Shown here piece by piece: positions 1 through 64,000 of a DNA stretch of 64,000 nt. The position numbers and the translations under genes were made by a program. The DNA is from Naumovozyma dairenensis CBS 421 (lineage: Eukaryota; Ascomycota; Saccharomycetes; Saccharomycetales; Saccharomycetaceae), in assembly GCF_000227115.2 (NCBI RefSeq), contig NC_016487.1:620001-684000 (forward strand), read 5' to 3'. The number at the start of each line of letters is the position of its first letter. Positions within the stretch are counted from its first letter, which is position 1. The notes under the pieces are model-generated. The model had not been told where the DNA came from and made no database searches. It saw nothing but the letters and a program-made list of their open reading frames with translations.

Positions 1-1743
1 GTTCTTACCATTTTGTTTAATTCTTTCAGCCTTTTCTGCATCAGCCATCTTACCATCTTCTTCTTCTTGATCAATGGCTGCTTTGAATGTGTAAAGATCA
101 ACCTTTAATGGATCAATAACCTTAGTCTTGTATGTGAATTTATAACCAAAATAACAAAAGAAGAAAACTGGTAAACCAATGTAACCGGTAATGAAGTTCT
201 TATAATCGAATTGATGGTTTAAGAAAACTGTAAAATTCTTGATCAAGGCAATTAAGCAACAAAAGAATAATGAAAACCAAGCACCGTATGGTTGGAATGG
301 TGCAACATAAGCGAAAGTAGATTTGTCAACACCTTGAGCACGAACAGCTCTATCGAAGCAAATGTAAGTGATTAAGATTGAAATCCAACTTAAAATACCA
401 AAGATGGAAACGACGTTAACAAAATAGTTAAAGATCTTAGCAGATGCAGAAGAAACACACATATAAGCTAATAAACAAAATAGAACTGAAACAGAAAGAG
501 CATAGTATGGAATACCCCATCTGTTTGTCTTCGCAAAGATCTTGGGAGCTTTGTTATCAATAGCCAAACTGTAAAGAGATCTTGATGAGACATACAAGTC
601 AGAGTTACATGCACTGAACACGAAAACTAAGACACATGCATTAATAATATGGGGTAGTGCATTAATACCAGAGTTAATGATTGCAACAACAAATGGAGAG
701 GCAGCAGCAGAGGTACTTGAATTTTTAGCCTTAATCAATAATGGATCATCATAAGCGACACACATACCCAATAGGAAAATACTAATTAAATAGAAGATAA
801 CAATACGGTACATGGTTAATTTGATTGCCTTTGGAATACTTTTCCTTGGATTTTGAGCTTCAGCGGCAACAATACCAGTTAATTCAATACCTAAATAAGC
901 GTAAGTGGCGTAAACGAAAACAGAAACGAATGCAACAAATCTACCAGTATCACCAGTGATTGTCTCAGAATATTCTTTAAATGAACCTGGATGTCTCCAA
1001 TATCTGAAACCTAATCTATCATGATCAGGTCCACCACCTAACATTAAGATGAATAATAGAAGCATTAAACCAAGCATAACAAGAACTTTAAATGAAGATA
1101 ACCAAAATTCGAATTCACCAAAGAATCTAACACCAAAGACATTAATAGATACAATAACGACTAAAAAGATAGTAACCCAAACACCTGGGTTAACTTTTTC
1201 CTTATCGACCCAATATTGAATGACTAAAGCAGCAGCGGTCAATTGATTTGGTGGTAAGATGAAATATTTGAAAAGATAAGCATAACCGACCGCGAAACCT
1301 AAAGCAGGATCACAATAACGGGATGCATAACTAGTGAACCCATCTAATGGGATATATGTAGCCATTTCACCTAAACAAGCCATAGTGAAGAAGACTAGAA
1401 GTCCAACGAATGCGTAAGCGATTAAAGTGGATACTGGACCTGCCAATGCTAGAGATGTACCTGTACCGATTAACAGACCTGTCCCTAGAGAACCACCGAT
1501 GGCGATCATTGAGACGTGACGGGCCTTTAGGGCTTTCTTTAGACGAGTACCTTCAGTTTTACCATCGATGTTATATGAATCATTTTCATCTTGGGAACTT
1601 GCAGAACTTATGTTTCTTTCCAAGTCATCGTTTATTAGTTCTTCTTCTTGGATGGGGAGTTTGAATTCCTTCTTGGGGAGTTGTTCGAAGTATTCTTCGT
1701 ACTGATCAGAAGTACTATTTGAAGGAATCTGTCTGATTGTCAT
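1..1743 (-). CDS. DIP5: Dicarboxylic amino acid permease Dip5, C-terminus cut by window edge
   Basis: Plasma-membrane amino-acid/H+ symporter of the yeast APC (YAT) family; Dip5 is the high-affinity glutamate and aspartate permease. The minus strand is open from an ATG at 1743 to base 1 (581 codons), and about 20 residues are missing compared with the 608-residue S. cerevisiae protein. After an acidic cytosolic tail (about 75 residues) come RHVSMIAIGGSLGTGL (TM1 glycine-rich signature), GEMATYIPLDGFTSYASRY, FKYFILPPNQLTAAALVIQY and HIINACVLVFVFSACNSDLY, all diagnostic of Dip5 rather than Gap1 or Agp1. The visible tail ends AERIKQNGKN, as in Dip5. In S. cerevisiae DIP5 lies beside DIM1; here it is divergent from the Ty element/CRG1 and separated from DIM1, so the block has been rearranged. 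The identification is sure. Confidence 0.96.
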   Translation of the reverse strand, partial: MTIRQIPSNSTSDQYEEYFEQLPKKEFKLPIQEEELINDDLERNISSASSQDENDSYNIDGKTEGTRLKKALKARHVSMIAIGGSLGTGLLIGTGTSLALAGPVSTLIAYAFVGLLVFFTMACLGEMATYIPLDGFTSYASRYCDPALGFAVGYAYLFKYFILPPNQLTAAALVIQYWVDKEKVNPGVWVTIFLVVIVSINVFGVRFFGEFEFWLSSFKVLVMLGLMLLLFILMLGGGPDHDRLGFRYWRHPGSFKEYSETITGDTGRFVAFVSVFVYATYAYLGIELTGIVAAEAQNPRKSIPKAIKLTMYRIVIFYLISIFLLGMCVAYDDPLLIKAKNSSTSAAASPFVVAIINSGINALPHIINACVLVFVFSACNSDLYVSSRSLYSLAIDNKAPKIFAKTNRWGIPYYALSVSVLFCLLAYMCVSSASAKIFNYFVNVVSIFGILSWISILITYICFDRAVRAQGVDKSTFAYVAPFQPYGAWFSLFFCCLIALIKNFTVFLNHQFDYKNFITGYIGLPVFFFCYFGYKFTYKTKVIDPLKVDLYTFKAAIDQEEEDGKMADAEKAERIKQNGKN

Positions 1744-4718
1744 TAATAAATATTTTTTATAGTAAGTAAATAGAGAGTATAATAGAGTTTGAAATTTTAT
1801 CTAATTAAAGGAATGGTTTAAAACAATCTATATGATTGTATAGTGATAGGTAGTTGATTTGGTTATTTGGTTTAATTAACAAGTGTCACAAGAGAATAAA
1901 TACATACAAGAAAACCTTTGCAAGAGCGTAATGATTTATTAGCAGACTGTTAATCTTATATATATGTAAGGTTTTGGACCTTGGAGATAACAAAGAAAGA
2001 TACGATCAAGTTTTTTTTTATTGGCAAAGGTATGTAAAGTAAACAAAGGAATAATAGTAGATGAGATTCGGAATTCTATGGGTAAAGGGAATGACCTTTA
2101 TCATTTTTGCGGGATAGAGGAAGGATAGTGTCAGAAGAGATATGGATGGATAAGAAATCAGCCTTATTGCTCAAAGGAGATACAAATCCGACTGCTCAAA
2201 CTTGTCTGAATTCACCTTGTAAAAAAAGTTCCACATCTCTTTTGAAGGACAGATCGCCAAGATGTGTGACGCTAACAGAAAAGGCCATGGAAATTGATGG
2301 AAATATACTAACCGTGCCATGCCATGCCATATCTTGCCGTCTTCTTTCCCTCAATTTGGTGCGCAATTGAAATAATACAAAGGCGTGTTCGCACCAAAAA
2401 ATGTCAAACAGACGCAAACGATGTTTGTTGGTATATTGAACGCTGAGAAAGCCGCGCCTATTCCTACTGACACCCACTTGCCACACCCATAAGAGCTGTC
2501 CCGCCGCAATCCAAACAAAACAAAATATGGGCGAACCCTCTTGCCGTACTTAGCCGGCCGCCACGGCTCCAAGGTTTTCTTCAAGACGGCCCCCCCCCCC
2601 TCCTCGCTTATCCTGCGGGTACACCACAACGATAGAGGAAAAGAGGGTGTGTGTCAAAAAAGTGCCGCGTTATGTTTCAAACCATGGCTACTTACCCCTC
2701 ACTTTGAGGAGGGGCGATTATGTACTACGCCATTCATCTTCTTCTCCGAGACCTCGAGGAATCAGTCTCTTCCGATAGTTCGGGAAAGGCTGGTTTTCCG
2801 TTACCCGAAGACCGGTTTGGATATTTTTGCGTGGTTTCGTATTCGGAGTTCATACGTACATACCCAGGTGGAACAGAAGTAGGCTATATGTCAGTTGACC
2901 CAGTTGAGAGAGTTATTCACGAAGGTATTCTAACCTCTTACTCTTCTTGATGACACTTTTCCATTGTCTGTGCAAGTAAGAAAGATGAGGATTACTACTA
3001 CTCAAGTTCCCTTTAAAATGCTTGAGAAGACGTCACTAAAAAATAAAACTCCGGCAAACACCCTTTTTCCTCCTTCTTACTTTATTTCCTACGTACGTAC
3101 GTAAGACATTATTTGTAGAACCTTCCTTGGCATCTCTCCTTAGAAACTGGTGATCAGAAGGAATCCAGGTATACTTAGTAATGAAAGTCAAAGAAACAGC
3201 ATTAATCCGTCAGTTCAGATATTAACACGAATTTAACCAACCAGAGCCTATTTCGAGAGTCGGGTTTTTTCATAGTCTGTATACCAAGTGCTGCTACATT
3301 TTGAACATAACGTACATATTTGAGAGGATGTAAATAAGGGGGACAGTGTTTGTCATTTGGTATCTTAACCCTAAAAAAAAAAAAAAAAAAACAAACCTAA
3401 ACTACCTTGTAACTGTTTTTTAATACCTCGGTAACGAACTAAATGTGTTATGTAATGTCCTTTTTTAGAGCTACGGCGCTAAGTAGGTATAATTGTCTTT
3501 TTTTCAAGGACCAAGACTGATCTATTCAAGAGTACTGTAAATATCCTTTTGAATTGTTGACTACTGTCTCTTTACTTCATAGAAAATCAGAAATAGCGAT
3601 GTTCATCACAGAATAACATCGCTACCAACTACAAAATGTTATTCATTGCTAAGCAACAACTGTAACAATTCCATTTATGAAGTTAATATATTTAAAACTT
3701 CTTTGTAAAACTATTGCAACTTATGTGACGTCTAATTGACGTACATTATGAAGTTGTTGATTAATTGTTTATTTTTAGTTTCTAACCTTATTAAAATTAC
3801 CTTTCGTTCAAAGAATGCCAAATAAAAGAACATAAAATCTAAAGGTAAACAAATTTTTTATCCAGGATCCAAGCCTATCTATTCAACGATGCTCGGAGAG
3901 AGTATTGTGACGTTAATTTAGTTGCTCCAACCCATATCTAGGTTCTTAGACTTAAGGATGGGATAGTTGGGAGTAAATATATGTAGTCCCGATCAACGTT
4001 GTTCAATTAGACAACGTTGTGTGAAATATATAACTGGACAGCGTAATAAGATAGAAGACTAGAAACACTCCATTAACACATAAAATTTGTAATTCCGTTA
4101 TACTCTTTCCTACATTCTCCTTTCTGTTTTTTTTTTACAGACAAAACTTTAGGCAGATCATATGACCAATCCTTTCCCCAACTCCCTAAATAAAAAATAA
4201 TGATTTCCTGGTTATCAAAGGGAATTAAGCTCCTTCTTGGTTCCCAAACTTTGTAGACTAGTAGGTACGTCAATAAAAAGTTCCAACTTACAAAGTTCGG
4301 GCTCTACATTTAGAGCTCAAAAACAAAAACACATAAACATTATTTTATTTTTCAAATCTACATATAATTCAAAGAATTACATATTTCTTACATGAATGGA
4401 AAATTTTTCTTCCATTTTGACTATCATAACATAGTTGTGACACTTCAAGATTTCCTCCAGAAAATATAGAATCAAATAATTGATATATTGTGGCGGGAAT
4501 ATTTTATTGCGTGTGTACTGAAACGGGAAATAAGAAAAACCGGCAGATCTTAGAATAACGGCCTCCTTAAAATTGGGAAGTGAAGAAACAATCTCTCGAA
4601 AAATATATATAAATAGGAAGGGGAGCCATAATTTAACTTTACACAGAAGTCCCAATCCAGTTCTGTTTGATAAGTGTAGTGTCTCCCCCTTATGCTCAAT
4701 AAACTTCCACCATATTAA
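1744..4718. other. Gene-less 3 kb stretch upstream of DIP5 and left of the Ty element
   Basis: No convincing gene is seen; the open frames are short, overlap on both strands and have no recognisable protein. It must contain the DIP5 promoter (right of 1743). Visible features are a GC-rich patch at 2505-2625 with an 11-C run (2590-2600), a 19-A run (3373-3391), and two perfect short hairpins at about 3597-3628 and 4002-4027 that resemble LTR-end palindromes. It may be decayed transposon or subtelomere-like DNA, but no homology can be claimed. Confidence 0.6.
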
Positions 4719-5026
4719 TGTTAGACCATGCTTAATGGTCCGTCTGGTGTAAGCCAACGGTCTGCCATTATGTCTGTCTAAATCCGTACACCACCAAGTC
4801 CATCTTACTCATGCCGCATCTCGCCTCGAGAAAAGATGAAGATAAAAAGTGTTTATACATTACAAACACTTATAACTAACACTTATAGTTAGTATTGTAT
4901 AATAGTATATATTATGTATTAGATAGAAGAAACTAAGGAATAATATTTACATTGACTCTCTCTATACTCGATGTCTTCCCCTATTGTTCCCAATACGTCT
5001 GTTGATGTAGGCAACCTGGCTCAACA
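4719..5026 (+). repeat. 5' LTR of the Ty5-like element
   Basis: 308 bp, TG...CA bounded, preceded by ATTAA (4714-4718). It starts with a small hairpin (GACCAT-gctta-ATGGTC). It contains an AT-rich TATA-like stretch near 4900-4920 and the first 18-19 codons of gag (ATG at 4971). It is almost identical to the partial LTR at 10595-10826 and clearly different in its middle third from the LTR at 10050-10345. Confidence 0.9.
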
Positions 5027-5412
5027 GGTTATGAGCCCATCGGTTTCAGGTCCTAATGCCCTTACAATCAAGTTAACAGACGCTTCTAACTATCAAAGGT
5101 GGTTCAACAAGTTAACCAACAAAGTTCTTACCACCAGTGTTTATTGGTTTGAATATCTCCAAAATGGAGGAGTCGTTGACAATATTCAAGCTTTTGCCAA
5201 TCTCTCATCAGCTCAACGCATTACTGTAGCAAGCTGTTTTAATGTAGCCATTAATTATGTTGATCAGAAACTCCTGTTCTGGTACTGCTCAGATTGAAGT
5301 TAGTCACTACTTCGAAAATTCAGATGACGAAAATGCTATTGAGCTATTACAGTTGCTAAAAGCAAAATTCTCTTGTCCAACCGTTTCCATGCTTGTCGAA
5401 AATTTTTCGTAA
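4971..5412 (+). pseudogene. gag 5' part of the Ty5-like element, broken by two frameshifts
   Basis: Codes for the N-terminal capsid region of Gag. The frame from ATG 4971 (MSSPIVPNTSVDVG...) ends at a TGA at 5295-5297. The sensible protein continues in the next frame (GTAQIEVSHYFENSDDENA..., to a TAA at 5410-5412) and then in the third frame, where the long pol frame picks up (NTSNMINTAPIEKRDW...). Each switch behaves like one extra base, near 5266-5280 and 5400-5410. Two separate shifts inside gag argue for mutation or assembly error rather than programmed frameshifting. Family members such as Ty5 use one uninterrupted Gag-Pol frame. Confidence 0.75.
5027..5038 (+). other. Primer-binding site, half initiator-tRNA-Met type
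   Basis: GGTTATGAGCCC directly abuts the CA end of the LTR. It is the exact reverse complement of GGGCUCAUAACC, the anticodon stem-loop of yeast initiator tRNA-Met, not of the tRNA 3' end. This is the Ty5/Drosophila copia mode of priming with a cleaved half-tRNA. The match is read directly; the tRNA sequence is established knowledge. Confidence 0.85.
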
Positions 5413-8400
5413 CACATCAAATATGATTAATACGGCTCCAATTGAAAAAAGAGACTGGGCCGTTAAGCTATCCTCCATCATTCTCACTGATGCTACCGAG
5501 GATGAAACCTCTTATTCTACTTTGCTCAACAATCCCACTTTCCACTCATACCGGAAAAAGATGCTTGATCGTCTTGCTGCATCATTGATGGTCTCTATCT
5601 CACCATCTATTAAAGAAAAGATCCTAGATCGCTATGGCGACGATTTCTCCATCTCTACCGACCAAGTTACTAAGTTATTGGAGCGTAAAGCACCCAACTC
5701 TGGTACTGAGAACAATCAGGTCTTTATTGCTCATGGCAAATACAATGCAAAAAACAAGCACAAAACCTCGAATAGAGAATGTGCAGTTTGCAAGGGCCCA
5801 CATTCACTCGAAAACTGCAAAATTTTCAAGTCGAAATTTCCCCAAGCCCATATTTTCCAAAAAGCAAAGAAGAAAACCCAAATGAATACCTCTCATTATT
5901 CAGATGGTATGAATGACTCCTCTTGGATGGCCATCTCCGACTCTGCTACCACAAATTCCAATGCTACTTCTTCGTCCGCACTTTCCTCCAATCACTGGAT
6001 TTTTGACACCGGTTGTACCAGTCATATGACCCCTCATCGCTCTGCCTTCTCTGAATTCCATACTGATGTCTCTGGGTCCGTCAAGGGTGCTGGTGGTTCA
6101 GTTCGGATTAAAGGACACGGTACTGTTAAACTCAATGGTATCACATTGAATGATGTTCTGTATGTTCCTGATCTTCCAGTCAATCTAATCTCTATTAGAA
6201 AGGCTACTCAGACCTCCAAGAATAAGTTTGTTTTTACCAATGAGAAAGTTGACGTGTTCAACGAAAACCACCGTTTAGTCTTAAGTGGTTCCTTGTGTGA
6301 TGGTTTGTATGTCGTCACTGATGGTACAAATTCTAAAGTAAATACCAAAATCTATAAATATACAGCTAATTCAATCTCTTCTTCTGTTTATCCGCACGCA
6401 GCATTTTCTCTTATTTCTGACCCTCTGGGTCCCTCCTCCATTCCAAACCAAGATGAAGCTATCAAATGGCATTCCCGTCTCGGTCACCCTGGTTTTGAGG
6501 ATTACAATCGTTACGTATCTATTCTCAACTTACCTAAGTTGAAGACTCAGAATCTAACTTTATGTCCGACTTGCTCCTTAAGTAAAGGACTCATCTCTAC
6601 AGGTATCTTATCGACTCAAGAATACAGCTCTCCCCTTCAGCTTATCCAAGTCGATCTTTGTGGAAATTTTAGATATAATGAATTTCAAGCCCACAACTAT
6701 TTTTTAACAATTCGAGATGCTTATTCTCGCTACTACGCTGTCATCCATTTGAAGAACAAATCAGATGCTGCACAAGCACTAATTGACTGGGTTACTGCAC
6801 AAGAAAACTACTTCTCACACAGAGGCGGTTATAAAGTTGCTGCAGTTAGATCTGATAATGGGGGGGAGTTTTGCAATGACCAATTAAATATATTCTTCAA
6901 GAATAAAGGTATTCAACATCAACTAACTATACCACATCAAAGTTTCCAAAATGGGGGAGCTGAACGGGCACATCGTTCCATACAAGAAAAAGCTCGTTGC
7001 TTATTACTTGGTGGTCGAGTCCCTCCTTCATTATGGGCGGAAGCTGTTTCTACCGCAGTATATCTGTTAAACAGAACACCCATCCGAAGCCGTAAGTTCA
7101 AGATCCCTCACTGTGTGTGGTCTGATCTGCCAATCTCCAAGTTCGGTATTAAGCATTTGAAAACTTTCGGATGTGCCGCTTATGCTACGTTACCTCAGAC
7201 ATTGAGAGATGGTAAGTTTGCACCAACTTCGATTAGTGGTGTCATGGTAGGTTACGACTCCGATCACCGAGGTTATAGGATTTTCCACCCTCCATCCAGA
7301 AAAGTCTTTGTCTGTAGTCAAGTTAAATTTGATGAATCCATTTTCCCATTAGAACAGACAAAATCAGTTGAATTATCCCATGATTTTGCCACTTCCACCA
7401 TTTCAGGAGCACCACGTTATCCTCAATCTGGTAGCTCCATATTTGCTCCCAGAAGTATGAAGTTTCCCAAACCATCTATCCCTACAACAGACGTTAGCTC
7501 TGTTGATATTACTGGTAATATCTCATTACCATCCACTGGTACTAACGACAACGTTCCTCACTCTTTATCATTACCCAACTCACCAATTCCAGACGAAGGC
7601 TCTATTCATCAAGATGGTGATCATTTTATGGATGCACCATCTTCTCCTCCTTCTCATCATTCTACCTTTTCAGAAACATCTACAAGTCCAGCATCTGGCG
7701 ATGCAGTCCAAAGTTCATTATCGATGACCCAAAACCACATTGACAGATTAGAGACCACAATTAATGACTTGTCAGATAAAATTACCGCTCTTTCTGAACA
7801 ACATTCATCTTCCCAAGTCGATCCAATCTCTGATCTATCTCATGATCTGATGCAGAACCAAATTGAGACGTTATCTAACCAGGTCGGTAAATTATCCACT
7901 GAACTTCGTCAAAAAGAGCAAACTATTAGTCGCATGCGCCCACATAAAAAGGTTGGGAATCACCGAGTACAAACTACCTATAGAACTCCGAGAGAAAATA
8001 GCATTATCTTGGAAGAAAATGATGTGCCTCAGGCTCAGGTGACCAAAAGACGCCAACTTCCATCCACTGATCCACGAAGAACATTTAATTTTCTTTCAAC
8101 TCAACTCTCTACTATTGATTCCACAGATTTCTCTAGTGTCATTGTCCCACCTGGTATTCTGTATAACGACACGAATAAACCAATATCTGTTTCCACTGAA
8201 GAACTTCATATGCAAGCTGCCAGGTTCACAAGTCAAAACATGCCCAATGAACATTGGAAGCAAGGTCCTTTCCCAGTCGGAGGTAATAAAGCCATTCTTC
8301 CACCTGCTTCCGCTATTCCAGCTAACTCGATCATTCCAGGAGACACCGACAGGAATGACGTTACAACGAGAGTATTAACTGCTCCACCGATGCAGAATAG

Positions 8401-10015
8401 CACATCCTCTTCTTCTGGCACTTCTGGTGTTATTCTGGTCCATCACGCCTTGACTGCTATGGTCACAGCATTTTCATTTATTGCTGACAAGGTCCCAACT
8501 ACTTTCAAACAGATTCTTGTACATCCCGAGTCTGATAGTTGGCTCACCGCATGCCAACAGGAACTTCAAGCTTTCAGGGATCATGACATCTATGAATTGG
8601 TCCGCTTACCTTCTGGCCGTATACCATTAGGTACAAGATGGGTTTTTACCTTAAAAGACAACCATCGTCATAAGGCACGTTTAGTAGCCCAAGGTTTCAA
8701 ACAAGTTGAAGGGATTGACTACCAAGAGACTTTTGCTCCCGTCATTCGGTATGATTCTGTTCGTGTTTTTCTAGCTATTTCGGCCTGTTTAGGATTACGT
8801 GTACATCAAATGGATGTGGACACTGCATTCTTAAATAGTGAAATCGATGAACCAGTGTACGTTAAACAACCTCCTGGTTTTGAAGATCTACAACATCCTG
8901 ACTGGGTCTGGAAATTGAAAGGTGGAATGTATGGTTTGAAACAGGCACCTCTACTCTGGAATAAACACATTCATACTTCCCTTACTTCACTTGGGTTCAA
9001 TCGTCACCCAGGTGAGCACTGTCTATATTATAAGGACACGTCTGAAGGACCTGTTTTTGTTGCATTATATGTCGATGATTTGTTGATTGCTGCTCCCTCT
9101 CCCCGTATTATGAAACTTGCCAAACAAGCGTTGAACAATATTTACTCAATGAAAGATCTTGGTCCTATTAATAAGTTCCTAGGAACCAATTGTTCTCAAG
9201 ATAAAGATGGGAACATTACGTTGAAGATGACTGATTACATCACGAAAGCAACCGATGCCATGGATAATGAAAGTAAAAAACCAACTTACAATCCCATGTC
9301 AGGGGGTAAAGATTACTTCGATATTACATCTCCACCGGTTCAATCTATTAAAGCATACCAAAGCATCATTGGCCAATTATTGTTCATTGCTAATGCAGGC
9401 CGCCCAGACGTTGCCTTTCCGGTATCCTTCTTATCAAGATTCTTAAAAGATCCAAGAGAAGTACATATGGATGCTGCTACTAGGATCATGCGGTACTTAT
9501 ATACAACTAGAGATTATGGTATCAGATATAGGTCAAAATTAAAAAGGCAGCTGACTGTGTACACAGATGCCTCACAAGGTGCTGCATGGGACATGCCATT
9601 TTCCACAAGTGGTTATGCTACTTTCCTAGCTGGTGGTGCCATAACATGGTGTTCAAGAAGAATTAGATCCACAATATGCTTATCTTCCACTGAGGCTGAA
9701 TGCATAGCTGCAAGTGAAGCAGTATTAGAAACAATGTGGTTATATAACCTCTTAGAACATATGGGATACCCACTCTCAGAGAACCTATTGGTGATAGATA
9801 ATGAGCCTGCTATCAAACTAGCATCACATCCCATTCTGCACTCTAGGACAAAACATATTAAGTTAAGATATCACAAGATTAGAGAAGCTGTTGACGACGG
9901 CATCGTAAAAATTGAATATGTTAACACCTTGGACCAAGTTGCTGATATATTAACAAAAGCTTTACCCCAGAAACAGTTTAACCACCTACGTGATAAGCTA
10001 GTTTCCATGTGTTGA
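5393..10015 (+). CDS. Gag C-terminus + Pol polyprotein of Ty5-like retrotransposon
   Basis: A 1540-codon frame, open from 5360; the first codon given here (TTG) is not a real start, since translation would come from gag. Order by residue: nucleocapsid zinc knuckle CAVCKGPHSLENC (about 129-141, CX2CX3HX4C), aspartic protease FDTGCTSHM (about 203), integrase HHCC zinc finger WHSRLGHPGF...CPTC (about 359-395), integrase core with VDLCGNF, RSDNGGEF and NGGAERAHRS (all three acidic residues present), a long S/P-rich linker with a predicted coiled coil (about 781-848), reverse transcriptase with KARLVAQGF and YVDDLLIAA (about 1226), and RNase H with YTDASQGAAW, SSTEAE and IDNEPA. Integrase before RT makes it copia type. 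Pol looks catalytically complete. It ends TGA just before the purine tract. Confidence 0.92.
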   Translation: MSKIFRNTSNMINTAPIEKRDWAVKLSSIILTDATEDETSYSTLLNNPTFHSYRKKMLDRLAASLMVSISPSIKEKILDRYGDDFSISTDQVTKLLERKAPNSGTENNQVFIAHGKYNAKNKHKTSNRECAVCKGPHSLENCKIFKSKFPQAHIFQKAKKKTQMNTSHYSDGMNDSSWMAISDSATTNSNATSSSALSSNHWIFDTGCTSHMTPHRSAFSEFHTDVSGSVKGAGGSVRIKGHGTVKLNGITLNDVLYVPDLPVNLISIRKATQTSKNKFVFTNEKVDVFNENHRLVLSGSLCDGLYVVTDGTNSKVNTKIYKYTANSISSSVYPHAAFSLISDPLGPSSIPNQDEAIKWHSRLGHPGFEDYNRYVSILNLPKLKTQNLTLCPTCSLSKGLISTGILSTQEYSSPLQLIQVDLCGNFRYNEFQAHNYFLTIRDAYSRYYAVIHLKNKSDAAQALIDWVTAQENYFSHRGGYKVAAVRSDNGGEFCNDQLNIFFKNKGIQHQLTIPHQSFQNGGAERAHRSIQEKARCLLLGGRVPPSLWAEAVSTAVYLLNRTPIRSRKFKIPHCVWSDLPISKFGIKHLKTFGCAAYATLPQTLRDGKFAPTSISGVMVGYDSDHRGYRIFHPPSRKVFVCSQVKFDESIFPLEQTKSVELSHDFATSTISGAPRYPQSGSSIFAPRSMKFPKPSIPTTDVSSVDITGNISLPSTGTNDNVPHSLSLPNSPIPDEGSIHQDGDHFMDAPSSPPSHHSTFSETSTSPASGDAVQSSLSMTQNHIDRLETTINDLSDKITALSEQHSSSQVDPISDLSHDLMQNQIETLSNQVGKLSTELRQKEQTISRMRPHKKVGNHRVQTTYRTPRENSIILEENDVPQAQVTKRRQLPSTDPRRTFNFLSTQLSTIDSTDFSSVIVPPGILYNDTNKPISVSTEELHMQAARFTSQNMPNEHWKQGPFPVGGNKAILPPASAIPANSIIPGDTDRNDVTTRVLTAPPMQNSTSSSSGTSGVILVHHALTAMVTAFSFIADKVPTTFKQILVHPESDSWLTACQQELQAFRDHDIYELVRLPSGRIPLGTRWVFTLKDNHRHKARLVAQGFKQVEGIDYQETFAPVIRYDSVRVFLAISACLGLRVHQMDVDTAFLNSEIDEPVYVKQPPGFEDLQHPDWVWKLKGGMYGLKQAPLLWNKHIHTSLTSLGFNRHPGEHCLYYKDTSEGPVFVALYVDDLLIAAPSPRIMKLAKQALNNIYSMKDLGPINKFLGTNCSQDKDGNITLKMTDYITKATDAMDNESKKPTYNPMSGGKDYFDITSPPVQSIKAYQSIIGQLLFIANAGRPDVAFPVSFLSRFLKDPREVHMDAATRIMRYLYTTRDYGIRYRSKLKRQLTVYTDASQGAAWDMPFSTSGYATFLAGGAITWCSRRIRSTICLSSTEAECIAASEAVLETMWLYNLLEHMGYPLSENLLVIDNEPAIKLASHPILHSRTKHIKLRYHKIREAVDDGIVKIEYVNTLDQVADILTKALPQKQFNHLRDKLVSMC

Positions 10016-10040
10016 AGTCATCCATAATACCGCATGGCTT

Positions 10041-10049
10041 AAGGGGGTA
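10041..10049 (+). other. Polypurine tract before the 3' LTR
   Basis: AAGGGGGTA sits immediately 5' of the LTR start TGTTAG at 10050, 25 bases after the pol stop. This is the expected plus-strand primer position in an LTR retrotransposon. Confidence 0.75.
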
Positions 10050-10345
10050 TGTTAGACCATGCTTAATGGTCCGTCTGGTGTAAGCCAACGGTCTGCCATT
10101 ATGACTATCTAAATCCGTACATCACCGCCATTTATCTTAATCCTAGCGCGCTTAGCGTCGAGAAGGGTTGAGTATATAGTGTATGGTTATCATGAGCAAT
10201 TGCAACTATCGCTTATTGTTAGTGTTTACATTATGTATTAGAGAAAAGAAACTAAGGAATAATATTTACATTGACTCTCTCTATACTCGATGTCTTCCCC
10301 TATTGTTCCCAATACGTCTGTTGATATAGGCGACCTGGCTCAACA
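10050..10345 (+). repeat. LTR of a second Ty5-like subfamily
   Basis: 296 bp. The first ~54 bp and last ~100 bp agree with the 5' LTR, including the internal gag start, but the middle (about 10104-10225) is largely unrelated in sequence. Its gag leader differs as well (DIGDLAQQ instead of DVGNLAQQ). It is followed by ATCCA, which does not match the ATTAA before the 5' LTR. Confidence 0.85.
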
Positions 10346-10356
10346 ATCCAGGCTAA

Positions 10357-10530
10357 TCCTATTCGTCTAATCCATCTAACTTCACTGCGTCTACTAGATC
10401 CTGTCAAAAGAAAGCCAAATATGGTTGGTTAACGATTGCACCTTTGGATAGTGATGAGAGTGACCCGAGATGTCAAGTTGCCCCGCATGCCGAACCTAAC
10501 TTTCAATCAAGTCTAAGCTCCAATCATTAA
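10357..10530 (+). pseudogene. Unidentified C-terminal coding fragment between LTR and gap
   Basis: After the LTR a 57-codon frame reads from a stop at 10354-10356 to TAA at 10528-10530. It has ordinary composition (NPSNFTASTRSCQKKAKYG, then WLTIAPLDSDESDPR) and looks like the end of a protein. I do not recognise it. It could be the tail of a gene interrupted by the LTR, at this locus or at another locus joined by misassembly. It could also be chance. Confidence 0.3.
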
Positions 10531-10574
10531 AGGTTCAGTGAAAATAATGGTAATAATAATAAATGATAATAAAA

Positions 10575-10594
10575 NNNNNNNNNNNNNNNNNNNN
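10575..10594. other. Assembly gap (20 N)
   Basis: Twenty N bases, with another single N at 10633. The ~60 bases right of the gap carry repeated one-base insertions relative to the 5' LTR (for example at 4813-4860), which is typical of a low-quality contig end. Twenty N is probably a placeholder length. Confidence 0.95.
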
Positions 10595-10826
10595 CATCTT
10601 ACTCATGTCCGCATCTTCGCCTCGAGAAAAGTNTGAAGATTAAAAAGTGGTTTATTACATTACAAACACTTATAACTAACACTTATAGTTAGTATTGTAT
10701 AATAGTATATATTATGTATTAGATAGAAGAAACTAAGGAATAATATTTACATTGACTCTCTCTATACTCGATGTCTTCCCCTATTGTTCCCAATACGTCT
10801 GTTGATGTAGGCAACCTGGCTCAACA
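10595..10826 (+). repeat. Partial LTR, likely true 3' end of the Ty5-like insertion
   Basis: Corresponds to 4801-5026 of the 5' LTR with near identity outside the low-quality left edge, including the GTAGGCAACC variant absent from the LTR at 10050. It ends CTCAACA at 10826 and is followed by ATTAA (10827-10831), the same five bases that precede the 5' LTR at 4714-4718. This is the expected target-site duplication. It lies only 40 bp upstream of the CRG1 ATG. Confidence 0.88.
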
Positions 10827-10866
10827 ATTAAATCAAATATTAGTTTATAAAATATATATAGAAAAA

Positions 10867-11739
10867 ATGCCAAGTACTAGTTATCTTGATAAAAACTATA
10901 AATCAACTCATTATAACAATGTTCGTCCATCATACCCTAAAACGTTAATCACTGAAATCCTAAATTATCATATGGGTCCATGCGAACGTTTAGTTGATGT
11001 CGGATGTGGTACTGGTAAGGCAACTGTACTTTTCAAAGACAATTTTAAAGAGATTGTAGGTGTTGATCCTTCTGAGAGTATGTTAAAATCTTTTGCGGAT
11101 GTAATCGAAAACGATGTAGCAGAAAGTGAAAGAGGGAAATTTAAATTGATTAAAGCACCAGGTGAAAGTTTTCCAGAAGTTGAAAACAGTTCTGTCGATC
11201 TCGTCATAGGTGCTGAGTCCATTCATTGGTGTGACATGCCAAAATTATTTAACGAAGTTAATAGAGTCTTAAGAGATGACGGAACTTTTGCATTTTGGTT
11301 TTATTGTCAACCTGAATTTATGGATTTAGGACCAAAAGCTCATGAAATTTATTACAAATATGGTTGGAGTGAGCAATTTATGGGTAAGTATTTGACCGCT
11401 GAACAGAGAGCATTTTTCAATACTTTTGGAGGTCCAAAATTACCTGAATTATTGGGTAAGGAATTCAGAGATATTGAATTTAGAAAACATGACGCTCTTC
11501 ATAAAGATATTAAAGAAGTCTCTTCGTTCTATATGGATGGTTCTATGACTTTGCAAGATTTTAAAGGGTTAGTTAAAAGTTGGAGTTTATACGCCTCCTG
11601 GAAAAGAGATCATCCTGACGAACCAGATATCGCTGACACTTTTATTGATGAATTAAAAACTGAATGTTCTGTTGAGAGTGAATCAACACCATTAAGAGTA
11701 GAATGGGATACTTTCCACTATTTATGCAGAAAAAAATAA
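10867..11739 (+). CDS. CRG1: SAM-dependent methyltransferase Crg1 (cantharidin resistance type)
   Basis: A 290-residue small-molecule methyltransferase. S. cerevisiae Crg1 (291 residues) O-methylates cantharidin and influences lipid homeostasis; Tmt1 (trans-aconitate methyltransferase) is its relative. The N-terminus MPSTSYLDKNYKSTHYNN and NVRPSYP match Crg1 closely. SAM motif I is LVDVGCGTGKAT (about residues 40-51), the acidic post-I segment is IVGVDPSESML, and SAESIHWCDMPKLF-like residues follow. The start at 10867 is chosen because Crg1 begins at this Met. The frame, however, stays open upstream through 32 more codons into the LTR gag start (10771), so an LTR-initiated transcript would give an N-terminally extended protein. 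The native promoter has been displaced to beyond the insertion. The gene is not part of the PLC1-DIM1 block in S. cerevisiae. Confidence 0.92.
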   Translation: MPSTSYLDKNYKSTHYNNVRPSYPKTLITEILNYHMGPCERLVDVGCGTGKATVLFKDNFKEIVGVDPSESMLKSFADVIENDVAESERGKFKLIKAPGESFPEVENSSVDLVIGAESIHWCDMPKLFNEVNRVLRDDGTFAFWFYCQPEFMDLGPKAHEIYYKYGWSEQFMGKYLTAEQRAFFNTFGGPKLPELLGKEFRDIEFRKHDALHKDIKEVSSFYMDGSMTLQDFKGLVKSWSLYASWKRDHPDEPDIADTFIDELKTECSVESESTPLRVEWDTFHYLCRKK

Positions 11740-12306
11740 GGCATCCTGGGACAAAAGTAGAGTATGTCACACCCAAATGCTTTTCTCAGAAGAACCTATT
11801 AAGTACGACTATTAAATAGTATATAAGTTACATTATACAAGCAGAATCTTTTTACTGTAAAAGCAATTTAATTAACTTTTAAAAATGTTTTATGTGATTT
11901 TAAACGTTTCTTGTCTCTGTTCATCACAACGAAGTTAATGTTACTAGTTGTTCTGGTATGGATTTAGCCACGATCATCATTTTTCCATAGATTATAACTG
12001 TTTAGGAAGCGACACTTCTCGTTTGTCACATATTCTGGAAATCATACTTTAGATTAAACTGTTCCGAATTTCCCATTCATCCACATATTCCTTAGCTTAA
12101 TGCCATACTGTGGAATATCAATTCAACTTTCTATTTTTTTTTTGAGCATTATTCAAAGGTTTGATGAAATTCTCTGTCTCTAAATCAAAAATCTTCTACT
12201 AAACCGCGATAAATATAACAATTCCATTTTTATACAAAGAAAGTCACTCAAGACAACAGGAAGAGAACGACACAAGAGTAATTATTTACGTACTACCAAC
12301 TTCTTT
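11740..12306. other. CRG1-PLC1 intergenic region
   Basis: AT-rich; it should hold the CRG1 terminator and the PLC1 promoter. I see no gene, repeat or clear regulatory site. Confidence 0.5.
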
Positions 12307-14949
12307 ATGGCCCTTGATGAACCATCAAATGTGCCTACTACATCAATTACCAAAAGATCAAGTGGCGATGAATCAGCTACATATTCTGGTCTCAATCTAG
12401 CAAGAACCATTAAGACAGTCTTCAGAAGGAGTTCAGATCATATTACTTACATCAATACTACAAATATTTCTACTAATACAAACGATGCAGGCCCATTAAC
12501 GTATTCGAATTCATTTTGGGTTGATGTTAATGAGTACACTGGTTCGAAGGCATTGATGATATCAAATCAATTATCGCATTCATGTAAATTATTTCAAACT
12601 GATGGGATTATATTGAAAAAGATTACTAGAAGGAAACAAAAGGCTTATAGGTTTAAATTAGGGAACCATTTAGATATTATTACATGGAAAAATGATACAA
12701 AAATATTACGATTAGATTCTGTTAAAGATATTAGAATTGGAGAAATGGCAACAAATTATCGTGAAGAGTATGGGATAAGTGATGAATTTTCGAATGTTTG
12801 GATGACAATAATATATAATATTTCCAAGAATAAGTTGAAAGCTTTACATCTAATGGCTGAAAATACAAAAGATTTCGATTTGATATTTAATTGTATCTTT
12901 GGTTTAGTAAAATCAAGGAAAGAATTGATGGAAAGTATTTCTGTTCCTGATAATGAAAAATTCGCTAATATTCATTGGCATACTACTGTCTCTGAAAGGA
13001 AAGAGGATGAAAGTAAAGATACATTATCTTTTGAAGATGTGAAAAAGTTGTGCGACAGATTCCATATCTACTGTTCCTCTAATTACCTTCAAATTTTTTC
13101 TAGAATTGCAGACGTTAACCAAAATGATCTTTTGAATTTCCAAGAATTCCAAAGTTTTGTAAAATTATTGAAAAAAAGACGAGAGATAGAGAATATATGG
13201 AATGCCATAACAAATGGCTCTCAAAAATTGAGTTTGGAGCAATTCCGCCATTTCGTGATAGAGACTCAGAATGAATATTATACAAAGGCAGAACTGCGAA
13301 ATATTTTCAAGCAATATATGAAGAAGGAATCTGATTCTGACGGACTGTTTATTGATGAAGAAGGTTTTATTAAATATTTAAATGCACAAAATGCAATGCA
13401 TGAAACCAAGGAAGACTACACGAAACCATTGAATCATTATTTTATTGCATCTTCCCACAATACATATCTTCTAGGGAAACAATACGGAGAAACAGCTTCC
13501 GTGGAAGGTTACATACAGGTTTTACAAAGAGGTTGCAGATGCGTAGAAATTGATATATGGGATGATGATAGTGGACCTGTTGTATGTCACGGATTTTTAA
13601 CCACAGCAATCCCTTTAAGAGATGTGATTGATATCATCAGGAAATATGCATTTATTGTTTCTTCATATCCACTAATAATATCATTAGAAATCAATTGTAA
13701 TAAAGAAAATCAAAGAAAGACGTCGATGATAATTAAAGAACTACTCGGACCTATGATCTATTACGGCTCTCAGGATCCATCTCTCATGTTACCGTCACCT
13801 AAGGAATTAAAACATAAAATTATAATAAAATCCAAGAAAACCAAACATTACTCCTTGGCTGGTTCAATGACATCACCTCCTTCACCAATGGATTCGAGTA
13901 CAGTTTCATCATTTAGTTCCTCTTATGAATCCGAGGTTGATAATAATCATAATACCATGTCCACTCCATCGTTTAGTTCTTCAAAGCATACAATATCTAA
14001 GGAGAAGGCGAAAAGACGAAATTCAAATAGTTCCATGACAAGGGTGCGGCGAATAAATTTAAAGAATCATATTGAAGTTATTCATGAAATGTTAGAGATC
14101 TCAGCGATACATGGACTTAAATTTAGGAATTTTTCATTATCAGAATCAAAGGCAACGACTCATTGTTTTTCATTAAATGAAAAAAAATTGGATGCGATGT
14201 CAATGGATAAATCCCTTAATTTATCAATAGATAAACACAATAGGAAGTATCTCATGCGGGTGTATCCTAATATATTCAGGTATAAATCTTCTAATTTTAA
14301 TCCTATTAAATTTTGGAAATCAGGATGTCAAATGGTGGCCTTAAATTGGCAGACAAAAGATTTAGGGCAACAGATTAACTTGGCAATGTTTCAATTGACA
14401 AATCAAAAGGATGATGTTTTGCATTCCGGTTATATTTTGAAACCACCTACTCTGTTACCAGTAGTTTCGAAAGCAAAAGAAATTCCAATACTATATGAAA
14501 ATCTGAAAAAGGAACGGAAATTAAAAGATGTGACAATTCAAATATTATCCGTCCAATTACTACCAAACTTGAAGGAAACTAAGAACACCAAGAAAGATGA
14601 AACGTTTGGATCATATGTAATCTTTGAGTATATTGATGACGAGGAGCCATTAAGTTTTGATGTCACAAAGAATGGGACCAAGATTTCAAGCTGTGAAGCA
14701 TCCACAATCCAGTGTAAGGAGAATGGATTTAACCCTACGTGGGAGACAGAATTGAAATTGACTTTGAACTGTCTAGATTTTACGTTTATCAAATTTACTG
14801 TCATGGCAAATGGGGTTCCATTGGCTACCTCCTGTTTGAAGTTAAGTTATTTGAAAAGTGGCTATAGACACATTCCGTTATATAGTCTAGAAGGTGAACA
14901 ATATATCTTTTCCACGATGTTTATATATACAAAAGTGATAGATCAATGA
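12307..14949 (+). CDS. PLC1: Phosphoinositide-specific phospholipase C
   Basis: Hydrolyses PtdIns(4,5)P2 to IP3 and diacylglycerol; in yeast it feeds inositol polyphosphate synthesis, nutrient responses and kinetochore function. The protein has 880 residues (869 in S. cerevisiae). Order: divergent PH-like region (about 65-200), EF-hands (IADVNQNDLLNFQEFQSF near 260), X domain with both catalytic histidines in IASSHNTYLLG (about 380) and VVCHGF (about 430), a Ser-rich linker (about 515-580), Y domain ending SGCQMVALNWQT and GYILKPPTLL, and a C2 domain to the end. The two histidines and the acidic EIDIWDD (Ca2+ ligands) are intact. It is first of three co-oriented genes (PLC1, ACM1, DIM1), the S. 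cerevisiae order YPL268-267-266. Confidence 0.97.
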   Translation: MALDEPSNVPTTSITKRSSGDESATYSGLNLARTIKTVFRRSSDHITYINTTNISTNTNDAGPLTYSNSFWVDVNEYTGSKALMISNQLSHSCKLFQTDGIILKKITRRKQKAYRFKLGNHLDIITWKNDTKILRLDSVKDIRIGEMATNYREEYGISDEFSNVWMTIIYNISKNKLKALHLMAENTKDFDLIFNCIFGLVKSRKELMESISVPDNEKFANIHWHTTVSERKEDESKDTLSFEDVKKLCDRFHIYCSSNYLQIFSRIADVNQNDLLNFQEFQSFVKLLKKRREIENIWNAITNGSQKLSLEQFRHFVIETQNEYYTKAELRNIFKQYMKKESDSDGLFIDEEGFIKYLNAQNAMHETKEDYTKPLNHYFIASSHNTYLLGKQYGETASVEGYIQVLQRGCRCVEIDIWDDDSGPVVCHGFLTTAIPLRDVIDIIRKYAFIVSSYPLIISLEINCNKENQRKTSMIIKELLGPMIYYGSQDPSLMLPSPKELKHKIIIKSKKTKHYSLAGSMTSPPSPMDSSTVSSFSSSYESEVDNNHNTMSTPSFSSSKHTISKEKAKRRNSNSSMTRVRRINLKNHIEVIHEMLEISAIHGLKFRNFSLSESKATTHCFSLNEKKLDAMSMDKSLNLSIDKHNRKYLMRVYPNIFRYKSSNFNPIKFWKSGCQMVALNWQTKDLGQQINLAMFQLTNQKDDVLHSGYILKPPTLLPVVSKAKEIPILYENLKKERKLKDVTIQILSVQLLPNLKETKNTKKDETFGSYVIFEYIDDEEPLSFDVTKNGTKISSCEASTIQCKENGFNPTWETELKLTLNCLDFTFIKFTVMANGVPLATSCLKLSYLKSGYRHIPLYSLEGEQYIFSTMFIYTKVIDQ

Positions 14950-15284
14950 ACGAAATAATTGCATGAGTAGGTAGATAAAAGTACTATACACCAAGATTTA
15001 TGAGAGACATTCATTCGTTACGTTTTGTTACTCTGTTGTTAGATGTTAAACACAAAAAAAGAGAAATACACCAAAAATTGGATTTTCGCGATTTCGCGAT
15101 TTCGCGTTTCGCAAAATCCTCATTTCTGTGAATCTGAAGTAAAGTATAATAATATAAAGAGACTTCAGTTCAGATCACCAGAAGAACCAATTTCGAGGAC
15201 GAATATGTCTCCTGTATCTATATTCATAATAGATGGTTTAATTTAGTACGTTAGAAGTACACAACAATTGCATCGAAAATAATA
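14950..15284. other. PLC1-ACM1 intergenic region (ACM1 promoter)
   Basis: Contains the SBF-type cluster listed separately (15084-15112). A 67-codon frame across it (15043-15246) is judged spurious. Nothing else stands out. Confidence 0.6.
15084..15112 (+). promoter_or_regulatory. Triple SCB/MCB-like cluster (SBF/MBF sites) before ACM1
   Basis: TTTCGCG occurs three times in tight succession (15084-15090, 15092-15098, 15100-15106), followed by TTTCGC (15107-15112). Its complement CGCGAAA fits the SCB consensus CRCGAAA, and the cores overlap the MCB core CGCG. The cluster lies 170-200 bp before the ACM1 ATG. G1/S-driven expression of an APC/C inhibitor fits. The consensus is established knowledge; the function is inferred. 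Confidence 0.7.
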
Positions 15285-15995
15285 ATGAGCTCACCAATAA
15301 AAAGAAGACCAGTATTAGCAGGGAAAAATGTCAACAGTTATACAAAGGGGTCAATACGTAAAAATGGTAACGACAGTACGCATTCCTCTCCTAGTAAGAA
15401 AAATTACAAAATAATAGATTATGCATTGAGACGAAGTCCAATCAAAAATGTATCTTTATCACCACAAAGAAGAAAACCCCTATATTCTCCTAGTAAGCTA
15501 AATTGTAGCACAAGGAACGGTACATTTACTATGTTCCAGGAAACACCTGAGGCACGTCAAGCCATTTTATTGGAACATAGTAATATGCTAGTTTATAGTA
15601 GCAGTTATCACGATGAAAATAGCTTTGAAGAGGTGAAGGAAAATATGTCTCCTAGTAAACTCAACTCGAAGAAATTAATAAGACAAAAACCCACAAAAAA
15701 GAGGGTTATAAGGAAACCACTTCGAGATCTTGATATTTCAGAATATAAGGGTTACATTGAAAATCCTCATACTAAAGAAACTACAGAACTGAATTTGCAT
15801 ACCAACGGTAAGATCCATTTACCGAGTTTTGTGACACCACCTAGAAAACATAAATTAAAGGACTATTTCACTACCAATACCCACGAACATGATAGCAGTG
15901 CATCAAGCTTACATTTTTCTCAAACCACTGACGATATTAATGAAAATAAAGTCGTAAGAAAATTAGAGTTTGAAATTTTCGAGAATGAATTATAG
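15285..15995 (+). CDS. ACM1: APC/C-Cdh1 pseudosubstrate inhibitor Acm1
   Basis: A 236-residue (209 in S. cerevisiae), mostly disordered inhibitor that binds Cdh1 as a pseudosubstrate. Visible degron-like elements are a KEN box in EVKENMSPSK (about residue 118), a D-box in RKPLRDLDI (about 143-151) and an ABBA-type motif FTMFQE (about 80-85). It is dense in Cdk1 consensus sites: SPSKK, RRSPIK, LSPQRRK, YSPSK, MSPSK and TPPRK. This fits the known stabilisation of Acm1 by Cdk phosphorylation and 14-3-3 binding. Identity rests on these motifs together with its position between PLC1 and DIM1, as in S. cerevisiae. Its promoter has three SBF-type sites. Confidence 0.92.
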   Translation: MSSPIKRRPVLAGKNVNSYTKGSIRKNGNDSTHSSPSKKNYKIIDYALRRSPIKNVSLSPQRRKPLYSPSKLNCSTRNGTFTMFQETPEARQAILLEHSNMLVYSSSYHDENSFEEVKENMSPSKLNSKKLIRQKPTKKRVIRKPLRDLDISEYKGYIENPHTKETTELNLHTNGKIHLPSFVTPPRKHKLKDYFTTNTHEHDSSASSLHFSQTTDDINENKVVRKLEFEIFENEL

Positions 15996-16402
15996 TTTCC
16001 CTCTTCGCATTTTTATATTTTGAACTCTATTACATTTCAATACATAATATATAATAATACCCCCATAGAGTCATGTATTTAACGAATGAATATGCACCAA
16101 ATATCCCATTTTTTTCTTTTTAACTTGACTAGAGTTCTCTCAGCCTCAAAACAACTTACTTAAGTAAAGCTTCCATGTAGTCTTCTATCCTTCTGACGTA
16201 TATATATAACACGTGACACTTGAAAAATTTCAAAAAATTTGCAAAAAGCGATGAGCATCAACTTTCTCTAGATGATAATACATTAAACGATAAGATTATT
16301 CTTTAAACATTGTCTCGATCTTTTATACTTATCATCTAATGGAATAACAAGCGCATCTACTGTATCCAATAATAGATCAACCTACATTTCCAAAAAGGAA
16401 AA
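15996..16402. other. ACM1-DIM1 intergenic region (DIM1 promoter)
   Basis: Holds the Cbf1, RRPE and PAC sites listed separately; no gene is seen. Confidence 0.6.
16210..16256 (+). promoter_or_regulatory. Cbf1 site, RRPE and PAC elements before DIM1
   Basis: CACGTGAC (16210-16217) is a full Cbf1/E-box site. TGAAAAATTT (16221-16230) is an RRPE-type element, and GCGATGAGC (16248-16256) is a perfect PAC element. RRPE followed by PAC is the signature of ribosome-biogenesis promoters (Stb3 and Dot6/Tod6). It lies about 150 bp before the DIM1 ATG, which fits an rRNA dimethylase. Confidence 0.8.
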
Positions 16403-17362
16403 ATGGCTAAAGCTGCAAAGAAGAAATATTCAGGTGCTCCCACCACTACTAAACAAGTAGCTGCTGAAAAGCATTTAAGTTCAGTATTCAAATTCAATAC
16501 TGATCTTGGTCAACATATCTTAAAGAATCCATTAGTTGCCCAGGGGATTGTTGACAAAGCGCAAATAAAACCATCTGATATCGTCTTAGAAGTTGGTCCA
16601 GGTACAGGTAACTTAACAGTGAGAATCCTAGAACAAGCGAGAAACGTCATTGCTGTGGAAATGGATCCAAGAATGGCTGCTGAGTTGACTAAGCGTGTTC
16701 ATGGTACACCAGGAGAAAAAAAATTAGAAATTATGTTGGGAGATTTTATGAAAACTGAATTACCTTATTTCGATATTTGTATATCAAATACTCCATATCA
16801 AATTTCATCTCCACTGGTATTTAAATTGATCAATCAACCAAGACCCCCAAGAGTCTCTATACTGATGTTCCAAAGAGAATTTGCAATGAGACTGTTGGCA
16901 AGACCTGGTGATTCTTTATATTGTAGATTGTCTGCAAATGTACAAATGTGGGCAAATGTGACGCATATTATGAAAGTTGGTAGAAATAATTTCCGACCAC
17001 CACCACAAGTGGAATCTAGTGTAGTAAGGATTGAAATTAAGAATCCAAGACCTCAAGTGGATTTTAATGAATGGGACGGTTTATTGAGAATTGTGTTCGT
17101 GAGGAAAAATAGAATGATATCGGCAGGTTTCAAATCTTCTACGGTATTGGAAATATTAGAAAAAAATTATAAAACTTATCTAGCAATGAATAATGAAATG
17201 GTTGATGATACTAAGGGTTCTATGACGGCCATTGTCAAGGAAAAAATCGAAACTGTCCTTAGGGAAACAGGATTGGCTGATAAGAGAGCAGGAAAATGTG
17301 ATCAAAATGATTTCTTGAAATTGTTATATGCTTTCCATCAAGTGGGTATTCATTTCTCATGA
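16403..17362 (+). CDS. DIM1: 18S rRNA dimethyladenosine transferase Dim1
   Basis: A 319-residue (318 in S. cerevisiae) essential KsgA/Dim1-family enzyme that dimethylates the two adjacent adenines near the 3' end of 18S rRNA and is needed for pre-rRNA processing. Visible motifs are [20 protein letters not shown] motif [11 protein letters not shown] (about 65-74), the acidic [10 protein letters not shown], motif [18 protein letters not shown] (the NxPY catalytic loop, N-T-P-Y as in eukaryotic Dim1) and the C-terminal [12 protein letters not shown]. The Lys-rich start [10 protein letters not shown] is typical. It converges on KAR9. Confidence 0.97.
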
Positions 17363-17788
17363 GATAAATAAAATAAAGAAAAGAAGCAAGAAGGAAGGAA
17401 GTTCCATCCCTTTTTTGAATACCAATTGCATACATTCATTTTGGGACTGTATTATCATTATCATTATCATTATAAACCTATATATAAATATATTGTATAT
17501 TAATTTCTTTTCCTATTGGATTATTAAAAGATAATACCATAAATTAAAGAATAATGGCTGGTCAACGATTTATTCATGAAAAGGATCATTAACGTTACTA
17601 AAATAAATGTTTCGGATTGGCCTTTATCAGCCCAACGGGTAATTCCTTTCGTCATGAAGAAAGGAAAAACCCAATAAGGTTAGCTATAAATCATCTAGCC
17701 TAAGCCATATTTAGATATGATTCTATTACTGTTACAAATCGTAAAGATAGTCTATACGCAAGTGATTAAAGATAAGGTTAGTTAATTA
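17363..17788. other. DIM1-KAR9 convergent intergenic region
   Basis: 3' regions of two convergent genes. Contains an ATT/ATC-rich simple stretch (about 17450-17472) and a small CCTTTC/GAAAGG hairpin near 17650. No gene is seen. Confidence 0.5.
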
Positions 17789-20032
17789 TCATCGAGTTCT
17801 TTCCAGAATGCTCGCTTTCCTACTTCTAGGAACTGAACAAAGTAACTCAGATAACGGTGTTGGCTGTTTCAGCTCAGTTCTCCTCCTAGAGGATGGTGTC
17901 CATAATCCAAACGGTTCTTTACTGTTATCCATTGTATGGCTTAATTTTTCTTTCCTCGAAGCAATTAAATAATTCTGTACACCCACATCGATCTTATTTA
18001 TAGATCTTGGAATCAAACTTCTCCTGCTTGAGTGGTAATTTATCTTTTGTAATTGTAACTGTTGTATAGACAGTTGAGGCACTTCAAGCACTTGTTCTGG
18101 TGTCGAGAATTGAGAATTATCTGAGTATGCTTGTTCAAATACGGTTGATAACCTAGCTGATATTTGAGGGACTTTATGGGCAACATTTGCCCGTGTCACA
18201 GAACTGCGAGTTGGCGACGGGATTCTTGTGTCTATATCTTCAAAACTGTTCACATTATCATCTACGATATTTTTGTTGTCATCATATGGTAAATTTGGAA
18301 CAGAATTCAGTGTTAGTGTTCCTGATGTTAAAAAGTTATCTGTTTTAACCGGTGAAGACATATCAAAGAACGGGTTATTATCATTAGTTTCTGTAGGTGA
18401 CTCATCTTCTGAATCAGCCGGACGAATATTCATCTTTCTTAACAATACTGCCCCAAATTTTTTCCTGGTCTTTTTCCCGGGACTTAATTCTTCAAAATTT
18501 AGTGACAAATTACCAATTGCATCTGTTATAGAGTCAATACTGGCGTTTCCTTCAGGGGTAGCACCATCCTCGTTATCATTTTGTCCATTTTCAGATAAGT
18601 TTTTATTATTTCGTACTTCAATATATTGACTCAATTCTCTCGATTTATTAAAATTCGCTAATAGTAAATTATCTGTTTTAGTTCCTATTTCTAACCATTT
18701 TTGAGCCAAATCATTAGTTTTTAATGCGATGCCAGCGTCCAACAAAGAAAATTCAATGGCTCTATATATGATATTAAAAGTTTTTGATATGGTTTTTGAT
18801 TTTTGTCGCAGTTGCTTTTCGAATAGTTCTTCAATATCTTTTGTTAAAAATTCGTTAGTTTCCAACTTATTAATCAGCGATTGAACTTCATCAATAATAC
18901 ATTCCAACTCATGATTCAAATTAATAAATAATGCATTCCATCTTTTTTCTATTAATTCATATTTTAACTCTTTGATTTCGTTCGTAAGAAATTTGAAATT
19001 CTTCATTATTCTTTCATATTTCTTTTGTAGGAAATCAAGCAATATAGACACGATTGAGTCTATCGACTCTCGTAAACTGAACTGTTCAATACGTTGAGGT
19101 AAAATTTCAGTCAAACTTTTTTCAATTGGTGGTATCCTATTCTTCAAAGTTGTAAAATTATCAGAAAGTTGTTCATCTATTCGTGTGAAAATTGGAATTT
19201 TTGGCTCCATCATTAAGGAGGAAGAGGAAGATAATGGGGAACTTAACCGTTTACCGGGACTCCCATGAACATGACGAATAGAATGATGATTTCCGCTTGT
19301 CGATAACAATTTTGTTAGTTGATTCAATGTAAATGTAGGAGTATGTCGAATAGGTGATGAAAATTTCAGTTCCTGTACTTGAAAGCATTCTTTAATATTT
19401 TTATTTATTAACTCATCCAATGTATCCATGTGATCCTTGGAGATTTCGTTGAACTCTAATGACGTACCTCTCAATTGTTTCAGCAGATGTAGCTTCTTCA
19501 CTAGCATGTTTTTATCAGTAGTACATGCTTCTATCAGATCGAACAGCTGATTAAAATCTATTTCCAATGGATGGTCTGAAGAAGATGTCAGTTTGAGCTC
19601 TAATATATCTAGTATATGAGACAAGGAAGGTTCAATCTTAGAAACTTGATCCATCAAAAGGGAAAGGGTAGTTTGATCCTGTTGAAGACCATTCATATAC
19701 GAAATTACTTCACCCGGTGTTCTTAGGTTATCTGTGGGTAGTAATCCTGGTAACGTCACTGTATTTAGAGATACTAGCATGTTGCGAAGAGAAGTCAATT
19801 GGAATTGTAAAGTGACCGCTGTTGCTTCCGTTATATCATTTATTTTCGACAAGACACTTATACTACCATCAAGAATTCGAAATCTGTCATTTTGTGGTAG
19901 TGGTGCAGGCCTATTTCGTTCTTCATTCGCTCTCGCTTCTAAGTGAATGTTGGAAGGTTCAGGAGAGGTTTCGACTTCGGCCGTTATTATCATATCATCG
20001 TTATCATCGTTGAGTATTCCTTCTTTATCCAT
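17789..20032 (-). CDS. KAR9: Spindle-positioning protein Kar9
   Basis: A 747-residue (644 in S. cerevisiae) APC-like linker that couples Bim1 on astral microtubules to myosin Myo2 and so orients the spindle. The conserved core is obvious (SLEFNEISKDHMDTL, SPIRHTPTFTLNQL, IPPIEKSLTEILPQRI, SKTFNIIYRAIEFSLLDAG). The basic Ser/Pro-rich tail carries SLIP within SRRSLIPRS, an SxIP motif for EB1/Bim1, and TPSSRRRTELKQPTPLSEL near the end. Coiled-coil segments occupy about 300-430. Pro-directed Ser/Thr sites fit the known Cdk regulation. It stands in reverse orientation relative to DIM1/PLC1, unlike S. cerevisiae, so an inversion separates KAR9-MDL2-ATP15 from PLC1-ACM1-DIM1. Confidence 0.95.
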   Translation of the reverse strand: MDKEGILNDDNDDMIITAEVETSPEPSNIHLEARANEERNRPAPLPQNDRFRILDGSISVLSKINDITEATAVTLQFQLTSLRNMLVSLNTVTLPGLLPTDNLRTPGEVISYMNGLQQDQTTLSLLMDQVSKIEPSLSHILDILELKLTSSSDHPLEIDFNQLFDLIEACTTDKNMLVKKLHLLKQLRGTSLEFNEISKDHMDTLDELINKNIKECFQVQELKFSSPIRHTPTFTLNQLTKLLSTSGNHHSIRHVHGSPGKRLSSPLSSSSSLMMEPKIPIFTRIDEQLSDNFTTLKNRIPPIEKSLTEILPQRIEQFSLRESIDSIVSILLDFLQKKYERIMKNFKFLTNEIKELKYELIEKRWNALFINLNHELECIIDEVQSLINKLETNEFLTKDIEELFEKQLRQKSKTISKTFNIIYRAIEFSLLDAGIALKTNDLAQKWLEIGTKTDNLLLANFNKSRELSQYIEVRNNKNLSENGQNDNEDGATPEGNASIDSITDAIGNLSLNFEELSPGKKTRKKFGAVLLRKMNIRPADSEDESPTETNDNNPFFDMSSPVKTDNFLTSGTLTLNSVPNLPYDDNKNIVDDNVNSFEDIDTRIPSPTRSSVTRANVAHKVPQISARLSTVFEQAYSDNSQFSTPEQVLEVPQLSIQQLQLQKINYHSSRRSLIPRSINKIDVGVQNYLIASRKEKLSHTMDNSKEPFGLWTPSSRRRTELKQPTPLSELLCSVPRSRKASILERTR

Positions 20033-20428
20033 CTGTATTCAAAAAGGTATTCGAGGGACATAAAGAGAATATGTCGCAGTTGTTAGTTTAGCAAAATAAT
20101 TCTTTATCTGAGCAGATGCTGTGTTTGAAAGGTGGTCTTGTATTTCAATTGGAAGTAGTTATTATTTTATGTTTTGATTTGTTTACATGTTGAAGTTCGT
20201 GTTTCGGGTTTGTTTACAAAATAGTATGATCACATTCCGGGTAATCTATCCAAACCAACACCAAATGGAACAACATTCCATCGGTGCTGCTGCTGTTGGT
20301 GATGATGATGATGATGATGATGACGATGGTGATGAGGAATAGTATCTATTAGGGTGTCACTGTACAGATTATGTATTGACTGCAACGGTTTGTTATATAT
20401 ATATATAGATATAGATATATATGGTGTT
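20033..20428. other. KAR9 promoter / MDL2 3' region
   Basis: Simple repeats only: a (GAT)n tract at about 20299-20322 and a TATA/GATATA stretch at about 20394-20424. No gene is seen. Confidence 0.5.
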
Positions 20429-23074
20429 TCAGAGCGGGTCCTTAGGAGAGAGTTTAATTGGTTTGCTTTCCGCTGAAACATCATTGAGGACGGATTCAAT
20501 TGAGTCTTCAAGTTGTTGAGTCGTTATTATGGTTGGGGGTGCTTCCGACTCGTGATCCTCTTGTGCATGGTCCTCTTCTAGTATTGTCCCTTCGTGGTGA
20601 ATACTTGAACCATTAGCAGAGGAGACTGATGTGGAAGACACAGGCGGGACTGTCTTGGTAACAACTTTCTTTCTACTTGATTTTTCATTTAATAGTTTGG
20701 ATAGCTCACTAGTCGGGTCAGCAAACAGTTCCTTAAATTTACCCATCTCAACCACAGATCCATCATTACCGAGAACAATAATATTTTCAGACCTCCTAAT
20801 GGTACTTAATCTATGGGCAATGCTGACAATAGTCATTGATTTACTTTTCATTAACTGGCCAAATGTGTAGTTAATTGCACCTTCACTTTCTACATCCAAG
20901 GCAGAAGTGGCCTCATCCAGGATCAAAATATTTGGTTTCTTGATTAGTGCTCTAGCAATCGCTATACGTTGCTTTTGACCACCACTCAATAAAGTACCAT
21001 GGGGTCCAATGTATGTATCATACGTATAAGGGAATTTCACAATGAAGTTATGGCAAAAACATTGTTTTGCTACAGTTCTAATTTCTTCTTTTGTTGGTTC
21101 TTCAGTCAGACCGTACGTAATATTGTCTCTAATGGTACCTGACATCAGTACAGGTTCTTGTTGAACTACAGCTATTTGTCTTCTTAGTGATTTGCTGTTT
21201 AACTTCGTGATATCTTGACCATCAATCAATATCTGACCACTTGTTGGGTTATAGTAATGTAATAACAATAAAGCTATTGTCGACTTCCCCTTCCCTGAAG
21301 GTCCTACAATACAAACGTTTGAACCTGGTTTTATTTTGAAATTCAAACTTTTGAAAATTTGATTACTTGGTCTAGTTGGATATGCAAATGATACATTTTT
21401 AAATTCAATTTCACCTTTCCCTGGAGTATATGTTTTCCCTAAAGTAGGTCTTATAGTTGGTACACGATCAGTTAATTCAAATAATCTTGATGCAGCACCT
21501 GCACCTTGCATGATTTCAGAATAGAACGTAGATAAACCAAATATAGCATTCCCCGTATATTCTGTATATAACATAAAGGCAGTTAGGTCACCAATTGTCA
21601 AAGAACCATGTAACACTAAGTAAGAACCATAGACTAACACAGTTAAAAAACTTAGATCACCAACAAGACTTGTAGACGTGAAGAATTTCGCGTTAATGAA
21701 CGCAGCTCTCTTACCAACGTCAAAAATTTCCCTAATCGAGTGATTGAATCGTTTTATTTCTCTTTGTTCCGCTACAAATGATTGAACTGTTCTAACACCA
21801 TTCAGCTGTTCTTCAGAAACCCTGGTAAGTTGACCTGTTGCATCTTGTAATTCTCTTGAATTTATTCTAATTTGTTTCCCAAAGATCGATGCACTTAATA
21901 CAACAGGTATAACAAAACAAACTAAAACGGATGATAAATCCATTGAAAGTTCTAACATCATTCCTATCCCGACACCACCACAAATAAGACTCTTAACACC
22001 ATCAGAAATCTTCTGAGTAATAGACCTCGACACTATATACGAATCAGCGCCTAACCTTGATATCAAGTCACCAACTTTATGAACGTCAAAGAATTCAGAA
22101 TCTTGATGTAACGTATGTTTCATCACTACAGAGCGTAATCTAGCCACCAACCTTTCACTTAAAATTCTTAACAAGATCAGCCTTCCATAGTTAGCTGCGC
22201 ATCCAATAAATAATGCAACAGAAAAGCCTCCTAAGAATTCATACAGTGTTAAACCGAACATTATTGTTGGAGGAGGAGACGAACCACCATCTGGTGTTGT
22301 AGCTACTGACTTCAAAGCATCTAATATCAACCCAATTATCTTGGGGATCATCATGCCTATGGTACATGATATTGTAAGGAGGGTCAATGACACGATTAAT
22401 AATTTATAATCCTTTTTCACCAGGAGGAATAGTCGGAATACATCTTTAAAATTCGATTCCCCTTGATCAGGCTCTATTTCATTGGGTTCTGTGGATGCTT
22501 TTGTAGACTCGGTAGATTCCGTGTGAGGCGGAATGGTATCGGTAGTATTTGTAGTGGAGTTAAACCTTAATGCGACTTTATTGCAATTGAAGGGTTTGGT
22601 TTTAAGTAGTAATATGCTATCCTGTTTAGCAGTTAAACTTAAAATAGACAGTCTACTTAATATGGAATGATTTGTGTGATATTGTGATTTCTGAGTTGAA
22701 ATTGAGAGGTTTCGACTTAAATTAGTCTTGGAAATATCCCTGTCGTAGCGGCTCCCTTGACGACATGATATATGATCACCTTTCGATATAAGTAAGTCAT
22801 TATACATCCATTTTGCATTATTAAATTGATTGGAAGTTAAAATGGAATAAGTACGAACTGCCAGATTGGGTTTGGAAAACGGAGATATTGTTTGAGGTAT
22901 AGATAAAGGGAAGATGTTTTTGATCATAATTCCGCTTAGTGATGACCATGTATAATCCGTGATAAGAGCTTCTTCTTCTTTTAACAACTTGAGTATGTAT
23001 GATTCGTTTATTTTAACTTCTGTAGAACCTCCTTTCGCATTTAGATCTGTGTGTACGGCAGTTATCAACGACAC
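20429..23074 (-). CDS. MDL2: Mitochondrial inner-membrane ABC half-transporter Mdl2
   Basis: An ABCB-type half-transporter of the mitochondrial inner membrane (773 residues in S. cerevisiae, 881 here). The six-TM domain lies at about 225-530, with IGCAANYGRLILLRILSERL and GDLISRLGADSYIVSRS. The nucleotide-binding domain has Walker A GPSGKGKST, the Q-loop, signature LLSGGQKQRIAIARAL, Walker B ILILDEATSALD and H-loop IAHRLSTIRR. The C-terminal tail is acidic. The first 49 residues are acidic and unlike a presequence, whereas Met50 (at 22927) starts MIKNIFPLSIPQTI, an R/K/S-rich, acid-free targeting peptide. I therefore suspect the real start is 22927; the longest frame is given. Its neighbours KAR9 and ATP15 are as in S. 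cerevisiae. Confidence 0.95.
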   Translation of the reverse strand: MSLITAVHTDLNAKGGSTEVKINESYILKLLKEEEALITDYTWSSLSGIMIKNIFPLSIPQTISPFSKPNLAVRTYSILTSNQFNNAKWMYNDLLISKGDHISCRQGSRYDRDISKTNLSRNLSISTQKSQYHTNHSILSRLSILSLTAKQDSILLLKTKPFNCNKVALRFNSTTNTTDTIPPHTESTESTKASTEPNEIEPDQGESNFKDVFRLFLLVKKDYKLLIVSLTLLTISCTIGMMIPKIIGLILDALKSVATTPDGGSSPPPTIMFGLTLYEFLGGFSVALFIGCAANYGRLILLRILSERLVARLRSVVMKHTLHQDSEFFDVHKVGDLISRLGADSYIVSRSITQKISDGVKSLICGGVGIGMMLELSMDLSSVLVCFVIPVVLSASIFGKQIRINSRELQDATGQLTRVSEEQLNGVRTVQSFVAEQREIKRFNHSIREIFDVGKRAAFINAKFFTSTSLVGDLSFLTVLVYGSYLVLHGSLTIGDLTAFMLYTEYTGNAIFGLSTFYSEIMQGAGAASRLFELTDRVPTIRPTLGKTYTPGKGEIEFKNVSFAYPTRPSNQIFKSLNFKIKPGSNVCIVGPSGKGKSTIALLLLHYYNPTSGQILIDGQDITKLNSKSLRRQIAVVQQEPVLMSGTIRDNITYGLTEEPTKEEIRTVAKQCFCHNFIVKFPYTYDTYIGPHGTLLSGGQKQRIAIARALIKKPNILILDEATSALDVESEGAINYTFGQLMKSKSMTIVSIAHRLSTIRRSENIIVLGNDGSVVEMGKFKELFADPTSELSKLLNEKSSRKKVVTKTVPPVSSTSVSSANGSSIHHEGTILEEDHAQEDHESEAPPTIITTQQLEDSIESVLNDVSAESKPIKLSPKDPL

Positions 23075-23556
23075 AGTAATCTTATAATAATGTTTTCTGT
23101 TGATAAGAGTATAAAATAAGAGATTATCAATTTTAGCAGAGTCATCCTACAAAAATGTGATGTAGACTGTGCACGCCTTTAAAATTAAATAGACGGACAC
23201 CTTAAGGAAGGTTAATGAAGATTTTTTGAAAGAAACAACGATAGAAAAACAGAATGTAAGAACATCTTTGTTCGTCAAATGTAATGGTTCTTCTTAGTAT
23301 ATAATTATATATATTTATAAATTTCGTTGACGAATTAACCTTTATATAACCGTTTTGAACCGGAATTAGGCTTTATTCGAAATGTTATTGTATAGAAAAA
23401 GGGTGGAAAGGCTGAAAATCGTAGAATTTATACTGAATTGAATATATGATGGGTACACAATATGTTTATATATATATTTTGAATCGTACTGGAAATGTGG
23501 AGAGAATCGTTATACCGAGTTGCTAAAGTGACATTACTTACTTTCATGACTTTTCC
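23075..23556. other. MDL2 promoter / ATP15 3' region
   Basis: AT-rich with TATA-like runs near 23300-23320 and 23465-23480; no gene or clear site is seen. Confidence 0.5.
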
Positions 23557-23757
23557 TTATTTCTTTTGAAGAGATTCCGGTTCGCTAGCTGGAGCCCCAT
23601 CTTTATACTTTGTAAAATATGCATCTGTATGTGATCTGGCCATGACTGTGGCTGTTTGTAATTCTGGTTTCAAAGCAGCACGCAACGTTCTTGCTGCGAT
23701 TGATAGATATGCACTATATGTGATTCCAGCTTTTCTCCATACTGCAGATGATGACAT
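23557..23757 (-). CDS. ATP15: F1-ATP synthase epsilon subunit
   Basis: A 66-residue subunit of the central stalk of mitochondrial ATP synthase (62 in S. cerevisiae). The fold signature WRKAGITYSAYLSIAARTLR, followed by LKPELQTATV and DAYFTKYKDG, is diagnostic despite the small size. It is imported without a cleaved presequence. It lies next to MDL2, as in S. cerevisiae. Confidence 0.95.
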   Translation of the reverse strand: MSSSAVWRKAGITYSAYLSIAARTLRAALKPELQTATVMARSHTDAYFTKYKDGAPASEPESLQKK

Positions 23758-24136
23758 TTTTCCTCTTTCTTTTTATAAGTAGGTGGTCGGATAATAGACT
23801 ATATTGAGAAAGGTAATCTTGTATTCGTCTAGATAAAAATTACTTCGAGTATAACTTGTTTCTCATCAACAGGAAAGCTGTTCAAGTAGAAAAGTTGGTC
23901 TTGTTCTCCCCTTTGGGTATCTGCGTTAGTAGTTTTTCCTTTAACTTAAGAAGCGCTCTGTGGAAATCTGCTGTTTAATTCGTCCAGTAATGAGAAGTCG
24001 TTATTATTGAAAGAGAACTTTAATAAATAGCTAAAATAAGCAAGTAAATCATTATGATACATTCTATTATATTGGCAACTGCCTGTACAAGTTTCTCTAT
24101 GAAAATATATTTAACTTAAACTATAGAATCTCTAGA
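23758..24136. other. ATP15 promoter / KEL3 3' region
   Basis: No gene or clear element is seen. The block junction between ATP15 (YPL271) and KEL3 (YPL263) falls here. Confidence 0.5.
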
Positions 24137-26128
24137 TCATCTTCTTTTCGAAGCTCCCTTAGAAGTGTCCTTTTCAATAACATCTCCTACAACACCAAGC
24201 TCTTCCAATTTGTCTTCTTCAATACGGATTTGATCACGTCTCTCCCACCAACGGTCTTCACAAAGTTCAAACGACTTCTTCTTTAAATGCTTCCCTCTAA
24301 CATGTTTATTGTTGGAAATGGCCCATTCTAGGAAAGCTGGACCTTCACGAATGTAAAACGCACGTAACGATTCAAAAGGTTTTGGATGTGGTAACCATGG
24401 ACGTAAATCGGGAATTTCCATTTCTTGCACATCTTCTTCCTCTTCTTCCTCATCTTCATCATCTGCAACCAACTTTTGGTCCTTAATTTCTTCTTCATCG
24501 TCATCCTCATCATCGTCCTCTTCATCATCTTCATCATCCTCTTCATCAGAATCTTGCTCACCCAACTCCTTCGCTTTTTCAATTTCTTTCAAGTCTTCCC
24601 AGTAACATGTAACACCGTCAATCCTATTCAAGTCAATACTGTAGAACGAGTTGATGAAATAATCCTTTTCGCCTAATTCCCAACTACCACCATAAATAAA
24701 TAATAGGTCATCAACAACTGTCATGGCAACATTATATCTAGGATGCGGTAATTGATTCATGATGGTCACACCTTCAGCCTCCTGTGTAGTTCTTTCTGTA
24801 TCTTCATCATCGCTCGTTGCAGCAGTACTAGCAGTTGTACTACCGTCCTCGTTTTCATTGACCTCTTCATCGTCTTCATCATCTTCATCTTTCAAATTAT
24901 TTTTCTCTAAAATCTGGTTCAATAAATCTTGTAATTCTTTTTCCTTTTCTTTAGAGTTTTTATTATTAGAACGTTTTAAAGATTTATTACCCTTTTGATT
25001 CTTTCTTAAATTCAAAGCGAACCACCTGTTAGTTTCCACGTTGTAACTAAACAAATCGTTATAGAATAAAGATTCCAAACTTTCTTCAGTTTCATCGAAA
25101 TCATAAACACCACCAAATAAAATACCTCTACCCTTATGATATGCCATGGAACACCCGACTCTTGGAGATGGTTGGAACCCCAACTTTTTTCTTCTTTCCC
25201 ATCTAATACTACTCAAATCACTTTTCATTTTCAAATACCAACAATCATTCAATATCTTCCCCTTCTGTTGACCACTTTTCAATTTAGATTTCACTTTAGT
25301 GTACCCACCCCAAAGGATACACCCTTCTTCCACTGGGATCCATGAATGACCAGATCTAGGATCAGGTAACGGATGGTTCTTAGGGAATTCCACTTGCGTC
25401 CATTTATAATTCAAAATATCAAAACACCAAACATCATTGAAATAATTTGTTTGATTATTACCAATATCTTTAAACCCACCAAACAACACAAAATAATTCT
25501 TCCAATGAACAATCCTATGACCTGACCTGGCGACTGGAGATTTCTTAATATCAACTTTCGTCCATTCTTTCGTCGAAGTATCAAGTATCCATGTATCAGA
25601 ATAATGATAGAATGTATTTTGCTTTGGGGAGGAAAACTCACCACCATGTAATATAGCGATACCAGATGGATGATAACACATTGCCGCTGATGATCTTGGC
25701 ATAGGAGAATTTTGAGAGGTAATCTTACGCCATTGTTGAGTATCTGGAGTATATGATAATAAATCATTATAGAAATGAGTCATCCCAGTTTCTGGTGATG
25801 TATATTCACCACCAAACATTAATAACTCTTTACCCTTCTTATTATGAGCTGAAGCTGCTGTAATCATTGATGAATTGGAACGTGGTGAGATATGATTATG
25901 TTGACCTTGTGGTAAAAGTTCTACATTAATCTTTTCGAACTTTTCTTGTTCCATTTTAAAATTCGCTAGAACGGTTTCAATGTCCAAGTCATCATCATCA
26001 CCATCAACGTTTTGGTTTTTGGATAGCTTCTTTTTGTCCTTTTGTTCTGCTTTGGCTTGATTCTTTTTCAATTTTTGTTCTGCTCTGGCCTTTTTGGCAT
26101 CTTTATCTTTCTTACTTTTCTTTGCCAT
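24137..26128 (-). CDS. KEL3: Kelch-repeat protein Kel3
   Basis: A 663-residue (651 in S. cerevisiae) cytosolic protein with a Lys-rich start (MAKKSKKDKDAKKARAEQ) and about six Kelch repeats at residues ~75-500 (for example MFGGEYTSPETG, ILHGGEFSSP, VLFGGFKDIG, ILWGGYTK, ILFGGVYDF, FIYGGSWELG). Two acidic insertions follow, at about 410-460 and 540-590. The C-terminus has WLPHPKPFESLRAFYIREG and WWERRDQIRIEE, typical of Kel3/KLHDC4-like proteins. Its exact function is poorly known. It belongs to the DIP5-PLC1 neighbourhood of S. cerevisiae. Confidence 0.95.
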   Translation of the reverse strand: MAKKSKKDKDAKKARAEQKLKKNQAKAEQKDKKKLSKNQNVDGDDDDLDIETVLANFKMEQEKFEKINVELLPQGQHNHISPRSNSSMITAASAHNKKGKELLMFGGEYTSPETGMTHFYNDLLSYTPDTQQWRKITSQNSPMPRSSAAMCYHPSGIAILHGGEFSSPKQNTFYHYSDTWILDTSTKEWTKVDIKKSPVARSGHRIVHWKNYFVLFGGFKDIGNNQTNYFNDVWCFDILNYKWTQVEFPKNHPLPDPRSGHSWIPVEEGCILWGGYTKVKSKLKSGQQKGKILNDCWYLKMKSDLSSIRWERRKKLGFQPSPRVGCSMAYHKGRGILFGGVYDFDETEESLESLFYNDLFSYNVETNRWFALNLRKNQKGNKSLKRSNNKNSKEKEKELQDLLNQILEKNNLKDEDDEDDEEVNENEDGSTTASTAATSDDEDTERTTQEAEGVTIMNQLPHPRYNVAMTVVDDLLFIYGGSWELGEKDYFINSFYSIDLNRIDGVTCYWEDLKEIEKAKELGEQDSDEEDDEDDEEDDDEDDDEEEIKDQKLVADDEDEEEEEEDVQEMEIPDLRPWLPHPKPFESLRAFYIREGPAFLEWAISNNKHVRGKHLKKKSFELCEDRWWERRDQIRIEEDKLEELGVVGDVIEKDTSKGASKRR

Positions 26129-26477
26129 AGTGATATCTGATTTTGTTTGAGAGTGTCAAAAATAGGTACTCCACAAAGGCGTTTACTCTCTATGGTTCTT
26201 TCCCAATGTATTGTAAGTAATCTGTCATTTCAATCGATGATGTTTTTATCAATAGCTCTTCTATTGTTCTAAAGTCGAAATTTTCACTCTGCGCGTTTCC
26301 TCTCATTTGGAAATATTTGAAAGTAAAGAAAAGGCTATATTCTATGATCTCGAAGGTGTATGTATGTAGAAACTATTCACAAAATATCCATTAATATGCT
26401 AGTTTACATGAATTGAATTCTCGAAGCTGTATTAAGTGCGTATCAAAAGATGTATATTAAAAAAATATCGTACGTTG
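26129..26477. other. KEL3 promoter / CBF2 3' region, synteny junction
   Basis: No gene, tRNA or repeat is recognisable, although gene order switches here from the YPL26x block to the YGR13x-14x block. Confidence 0.5.
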
Positions 26478-29400
26478 TTATAACAATATATAAATTTGGT
26501 CAGACAATCCACTAAAGTTCCCACGATGATCTCTTTTCCAATCTCGTAACAATCTTGCAAGGGCTGACATTGGTTTATTATCTCTAATCAATTCACAAGC
26601 TTTGATAGCAACTTTTCTTTCAAAATTCTCCTCGTTCATCAAATAGACTACAAATTCCACTATTACTTTACGTTCTTTGTACAATTCTGCTGATACATGT
26701 TTTCTCCAACTTTTATTCTTCGATTTGTTTAACGAATGGATAGATTCATTATTATATTTGGGATTCGGTTGAAACCATTCTTTAACGATGCCATCTATAG
26801 TGTTGATTGTTTCATCCAATTGGAAAGCAGATACTTCCCCATCTTCGAAAGATTGCGTGCCGATATTTTCCTTTTCCCTCGAGACCGTCATGCTTTTAGT
26901 TGCCCTCTTCATTGACAAGGGAATTAATTTAGGTGTTGACATTTGAGATGATATATATGGTGAACTTGTGTTGGAAACTACAGCATCTTTAGGGATGGAC
27001 ATAAATGAGTTGTGTCTTCCGTCGCTTGCATTAGCATTGGTAGCATTACCATTCAATTTTTGTTTCATATGATTATTTTGCTGCACTGCTCTAGAGAGTA
27101 CGGTCCCTTTGGGCGTACTCATCGAGTTGAAATGAGTATTTGCAAAATCGTGAATCTTTTGATTAACTATATTTTCCACAATGGTTTCAATTTTGTCACC
27201 AAATTTTCTAGCAAATTGATTCATTTGATTCTTGAAAATGGAATTGACCCTCGTTGTTACTAATTCGTTTATTAAATACTTTAGTTCTTCTTGCATATTA
27301 TTGTCTTCCCCGTCAACACTGTCATCGTCATCGTCACTATCGCTATTGTCCTCGTCGGCATCTTCACTAGACGATGAACTCTCTTTTTTGTCCTCCTCCT
27401 CATCATCGTCATCATCGTCATCGTCAGAAATATCCATTAAGTTCAATGATTTCTCTCTTCCTGTCCGCCTGGTTGGTTGCTTGGTATCTAATTCTTCAAA
27501 ATCATTTTGTTGACTATGTTTAATTATTTGATTTTTTACGAATTTGTGTCTTTCCATTGGATCGAAATTAAGAGTTTCAAACATTGAATCATTAAATGAA
27601 TTCAATTGTTTAGTGATTAAATGTTTCACGGGTTTCTTAACTGGTACTTCATCAAAAATCTTAGTTAATGTTCCAACTAAGTTTTGAAAATTTGTCATTG
27701 TTTGTAATTGCATGAATTGGAATTCCTCATCTGTGATTCTTTGCGTTAATTCGTTTGTCATCACTGACTGTTGCTGGTTGTTCGAAGTAGTTGTAATTGA
27801 TTGAGGAATATTTATTAAACTTTGCTTCGCGGAGTTCTCCCGGGTATCATCCTCAGAGATATCTCTTTCAGAAGAGGTATGTTTCCTCCTCTTGCTTTTA
27901 ATGGTATTAGTCTTGTCATTTTCTTGTGCTTTGGTCTTACTTCTGGTTCTTTTTTTGGGAGCGTTCTTAGTTGCATTGGCAATCGATAACATTTCTTGCA
28001 AATTATTATTTGATAAAGTTTTGGACTCATTATTTGTAACACTATTATCAGTATCAACGTGCCTTATTGTATCCTTAAGTGATGAAGTAACAATCGAAGC
28101 GAGATTAGAAGATGGTTCAATAATCAATTGAGTAAAGCTTTTCCTCGTAAGACATTGTTTATCATCAGGGAAAATGCGGAATGGTAATGTATCTTCACTG
28201 TTATTATTGTTACCACTTGATAGAATCTTGGCACTATTTAAGTAGATACGGAATTCTTCTCTTTGTAAAACAGGATATTTGAATATATCATGATCTGGGA
28301 AAAATTCGTAAATGAAAGGAAGATTACTGACAAATATTAATCTTAAAGCCTCCATTAGTTGAATAAAGTTTTGTAACTTTAATGGTGGCGAAGAAGCAGA
28401 TCCTTCCAATTTCCCCTTTAATATTTCAATTTCTGGGAATAATTGGAATAACATTCCATTGGGTGGGACCTTTCTTATTGAAAAATATGTATTGTTATTT
28501 GTTTCGTTGGTCCTGTAATTTAGTTCATGTATTGGATTTCTTAAATTCATCAGATAGTTCAAATCCAATGGTATGTCATCTTTAAATGCTACGTCAAAGG
28601 CTTCAGGGAATTTCGATTTCACTGTTCGTAATATATCCGGAGTAAAGTAAATGTTATTGGAATCGTTGCTTTCAACGTCAGAGGATAAAGGCGAGGTAAA
28701 TTGACAGTATTCAGATATTTGCGTTAATGAATTTTGCCATACTTCTTCATCATCTGCATGTTCCTCGTGTAAAAATGGGAAATGCTCAATGTCGGTTTCT
28801 GTCATTGGGAATTTATAATCTTTAAGTATATAGAAACGTAGGAAATAATATGTTGCTAGTGTCATAATGGGACATATAAAGGGACAATTTTGCGGTATGA
28901 TTTCTAATGTTTTGAGACCATTGACCTTCTTCTTTGAAGTATTATTTCGTGTGTATGTTCCATATATGACTGGAAGTTGCTTAGAAGGTGATGAGGATGA
29001 TGATGATGATGATGATGATTCAATCATTGGTCTTGTTTGGAAATTTGACAGTAATAAATCGAATTGTTCATCATACGTGATATTATACATTGTTGACAGT
29101 TGCAAAGTAAGTAGAAATTGCAGTTTTATTCTTGGTTCATTATTCTTTAAGTGTGTTGTATTAGGATTCCAAAGGTTTACCGCAGTTTTCAACAACTTGT
29201 ACACCTTATTATTATTATTATTATTATTATCATCATTATCTGATAAAGTGAATATTTTTGGCATATGTTCGTATTGGGAATAAATACTGGGGATACTATT
29301 TAAGTATGATTCTACCCTAGGATCAATTGTATATTCAATGTTACCCTTTGCAACGTGACACAATTTATCCAAGAATTTCAAACTCTTGATAATTTTTTCG

Positions 29401-29687
29401 ATTTCTTCAGATGTTGGTAACTTAGAATTTGAAGTAGGAACATTGATTATAAATGTATCAATTATGAACCAATGAATGAGAAAACATGATATTGGTAAAC
29501 GTCTGTATATATCTTCATCAGTGACCGGTTGTTGTTGTTGTTGTTGTTGTTGTGACACATCTAATAAGTTTCTATTTCGACACCAATTGATATACTGAGC
29601 GAAATGATATTTGTATTGAAGTTGAATTTTTGGTGATATAGAACCTAGTAGAAACTGGACATTCGAGCTAGTGTCAGATTCATCCAT
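26478..29687 (-). CDS. CBF2: Kinetochore CBF3 subunit Cbf2/Ndc10
   Basis: A 1069-residue protein (956 in S. cerevisiae), the large DNA-binding subunit of the CBF3 complex that recognises point centromeres. The N-terminal half keeps the Ndc10 core: LQYKYHFAQYINWC (about 22-35), PISCFLIHWFIIDT, CPFICPIMTLATYYFLRF and SNLPFIYEFFPDHDIF, a tyrosine-recombinase-derived DNA-binding fold. The middle carries Lys/Arg-rich and long Asp/Glu/Ser tracts. The C-terminal module DGIVKEWFQPNPKYN, followed by NKSKNKSWRKH, is shared with Gcr1/Hot1/Msn1. It has a poly-Gln run near residue 45 and poly-Asn and poly-Ser runs, length-polymorphic by nature. It is divergent from the TPO gene, exactly as CBF2/TPO2 are in S. 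cerevisiae. Confidence 0.93.
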   Translation of the reverse strand: MDESDTSSNVQFLLGSISPKIQLQYKYHFAQYINWCRNRNLLDVSQQQQQQQQPVTDEDIYRRLPISCFLIHWFIIDTFIINVPTSNSKLPTSEEIEKIIKSLKFLDKLCHVAKGNIEYTIDPRVESYLNSIPSIYSQYEHMPKIFTLSDNDDNNNNNNNKVYKLLKTAVNLWNPNTTHLKNNEPRIKLQFLLTLQLSTMYNITYDEQFDLLLSNFQTRPMIESSSSSSSSSSPSKQLPVIYGTYTRNNTSKKKVNGLKTLEIIPQNCPFICPIMTLATYYFLRFYILKDYKFPMTETDIEHFPFLHEEHADDEEVWQNSLTQISEYCQFTSPLSSDVESNDSNNIYFTPDILRTVKSKFPEAFDVAFKDDIPLDLNYLMNLRNPIHELNYRTNETNNNTYFSIRKVPPNGMLFQLFPEIEILKGKLEGSASSPPLKLQNFIQLMEALRLIFVSNLPFIYEFFPDHDIFKYPVLQREEFRIYLNSAKILSSGNNNNSEDTLPFRIFPDDKQCLTRKSFTQLIIEPSSNLASIVTSSLKDTIRHVDTDNSVTNNESKTLSNNNLQEMLSIANATKNAPKKRTRSKTKAQENDKTNTIKSKRRKHTSSERDISEDDTRENSAKQSLINIPQSITTTSNNQQQSVMTNELTQRITDEEFQFMQLQTMTNFQNLVGTLTKIFDEVPVKKPVKHLITKQLNSFNDSMFETLNFDPMERHKFVKNQIIKHSQQNDFEELDTKQPTRRTGREKSLNLMDISDDDDDDDDEEEDKKESSSSSEDADEDNSDSDDDDDSVDGEDNNMQEELKYLINELVTTRVNSIFKNQMNQFARKFGDKIETIVENIVNQKIHDFANTHFNSMSTPKGTVLSRAVQQNNHMKQKLNGNATNANASDGRHNSFMSIPKDAVVSNTSSPYISSQMSTPKLIPLSMKRATKSMTVSREKENIGTQSFEDGEVSAFQLDETINTIDGIVKEWFQPNPKYNNESIHSLNKSKNKSWRKHVSAELYKERKVIVEFVVYLMNEENFERKVAIKACELIRDNKPMSALARLLRDWKRDHRGNFSGLSDQIYILL

Positions 29688-32148
29688 TTTGGAATGTAGG
29701 AAACGGTGTAACCAGAGTAATGGGGGTATTGGTATCAGTGATTCAAACTACACAGGTCCCCTTTAATTATACTCATCCTTGGAGATCTGTATAACTCAAG
29801 TAAGTGGAAAATCGTAGTTTATTAGTATTATTATTATTATTATTATTTTACTGTTTCCATTTTACGCGTCCGGATCGCGAAAAATAAGAAATAATATATA
29901 AATAGACGTTACCCGGGTTTTTTTACCCTATTTGCGGCGGAACCAAAAAATTGTAAAATGTAATTTTTTTTTTTTGAACTGCAACATACGCGCCCGTGGG
30001 CTTTTTTTGTTAGTGACAGTACATACAAATGTAAAGATATAAGATATTTACTCAATACCCATACCGTACGAATGTACCCAGGTAGGACAGTAGCTGGGTC
30101 ACTATTTGGGCCGGAATAAAGTGAAAAAAATCAAGCTCTTTGGCATACAATAGGGTTCTAAATAGTTGTGAGTTAAAAATTCCTTTTTGTAGAGTTTCTT
30201 AGGGTTAGAAGATTATTTAAATAAATGCATATAAAGCAGAGGGATTATCTTGAAAGATTTCTTTCCTCTAAGACGGTAAAGATATTGACTTTATGGATGT
30301 TGCATTTGGTACCCAGAAAGATTGGGTGGTGGTAAACTCCTGGAAGAGGAAGGAGGTGAAAGAGCAGGCTGAGAGTGTAAATGATCTGACTTGCTGATAT
30401 AATTCCCTGCCTATAGGTAATTACTTTTCAACGTAGAGAGCGTATGTATATGTATATGTATATGTATATGTAGTCATAAATAAGCAAACAAGTAAGTAGA
30501 CTAATAACAAAGCTTAAAGCATTAGGGGTTGTTGACATTTAAAATCTGAAAGAGAGGGCTTGTTCGGCTAAATTAAGGAATGACGGGTCTTGTAGAAAGC
30601 GAGTGTATCCACTATGTCCTCGTAGAAAGCAGACAAATAAAAGAAAGGGCAAAAAATGTCTCCGCTGTTTTCCCGTGTTTTCCGGTTACCTCCTGCCCAA
30701 AGAGTAGCCCAACGTCTGTCCCACCCGGGTATATCAATAATGGATGTCAGTATTAGAAACAAAATGAAACGTGTCACAACCGCTCTACGCAGATACTCTG
30801 CAGATTCAGCTATGAATTTCAAATGTCGGCCATATTGGATTAAGATAGAAGTGTGTCAATCAGGAATTTTTCGTATCTTAAATTCATAAAGTAAACTTGA
30901 AATAGATTCTATATCTTGAATCTTGAATTTTGAATTTTTGTTTCTTTTATCTTGAAAGAACAAAAGGGGAACTGGATTAACGGAGTCGCATGTTATCCTC
31001 AGGACTCGGAACCTCGTTTTGCTTCTGAGAGGAATACATGCGAGGCTCGCCCCGAGCGTTCTTGTGTCCCGTATAAGAGGACGAACACTTTGTCAAGGGG
31101 AAGTGAAAGTGAAAGAGGAAGAAAGAAGAAAGAAGAAAGAAGAGAAAAAACAATTCGCGCGGAGTTGCCATTACCCGCCCCGGCTAAATCGGAAAGGAAG
31201 GAAGTGTCCCGTGGGGAAAACCTCTCACGGCACTTTGTGTGCAGCCGGTTACCCTTACCCTCAACGTTGTTTGGCACGGGCGTTTAACAGCGCCAGTTGA
31301 GGACCCGTCGCCGTGCATTAGTTTCCCTTCTGCGTTATTTAGAGGGAGGCATGGCAGAGTAGTCATCCCAAACTGTATGTCATCTTGAATCATCCAGAAA
31401 ATGGAGCAGTGCACCAGATGGCATTGCCGCCATACACTGCGCCACTTTCTTTGCGATAAGTCATGTCTTCGGATTGCCACTACAATGAAAGAGAGAAAGA
31501 AGTAGCGGAATTTTTCCATATTTTTTTGAGTCCTTATTTTTTTCCATTTTTTCACATTTTTCACATTTTTCACGGTATTTTGGTTTACCGTTTATTTATT
31601 TTCCTTTCCTCTTCCATTTCTACTTGCTCTGGCGAACTTTTCAGGTTTCATTGAAACAAGCAAACAGCTGCATTATAGTTGTGTCTGGAATTATTATAGA
31701 GGAAGTTCAACACCAAATTTTTCACTTCGTTCCATGAAGGCTGGTCTGTCATGCTTCACCCCTGCGAGGATCCTCTGGAACAAGAACCCTTTTCCCTCAA
31801 ATCGTAATCTCGTATCAACTACTTGGCCTCATATGTATTTATTTATATAAATGTATATTTGTATATATACCTTCTACTATTATTAATTACTGTTAGATAG
31901 TATCCCATTCTTAACCTCGTACTTTTTCTTTATTTCAGTTCACCAAAAACTTAAGCAAATTTCGTTAATTTTTTTTAATTATACTAAACACATAAGATAC
32001 CAATAACGTGTCTACAATTTTTTGCTTTTTTATAGCTAAGGAGGACATATTATATTATATTATATTTATATTCGGTCAAATAATAATAACTAATTCTATT
32101 AATTTCAGTTCCAAACTAAAAGCATAAAAAATACGCAAAAAGAAAAAT
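29688..32148. other. Long CBF2-TPO divergent intergenic region
   Basis: 2.4 kb without a convincing gene. Reb1-type sites TTACCCG lie at 29909-29915 and 31171-31177. A (TATGTA)n microsatellite lies at about 30446-30474, a purine-rich (GAAAGAA)n stretch at about 31115-31150, and an ATT repeat near 29825-29846. Short frames on both strands at 30950-31300 overlap each other and are judged spurious. TATA-like and poly-T elements near 31840-32060 probably belong to the TPO promoter. Confidence 0.5.
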
Positions 32149-34029
32149 ATGAGTGATTTAGAATCTGTCAACTCTTTCAACTCACAAGACAGTACATCCA
32201 CGAATTCGTCTTCAATAGACGAACAACAACAACCTCAACAATATATTCCAAATACAACAACAACAACAACGACAAATGGTGCTCAATTAAAACTAACACG
32301 TACAGAAACCGTCAAAACATTACAAGATTTAGGTGTCACCCGTGATGCTCCAGTACCGGACGTCAATGCACCTCAAACTTCTGCAAGAAATACAATCTTC
32401 CCCGAAGAATATACAATGGAAACCACTACAGGGTTAGTCCCAGTATCTACATTACAATCTCTAGGTAGAACCGCGACATCTATTACACGTACAAGAACAA
32501 GACAAATCGAACGTCGTTCCACAAGTGGCTTTTCCACGACTTCAAACTCCAAAGGTGAAGAAGAAGAAGAAGAAGAGGAGGAGGAAGAAGAGGATACTAA
32601 AGAAGTCCCTGAATTAGATCCAGAAATTGAATTCGTTACCTTCGTTACAAATGATCCTGCTAATCCACATAATTGGCCTTTATGGATCCGTTGGACATAT
32701 ACCATCTTACTATCCACTTTAGTTATTTGTGTCGCTTATGGATCAGCTTGTATCACTGGTGGTTTAGGTACAGTACAAGATCAATTCCACGTTGGGTTAG
32801 AAGCTGCTATTTTATCATGTTCATTGATGGTCATTGGGTTCTCATTGGGTCCACTTATTTGGTCTCCGGTTAGTGATTTATACGGGAGACAAGTAGCATA
32901 CTTCTTCTCAATGGGACTTTACGTTATCTTCAATATACCTTGTGCTTTGGCACCTAATTTAGGGTGTTTACTAGCGTGTAGGTTTTTATGCGGGGTTTGG
33001 TCCTCTTCAGGACTTTGTTTGGTCGGTGGTTCAATTGCTGATATGTTCCCAAGTGAAACAAGAGGTAAAGCTATTGCGTTTTTCGCATTTTGTCCATATA
33101 CAGGTCCTGTCTTAGGTCCTGTTGTAAACGGGTTCATTTCTGTATCAACTGGTAGAATGGATCTAATTTTCTGGGTTAATATGGCATTTGCTGGTGTTAT
33201 GTGGATTATTTCATCTGCTATCCCTGAAACGTATGCTCCTGTGATTTTAAAACGTCGTGCTGCAAAATTAAGAAAGGAAACTGGCAACCCTAAAATTATG
33301 ACTGAACAAGAAGCTCAAGGTATTAGTTTCAATGAAATGATGAAAGGTTGTGTTTTAAGACCATTAAAATTCTCAGTCACTGAACCAGTTTTATTCGCAA
33401 CATGTTTTTATGTCTGTTTGATTTACTCTCTATTATATGCATTTTTCTTCGCATATCCTGTTATTTTCAGCGAAATGTACGGTTATAAAGATAATTTTAT
33501 CGGTTTGATGATGTTACCAATTTTGATCGGTGCTACATTTGCATTAGCATTTACCTTTTGGTGTGAATCTAAATACTTGGCACTCATAAAAACTCGTAAG
33601 CCTACTCCTGAAGATCGTTTACTTGGTGCCAAAATTGGTGCTCCATTTGCCGCTCTTGGGTTATGGATGTTAGGTGCTACTACTTATAATCATCGTATGT
33701 GGGTGGCTCCTGCATCATCAGGTATACCTTTCGGATTTGGTATGGTTTTGATTTATTACTCATTAAATAACTATATCATTGATTGTTACGTTCAATATGC
33801 TTCATCCGCATTAGCTACCAAGGTTTTCTTAAGATCTGCCGGTGGTGCTGCATTCCCATTATTTACTACTCAAATGTATCATAAATTAGGCTTACATTGG
33901 GCTTCTTGGTTACTAGCGTTCATTTGTACCGCTATGATTGCATTACCATTTGGTTTCTCATATTATGGTCAAGGGTTAAGACATAAATTATCCAAATATG
34001 ATTATTCCATCGATGCTGTCGATGATTAA
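32149..34029 (+). CDS. TPO2: Polyamine exporter of the Tpo2/Tpo3 type (MFS, DHA1)
   Basis: A 626-residue 12-TM plasma-membrane H+ antiporter of the major facilitator superfamily; Tpo2 and Tpo3 export spermine and contribute to weak-acid and drug resistance. The cytosolic head (about 1-175) keeps FPEEYTMETTTGLVPVSTL, RTETVKTLQDLGVT and an acidic Glu run before FVTFVTNDPANPHNWP. Family motif A is PLIWSPVSDLYGRQ and the drug-antiporter motif C is CPYTGPVLGPVVNGFIS. The end LRHKLSKYDYSIDAVDD matches Tpo2/3 and not Tpo1 or Tpo4. S. cerevisiae has two WGD copies; this one sits beside CBF2, so TPO2 is the positional counterpart. The sister copy is a relic at 45191-45328. Confidence 0.93.
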   Translation: MSDLESVNSFNSQDSTSTNSSSIDEQQQPQQYIPNTTTTTTTNGAQLKLTRTETVKTLQDLGVTRDAPVPDVNAPQTSARNTIFPEEYTMETTTGLVPVSTLQSLGRTATSITRTRTRQIERRSTSGFSTTSNSKGEEEEEEEEEEEEDTKEVPELDPEIEFVTFVTNDPANPHNWPLWIRWTYTILLSTLVICVAYGSACITGGLGTVQDQFHVGLEAAILSCSLMVIGFSLGPLIWSPVSDLYGRQVAYFFSMGLYVIFNIPCALAPNLGCLLACRFLCGVWSSSGLCLVGGSIADMFPSETRGKAIAFFAFCPYTGPVLGPVVNGFISVSTGRMDLIFWVNMAFAGVMWIISSAIPETYAPVILKRRAAKLRKETGNPKIMTEQEAQGISFNEMMKGCVLRPLKFSVTEPVLFATCFYVCLIYSLLYAFFFAYPVIFSEMYGYKDNFIGLMMLPILIGATFALAFTFWCESKYLALIKTRKPTPEDRLLGAKIGAPFAALGLWMLGATTYNHRMWVAPASSGIPFGFGMVLIYYSLNNYIIDCYVQYASSALATKVFLRSAGGAAFPLFTTQMYHKLGLHWASWLLAFICTAMIALPFGFSYYGQGLRHKLSKYDYSIDAVDD

Positions 34030-34559
34030 TCTCTAACTGCACGTATATAGACTAATTTAAACATAATTCTTCTTTTTTCTGTAAAATATAGAATACACAT
34101 AATAATACATCCAACAACAAAATAAAATAAAATAAATAAAAGAATCAAAAACAAAGCTTCGTATTGTATTATACAATTAGAGCACACAAATAATATGTGT
34201 TAGTTTCCAAGGTTGTTAATTGGTTTTTTTGCTAACACTTTTCGGACATGTTTATCAATCATCTGATTCCCAACATAATAATTCTTCTTTTTATAGAGGC
34301 GCTTGACCGATGGTACACTGACACTCGGTGAGTAGGTTTTGGATTAGAAAACATAGCGGGTTTATAGATGTTTCGAAGAATGATGTACATGCTACCGTAA
34401 ACTCAGAGGAAAACTGTGCGGCGTTCGTCAATAGGATGAATGCCACATAACTAAGGAAAGATTATGCTAAGCTACATGGCGTTGGGATGTTAAACTAAAT
34501 AAACGGAATTACAGAAAATACTAATGGTATGTCAAAAGATGAAAGCAAATTTAGCCCGG
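34030..34559. other. TPO 3' region before the Ty3-like relics
   Basis: AT-rich, no gene seen. The boundary to the LTR relic is diffuse. Confidence 0.4.
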
Positions 34560-34849
34560 GACATATGGGTTGGAATTACGAGGGAAAGAAATCGGATTCC
34601 TTCGAGTAATTACTGCTACGTTCAGACTTAGATATCAGTTGACTACTATGAAATAGTTGATACGGAAAATACATATAAATAGAGGACGTTTTAGAGGAAC
34701 TACCTAAAACTTCAGCTTCTTTACTGTGAGTTTAGATATATAAAACAATCAGTAAATGAATAAAAACTATTTTAATTAGAAAACTTCTGCCTCACTGTCA
34801 GGATGTTGTGATATATTACCTCGCGGTAATATATAAAAAAAACCGCTTC
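34560..34849 (-). repeat. Ty3-like LTR relic, minus orientation (left border approximate)
   Basis: Read on the minus strand, an A-rich purine tract (about 34850-34857) is followed by an LTR-like start containing a palindrome. Bases 34806-34837 match 36417-36448 in inverted orientation at 31 of 32 positions. A TATA-like CTCTATTTATATG follows further in. The canonical TG at the start is not intact. The other end is not defined by a repeat. Confidence 0.55.
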
Positions 34850-34871
34850 TTTTTTAACAGCAGAGTCTAAT

Positions 34872-34964
34872 TTAACTTGCCCGCACTATACGCATAGAAA
34901 AATTATAGACGTTTATGATATCGAATCTTTTAGGTCTGTTATGACCAATTTGGTGAAGTTCGTA
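34872..34964 (-). pseudogene. Ty3-like integrase C-terminal relic
   Basis: Thirty codons to a TAA read YELHQIGHNRPKRFDIINV and then YNFSMRIVRAS. This resembles the segment after the GPY/F motif of Ty3 integrase (Y-E-L...K-K-H-R-V-I-N-V). The frame is broken upstream by a stop. It lies just before the minus-strand LTR relic, the expected place for the end of pol. Confidence 0.5.
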
Positions 34965-35188
34965 CCTTGATTATCTTGATAATGAGTAACGAATCTTGTG
35001 TTCTTACCTTTGGTATTTCTACTTTTGAGAAATAAGAAAATAACGAATGTAATATCTACTATTCTATTATCTGTATAATCAATATTATCTCAATTGCTAG
35101 ACCTATACCGACAGATAATTATTACCAGTATTAAACTTATTATCTTGTGTGGCTGTTAAACTATACGTAAACTAAGCTCAATGAATAG

Positions 35189-36475
35189 CCGATAAATATC
35201 AATCCTCTTGATGTGTATCAATGCCTACGGGTGAATAACATCAAGGTGAATTCTAAACTCCAGTTTTTAACAATACAAGGTGATAAACTGTTAACTAAAG
35301 AGCATAAATGGTGGATTCCACAAGAACAATACGAGATAACATTGTGGATTATATGGAACACACACATTAACAATGATATGCATCGTGGTATACAGGAAAC
35401 ACTTCGATGTATTAGGAAACGATACAACTTTGATGATCTCTATAAACTTACTCAGGTGGTTGTCAACTCTTGTAAAATCTGTCAATCGAATAAACCAACA
35501 AATTTTTCGATCTCAAACTACCGATATATCCCTACTCCTAGCCGACCACATATGATTATGAGTGCAGACCACATTACCGATCTGGATACTTCCAAAGATG
35601 GATATAATGAAATATTAGTGATAATGGATCTTTTCACCGGATATACATACTTAATCGCTGCGAAGAAAAAGGACACGGCAGAAGAGACATTCCAGAGAAT
35701 AGAAGAGAAACTTTGTTCACATGGCGGTTTACCCATCACGATGATAATCGACAACGGAACAAAATTCAAAGGTGAATTCAACAAAAATTTGTTCTGGCGT
35801 GTAATAAATAATTGGAATACTTCTATTCATAAAGCAAAGTCAAATGGTGCTAACGGACGCACGAATGGCATTATTAAACAATGTCTAAGAACTCATGGGG
35901 CACTAATGCGCCCACATTGGCCTCAACATCTAGCAGCTACTGAATTTTTTATCAATAGTAGGACAGACTTAGCAACACGTCGATCTCCACATGAGTTGAA
36001 ATATGGATATGAACCTGAATGGATAGATTCAAATAAACGTCTGGAAATGCCTAATACTGATACCAGAATACAAGTCATGTCAGATGAAGAATGGTATAAT
36101 TATATCCAAGAAAAGGTAAAACCAATTCAAGCCCTATTAGTAAAAAGTAAAGATAGAAACAAAAAGATGATTACCAACACAGGGAAACCAATGGTATTCA
36201 AAGTAGGTGATATAATATGCATTTCTGGACATGCATACGTTGCTAAAGGCCTCAAGGCCCTAATAGCTGTTTTTATAGGGCCTGCTGTTATTAAAAACAC
36301 ATTCTACAGGGTAAATATACTCAATTCAAGAATAGTACTTCATGTACATGCAGAATTCCCTGGAAAATTTATTAAGTCCATTGATACAAAACGGAAAAAA
36401 AAAAAAGGAAGTGCTGTTTATATATTAACGCGAGGTAATATATCACAAAATGGTGACATACGGTATAATTCGTAG
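35189..36475 (+). pseudogene. Ty3/gypsy integrase fragment without catalytic Glu
   Basis: A 429-codon open frame with no ATG start (stop at 35186-35188, first GTG at 35213). It has an HHCC zinc-binding domain (HINNDMH...CKICQSN), an rve core with first Asp in SADHITDL (35567-35569) and second Asp in IIDNGTKFKG (35750-35752), and a GPY/F-like C-terminus FIGPAVIKNTFYRVNIL. The third acidic residue should sit in a GQxER-type motif; here the codon is GGA (35855-35857, NGANGRTN), so the catalytic Glu is Gly. No gag, protease, RT or RNase H precedes it. It runs into an LTR start at 36412. It is a dead remnant, although the open frame is surprisingly long. Confidence 0.8.
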
Positions 36476-36480
36476 AAAAA
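36412..36480 (+). repeat. Ty3-like LTR start, plus orientation, truncated
   Basis: The purine tract A12-GGAAG (36394-36411) is followed by TGCTGTTTATATATT and a palindrome (TATATATTA...TAATATA), the arrangement of the Ty3 LTR 5' end. Similarity to the minus-strand relic fades after about 36460, and the tRNA-Gly gene begins at 36518. Confidence 0.55.
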
Positions 36481-36517
36481 ATGAACCTTTTCTTACTAGT
36501 TAGAAATATCCAAAAAA

Positions 36518-36589
36518 TGAGCGGTACGAGAATCGAACCCGTGTCTCCACCTTGGAAGGGTGGAATGATAACCACTACACTAACCGCCC
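36518..36589 (-). tRNA. tRNA-Gly (anticodon UCC)
   Basis: A 72-nt cloverleaf on the minus strand: GGGCGGT acceptor, box A TTAGTGTAGTGGTT, anticodon arm CCACC-CTTCCAA-GGTGG with TCC, box B GGTTCGATTC, ACCGCTC acceptor and discriminator A; no intron. It lies 3'-to-3' against the Ty3-like relic and marks a synteny breakpoint between TPO and KRE6. Confidence 0.97.
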
Positions 36590-37337
36590 GTGATTTCTTG
36601 TAAGATTATTTTTTCGGATATTTTTCTGAGCATAGATATTGTTCTAAAAATCACAACATATTTCCTTTTGTATACTTGGATTATGTTAAGTTTTTAGCCG
36701 CAAACTGGATGGGAACCAAAGAATGTAGCTTCCTTTGTGAAGCACAAAAGCCTGTAGTGGGCATCTTGTTATTGTACTTGTTTGTCGTTGTTATTGTTTT
36801 TTTTTTTCTAGGAATGAGCTGGTTTAGAATGTGGTCTGCTAAACTTTTGTCACAAACTAAAATAAAGTATTACCAGAAAAGAGATAATGAATAAATTTAA
36901 GATATTAGAAGTAGAAGTACGTAGGTATATGGAAAATAAAATTAGATAAATAAAGATGGGGGAGGGGGAAGATATAAGGAATACATAATAATAAGGATAA
37001 TATTTGTATGATGATGAGATTATTGATTTTCTAATCATGAAAAAATTAAATGCCAGCCATTAGATATTTCGTACGCTTTGCTTAATGACATTTTTTTCTT
37101 GTTGTCTCAATCACCGATATTATTTGGCTAAAAAATCGAAAGGAAGTATTTTCTCCTTTTTTGTCTTGAAGAACTAAATAGTAAAACGTGTTAGAATTGA
37201 AAGAATCACAACGGGGAACAAACTCATGAATAATTAAAACTGATTAGAATATGATGAAAACATCTATGTCTTCTTTTCCAATCCAGGGTGTTCTTGCTTT
37301 TTTACAATATGCAAAATTGTGTCTATGATTATGGCAT
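36590..37337. other. tRNA-Gly upstream / KRE6 3' region
   Basis: AT-rich. A 61-codon ATG frame (36709-36894) encodes one hydrophobic stretch made by a T-rich run; I regard it as probably chance. No other feature is seen. Confidence 0.45.
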
Positions 37338-39659
37338 TCAAGCTTCTTCTAAGGCATAATTTGATGATTTACAATTGCCTGTTAATATATTTTTTGGTGT
37401 TGAAAATCCAGCTTTTTCCCAATGTGTTAGATTTGCATTAGAATAAGCGTATTTATGTGCTTCAATGTAATCATAGGTTGGATAATCTTCAGGATCACAT
37501 GTTATGGAGATAGCATCAGCAGGTTGATATAATCTTACATAATCAATTGACATCGTCACGGGGAAATAAATGGATTGCCAATCAATATAAGCCCAATTAT
37601 TTGAAATACCTAAATTCATAATGATTGACATTGGTTCTTTCGAAATTCTCCTCCAACCAATATTCCCATTTGGATGTAATGATTTTGCATAAATTGTAAA
37701 GGTTGGATTATCACCTACAAACCAACGACAATAACCATCATCGTCATCATTTAAGTATTCGATGGCAAATTTTTGGAAATAACCCGCATCAAGTCCATAT
37801 TCATACCAAGAGGTATTTAAAGTAGTCACTGCCGATATGGCTTGTTGGAATGGACCTCCACAATAAGTATTCATTGTTGTCACTGTAAAATTATAAACCT
37901 CGACGAAATCATAATCTGGTATATACCAAATATCGAATGGAGCGATTTGCATTGATTGTGAAGCGACACCAACACCCAATACAGTGTCAGATTCACCTTC
38001 AATGATATCGATTTCCGGAGCACCTCTTCCAACACCAGGGTTTGGATGTTCTTCACCGTCACATGTACATGCACTTAATCTTTGTCCCGGTAAATATGAA
38101 ATCCCATCTGGTGAACTTTGATTTGGAGTTATACCTGCGTCACAAGAATCATAAGAATAAGGCCAAACACCATCTGTAGTTGCTAAGAAACCTGGTCTAC
38201 CTAGGTTCCCCATTGTCCAAAGCCCTGGCCATAGACCAGAGACACGACCATAATTTGGTAAATTCGCGGAGATTTCCAATGCCCCTTGAGTGAAACATAA
38301 TTTATTCCAACTTTGTAACATACCTGATCTATAATATAAATCATGATTCTTGAAAGCGTCCATTCTTAATTTCAATGTACCGTTTTTAGTGGTTGATGCG
38401 TCTGGAGAATACCATTCTAGATCCTTTGTGGCATCGTAATGGATATCTGGAGCTGTCCAAAATTGATCATCGCCATCATAGAAAGTTCTTCCCTCGGCGT
38501 TAAATTCATCAGAGAACACTAAATGCCATTTGGATCCATCCTTGGCGATTCTTGTTGATGCATCACTTGGAGTATCAGGATCCACTAATGATGTTCTAAT
38601 AGCTTGTAATTGTGGATATTGATATTGTGTCAAATATTCATGGACTATGTATGTGTTATTTGTTGGATTGGTTTCCACATTAGCATGTTGAGGTTCATGA
38701 TCTACTGCACCTGTGAAAGTTAATGCAGGTAATATGATGAAGACGGCTATACATGCGAGGAAAAGGAACAGTATTCCTACGAGACCACCAAATGATCTTC
38801 CATTCATATGTTTCACATCTTCTATGAACCTTCTCTTGTCTAATCTTGCCTCTTCTTCGAGGTCTGGGTTATGTAGATAATCATCATTTTCCACTTCTGA
38901 AAAATCTAGGGGGAATGAAGATGTAGGGTAGCCACCAAATGGTGAAAAATCTTGTTCATTAAGATAAAGATTTGAATTTGAGTTTGAATTTATGAATGAT
39001 GTCTTTGAAGTTATATTGGTTTCGTTTTTATTGTTTGTGATACCATTACCTATATTTGAATTTGGATTACTGTTATTTCTTAGTGGATTATTTAAGTGTG
39101 CTTGAGATGATAATCTTGTTCCTATAATTGGATAACGATCGAATGCAGGAGTGGCACCTATTAGTTTATCTAAATTTGTGTTCGATGGTAAAGGAGATTG
39201 ATTTGAATATTTTTCATCGATCAATTGTAATGAAGGATGAGTTCCTGAACTATCACTTGTATTTGAATTAGAATTTGAATGTGAATTGGGGAGTACGTTA
39301 TTATAATGAGGTTTTGAATAATAACCTTTATAGTCTGAAGATAAAAGTTTCTCATCATCATTCACATTAAGACTTTTATTGTTGTTGTTGTTTTCACTTC
39401 GGAGAAAATTAGATTCACTATTTTCTGAATTATTATGATAATTTATTGAAGATGAATTTTCAGTATTTTCATAACTCCTCAGGAAAGGGTTCGTTATAGA
39501 AGGTGTATCCTCGTTAAGAGGAAGAGAAGAATCGCCCCTCAATTCCATTGAAGAATGGCTATCGTTATCAATTAACTGTTCTTGACTATTGGAATTGGAA
39601 CTAGCATTGCTATTATCCTCATCACTGTTATTATAATTCCTTGTAAGATTTCTCATCAA
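37338..39659 (-). CDS. KRE6: Beta-1,6-glucan synthesis protein Kre6/Skn1
   Basis: A 773-residue type II membrane protein of the Golgi/plasma membrane needed for cell-wall beta-1,6-glucan. The cytosolic head (about 1-290) is Ser/Asn-rich, with a conserved FSPFGGYP and RLDKRRFIEDVKHM. One TM segment follows (about 293-318, VGILFLFLACIAVFIILPAL), then a GH16-like luminal domain with GAPEIDIIEGESD (catalytic Glu-x-Asp-x-x-Glu, about 554-566), SDEFNAEGRTFYDGDD and GISNNWAYIDWQ. Length is nearer Skn1 (771), but wording such as LPALTFTGAVDHE and LTQYQYPQL is nearer Kre6 (720). It is co-oriented with BTN2 and VPS62, as in both S. cerevisiae sister regions. Confidence 0.93.
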   Translation of the reverse strand: MMRNLTRNYNNSDEDNSNASSNSNSQEQLIDNDSHSSMELRGDSSLPLNEDTPSITNPFLRSYENTENSSSINYHNNSENSESNFLRSENNNNNKSLNVNDDEKLLSSDYKGYYSKPHYNNVLPNSHSNSNSNTSDSSGTHPSLQLIDEKYSNQSPLPSNTNLDKLIGATPAFDRYPIIGTRLSSQAHLNNPLRNNSNPNSNIGNGITNNKNETNITSKTSFINSNSNSNLYLNEQDFSPFGGYPTSSFPLDFSEVENDDYLHNPDLEEEARLDKRRFIEDVKHMNGRSFGGLVGILFLFLACIAVFIILPALTFTGAVDHEPQHANVETNPTNNTYIVHEYLTQYQYPQLQAIRTSLVDPDTPSDASTRIAKDGSKWHLVFSDEFNAEGRTFYDGDDQFWTAPDIHYDATKDLEWYSPDASTTKNGTLKLRMDAFKNHDLYYRSGMLQSWNKLCFTQGALEISANLPNYGRVSGLWPGLWTMGNLGRPGFLATTDGVWPYSYDSCDAGITPNQSSPDGISYLPGQRLSACTCDGEEHPNPGVGRGAPEIDIIEGESDTVLGVGVASQSMQIAPFDIWYIPDYDFVEVYNFTVTTMNTYCGGPFQQAISAVTTLNTSWYEYGLDAGYFQKFAIEYLNDDDDGYCRWFVGDNPTFTIYAKSLHPNGNIGWRRISKEPMSIIMNLGISNNWAYIDWQSIYFPVTMSIDYVRLYQPADAISITCDPEDYPTYDYIEAHKYAYSNANLTHWEKAGFSTPKNILTGNCKSSNYALEEA

Positions 39660-40802
39660 GGATAGATTTTAATAATATATTTTATATGCAGCTCGACGGA
39701 AAGTCTGTTTAATGGTTGTATCTGCGACAAAATGGAATTATGATGTATGTCTTTTTTAAAGAAATTATCCTTATCTATGATCGTCGAGGTAGGGAATGTT
39801 TTGATCACACAGATCTCGAGAAAACTGACGTTATTGCCTTTTTATTCAAAAAGGATAGTGCCAGACTATAAAGCGAAAGAGGGAAGTATAAACTAAAATG
39901 GTTTTTTAGAGAAAAGATATTACTGCCAAAATATCAACAAAAGCAGAATCAATTTGTGGAGTAAGTTATGTTAAGATCCGTCCTTTAGGTCTTAGTTGGG
40001 AAGGTTGTAATTAGATTCAGTCAGTCGATTGGTAAAAAAAAGTGGATTAAGATTCAATTAATTAATTAGACTACCGAATCTGTACATGTTATTAGGCTGC
40101 TGGGTATCTTGACCATCATATCGTATGTTTGTTTCCTCAATGGGTTGTGCAATGTTATTTCACAATTGCGCAACTTTAAATCAGCTTTAATAATTTTCTG
40201 ACACACCTTAGTGTGGAGGAAACGGTAAAAATATGGGATTACCCTGATGGAAATTGTGGCGGAAACGTTAGAGATACACACAGTATAGAAGGGGGGGGGT
40301 TAGTGGGGTTCATTATCCCCCCAGCAGATAATACCAGATAACTAGATGGGGAACCTAAAAATATACCGTTGCGGTTTCTTTCCAAAATTGGCGGGACGGT
40401 AAGCACGGATGTCCCAAAGAGGTAATCGGATCATACGTAAATGTATACGTATTTGCCCAATGGGGTGATATCTATGGGGGGAGAAAATCAATTTTACTAA
40501 AAATAAACCTAAAAGTAAATTTCAAAAGCCCTAATAAAGGGGTTATTAAACTAGCCCTGTCTGAATGAAGAGGATTATGCAGCCCAACCCTATGGTATTT
40601 TTATTCACGGCGCTATCATACAAACTTATTTACGTTGAATTAATCTTACTAGAATATATTACTGTCGTTGTCTCTATGTACGTAGCTATTATATACGTGG
40701 TAGGATAATAATACGGATTATATCATTGGTTGCATTTCATTTCTTTTTTTTTAAGTTAAGTCATATGTATGTATTTCTCTATCATAGACATATAAATAAT
40801 AA
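39660..40802. other. KRE6 promoter / BTN2 3' region
   Basis: 1.1 kb without a gene. A 9-G run (40291-40299) is followed by short G and C blocks to about 40322 that can pair. A short minus frame (40066-40281) is judged spurious. No clear factor site is seen. Confidence 0.5.
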
Positions 40803-42191
40803 TTAAAGATCTTCAATGATTGCTGATCCCTTTGGAGATTGATCCAGAGAATGTATATATCTTGATTCTTCTTCATCATCGACATTCTCTAAGATAGGAC
40901 CTGATTTCCTCCTTCCATTGAGAGGATGATCGTTCTTCTTCACAGATTTCAATTTTTCTATACGTTTTTGTTCGTTGGCCATTTCAACTTCCAAATTTCT
41001 ATAATATTCTAATTTTTGTTGCCTTTCTTTTTCTTCACGTGCCTTACGAGTTTGCTCTTCTAAACGTTGTTGTTCTTTAGCCCTTAGCTCTTCTTGTCTT
41101 TGCTTTTCCATGCGCTGTTCTTCTTGGATTTTTAATTGATATTCTCTTTCTTTTTCTAAGCGGTTGTGTTCTTGAGCTCTTAATTTTTCTAAACGCTGCT
41201 GTTCTTGAACTCTTAGTTGCTCTTGTCTATGCTTTGCAATGCGCTGTTGTTCTTGAATTCTTAATTGTTCAGCCCTTTCTCTTTCAACGCGCTCTTTTTC
41301 TTCTTGAAGTCTTAGTTGTTCAGCCCTTTGTTTCTGTTGCATTTTTTCTCTAGAATCTCTTTGTTGTTGTAACTTTCTTCTATGTATTTCTTGTTGTCTT
41401 TGTCTCTTTTCATGATCATAGTTAGTTGTGACACCAAAAGTAGAAGGAGATGAAGAAGCACTCGAATATTCATTTTGAGCCCATTGGATTAAATTGCTCA
41501 ATGTATCATTGTTAGCTTGTTTCTCTTCTTGTTGCTTTGCTATTAATTCAACCTTCAATATAACAAGTTGATTATCATTTTCATCAATACCACATTTCAA
41601 GATATTAAAATCATCAATTACAGAAGAGTCGTTATTAAATTTGAAGACTTTATCGATTGAACATCTTTCGCTCTTAACTTGGAATTCCATGCCAGAATGA
41701 TCTAATTCTAGTTCAAAATCTTGGAATGATTTCCTTGCCAATTTTTGACCAACTTGTACAAGTTTTTCGTTGGTTAATATTGGTCTGTTTTCATCAGCAG
41801 CATCTTCTAGAATGTATTTATCACCATATATAGTACGAACAATCTTATATCTTGGTTGAGTAGTTTCATAATGATGACTTAATTCATTATAAATAGCATC
41901 AATTAATGCATCCTTGGGTAATTTCCTTTGAATTGTTAAAGTGTAACCATTTTCAGATTCATTTAGGATGAAATTGACATTGTCGTGTTGATTATTTTGT
42001 CTTCTCTCCGGGACAGTGGGTTGTGGTTTGCCATGAACATAAGATTGATATCTTTGATCATAAATTCTAGATATTGGACAACATTGTGGGGAAACTCGTT
42101 GGCTTTGATAATGTGGAGCCATTTCGAATGGTTGAACATATTTTGTCTGGTCGAAGATTGGTAGTTGTTGAAAGACACATTGATTAAACAT
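40803..42191 (-). CDS. BTN2: Protein-sorting / aggregate sequestrase Btn2 (Cur1 relative)
   Basis: A 462-residue protein (410 in S. cerevisiae). Btn2 is a heat-induced small-Hsp-like sequestrase that gathers misfolded and prion proteins and takes part in endosome-Golgi retrieval. The N-terminus MFNQCVFQQLPIFDQ and the middle NGYTLTIQRKLPKD and KYILEDAADENRP match Btn2/Cur1. Residues about 265-415 form a very long Gln/Glu/Arg-rich single-helix or coiled-coil region with repeating RLEKxRxQE units, longer than in S. cerevisiae. The tail LENVDDEEESRYIHSLDQS, followed by PKGSAIIEDL, is Btn2's. The promoter has perfect heat-shock elements. Cur1 is the shorter WGD sister in S. cerevisiae. Confidence 0.92.
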   Translation of the reverse strand: MFNQCVFQQLPIFDQTKYVQPFEMAPHYQSQRVSPQCCPISRIYDQRYQSYVHGKPQPTVPERRQNNQHDNVNFILNESENGYTLTIQRKLPKDALIDAIYNELSHHYETTQPRYKIVRTIYGDKYILEDAADENRPILTNEKLVQVGQKLARKSFQDFELELDHSGMEFQVKSERCSIDKVFKFNNDSSVIDDFNILKCGIDENDNQLVILKVELIAKQQEEKQANNDTLSNLIQWAQNEYSSASSSPSTFGVTTNYDHEKRQRQQEIHRRKLQQQRDSREKMQQKQRAEQLRLQEEKERVERERAEQLRIQEQQRIAKHRQEQLRVQEQQRLEKLRAQEHNRLEKEREYQLKIQEEQRMEKQRQEELRAKEQQRLEEQTRKAREEKERQQKLEYYRNLEVEMANEQKRIEKLKSVKKNDHPLNGRRKSGPILENVDDEEESRYIHSLDQSPKGSAIIEDL

Positions 42192-42447
42192 TTTTGATAT
42201 TTTTTTGTTGTTGCCTTGCTCTAATTGGTTTTGTTTAGTTATTATTTTTCAAATTTTGAAGCAATCAAAATCTACCCAAGGAAACAGACCATTTTCTTCC
42301 AAAGATGGAAAATCATCTTATTTTATACCATTTCCTGATAACATTTTTCCACTTTACTATCTTGCTAATTCGCCACCATGACAGGTGCTCTTCTTAGTCA
42401 TCGATTTAGATATATATTTGAATCGCTACCTCACTTATTTTTCATCT

Positions 42448-42460
42448 TTCTCGAAGATTC
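42448..42460. promoter_or_regulatory. Heat-shock element (Hsf1), proximal
   Basis: TTC-tc-GAA-ga-TTC, three perfectly phased 5-bp units, about 260 bp before the BTN2 ATG. BTN2 is an Hsf1 target in S. cerevisiae. Confidence 0.75.
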
Positions 42461-42487
42461 TATTATATTCGAAATTACGTCGGAGCA

Positions 42488-42495
42488 TCCGCGGA
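42488..42495. promoter_or_regulatory. Pleiotropic drug response element (PDRE)
   Basis: TCCGCGGA, the palindromic Pdr1/Pdr3 site, between the two HSEs. A 7-of-8 copy TCCGCGGC is at 42526-42533. The site is read directly; its use at BTN2 is inference. Confidence 0.55.
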
Positions 42496-42552
42496 CCGAA
42501 GATGACCACCATGGAAAAGATAATTTCCGCGGCAAGACCGCCCGGAGTACTG

Positions 42553-42565
42553 GAAGCTTCTAGAA
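42553..42565. promoter_or_regulatory. Heat-shock element (Hsf1), distal
   Basis: GAA-gc-TTC-ta-GAA, three perfect units, about 365 bp before the BTN2 ATG. Together with 42448-42460 it makes a strong Hsf1 promoter. Confidence 0.75.
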
Positions 42566-43242
42566 GGATTTTGGCATTGAAGTTGGTATATTTCCTTCTG
42601 TCACAAAAAGACAGTCCACAGAGAGGGAAAGTGTCAGCGACACAAATATCGTCAAAGGGATACACGAAGGATCTGTTCTTATTTGCTTCGTTTTGATGTT
42701 GGTAATCCTTGCTGCTGAAAGATACGTACGTGTCTTACTAATTCAAATCTTCATTATTATTATTTGATGACATATTATTAGTTTATTCGATCAAATAGTA
42801 ACAGAAGCTACGGGTTAAGTTCACCTGTCTCTGCGACAACAACAATTTCAACATATTTTAGCGTACTCGATCTCGAGAGGTCTTAGTCTCCTGTCCTTGA
42901 TATGCCCCGTATGATGCCCGATTTTATCTATATATTTGTGCCTAAACAGAACACTATGAGGTCAGTAACTGTAAGAAAATTGTCACTGAAAAACCTAAGA
43001 CCCATTGAAATAGGAAAAGTATCTATTTTTTAATAAAATAAATTGTCTACAGGTTTTAATTTACTCTTTATATTCAGTATCCTTAATAAGAAAATTCAAA
43101 AACAAGAACAAAAAATAAAGATTAATATGATGAAAAGTAAACAATATGCTAGAGTAAGCTATTTCTAAGATAGGGATAATGTAACTATTAGGTACGTTCT
43201 TGAATTATACAAGGGTTATATATTTTATGGTATGATAATTAC

Positions 43243-43347
43243 TTAAAGGAGAGTTCCAGTTGGAGGACGACGTGGTCTTAAACAGAGTTGGTTGCAAAGT
43301 AGCTTGAATGGAGCTCGACGGGTTTGATCAAGTTTCGACGACAACAT
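43243..43347 (-). other. 34-codon ORF in GC-rich structured island (protein or ncRNA, uncertain)
   Basis: An ATG frame on the minus strand encodes MLSSKLDQTRRAPF, then KLLCNQLCLRPRRPPTGTLL and a stop: basic, Cys-containing, with no recognised homologue. Just upstream on that strand, 43349-43405 folds into two adjacent hairpins (GTGTTACC...GGTGACAC with an internal CTCG/CGAG, and CACTCT/AGAGTG). GC content is far above the surrounding DNA, suggesting selection. Whether it is a microprotein, a structured RNA, or a Reb1-bound (TTACCCG) boundary cannot be told from sequence alone. Confidence 0.3.
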
Positions 43348-43618
43348 TGTGTTACCCGCTCGGCGTCCCGGCGAGGGTGACACTCTAACCCAGAGTGACT
43401 GGCCAGGTCTCTCTATACAGTACTCAGCATAATACCAAACTATCTTATAGGTCTCTTGAATATTATATTAGGTATGGATGAGTCCATCGAAATACCTAAC
43501 ACAATATTTGAACAGTTGTCTAAAAAATAATAGTTACAAAGTTTCTCGTTTAACAACCATGTTAGTTTTAAAAAATCATCAAGATAGACATTATTTTCTT
43601 TACATACCAAAGTCTATT

Positions 43619-44986
43619 CTAACCTGTAAAATAATCCATTACAAAACATAATGTTCCTCTCCAAGTGAAAATTCGTAACAGCGCTCTTAACCATACAGGC
43701 CTTATTTTATATAATAGAACCCCGCAATTATCACCAACTAGATCATTTTTCTCTGCATCAAGTCCTTCTGCTTTTTTGATCAACCGTCTTGCTGGACATC
43801 CCCTCCAAAAATTCCACCATTTGAAACTTGGACATAACGAGGTTCTATCCAAATGTTTAAATAATGGACCTCTAGGGCCGTCGATATATTTCCATTGCAC
43901 TGGACACCATTTTTGTCTTGGATCCTTGGCTGGTAATTGTTTATCCCCCCATCTTCCTGCAAAATGCAACCAAGACTCCCCAATCTCTCTTGCCTTTTCA
44001 TTCATAGCTTCCACCTTTTCTCCATCATACCTATATGAGTAAAAATTCAATGCTGGATCCCACATAGGTCCTCTATCAGTAAAGTCACTTAAGGGCATGA
44101 AATAAAACGGTACATCATGTGCATGTTGCCCTACAGATGCATAATTCGCATGTGTTCCTCTTGCACTAAATATTAATGGTCTTCCAATGACTTCGTTAGT
44201 TAATTTGCCGCTAACTCTTTTCAACTTTTTAATTTTCTCAATAGCACTAAATTGATAGGCACTCCCACTACTATGTGCACTCATCCAAAGAAATTTCGGT
44301 ACACCTTTATAAAATCTAACCAATGAATGTTCCCAATCCCCCATATGATTACCCCAGGGACCATACCCCATAATGAATGGTCCCCAATTAAATGGATAGA
44401 AATAAAACCAATATGCGTCAACCCATCCGTTACCCTTATCAACTAGAATTAAGACAGCCGGTCCTGATTTGATATGTCCAGTACCGTATTCTGGCTGATG
44501 TCCAAGTACCCATGGTGGATCCTTTGAGAAATCTTCATTACTAATCATGAAAAGTTCTTCACTGGGACATGATCCATTCTTGTGCTTATAGTTTTCTTTC
44601 AAGTCATTTAAAGAGGTTAAGTTTTTAGACAAAATATTCCCCAAATCATCTTCTAAATGGAAATGTCGAATATAGTCAGTGATATCAGATGGCCAATACC
44701 TCTCCTCACTATATAGTTGCACTAACGGACATGCATCTATCACGTATTGTGGGACACTAAGATTATATGGATCCAAACTTCGATTATCATCCGTTATCTG
44801 ATCAGGTGGTAAGACAGGGGGTAAGTCTATCAATGTATTGTCTTTAAATAATGGATCATCTGGATCTTCTATGAAACTTTCTTGTAGCCATGGTATTATG
44901 GCATTCACTCGTAATAGGGGACATATCAAACATAAGATGGTCGTGTAAAGAACTATGCTTTTGCTTGTTCGTTTTTTATGGTACAT
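43619..44986 (-). CDS. VPS62: Vacuolar protein sorting protein Vps62 (Tda6 sister)
   Basis: A 455-residue secretory-pathway protein of the Vps62 family (467 in S. cerevisiae). A hydrophobic N-terminal signal/anchor (about 10-28, IVLYTTILCLICPLL) is followed by the family hallmarks GHIKSGPAVLILVDKGNGWV, GPWGNHMGDWEHSLVRF, IFSARGTHANYASVGQH, WDPALNFYSY and GPRGPLFKHLDRT. Vps62 is linked to cytosol-to-vacuole and vacuolar sorting; the molecular activity is unknown. The two S. cerevisiae WGD copies (VPS62, TDA6) sit next to BTN2 and CUR1, so position alone does not decide the name. Confidence 0.9.
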   Translation of the reverse strand: MYHKKRTSKSIVLYTTILCLICPLLRVNAIIPWLQESFIEDPDDPLFKDNTLIDLPPVLPPDQITDDNRSLDPYNLSVPQYVIDACPLVQLYSEERYWPSDITDYIRHFHLEDDLGNILSKNLTSLNDLKENYKHKNGSCPSEELFMISNEDFSKDPPWVLGHQPEYGTGHIKSGPAVLILVDKGNGWVDAYWFYFYPFNWGPFIMGYGPWGNHMGDWEHSLVRFYKGVPKFLWMSAHSSGSAYQFSAIEKIKKLKRVSGKLTNEVIGRPLIFSARGTHANYASVGQHAHDVPFYFMPLSDFTDRGPMWDPALNFYSYRYDGEKVEAMNEKAREIGESWLHFAGRWGDKQLPAKDPRQKWCPVQWKYIDGPRGPLFKHLDRTSLCPSFKWWNFWRGCPARRLIKKAEGLDAEKNDLVGDNCGVLLYKIRPVWLRALLRIFTWRGTLCFVMDYFTG

Positions 44987-46047
44987 AACCTTACTTCATT
45001 CATGGGATGTATAGTCTCTGATAGAGTTTTATTATTATTTATCTAATCTGCATCTATAAAAGATGCCAAGCTATGTATTGTACAAACTAACTGAACTAAA
45101 TGTATTTATTCTCGGATATTTTTCTTTCAAGTCCGAAGTGCCTAATGTAATGGCTTTTTAGCCTTAACTGGATCAACTTGCCAAGCAAGAGATTGGCCCT
45201 CTCGGTAATCACAATTCATTTATATCACTACAATTGCAATGGCTATTTGCCTTTTCATATATTATGGTCAAGGGAACGCAGAGAAGTTATTCAAAGATGA
45301 TTATTCCATGGGCGTTATCGATGGTTAATCTATATGGCATATATATAGTCTAATAAACAAACAACAGTAATATGAAAGCTTCCTTCTTGCCGCATATAGC
45401 ATAGCAAATAACAGCTTAAGCAAAATAAAAAAACCAATATATTACGTACTTGAATAATTATTTTCCATGTTATCGTCTTCCGGCTTGGTTAACCTTTCTA
45501 TTTTGTTTCCATCATCCAAATAGAAGAAAACAGACGTTGAGGAGTTAATTGTGAGTTAAGAAGACAAGCACTATGCCTACATGATTATGGACTAGAAGTG
45601 AATTTCAATGTGATATTCGAAGTTTTATAAAATCTTCTGCTAAGAGTCAAGCTGGTAAAACTAATATAAGAAAAAATATAACTTTGTTTCTATCAGTGGT
45701 AGTTTTAACGAACTTGATTCTAAAGAAACATACATTATCATTTGAATCAATGGAGAAATATATGATTCATAACACAGTTTTCTGGAACTGTGGTTATATT
45801 TTAGATTCTGTTGCAGTTTACTGACATAAAGAGAAATTATCTATTATATCAACTTTATAAATTTTTGGGCCAACAGTGCTCCTGTACTAATATGCTATTA
45901 CAGGGGAAATACTAACCTCCTAAAACTTCTTACCTATTATTCTTTGCACTTGGTAACTGTACTCATATTTATCTTCCTGATTAACTTAGCCTCCTTAAAG
46001 CTTAAAAGCTTAAAATGGTATCTGAAGTATTTTTCAACAAGAAAAAC
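44987..46047. other. VPS62 promoter, TPO relic and tRNA-Gly flank
   Basis: Contains the TPO pseudogene (45191-45328) and, between 45762 and 46039, a possible degenerate LTR with a hairpin start just before the tRNA gene. The rest is AT-rich with no gene. Confidence 0.55.
45191..45328 (+). pseudogene. Relic 3' end of a second TPO2/TPO3 gene
   Basis: Forty-six codons ending in TAA align with the last codons of the intact TPO gene (33892-34029). Conserved residues include W near the start, FI..T..IA, YYGQG and the K-D-D-Y-S tail, with one in-frame stop (45206-45208) and a 3-bp insertion. Similarity continues into the 3' UTR (TAATCT...TATATAG-CTAAT...) to about 45360. Upstream coding sequence is gone. 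It lies divergent from VPS62, the position TPO3 holds beside TDA6 in S. cerevisiae, so it is the decayed WGD sister of the gene at 32149-34029. Confidence 0.85.
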
Positions 46048-46118
46048 GCGCAGGTGGTTTAGTGGTAAAATCCAACGTTGCCATCGTTGGGCCCCGGGTT
46101 CGATTCCCGGCTTGCGCA
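46048..46118 (+). tRNA. tRNA-Gly (anticodon GCC)
   Basis: A 71-nt cloverleaf: acceptor GCGCAGG/CTTGCGC with one G-U pair, box A TGGTTTAGTGG, anticodon arm with TTGCCAT, box B GGTTCGATTCC, discriminator A; no intron. A T-rich downstream stretch serves as Pol III terminator. It sits at the junction between the VPS62/TPO relic block and the MCM6 block. Confidence 0.97.
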
Positions 46119-49614
<3,496 letters not shown>

Positions 49615-49884
49615 TAGTGAACAAATTCATTATTACTATTCTGTGTTATATATTTTTAACCCTTTTTTTCTTCTATAGACTTGTTAGGAAAAAAAAAAGT
49701 GAAGTTATTTATTTCTGTATGTTGTATTAAAATAAAAAGATTAAGATAATATGAATATATCCATTTCTATAGTGGGGAAAAAAAGGAAAGAAAAGAAATG
49801 GAAGATACTTTCTGTAAAAGCATTATTTCATTTATTTAAGTATATATAGATTATAAAGTTATAGACTATGCGATGCTACGTAAA

Positions 49885-51387
49885 TTATTTGGCAATTTGG
49901 AATTCTTCGTATAAGCATTCACCCAATCTTTTCAAACCCTCTCTTAATTTCTCAGCAGATACGGCAGCATAAGTTCCTCTAAAGAAGATTTCATTTGGAT
50001 TATCCACTTGTTTTGATTCAGCAGGTTGTGGTGGATTTGTTTCACCTTCAGTAATGAACCAAGCACCTGGTACAATCAAGACACCATATTGAATAACTTT
50101 TTCGTAGATTGCGTTTTCCACTTTAGCTGGATCAGATTCATATTTAGTCTTAAATTCTGGATGAGCACTAGCGTCAATATTGACGGTGAAAAACATACCA
50201 GCAATTGGAGGATTAATGACGAATGCATCTGATTTAGGTAAGAATTCATGTAATGCGTCAATAGCGTTATCACGTTTCAATGTATATTCATGACGTAGAC
50301 CTTGCAACCAATCCAAATAACCGTTTTGTCCCCATCTATGTAAAGTTCCAGAGACGAATGATTGAATCATACCAGATGGAGCTTGAATAGTCATTTCATG
50401 TAAGGAAACGAATGATTTCAAGATGGATTTACAACCAGTGATCCATCCTAATCTTGTTCCAGGAGCCAATACTTTTGAGAAGGAGTCTAGTCTAATAACA
50501 CGACCATCGTTATCACAACTTAAGAAAGTCTTATCTAAGGCTTTTAAGAATTCTTCATGAGTTTGCTTCTTTACTTGAGATCTTAATGCAGTTCTTTCAT
50601 TGACATCTTTAACGTATTTGTCCATTTGTAAGAAATAGTATGGAGCGTCTTCAACGATTAAGAAATCATGTTTTTGAGCAATACGATAGATTTCTTCCAT
50701 TCTGTGAGCGGGCAAACTTGTCCCAGTTGGATTTTGACCTGTTGGGATAGTGTATAATAATTTTGGTTTTGGAGCCCCTGGAGTCCAATTATCCAAGATT
50801 TTCTCCAACTTTTCAGGAATGATACCGTTGTCATCGATTGGGATGGGGAAAGTGGTAATACCTTGAGCTTGAGCAGCAGCTAAACATGAAGAGAATGAAT
50901 GAGCTTCAGCTAAGATGACATCACCTCTGTTACAAAAGACTCTTAATGTGGATTCCCAAGCGTTGGTGTTACCAGCGGTAGCGATGATATCCCAATCTTG
51001 GTATTTAATGTCGTGAATCAATTTAGTGTGTTCTCTTAGGAAATCTAATAATTCAGGTTGACCTTGAGAGAATCCGTATTGTAAAGATCTTGCCAAGGGA
51101 ATGTCACCTTCATGTGGTTTATCATTCTTGTGGATGGTTAATTTTGAGATGGAATCAGTTGATAAATCGGTGATTGGGTAACCGATCCCTTTTGTGAATG
51201 GTGGAGCTGGAGTGTCAGCATCGACGTTATCCCATGGGAAATAATCACTTAATGGTAGACCACCACCTAGGAAGATGATATTTGGATCTTGGAAAAGATG
51301 GATACAAGTTTTCAAAGGAGATGGTTTACGAGCGTTAGTCTCGTCAGAGAATAAATGAGAGAAATCTTTAGCAAGTGGTAGAGTCAT
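49885..51387 (-). CDS. ARO8: Aromatic aminotransferase I
   Basis: A 500-residue (same in S. cerevisiae) cytosolic PLP enzyme making phenylalanine and tyrosine and also acting on alpha-aminoadipate and methionine; class I/II fold. Key residues are [44 protein letters not shown] (PLP Asn), VEDAPYY (Asp) and [14 protein letters not shown] (Schiff-base Lys). The frame is open for 25 codons further upstream (to 51462), but the family starts MTLP, so Met at 51387 is chosen. The upstream region carries CCG/CGG triplets suggestive of zinc-cluster regulators. It converges with MCM6. Confidence 0.96.
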
Positions 51388-51718
51388 TGTCGTGTTGTTG
51401 GATGGTGAGTGATAGGTGTTTATTACAGCGACAAGAAGAAGATTCAGATAAAAGAGAGACAAGGAAGGAACCTATATATTAAAGATATATAAGGGAAGAT
51501 ATATATAAAATGCTCATATATAGATATAACTAACTAAATAACTATAGATAAGGTCACGTAGATAGACAAACGAACCGATAATGATTATGAATCATACCTA
51601 CATAGGTAGTTTCATAGTTCTTTCTTTCTTTCTTTCGAGAAATTTCAGAATTTTTCAGTTTTCAAGATTTTCCACAAATTTGTAAAAATTCCTGTGTCAT
51701 TTTGCTTTCCGTCTCTAT

Positions 51719-51772
51719 GGGCCGTGTACGGCCCGTCTCTGGAGGCCCCGCGGATATTCTCGGCTAACTCGG
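51719..51772. promoter_or_regulatory. Zinc-cluster-type CCG/CGG sites upstream of ARO8
   Basis: A CCG-N4-CGG inverted repeat (within 51719-51734, the Leu3-type spacing) is followed by CGG-N7-CGG-N6-CGG direct triplets (51751-51772). On the minus strand AGCCGAGAATATCCG resembles the Aro80 spacing CCG-N7-CCG. They lie 330-385 bp before the ARO8 ATG. Function is inferred from spacing only. Confidence 0.4.
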
Positions 51773-51904
51773 CTATTTTCTCTTTTTTTTATTATTATTA
51801 TGGGAAGGGAAAAGGGCCGGGAATAACCGACAGTGGCATATATCCTTAGGCCAGCTCACGGATAGCGCTGCAGAAAAGATGACACAAAATATAAAAATAT
51901 ATAT

Positions 51905-51939
51905 ATTAATTATTAATTATTAATTATTAATTATTAATT
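51905..51939. repeat. Heptanucleotide microsatellite (ATTAATT)5
   Basis: Five perfect tandem copies of ATTAATT; likely length-variable. Confidence 0.9.
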
Positions 51940-52175
51940 GTTTAGTGAGGAAGAGTCCGAAACGGATGGACTTTGATTGTCTTTGCTCTCAAGTCTCTAT
52001 CGTATTCTTTTATAAAACCAAAGACATAGACAAAAAGTAGTTGTTTATAGCTAGGCAGGGATAAGCACTTTGGGCTTACTGGTTGTGTTCACAGCTGTGC
52101 ATATAAAAATATATATAATCTAATCTAGAGTTAAATGGAAAAGTGGATTGTCTATTTACCTATTACTCTATGTAT

Positions 52176-52195
52176 GTACGTACGTACGTACGTAC
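52176..52195. repeat. Tetranucleotide microsatellite (GTAC)5
   Basis: Five perfect tandem copies of the self-complementary GTAC; can form a hairpin. Confidence 0.9.
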
Positions 52196-52303
52196 ATATG
52201 TCCACAGTCTATATCTATAATCTGGTCATATGGTTGTGTATAAATGTTATTTTATATGTATCTAGTTTAGTTTGCCAAAGTCTATACGCTCCATCAATCC
52301 GAT

Positions 52304-53050
52304 CTAAGCTCTCAAAACTTTGTCACCATCTTTATGATAAATCATTAAATATGCTGTGAATCCTTCACCATTTGGATCCAAATTACCCTGGGAATCACAT
52401 TCACCTTTACCAAAATGGAAAGTCAAATAATTTTTGAACCCAAAATATTCATAAACAGATTTTGCATGTTCACTAATCGCCTCCAAGATAATGGCACAAT
52501 TATCATCATCTGCTCTTTTTTGATAATATTTGAAAATGGACCTGACGGAACCTCTCACTTCAGGATGCCTTAAATCTTTCCCAATCATAAAAAGATAATA
52601 ATATTCCATCCCCACTGGTAAAACACTCAATTTCCTTTTCAACATATCATCGAAAAAAATCTTATTGAACTTATCATCATTTGTATAACTAACAGGTAAA
52701 TGTTTCCCAGGAATACTCCAAAGACTGACCGCATCAAAATCATTAGCCTCAGCTAATTCCCCACCTAAATCATGGTAACAAGCAGTATAATAATGAATCA
52801 TAGCGTTCACTCGGGCTCTCGTTGTAGGTTCATCTAATGGAATGTTGAAAAATTTCTTCATCAAATAATCACTACATGGAGAAGTGAAAGCAACACATAA
52901 AGTTTGAGCAACTTTTTCAACATCGTTAGTGATATTAAGACCTGCAATTCCTGTGTTTGATGATGCGTCATCACCTTCTTGAATGAAAGGAGATTGAGCA
53001 TCAATTATTGGTGCTGGAACAATCAAAGTTTTCGTCTTTGGAATGGCCAT
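52304..53050 (-). CDS. Predicted GNAT-family N-acetyltransferase
   Basis: A 248-residue protein with no orthologue that I can name. The C-terminal half looks like a fungal GNAT domain: YYLFMIGKDLRHPEVRGSV in the position of motif A (beta-4/alpha-3, normally L-x-V-x-P-x-x-R/Q-G-x-G/A), followed by AIILEAISEHAKSVYEYFGF (the alpha-4 'Y-x-x-x-G-F' region). The N-terminal half has DFDAVSLWSIPGKH, matching the 'A-x-x-L-W-x-P-P-G' segment of such proteins. The acetyl-CoA loop RGSVRS is unusual because the second glycine of R-G-x-G is replaced. Substrate unknown. It is inserted between ARO8 and KEX1, which are neighbours in S. cerevisiae. Confidence 0.7.
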   Translation of the reverse strand: MAIPKTKTLIVPAPIIDAQSPFIQEGDDASSNTGIAGLNITNDVEKVAQTLCVAFTSPCSDYLMKKFFNIPLDEPTTRARVNAMIHYYTACYHDLGGELAEANDFDAVSLWSIPGKHLPVSYTNDDKFNKIFFDDMLKRKLSVLPVGMEYYYLFMIGKDLRHPEVRGSVRSIFKYYQKRADDDNCAIILEAISEHAKSVYEYFGFKNYLTFHFGKGECDSQGNLDPNGEGFTAYLMIYHKDGDKVLRA

Positions 53051-53156
53051 TGCGTGTAGATTTGTATGCTATTGTACGACTAAGTCTTCTAGACACCAAT
53101 GGATAATAATAAATTAGATCCCCCAAACAACTGAATCTTATCTTCTTGCTCTTCTG

Positions 53157-53187
<31 letters not shown>

Positions 53188-53465
53188 TCTTTCACTTGCA
53201 ATTACCACGGACGGGTAATATTATTTTTTCTAAATTTATCGAAATAGTAAAAAAAGGCATTACTTTGATAGCTCGAGCTATCTTTTATTATTTGAAATTA
53301 CAAACAGTTGGTCAGGATTCTATAAGGATATTCGTACTGTCTTTGCTAAATAAAATATACATCCACTGTTTTGCTATCTTATAAAACTTTTTCTCTTTTA
53401 AGGAACAACGCACAAAAAGTAATATACCAAGCAACATCTGCTAATACTTCTACTCCAACCTGGAG
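53051..53465. other. Divergent region between acetyltransferase gene and KEX1
   Basis: Contains a (TTC)n microsatellite (about 53158-53186); no clear factor site. Confidence 0.5.
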
Positions 53466-55760
53466 ATGGTCAATAATTCAAAAACATCATGCAAGAGAAG
53501 CATACTGAAATTCTTTCTTTTAACTACACTTCTAAATGCTTGTTCCAACTCTAAGGCTTTGAAATCAAAAGATGAATACCACGTCGCATCTGAATTAATA
53601 CCGGGTTTATCGTCAATAAAGGATACATCATTGATCCCAGAGATGTTTGCAGGTCAAATCCCATTACAATCTCCAAATGATGATTCAGAAGATGAGGATG
53701 GACGTAAATATTTTTTCTGGAAGTTCCATGATAAGAAGAAAAATCATGATTCTATAATCTTTTGGTTGAATGGTGGTCCAGGTTGTTCATCAATGGATGG
53801 CGCTCTTGTTGAATCAGGACCATTTAGAATAGATTCTAGCGGGAAAGCTCATTTGAATGATGGATCATGGCATACGAGAAGTGATTTGGTTTTCGTTGAT
53901 CAACCTGTAGGAACTGGATTTTCTACTTTTACTCATCATCAAAACCAAATCAATCAGAATCAGAATCAGAATGAGAATCAAAACAACCAGAATCAGAATG
54001 AGAATCAAAACAACCAGAATCAAAATGAGAATCAAAATGAGAATCAAAACGAGAAACGTAACATGAATATGATATATGATAAAGATTTAGAAAATGTCAC
54101 CGCACATTTCATGCAATTTTTAGAAAATTATTTTACGATTTTCCCAGATGATGTATCTAAAAAAATATTATTAGCTGGTGAAAGCTACGCAGGACAATAC
54201 CTCCCATTCATCGCAAAGGCAATGTTAGATCATAATTTATCATTAGAAACTGATCCTGGTGAAGATTCAGAATATAACATTCAGGGATTATTAATAGGTA
54301 ATGCTTGGATTGACCCCTCTATACAATCTCTATCATATTTACCATTTGCCATGGAAAAAAATATAATTACGAAGGATCATCCTAATTTTAAAGATTTAAT
54401 GAATGCTCATGAGAATTGTCAAAAAGTTGTCAATAGCAATCAAGATGTCTTTTCATTCGATGAATGTGATAAGATTATAAATCTATTATTACAATATACA
54501 AGAGATTTATCCAAGGGTACACCTGAAAATCAAGTTTGTTTGAACGTTTACAACATCGACTTGAAAGATTCTTATCCATCTTGTGGAATGAATTGGCCCG
54601 TAGACATACCAAATGTTAGTAAATTTTTCAATACTCCCGGTATTATGGAAGCTTTAAATATTGACTCTACTGAATTGGACTCCAATTCCAATTCCGATTC
54701 CAATTCTAATTCTCATTTCCCTAAATGGCAAGAATGTAATAGGAACGTTCTAAATAAATTAACAAATCCAATTTCAAAACCTTCAATCAACCTATTCCCT
54801 GAATTAATGCATAATGGTATAGAAATCGTCTTATTTAATGGTGATAAAGACTTAATTTGTAATAATAAAGGGATATTAGATGTCATCAACAATTTAAACT
54901 GGGGCGGTACTAAAGGTTTCACCAACGATATGGAACAATATAAATGGATTCATGAAGATTTGGATGCTGGGTACGTTCAATATGATAAAAATTTAACTTT
55001 TATCAATGTTTATAATGCATCACATATGGTACCTTATGATAAAGCTTTGGTAAGTAGAGGAATCGTGGACATTTTCCTTAATAATGTTGAATTTGATGAA
55101 GACACTGCAACACTAATAAGTTCGAATGAGTTAGAGGAAAATTCTAAAGAATCTGATAAAGCAAATAAAGAAACTCAGAATGAAAGTGACAGTGAAAGTG
55201 ATGACGAAAGTGACAACGATGATGATAAGTCCGATGAAGAGGAAAGTGCACCTGAGGACGACGCTGATAATGACGACACAGATGACTATACAGAAGAAGA
55301 AAAGAACGAAGAAGGGTATTCGGCATTCAGAAAGGCGACTGTAGGTATTTTCATATCGTGCACCCTTATTTCTATCTTTTACATCATTTTCATTCATGAT
55401 CGTATATTCCCAAAGAGGAGTATATTTAGTAGATTAGATCAAACACAATCACAACAACCAAAGACTGTATCATGGGCAGATGATATTGAAAATGCGGATC
55501 TAGAAGCAGGATGGGATAATGATGACTTTGATGCTGAAGCTGATGTTGATTTTTCAGATTTTGATGACGATGATGACGAAGCCGCTCATGGTACTGATGA
55601 TGCTGAGAGTGGAAATAGTATCAATAATACAGGTGAAGAGGATGCTACAAACGCTAAAGGTAAGAAAACGAAGCCAATTCCAAAGCCTAAGAAGAAAGGG
55701 AAATATTCAAGTGTTCCTAATACAGATATGGATGAATCATTTGAAATGGATGATTTTTAG
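53466..55760 (+). CDS. KEX1: Kex1 carboxypeptidase, trans-Golgi serine protease
   Basis: A 764-residue (729 in S. cerevisiae) type I membrane serine carboxypeptidase of family S10 that trims basic C-terminal residues from K1/K2/K28 toxin precursors and alpha-factor in the late Golgi. It has a hydrophobic signal peptide (about 15-28), WLNGGPGCSSMDGAL (oxyanion), GESYAGQYLP with catalytic Ser, NGDKDLICN (Asp) and NASHMVPYDKAL (His). An acidic stretch (about 555-615), one TM segment (about 628-646, VGIFISCTLISIFYIIFIH) and an acidic cytosolic tail follow. An Asn/Gln/Glu repeat (residues ~160-197) is inserted right after VDQPVGTGFST. ARO8-KEX1-POX1 order is as in S. cerevisiae. Confidence 0.95.
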   Translation: MVNNSKTSCKRSILKFFLLTTLLNACSNSKALKSKDEYHVASELIPGLSSIKDTSLIPEMFAGQIPLQSPNDDSEDEDGRKYFFWKFHDKKKNHDSIIFWLNGGPGCSSMDGALVESGPFRIDSSGKAHLNDGSWHTRSDLVFVDQPVGTGFSTFTHHQNQINQNQNQNENQNNQNQNENQNNQNQNENQNENQNEKRNMNMIYDKDLENVTAHFMQFLENYFTIFPDDVSKKILLAGESYAGQYLPFIAKAMLDHNLSLETDPGEDSEYNIQGLLIGNAWIDPSIQSLSYLPFAMEKNIITKDHPNFKDLMNAHENCQKVVNSNQDVFSFDECDKIINLLLQYTRDLSKGTPENQVCLNVYNIDLKDSYPSCGMNWPVDIPNVSKFFNTPGIMEALNIDSTELDSNSNSDSNSNSHFPKWQECNRNVLNKLTNPISKPSINLFPELMHNGIEIVLFNGDKDLICNNKGILDVINNLNWGGTKGFTNDMEQYKWIHEDLDAGYVQYDKNLTFINVYNASHMVPYDKALVSRGIVDIFLNNVEFDEDTATLISSNELEENSKESDKANKETQNESDSESDDESDNDDDKSDEEESAPEDDADNDDTDDYTEEEKNEEGYSAFRKATVGIFISCTLISIFYIIFIHDRIFPKRSIFSRLDQTQSQQPKTVSWADDIENADLEAGWDNDDFDAEADVDFSDFDDDDDEAAHGTDDAESGNSINNTGEEDATNAKGKKTKPIPKPKKKGKYSSVPNTDMDESFEMDDF
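53945..54055 (+). repeat. Minisatellite inside KEX1 encoding N/Q/E repeats
   Basis: Two exact 27-bp units (53963-53989 and 53990-54016), flanked by degenerate copies, encode NQNENQNNQ-type repeats. In frame, so length changes would keep KEX1 open. Confidence 0.85.
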
Positions 55761-56102
55761 TTCAAACAAACAATAGATAATTTATGTAGAACAACAACTC
55801 ACATCAAGTTCAATTTTTTTTTAATTTGACACTCTCCATATGACAACTGGAGTCTTTTCAATTAAAACCATGATCGGAGGGCGCTACCGTCAGATTATTA
55901 GAATATGTCACAGATGAAAAGTCTCCTATGGAAGCATATTTAAACTTATAACAATGTTAAAAAAGAGAAGTGTGAAGTGTATGGCAATGCTAGCTATTTG
56001 CAAGTATAAAAAATAAATAAGAATAGAGAAGTTTTCCGTGATTATATATATATATGCTATGCAAGACAAACTTTTCTTTTTCTGTTTCCTTATTCCGTTT
56101 TT
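55761..56102. other. KEX1-Gag gene convergent intergenic region
   Basis: No LTR, polypurine tract or gene is recognisable; AT-rich with a TATATA run at about 56044-56054. Confidence 0.5.
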
Positions 56103-57167
56103 TTAATCATAAGAAAGTGGGGAAGGTTTCCTAATACCTCTTGCCCTACACATCTTTTTAGGATGACCTTTCCTCAAACATATATTACAAATGTTTTGTG
56201 CTGGATCATATATATTATCTTTGGGCATTTTCCTTGGGACGTTTAAAGTTGAAGCGCTTAATGCATAAGGTTGAGGTGTATAAAGCTGATAATTGTTATC
56301 TTCGGGGACATATTTATTGTTATTTTTTACAGCATGGTTGCTAGGATCATTTTTTCTTCCATGTCTTGGATTATAATTACCCTTTGTTGTGGCTGCTGTA
56401 GGTGTTGTTGCTTCAGCAGTTGTTTGGTGTAAATTTTTGTTTCCGTACCTGCTAGGTACTGTTCTGTTTCCGTTTGTACCTTTGGAAAGGAATGGATTTT
56501 GTTCTAAATATGTTTCTGCCTCCCTGGCAATGGAAAGAACCAATGCCCAAGTCAATTCAATTTGTAAATTTATGATTTTTTTCTGAAAAAATGACTTATA
56601 TGAAGGTTTCAAATTTCTAATAAATTGACAGATCATTCCATTATTTGAAATGAAATTATCAGGTAATTGATTATACAGTTCTTCAAATTTAGAAATATAT
56701 TCCCTAATACCTCCCGTTCCTTGTATTATCATAGTAAACTCAGTCCATAAGTTGACCAATTTGTCAAAGTCGGTATGGCAATAATAATGCATCAAATCAT
56801 TGATGATTCTAGAATATGATAAAGTTCGCTTACCTTTGGTATCAGAAATGTAATTTTGTAACGACTCATATAACGGGGTGGTTAACTGCCGAGATAATAA
56901 ATATATTTTACCGTCATCTTCAGTTATATCATTTTCTTGGAAGGTTACATTGAGGTCCCAAAGAAAGGCTTTGAATTCTAGTTCAATTTTTGTGATGGCG
57001 GCTAATTTTTTTTTGTTTCCATTATTATTGTTGCTATTATTATTGGAAGGGAATTTATACCCAAGATCTATTTGATCTAGAAAGTTTTGCTTTTTTAGTA
57101 GAGGAGCCGGGAAAGTGGTTTTACTGTCATCTTCATCGATAATCGTAATAGGTTTATTCATAGACAT
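56103..57167 (-). CDS. Orphan Gag-like protein with CCHC zinc knuckle (Ty3/gypsy type)
   Basis: A 354-residue intact frame with ATG start. Residues about 60-235 look like a retrotransposon capsid (FKAFLWDLNVTFQENDI, YLLSRQLTTPLYESLQNY, LVNLWTEFTMIIQGTGGIRE and YISKFEELYNQLPDNF, and ICQFIRNLKPSY). The Thr/Asn-rich, basic linker is followed near the C-terminus by a retroviral zinc knuckle CNICLRKGHPKKMCRARG (CX2CX4HX4C). No protease, RT or integrase follows, and I find no LTRs on either side. The frame is undamaged between KEX1 and CHO1, unlike the shattered Ty3 relics at 34.6-36.5 kb, so maintained function (domesticated Gag) is plausible. Alternatively it is a recent Gag-only fragment. Confidence 0.75.
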   Translation of the reverse strand: MSMNKPITIIDEDDSKTTFPAPLLKKQNFLDQIDLGYKFPSNNNSNNNNGNKKKLAAITKIELEFKAFLWDLNVTFQENDITEDDGKIYLLSRQLTTPLYESLQNYISDTKGKRTLSYSRIINDLMHYYCHTDFDKLVNLWTEFTMIIQGTGGIREYISKFEELYNQLPDNFISNNGMICQFIRNLKPSYKSFFQKKIINLQIELTWALVLSIAREAETYLEQNPFLSKGTNGNRTVPSRYGNKNLHQTTAEATTPTAATTKGNYNPRHGRKNDPSNHAVKNNNKYVPEDNNYQLYTPQPYALSASTLNVPRKMPKDNIYDPAQNICNICLRKGHPKKMCRARGIRKPSPLSYD

Positions 57168-57810
57168 TGTTTAATCAGCAGATTATTCAATTAAGAGAGG
57201 ACGGGAAGAATAATTGTACAATAAAAAGTATCGTAGTTCAAAAAAACTGGCTCGTGTTAGGTATGTGTTCTTCAAGAGAATAAAAATATAAAAAATAATG
57301 TGTAAATTCCTACCTCTAGCATATATATTCTTAAGGAGTTGGGTTTCTCAGTGCTCAAGTAACTAGATATTGAACTCCATGATATATACTATTATTTTGG
57401 AATCTTTCCTTCCCATTGTTCGAAGGCCTTTTTAAGATCTACAAGTACGCCTGGTAGCGCCGCCACATATACAAATTCATAAATATTACATACAAATATA
57501 ATACAATATAATAATTTGTATTTTGTATTCAAAAGTCTTTTAATGAATAAATAAATGAAATGATTTGAAAAAAAAACGAGAATTAATGTTCCCGGTTGAA
57601 TAGAAACTAAAATATGGAATGAAAAAATATATATTGGCGTAATGGTATATTGTACATTTATCTCTTTATTTATATATTTATTTATTTACACACTGATAAA
57701 GAAAGGAAAAACTGAAACAAGCGAAATGGGGAAAGAAAAATGTGTTTAATTTCTGAATGAATTGATGGAGCAACCAAAAAAAAACTGTGAATAAAGCTGA
57801 GCCAATTGAT
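57168..57810. other. Gag gene promoter / CHO1 3' region
   Basis: AT-rich. TGGTAGCGCCGC at 57452-57463 is complementary to the 3' end of initiator tRNA-Met (a Ty1/Ty3-type primer-binding site); see findings. No LTR is discernible. Confidence 0.5.
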
Positions 57811-58722
57811 CTATGGTTTTGGAATTTTCAAACTCTTTGAGATCATACCACAACCATGAATAAAGAAAGTAAGTACAATTGGGTGGAATTCTAAGATTTG
57901 ATCCTTTCTAACAATCCCTAATGGCATATTATCAAAAATCATCCCATGTGCAACACAATAAGCCATACCAAACACTAAAACCAAAGTGGTTGGCATTGGG
58001 AAACCTTCAAAATATTTAGATTTCCCCTTCTTATCCTTTGGTAATTGTCCTACAGTTACGTTGAATCTAGCTAATCTTGTAATACCACAAAGTACGAAAA
58101 ATGACAAGACAAACACATCGAAAGTAGTTTGTAACCCAATGGCGAATGCGATGGAAGCAGGAGCGACACCGAATGAAATCAAATCAGCTAACGAATCTAA
58201 TTCTTGACCCATTAATGAGGATCTGTTTCTTAATCTTGCGACTCTCCCATCTAAGAAATCAAAACACATTCCTAATATTATAAAGAAGTGAGCACGTTGT
58301 ACATAATGCGGTTTACCTGTTAAAGTAAATCTTAAACATGAAATGATGGAATAAAACCCAGAAAACCCATTTAACATGGTGATGTAATCTGCCATGTGTA
58401 AGTTTCTAATCATACTGAAATGGTATTTGTCACTTGTGAATTTTTCAATATCATTCTCATTGGGTGGAGCTAATGGTGTTGTATCTAAAGAGAAGATACT
58501 TGATGTTCTTTTTCTTAATATCTTACCCTCATAGGTTTCCTTGTCTAAGTAAGACGATGAAGATGACTGGGAATCGGAGGAATCAGTGCCACCATTATTA
58601 TTGTCTTGATTTTTGTTGTGTTTTTGTTTCTCTTTTTCTGAGGTGCTTAAAATTGGGACATTCATTGAATCTTGTTGTTGTTGTTGTTGTTGTTGTTCAG
58701 TACGATTTTTCAAATCAGTCAT
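57811..58722 (-). CDS. CHO1: Phosphatidylserine synthase Cho1
   Basis: A 303-residue (276 in S. cerevisiae) ER membrane enzyme that makes phosphatidylserine from CDP-diacylglycerol and serine. The CDP-alcohol phosphotransferase signature is complete: DFLDGRVARL...GQELDSLAD (D-x2-D-G-x2-A-R-x8-G-x3-D-x3-D, about 154-179). TM segments surround it (for example LSFFVLCGITRLARF, TTLVLVFGMAYCVAHGM). The N-terminus has a poly-Gln run (CAA/CAG, 58672-58697 region) and Ser-rich stretch, longer than in S. cerevisiae. Upstream, AATGTGAAAT resembles UAS-INO. In S. cerevisiae CHO1 neighbours GAL83. Confidence 0.97.
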   Translation of the reverse strand: MTDLKNRTEQQQQQQQQDSMNVPILSTSEKEKQKHNKNQDNNNGGTDSSDSQSSSSSYLDKETYEGKILRKRTSSIFSLDTTPLAPPNENDIEKFTSDKYHFSMIRNLHMADYITMLNGFSGFYSIISCLRFTLTGKPHYVQRAHFFIILGMCFDFLDGRVARLRNRSSLMGQELDSLADLISFGVAPASIAFAIGLQTTFDVFVLSFFVLCGITRLARFNVTVGQLPKDKKGKSKYFEGFPMPTTLVLVFGMAYCVAHGMIFDNMPLGIVRKDQILEFHPIVLTFFIHGCGMISKSLKIPKP

Positions 58723-59179
58723 TGTTTGTTATTCACACGTAAAACTGTGCGCAATTTTGAGAATATTAGTTCCTAGAAGATATCACAGAGTATTGGACTG
58801 TATATATGTTATATCCTCTGAACGTGTATTCTTGTTTTGTAACTGTTGTTCTCTAGGTGCATTGCATTACGTTACATCTTCTATAAAATTACGTATAGCT
58901 TTGAAATGTGAAATTTCACTCTTTTTGTGCGTGTGAAAAATTTACAGACATATACTGTAATATTCGTACGTAAATGGATTATCAACTTGATGGTGAATAA
59001 GAATAAGAATAAGAATATAGAAGATTCATACAGTCGTTAATATACATAAAAAAGTATAGATTATATAATAAATAAATAGAGGGAAGAATATAATATATAT
59101 GAAAGAATAATACCAAAAATAGATCACAAAGTGAAAAAAAGAACAAAAATGGAAGAGAAAAATGTAGACAAGTATGTCA
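58723..59179. other. CHO1 promoter / POX1 3' region
   Basis: Contains AATGTGAAAT (58905-58914), 9 of 10 to the inositol/choline-responsive UAS-INO (CATGTGAAAT), inside a 12-bp palindrome GTGAAATTTCAC (58908-58919), about 185 bp before the CHO1 ATG. No other feature is seen. Confidence 0.45.
58905..58914 (+). promoter_or_regulatory. UAS-INO-like element (Ino2/Ino4) before CHO1
   Basis: AATGTGAAAT differs from the consensus CATGTGAAAT at the first base, which weakens the E-box. CHO1 is the classical UAS-INO gene in S. cerevisiae; use here is inferred. Confidence 0.35.
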
Positions 59180-61465
59180 CTATTTGTTCAACATGGATAA
59201 AATATCTTTATTTGAACTACCTCCTAATTTAGCGTCGAATTCAAATCCTCTTGTCAACATATCGGATAAAATCTTATGATAAGGAGCAATACCGGCACCA
59301 TCTTTCTCCACAGGATTATTCTTTACGACTTCATTGAAATAATTATGATAGATATCACCGTCGTAATAGCCAATTGGAGCATTAATCATTGCATCAGGTA
59401 ATTTGAATGAATCAGTCAAAGCGATACAATCTTTCCTTAATTTTGGTAACAATTCTAATAATTTTGGTTGAATGATTTTGGAGATGTCGTTTGGTGTTAA
59501 GATCTTAAATTGTTGGAATTCACCAGAATGTTTATCGATGAAATAGATGGAGAACAATTTATAAATGTTCCACATTGTCTCCTGAGTATATTGATCGTTA
59601 ATGAATGACTTATCATGGGGATCATTATTTGTTAACTTATTATGATATGTTTTTAACATGGAATGAATAGCATGGAATTTCGAAACCATAACTAATAATT
59701 TCGAAACACTATCAACATCTCTAGATCTTTCAATCGATTTCCCAATGAAAGCTAAAATCTTAACCAAACTAACTTCCCAAATTTTGGTGTAACTATAAAG
59801 GTCATCATCATCGATAATACTTGTAGAGTCACCAGATGGGGTGAAAACTTTCATGATAAATTTCGGATTTAAATAATTGAATGAATCCTCATCTAATGAA
59901 TTGTTAAATTTACCCTTTGTTGCGGAATCAACGAATTTTTTCAAAATGGATTTAGCAGAAGTTAAAGATAAGATATTGTTATCACCTTCCCAAGTACATT
60001 GAACAACCCAATCATCATACCCTTTACCGAAAGCATTATATTGAGAATAACCGTGACCACCACAAGTTTGTCTTAATTCATCAATCAAAGTAGAGATCAA
60101 CCAAGTATTAGTTGCCTTTAATGATGCACTATCAATGAACAAATTCTTCAATTTTTCACTAACAACTTTCAACCCATTAGCGTTAGCAGGAGATGAAGAT
60201 GAAACTTTATACAATTCATCTAATGTAGAATAATAAGTATCCATCAATTTGAACGCAGCGGGAGAAACCAAATATGGTATAGTCAATTGTGGTAAGACAC
60301 GATATTGATGTAATGGATAATCGATCAACTGTAATTCCGTAGAGTTTTTATTTGGAGCGAATTGTTGTCTTCCTACGGCATATCTTGTAGCGATAGTAGC
60401 AAATTTGGAACCGAATCTAAAAGAGTCCATAACCATATTAACTCTACCACTTAACAAAGCACTATAACCTGAAATTTGATCCAATTGAGGTTGAGTTTTG
60501 ACAGTAACTTTATCACTACCATTCTCAGAGGGAATTACTTTAGTAAATCTACTTAACATATATTCTCTTGGGATGATAACGTTTCTAAATTGAATCCATC
60601 CATTATCAATACCGTCTCTACCCATCTTGGATCCAATATCACCAATGGAGATTCCAGGTAACAATTGTAAAGTTTCCAAATCTCTCAATGGGACCACGAA
60701 TGTCTTAACACCGTAATCTTTCCCTTCTACGAGTAATCTTGCGTAACAAACGGTATGAGTTGCAGAATGAGCAGCACCTCCAATCCACCATTTTGTTGCG
60801 GTCAAATCTGGAGTATTTATCACGAATGAATCCAATTTAGAATCATAAGTAGCTGTAGTTTGTAATTGAGCCACATTAGAACCGTGACCTAGTTCAGTCA
60901 TGGAGAAACAACCGTATATTCCCTTTATGAATGCGGCACCACGCGTTTGTAACCAATATTTGATTTGTTCATCTGTACCGTTACCTTTTATACAATTACC
61001 GAATAGTCCTAAATGGACACCAACTCTTGTACCTAATTGAGGGTCTATGTTTGCTACGAGAGATAGACGCTTGTCAAATAATGAGATGTCTTTATTTGTC
61101 AAAGGAAGGACAGAGGAAGAAGATGAAGATTGGAGTTGTTTGATCAGGTCATTGTCACGGAACTGAGCTCTAACTGTTTTGATGTCATGTTCCATGTATG
61201 TGGCTAATCTTGCTATTTTCTTTGCTGTAATTTCTCTTTGTTGGTCCTTTGTTTGATCGTAATATTTGGTGTCTGTTTGTAAGATTGGATCATTGACGAT
61301 TTGATCTATTAGTTGATGAGTTAGGGATTGTTTTTCTGGGTTCGATTCTAAGAAAGTATTTATTTCATCGATTTGTAGTTTAGAATCTTGTCTTTCTTTG
61401 TTTATTAATTTTTGTGGGATCAAGACGGGAGAGTCCTTTGTGTTTACTGTTGATAATCTTGTCAT
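59180..61465 (-). CDS. POX1: Peroxisomal acyl-CoA oxidase
   Basis: A 761-residue (748 in S. cerevisiae) FAD enzyme that catalyses the first step of peroxisomal beta-oxidation. FAD/substrate loops are GCFSMTELGHGSNVAQLQT (about 185-203) and TKWWIGGAAHSATH. Arginine-rich VGRQQFAP and the C-terminal GGHGYSQYNAFGKGYDDW are conserved, followed by catalytic Glu in CTWEGDNNILSL. It ends ILSMLNK, so it has no SKL-type PTS1, as in S. cerevisiae Pox1, which enters through Pex5 by an internal signal. The promoter has a perfect oleate response element. It is flanked by CHO1 and GAL83, which in S. cerevisiae are adjacent on chromosome V without POX1. Confidence 0.97.
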   Translation of the reverse strand: MTRLSTVNTKDSPVLIPQKLINKERQDSKLQIDEINTFLESNPEKQSLTHQLIDQIVNDPILQTDTKYYDQTKDQQREITAKKIARLATYMEHDIKTVRAQFRDNDLIKQLQSSSSSSVLPLTNKDISLFDKRLSLVANIDPQLGTRVGVHLGLFGNCIKGNGTDEQIKYWLQTRGAAFIKGIYGCFSMTELGHGSNVAQLQTTATYDSKLDSFVINTPDLTATKWWIGGAAHSATHTVCYARLLVEGKDYGVKTFVVPLRDLETLQLLPGISIGDIGSKMGRDGIDNGWIQFRNVIIPREYMLSRFTKVIPSENGSDKVTVKTQPQLDQISGYSALLSGRVNMVMDSFRFGSKFATIATRYAVGRQQFAPNKNSTELQLIDYPLHQYRVLPQLTIPYLVSPAAFKLMDTYYSTLDELYKVSSSSPANANGLKVVSEKLKNLFIDSASLKATNTWLISTLIDELRQTCGGHGYSQYNAFGKGYDDWVVQCTWEGDNNILSLTSAKSILKKFVDSATKGKFNNSLDEDSFNYLNPKFIMKVFTPSGDSTSIIDDDDLYSYTKIWEVSLVKILAFIGKSIERSRDVDSVSKLLVMVSKFHAIHSMLKTYHNKLTNNDPHDKSFINDQYTQETMWNIYKLFSIYFIDKHSGEFQQFKILTPNDISKIIQPKLLELLPKLRKDCIALTDSFKLPDAMINAPIGYYDGDIYHNYFNEVVKNNPVEKDGAGIAPYHKILSDMLTRGFEFDAKLGGSSNKDILSMLNK

Positions 61466-62273
61466 ATTGATGATGTCTTGTATGTTTTTGAATTGCTATG
61501 TGTATAAGAATATGAGTGGTGAGAAACGAATATGATATGAACAAGAGTAGGAATTGGGGAAGGAATCTTGGTTTCTTGTTCACCTGTTTTTATAGCTCAG
61601 GGTGTTGCTTTAGTGTAGTAGTATATCTGCCTCTATTCTACTCTATTCTATTCTATTTCTGGGGTACCTTAAAACCTCTATAAATGTGCATTGCGGAGAT
61701 AATAACGGACTCCCGGGTCTCTTTGTCTCCAATTCCATCCAGACATCCAGACATCCATACCATATTATAGCATATTATGGTATAGTGTAAATACAATGTA
61801 ATATAATATAATATAATACTACAGATACCGTCCCCCACACCCCCCAGTCAGTCAGTCACCGTTTTCTCTGTCTGTTCGAGGTGACTTTCCGGGGAGGGAA
61901 GGCGGGGGTCAAACCCCGGTTTATTGTTCCACCATGGGAGTGGGGGAGTGGGGGATGGGTGTTCTCGTGGGCGTTATAGCCGCACAAGGGCCTTCCCAGC
62001 ACCCCGGAGTTTATCTCCGGAACTATCCTCGCTGTGTAGATAGACGCCTATAATATATGTGAGATAGTACGCAATGTGTGACAACTGGATGAAATAACCG
62101 TCCCCAGGCATGTAATTGTATTCTATTACATAATAATAATCTTATATTATACTATTATCTTACACCGTATCATGTCTTATTACATCATTTATATCTTATT
62201 ATAAAACCACATTACACAGGTCATAGGTAGAGATCATATAGAGAGGCTCCTAAATACTTTCCGTAGTGAGGGC
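61466..62273. other. POX1 promoter / GAL83 3' region
   Basis: Holds a TATA element (complement of TATAAAAA at 61587-61594), the oleate response element (61694-61715), a (TATAA)-type tract at about 61799-61820, and G/C-rich blocks at 61833-61960 (GGGGGTcaaACCCC hairpin, GTGGGGGAGTGGGGG) of the kind bound by Adr1/Mig1/Msn2-like zinc fingers. No gene is seen. Confidence 0.6.
61694..61715. promoter_or_regulatory. Oleate response element (Oaf1-Pip2) before POX1
   Basis: CGG-AGA-TAA-N10-CCG fits the ORE consensus CGG-N3-TNA-N9-12-CCG at every fixed base, about 230 bp before the POX1 ATG. It fits fatty-acid induction of POX1. Confidence 0.8.
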
Positions 62274-64000
62274 CTATTGTAACGGAGTATACAGGATCTG
62301 TGTCGCATACTTATGTTTGTATCTGATGATAGACGCCACACACAGTGTATTATGTTTAATACTAGTGGTCACTAAATGGTTCAATACCACATGATTCGGA
62401 ATAGGTAAGGCCCCGGATATATTCTCTACCCCCGATATCGTATTACTACTACCACCACTACTACCGTTACTTTTACCACTTCTACTACCACTACCACCAC
62501 CATCTTCATTCAATATAACACTCTCTAAATGTGCCGGCAATTGTGGCGGTGTTAACCATTGTAAAGAATGAGAATTACCACTACTCTTCTTCCGATCTAA
62601 TGTTAAATAATATTCTTCCATCACTTTAGGGTCTGTAAAGACTGAAGGGATATCTTGAGTATATTCATATTTCTTCTTTAATTCTTCCCCCGGTTCATGG
62701 AATCGAGAATATCCATCTCCAAAATCTTCCGGATCATTTCGTATCTCTAACGCTATCCTCGAACGCGCACTCATTGGTTCATCATCAGTTCCACTTACTT
62801 TCGACTTTCTTCTTTCTTTCTTGCTCTTTACGTCATCTTTTGCTTCCATTGTTCCACTATGTGAAATGGAATCCTTTCGTTTCTTGCTTTTACTTACACT
62901 TTTCCTTCTAGCATGTCCACCTTCATCTTTATGATCTTCTAACGACATGGCAAGTAAATTCGCATCAATATCCTTAGAGGCTCTCCTTCTCCTTACATTT
63001 GCATTTTCATCTTCATTTTCATTCATTTTTGCATTTGCAGTAGATGCCGGTGGAATTGGAGCTTTTACTTCCAAATAATTAACAAAGTTACCAGTTTGAT
63101 CCGTAGCAGTAGGTAAATAATCACTAAACCTTAATTCATTATCAACAATAAACCTGAAACGATGTGTACCTTCAGGTAATTGTAATTTCACATGTAAAGT
63201 ACCAGGCTTTTCCGGATCGGGAATTAGACTAATCATCTTTCTCCATCCAGTAAATGAACCTGTAACATACACTTTATCACCACCTTGTAACCATTCAATC
63301 TCCACAGGATACATCATGATCTTTGGTTTTTCTTCTTCCTCCTTTTTTGGAGCTGTTGCCGCTGTTTTCCCTTCATCATTCTCACCACCACCAACTGTAT
63401 TCTCATCAGACTTAGAAGTCAATGTCTTTAACGTAGTCTCTTGATCCTTAACTGTTTCTTCAATAGAAGTAACCTCCTTATTCAAAACTTGCATATCATC
63501 ATCCTCAATATCATAACCAGCCGCTTTCGTTTGTCCTTCATTCTTCTGTGACGATGATAAGCTAATTATATCAGAAGAGTCAGAAATATCACTATTACTA
63601 TTACTTACGGAACTCATACTATCATGACTCATCGGATTGTCTAATGAAAATGGTGAAAGGTCAGCTTCATCCTCGTCTTCTTCATGTAACAAAAGTGTGG
63701 ATTTCTTCTTTGTAAGGGTGTCATTATTACTACTCGTATTGGATTTTTCCCTATCATTATTATTATTATTGTTATTATTATTATTATCAGACAACGTGTC
63801 CTTTATAGGAGTATTGCTCTCGTTAGCGTGTGTTGCAGGTGGTGTAGCGGCGTGTTTTATTATATTCATAGGTTTACTTGTCGTATACGTATTACTGGGT
63901 TCTGTTACTCGTTTCTTCAGCTTATTCTTATCAGTTGACGACGTTATAGGGAAAGGTTTGGATGAGATGGATGAGGCACCCTTTGTGTGTGATGTGGCAG
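62274..64000 (-). CDS. GAL83: SNF1/AMPK beta subunit Gal83/Sip2, N-terminus beyond window
   Basis: Scaffold subunit that tethers Snf1 kinase to Snf4 and sets its location. The glycogen-binding-like CBM48 domain (VEIEWLQGGDKVYVTGSFTG, then LPTATDQTGNFVNYLEV) is followed by a basic linker with KSKKRK-type clusters and the C-terminal ASC domain (WLTPPQLPAHLESVILN, SGALPIPNHVVLNHLV, CVASIIRYKHKYATQILYTP). A Gly/Ser insert lies inside ASC. The first visible ATG is at 63869 (531 residues), but the frame stays open with coding-like sequence (ATSHTKGASSISSKPFP...) to the window edge, so the start lies outside. PMSARSRIALEI and the LYTPLQ end favour Gal83; the TSH near the open end recalls the myristoylated Sip2 N-terminus. 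Confidence 0.93.
   Translation of the reverse strand, partial: ATSHTKGASSISSKPFPITSSTDKNKLKKRVTEPSNTYTTSKPMNIIKHAATPPATHANESNTPIKDTLSDNNNNNNNNNNDREKSNTSSNNDTLTKKKSTLLLHEEDEDEADLSPFSLDNPMSHDSMSSVSNSNSDISDSSDIISLSSSQKNEGQTKAAGYDIEDDDMQVLNKEVTSIEETVKDQETTLKTLTSKSDENTVGGGENDEGKTAATAPKKEEEEKPKIMMYPVEIEWLQGGDKVYVTGSFTGWRKMISLIPDPEKPGTLHVKLQLPEGTHRFRFIVDNELRFSDYLPTATDQTGNFVNYLEVKAPIPPASTANAKMNENEDENANVRRRRASKDIDANLLAMSLEDHKDEGGHARRKSVSKSKKRKDSISHSGTMEAKDDVKSKKERRKSKVSGTDDEPMSARSRIALEIRNDPEDFGDGYSRFHEPGEELKKKYEYTQDIPSVFTDPKVMEEYYLTLDRKKSSGNSHSLQWLTPPQLPAHLESVILNEDGGGSGSRSGKSNGSSGGSSNTISGVENISGALPIPNHVVLNHLVTTSIKHNTLCVASIIRYKHKYATQILYTPLQ

Follow-up and report, generated by a model that had tools for sequence, protein, structure and literature searches.

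An intact Ty3-type Gag reading frame between housekeeping genes of Naumovozyma dairenensis, a candidate domesticated capsid gene

Introduction

Does a Gag frame that stands open between two housekeeping genes of the budding yeast Naumovozyma dairenensis represent a capsid gene kept by the host, or is it what remains of a retroelement? Domesticated Gag genes are familiar from animals, Metaviridae capsids among them (PMC11011659), and one Ty1-type case, DRT2, has been published for Saccharomyces cerevisiae (PMC10951436). DRT2 is described as a domesticated Ty1' Gag consisting of a truncated Ty1/copia-type CA-CTD (PMC10951436). The original prediction expected any yeast counterpart to be new; DRT2 precedes it, and a full-length Ty3-type Gag would differ from DRT2. 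Among the papers listed by the literature search, there was no report of a domesticated Ty3-type Gag in a budding yeast. Here, the locus was analyzed within a 64,000-nucleotide stretch of the N. dairenensis genome (the window), and the chances that the frame encodes a host-retained (domesticated) Ty3-class Gag are judged to be about even.

Results

The frame and the domains recognized in it are as follows.

56103..57167 (-), intact Ty3-type Gag open reading frame (ORF), 354 amino acids (aa), calculated 40.8 kDa, pI 9.2
56775..56987 (-), capsid N-terminal lobe, about residues 61 to 131
56499..56768 (-), capsid C-terminal lobe, about residues 134 to 223
56148..56189 (-), zinc knuckle CX2CX4HX4C, residues 327 to 340, from the sequence and two Gag alignments

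The longest ATG-initiated ORF in 60 order-1 Markov copies of the window reached at most 224 aa, with a mean of 117. The Pfam domain PF19259 (Ty3_capsid) matches residues 64 to 223 with 57.6 bits (cut-off, 29.1), and Retrotrans_gag scores 20.8 bits, under its cut-off of 24.1. The knuckle, C327-X2-C330-X4-H335-X4-C340, lies in a basic tail (residues 224 to 354; pI 10.0), so that the ORF combines the capsid domain and the CCHC knuckle in a basic nucleocapsid tail that characterize a Ty3/Gypsy (Metaviridae) Gag. The prediction of a full-length, undamaged 354-codon Ty3-type Gag with this knuckle is borne out by the intact ORF, the PF19259 score, and the knuckle residues. Compared on its own with Ty3, the protein gives an E value of only 0.017; a profile of five Gags of this genome, with the 354-aa Gag first, matches the Ty3 chain of 6r22, 6r23, and 6r24 over the capsid and the knuckle (E value of 5.5e-38). 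In a low-confidence structural model, the best matches of the predicted fold are the Ty3, Arc, PEG10, and Ty1 capsids, with the C-lobes of Arc and PEG10 and the CA of dArc1 ranking among them. The protein also contains the CA-CTD, as do factors of the DRT2/p22 type.

The Gag ORF is flanked by the following genes.

53466..55760 (+), left neighbor, KEX1-like serine carboxypeptidase (Pfam), convergent with Gag
57811..58722 (-), right neighbor, CHO1-like CDP-alcohol phosphatidyltransferase (Pfam), in the same direction as Gag

These Pfam assignments agree with the predicted location between housekeeping genes, and the gap upstream of Gag, its own, is 643 bp. The gene order by Pfam is MCM6-type helicase, aminotransferase, serine carboxypeptidase, Gag, CDP-alcohol phosphatidyltransferase, acyl-CoA oxidase, and AMPK beta subunit. 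A 248-aa ORF without a Pfam match lies between the aminotransferase and carboxypeptidase genes (52304 to 53050, minus strand). In S. cerevisiae, we take the order to be MCM6, ARO8, KEX1, POX1, and SIP2, and CHO1 presumably adjoins GAL83; on this assumption, the Gag would sit within an otherwise ancestral order. On the left, the window has no tRNA gene closer than 10 kb, and on the right, the remaining 6.8 kb of the window contains none. Insertion immediately 5' of Pol III genes is typical of Ty3 (PMC8632968), and locus L057 of this genome fits such targeting, its direct repeat starting 14 bp from a tRNA-Gln gene.

The original prediction held that the Gag stands alone, without LTRs, protease, reverse transcriptase (RT), or integrase. 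No Pol similarity was detected by tblastn in the flanks (57100 to 59200 and 55700 to 56200) with 16 Ty3-type queries, a set that leaves aside L043-type and copia-type Pol. The matches at E values of <0.1 came from the ends of the Gag itself, from its zinc knuckle, and from two AT-rich alignments crossing a stop codon. The strongest upstream match, to the Gag of locus L051 (E value of 0.006; 28%), was rejected, as it crosses a stop in AT-rich sequence. Downstream of Gag, the motifs DTG and DSG are absent in the three sense frames. There are no direct repeats of ≥30 nt in 55000 to 60000, and no other match to the flanking DNA was found in the genome, a search that does not prove rarity. For LTR remnants, eight LTR or upstream pieces were each compared with 200 shuffles of each flank. 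Upstream, one of the eight scored above every one of the 200 shuffles, on an ATTT-rich stretch, and was dismissed as a low-complexity match; downstream, 79 of 200 shuffles reached the best score. On Gag's own strand, no primer-binding site with up to three mismatches occurs in the minus strand of 57168 to 57810. The locus thus shows none of the adjacent Pol (PR, RT/RNase H, and IN), flanking LTRs, and same-strand upstream primer-binding site of an autonomous Ty3/Gypsy element. Flanking LTRs found on closer alignment had been named in advance as evidence against the prediction; the repeat search and the eight queries detected none. The isolation of the Gag stands in that no Pol and no LTR was detected beside it, and is qualified by one of two short motifs.

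57452..57463 (+), TGGTAGCGCCGC, 12 nt, identical to the presumed primer-binding site in this genome's other elements
55880..55888 (-), 9-nt piece of the primer-site motif downstream of Gag, a 9/12 match to the full motif that may be due to chance

TGGTAGCGCCGC lies 285 bp upstream of the Gag ATG on the opposite strand. It occurs once in the window as an exact match (0.0003 expected), and 18 sites carry it with up to three changes (5.9 expected). We take it to be the complement of the 3' end of the initiator tRNA-Met. A scan for the core of the motif covered 19 sources. The same 12 nt were found just upstream of a Gag and on its strand at L055, L058, L059 (second copy), and L010, and within the start of the Gag frame at L013. 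At L057, a relative of L013, the LTR repeat ends at 3498 and a diverged site follows 2 nt later, a position that identifies the motif as the primer-binding site. The core also turned up at two places in the window, within a tRNA-Cys gene at L050, in an element at L053 on the opposite strand, and, in diverged form, ahead of the first Gag of L059. Across the genome, 91 sites match a related 12-mer with at most one change, 13 of them exactly, compared with 36 sites for the reversed control. At L057, the Gag frame of a full-length element begins inside the 5' LTR repeat (2937 to 3498) and crosses the primer-binding site (L057:3418-3510). The motif at 57452 to 57463 points away from the 354-aa Gag and is therefore not its primer site in the present orientation. 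Its exact match shows that some retroelement debris is present in the KEX1-CHO1 interval.

This debris favors the explanation that the ORF is an ordinary, functionless relic, the Gag of a lost AT-rich Ty3-type family that a deletion or an incomplete insertion cut off from its LTRs and Pol, too recently for the frame to have broken. However, so recent a loss should leave LTR or Pol pieces or sister copies, of which none were found, and tRNA genes are absent from the 10 kb on the left and the 6.8 kb on the right. A relic of this kind is a possible explanation, though a somewhat doubtful one.

Copy searches covered one assembly (13.53 Mb in 11 contigs). By protein search, four Gag pieces besides the ORF itself were found, with 23 to 33% identity, and no close copy; over alignments, its identity to the other Gags aligned is about 16 to 24%. 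PF19259 has at least 20 matches in the genome, at least 15 of them over the cut-off, and the 354-aa Gag is tenth by score among the matches listed. In this assembly, it has the single copy, the open frame, and the lack of a surrounding element expected of a domesticated Gag. Elsewhere in the window, the Ty3 sequences had been described as shattered, a description that is left with a single Ty3-type integrase ORF of 365 codons (35378 to 36475, plus strand), whose end lies 43 bp short of a tRNA-Gly gene; the window's other large ORF of element origin (5423 to 10015) is of the Ty1/copia type.

Other Gag frames occur in the genome without a nearby Pol. At L050 (L050:4742-5869; C7, about 1,414,540 to 1,415,670), an open 375-aa Gag frame, NDAI_0G05700, lies between SPC42-like and WD40 genes, 86 bp from a tRNA-Cys gene; it looks younger, given its element-like GC3s (GC at synonymous third positions) of 0.342. 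Two members of a Ty3-like family, L051:4060-5607 (C10) and L052:4659-5612 (C2), carry intact Gag frames of 317 aa each, which share 68% identity with a dN/dS of 0.26 (NG86) or 0.30 (YN00). At L051, Gag is followed by a protease-like frame with DTGA, which has no Pfam match and a weak similarity to element proteases (E value of 0.001); no RT was detected at either locus. The pair was considered as a second domesticated Gag and rejected, since broken relatives on C4, C5, and C11 make the family look mobile; it is possibly a non-autonomous Gag or Gag-protease element. At L064:1014-2387, with L043 (C1, about 913,300 to 917,950), a 457-codon frame occupies the place of a Gag, with protease-like and RT sequence directly downstream. 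It is absent among the 20 Ty3_capsid matches listed, its Pol has close relatives on C7, and it is perhaps a divergent Gag type.

The open frames at L050, L051, and L052 indicate that an open orphan Gag by itself is no proof of domestication in this genome, and they are consistent with a relic. The L051/L052 family, intact on C10 and C2 and broken on C4, C5, and C11, with its dN/dS of 0.26 or 0.30 and no detected RT, also raises the explanation that the 354-aa ORF is a non-autonomous mobile unit made of Gag alone, or the sole survivor of a mobile family of low copy number, with selection acting on its mobility and not on a benefit to the host. No sister copy of the 354-aa Gag, whole or broken, and no surrounding repeats were found, which speaks against such a unit, and this explanation is very improbable.

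Composition bears on how long the ORF has resided in the host. Its GC3s is 0.262, compared with a mean of 0.249 (standard deviation [SD], 0.036) in 35 host genes chosen by hand, 19 from the window and 16 from fetched loci, and a mean of 0.356 (SD, 0.034; range, 0.299 to 0.405) in 10 other Gags of the genome, which are non-independent (L055, L056, and L060 are one family, and L051 and L052 are another). The ORF thus lies at z values of +0.36 against the host genes and -2.8 against the Gags. None of the 10 Gags has a GC3s as low, which a relic does not readily explain, and 1 of the 35 host genes reaches the lowest Gag. Under simulated neutral decay, the frame was broken at a median divergence of 0.5 to 1.2%, with a 99.5th percentile of 4.4 to 11%. 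Amelioration from a Gag-like ancestral GC3s would take ~2.0 synonymous substitutions per site at the median and 0.43 at the 5th percentile (P[<0.11] = 0.014), after 1.4% of the draws, those with an ancestor below equilibrium, were dropped. Together, GC3s and frame survival argue for constraint on the Gag, provided that its parental family was not itself AT-rich, a condition that is weak. In a common measure, the GC3 is 0.284 for the L057 Pol, 0.295 for the window integrase, and 0.282 for the 354-aa Gag. Since two element Pol ORFs are host-like in this respect, an AT-rich parental family would give the same signal as long residence, as the relic explanation supposes.

Searches of about 5.8 billion proteins and of viral contigs, at a limited sensitivity that requires candidates to share exact 5-residue words, yielded no orthologue. 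Besides the Gag, they gave NDAI_0G05700 and a single distant protein of Gag-like type (P0003). This result counts toward a relic and against domestication, although at such sensitivity it does not establish that orthologues are absent.

Discussion

The evidence for domestication comprises the intact 354-codon frame and knuckle, the host-like GC3s, the capsid-lobe matches, the distant tRNA genes, and the failure to find a close copy, a flank match, or a Pol remnant. On the other side are the failure of the limited-sensitivity search to find an orthologue, a possibly AT-rich parental family, the kinship among the 10 Gags, and the nearby primer-site debris. The two sides leave the domesticated-capsid candidate proposed originally at roughly equal chances of being right or wrong: its intact frame, lack of close copies, host-like third positions, and absence of detected Pol all fit such a capsid.

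If the Gag is host retained, an ancestral Ty3-type element would have inserted in the KEX1-CHO1 interval and would then have lost its LTRs and Pol, outright or by erosion, while selection kept the Gag frame. The protein would presumably be expressed, its capsid lobes would still self-associate, and its tail would bind RNA. Its most likely use would be co-assembly with Gag from the parental Ty3 lineage, poisoning the particle lattice in the way that Drt2 and p22 act on Ty1 subfamilies. Restriction of the parental lineage by lattice poisoning may account for about half of the probability given to domestication. Drt2 restricts Ty1' and p22/p18 restrict canonical Ty1 by lattice poisoning, each being subfamily specific (PMC10951436), and Drt2 and p18m discriminate even between subfamilies (PMC12530519). 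With such discrimination, the 16 to 24% identity makes restriction of the Ty3 elements now present unlikely. No parental element with a matching Gag was found in the genome (the nearest Gag pieces have 23 to 33% identity), an absence that would be expected if restriction succeeded, and equally if the parent disappeared by chance.

The non-restriction share of domestication falls to an Arc- or PEG10-like cellular role in RNA binding or carriage. Such a role is in keeping with the complete CA and basic CCHC tail, whereas Drt2 is a truncated CA-CTD (PMC10951436), and with restriction having no evident present target in the genome, as no close-Gag element was found. It presupposes expression, assembly, and RNA binding, all putative properties of the 354-aa Gag, and is unlikely taken alone. 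Beyond sequence and predicted fold, the mechanism of a domesticated Gag is a proposal; the reading as a domesticated Gag is plausible and has gained some strength, at about even odds. It is slightly short of an even prospect that the ORF would be the first full-length Ty3-class (Metaviridae) host capsid gene of a budding yeast, self-assembling and RNA binding, which outlived its element as a block to reinvasion or an analogue of Arc and PEG10.

Should this be true, a full-length Ty3-type Gag would add to the known domesticated capsids, the animal Metaviridae ones and the Ty1-type one in yeast, and an Arc-like capsid gene would be available in a yeast that is easy to work with and allows rapid assays of deletion and retromobility. 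Among known systems, the 354-aa Gag resembles Ty3 Gag3 of S. cerevisiae (Metaviridae) in its Ty3_capsid domain and CCHC nucleocapsid and differs in being longer, with an Asn-rich N-terminal stretch, no detected LTR or Pol, and no tRNA gene close by. NDAI_0G05700, named an uncharacterized protein in the database, is likewise a full-length Ty3-type Gag frame of N. dairenensis without a nearby Pol; unlike the 354-aa Gag, to which it has 16 to 24% identity, it adjoins a tRNA gene and has element-like GC3s. DRT2 and p22/p18 are also Gag-derived open frames, and DRT2 too stands apart from a whole element in a yeast genome, but they are of the Ty1/copia type with the CA-CTD only, whereas the 354-aa Gag is Ty3-type and full length, with no LTR detected. 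DRT2 has LTR pieces and tRNA genes at its borders, is absent from S288C, and has a reported dN/dS of 0.84 (PMC10951436). The animal Arc, dArc, PEG10, PNMA, and RTL genes are domesticated Metaviridae capsids, and the Arc and PEG10 C-lobes and the dArc1 CA resemble the fold predicted here; they have orthologues and measured selection (PMC11011659), and the searches described above found no orthologue of the 354-aa Gag, a candidate that would bring a capsid of their class into a budding yeast.
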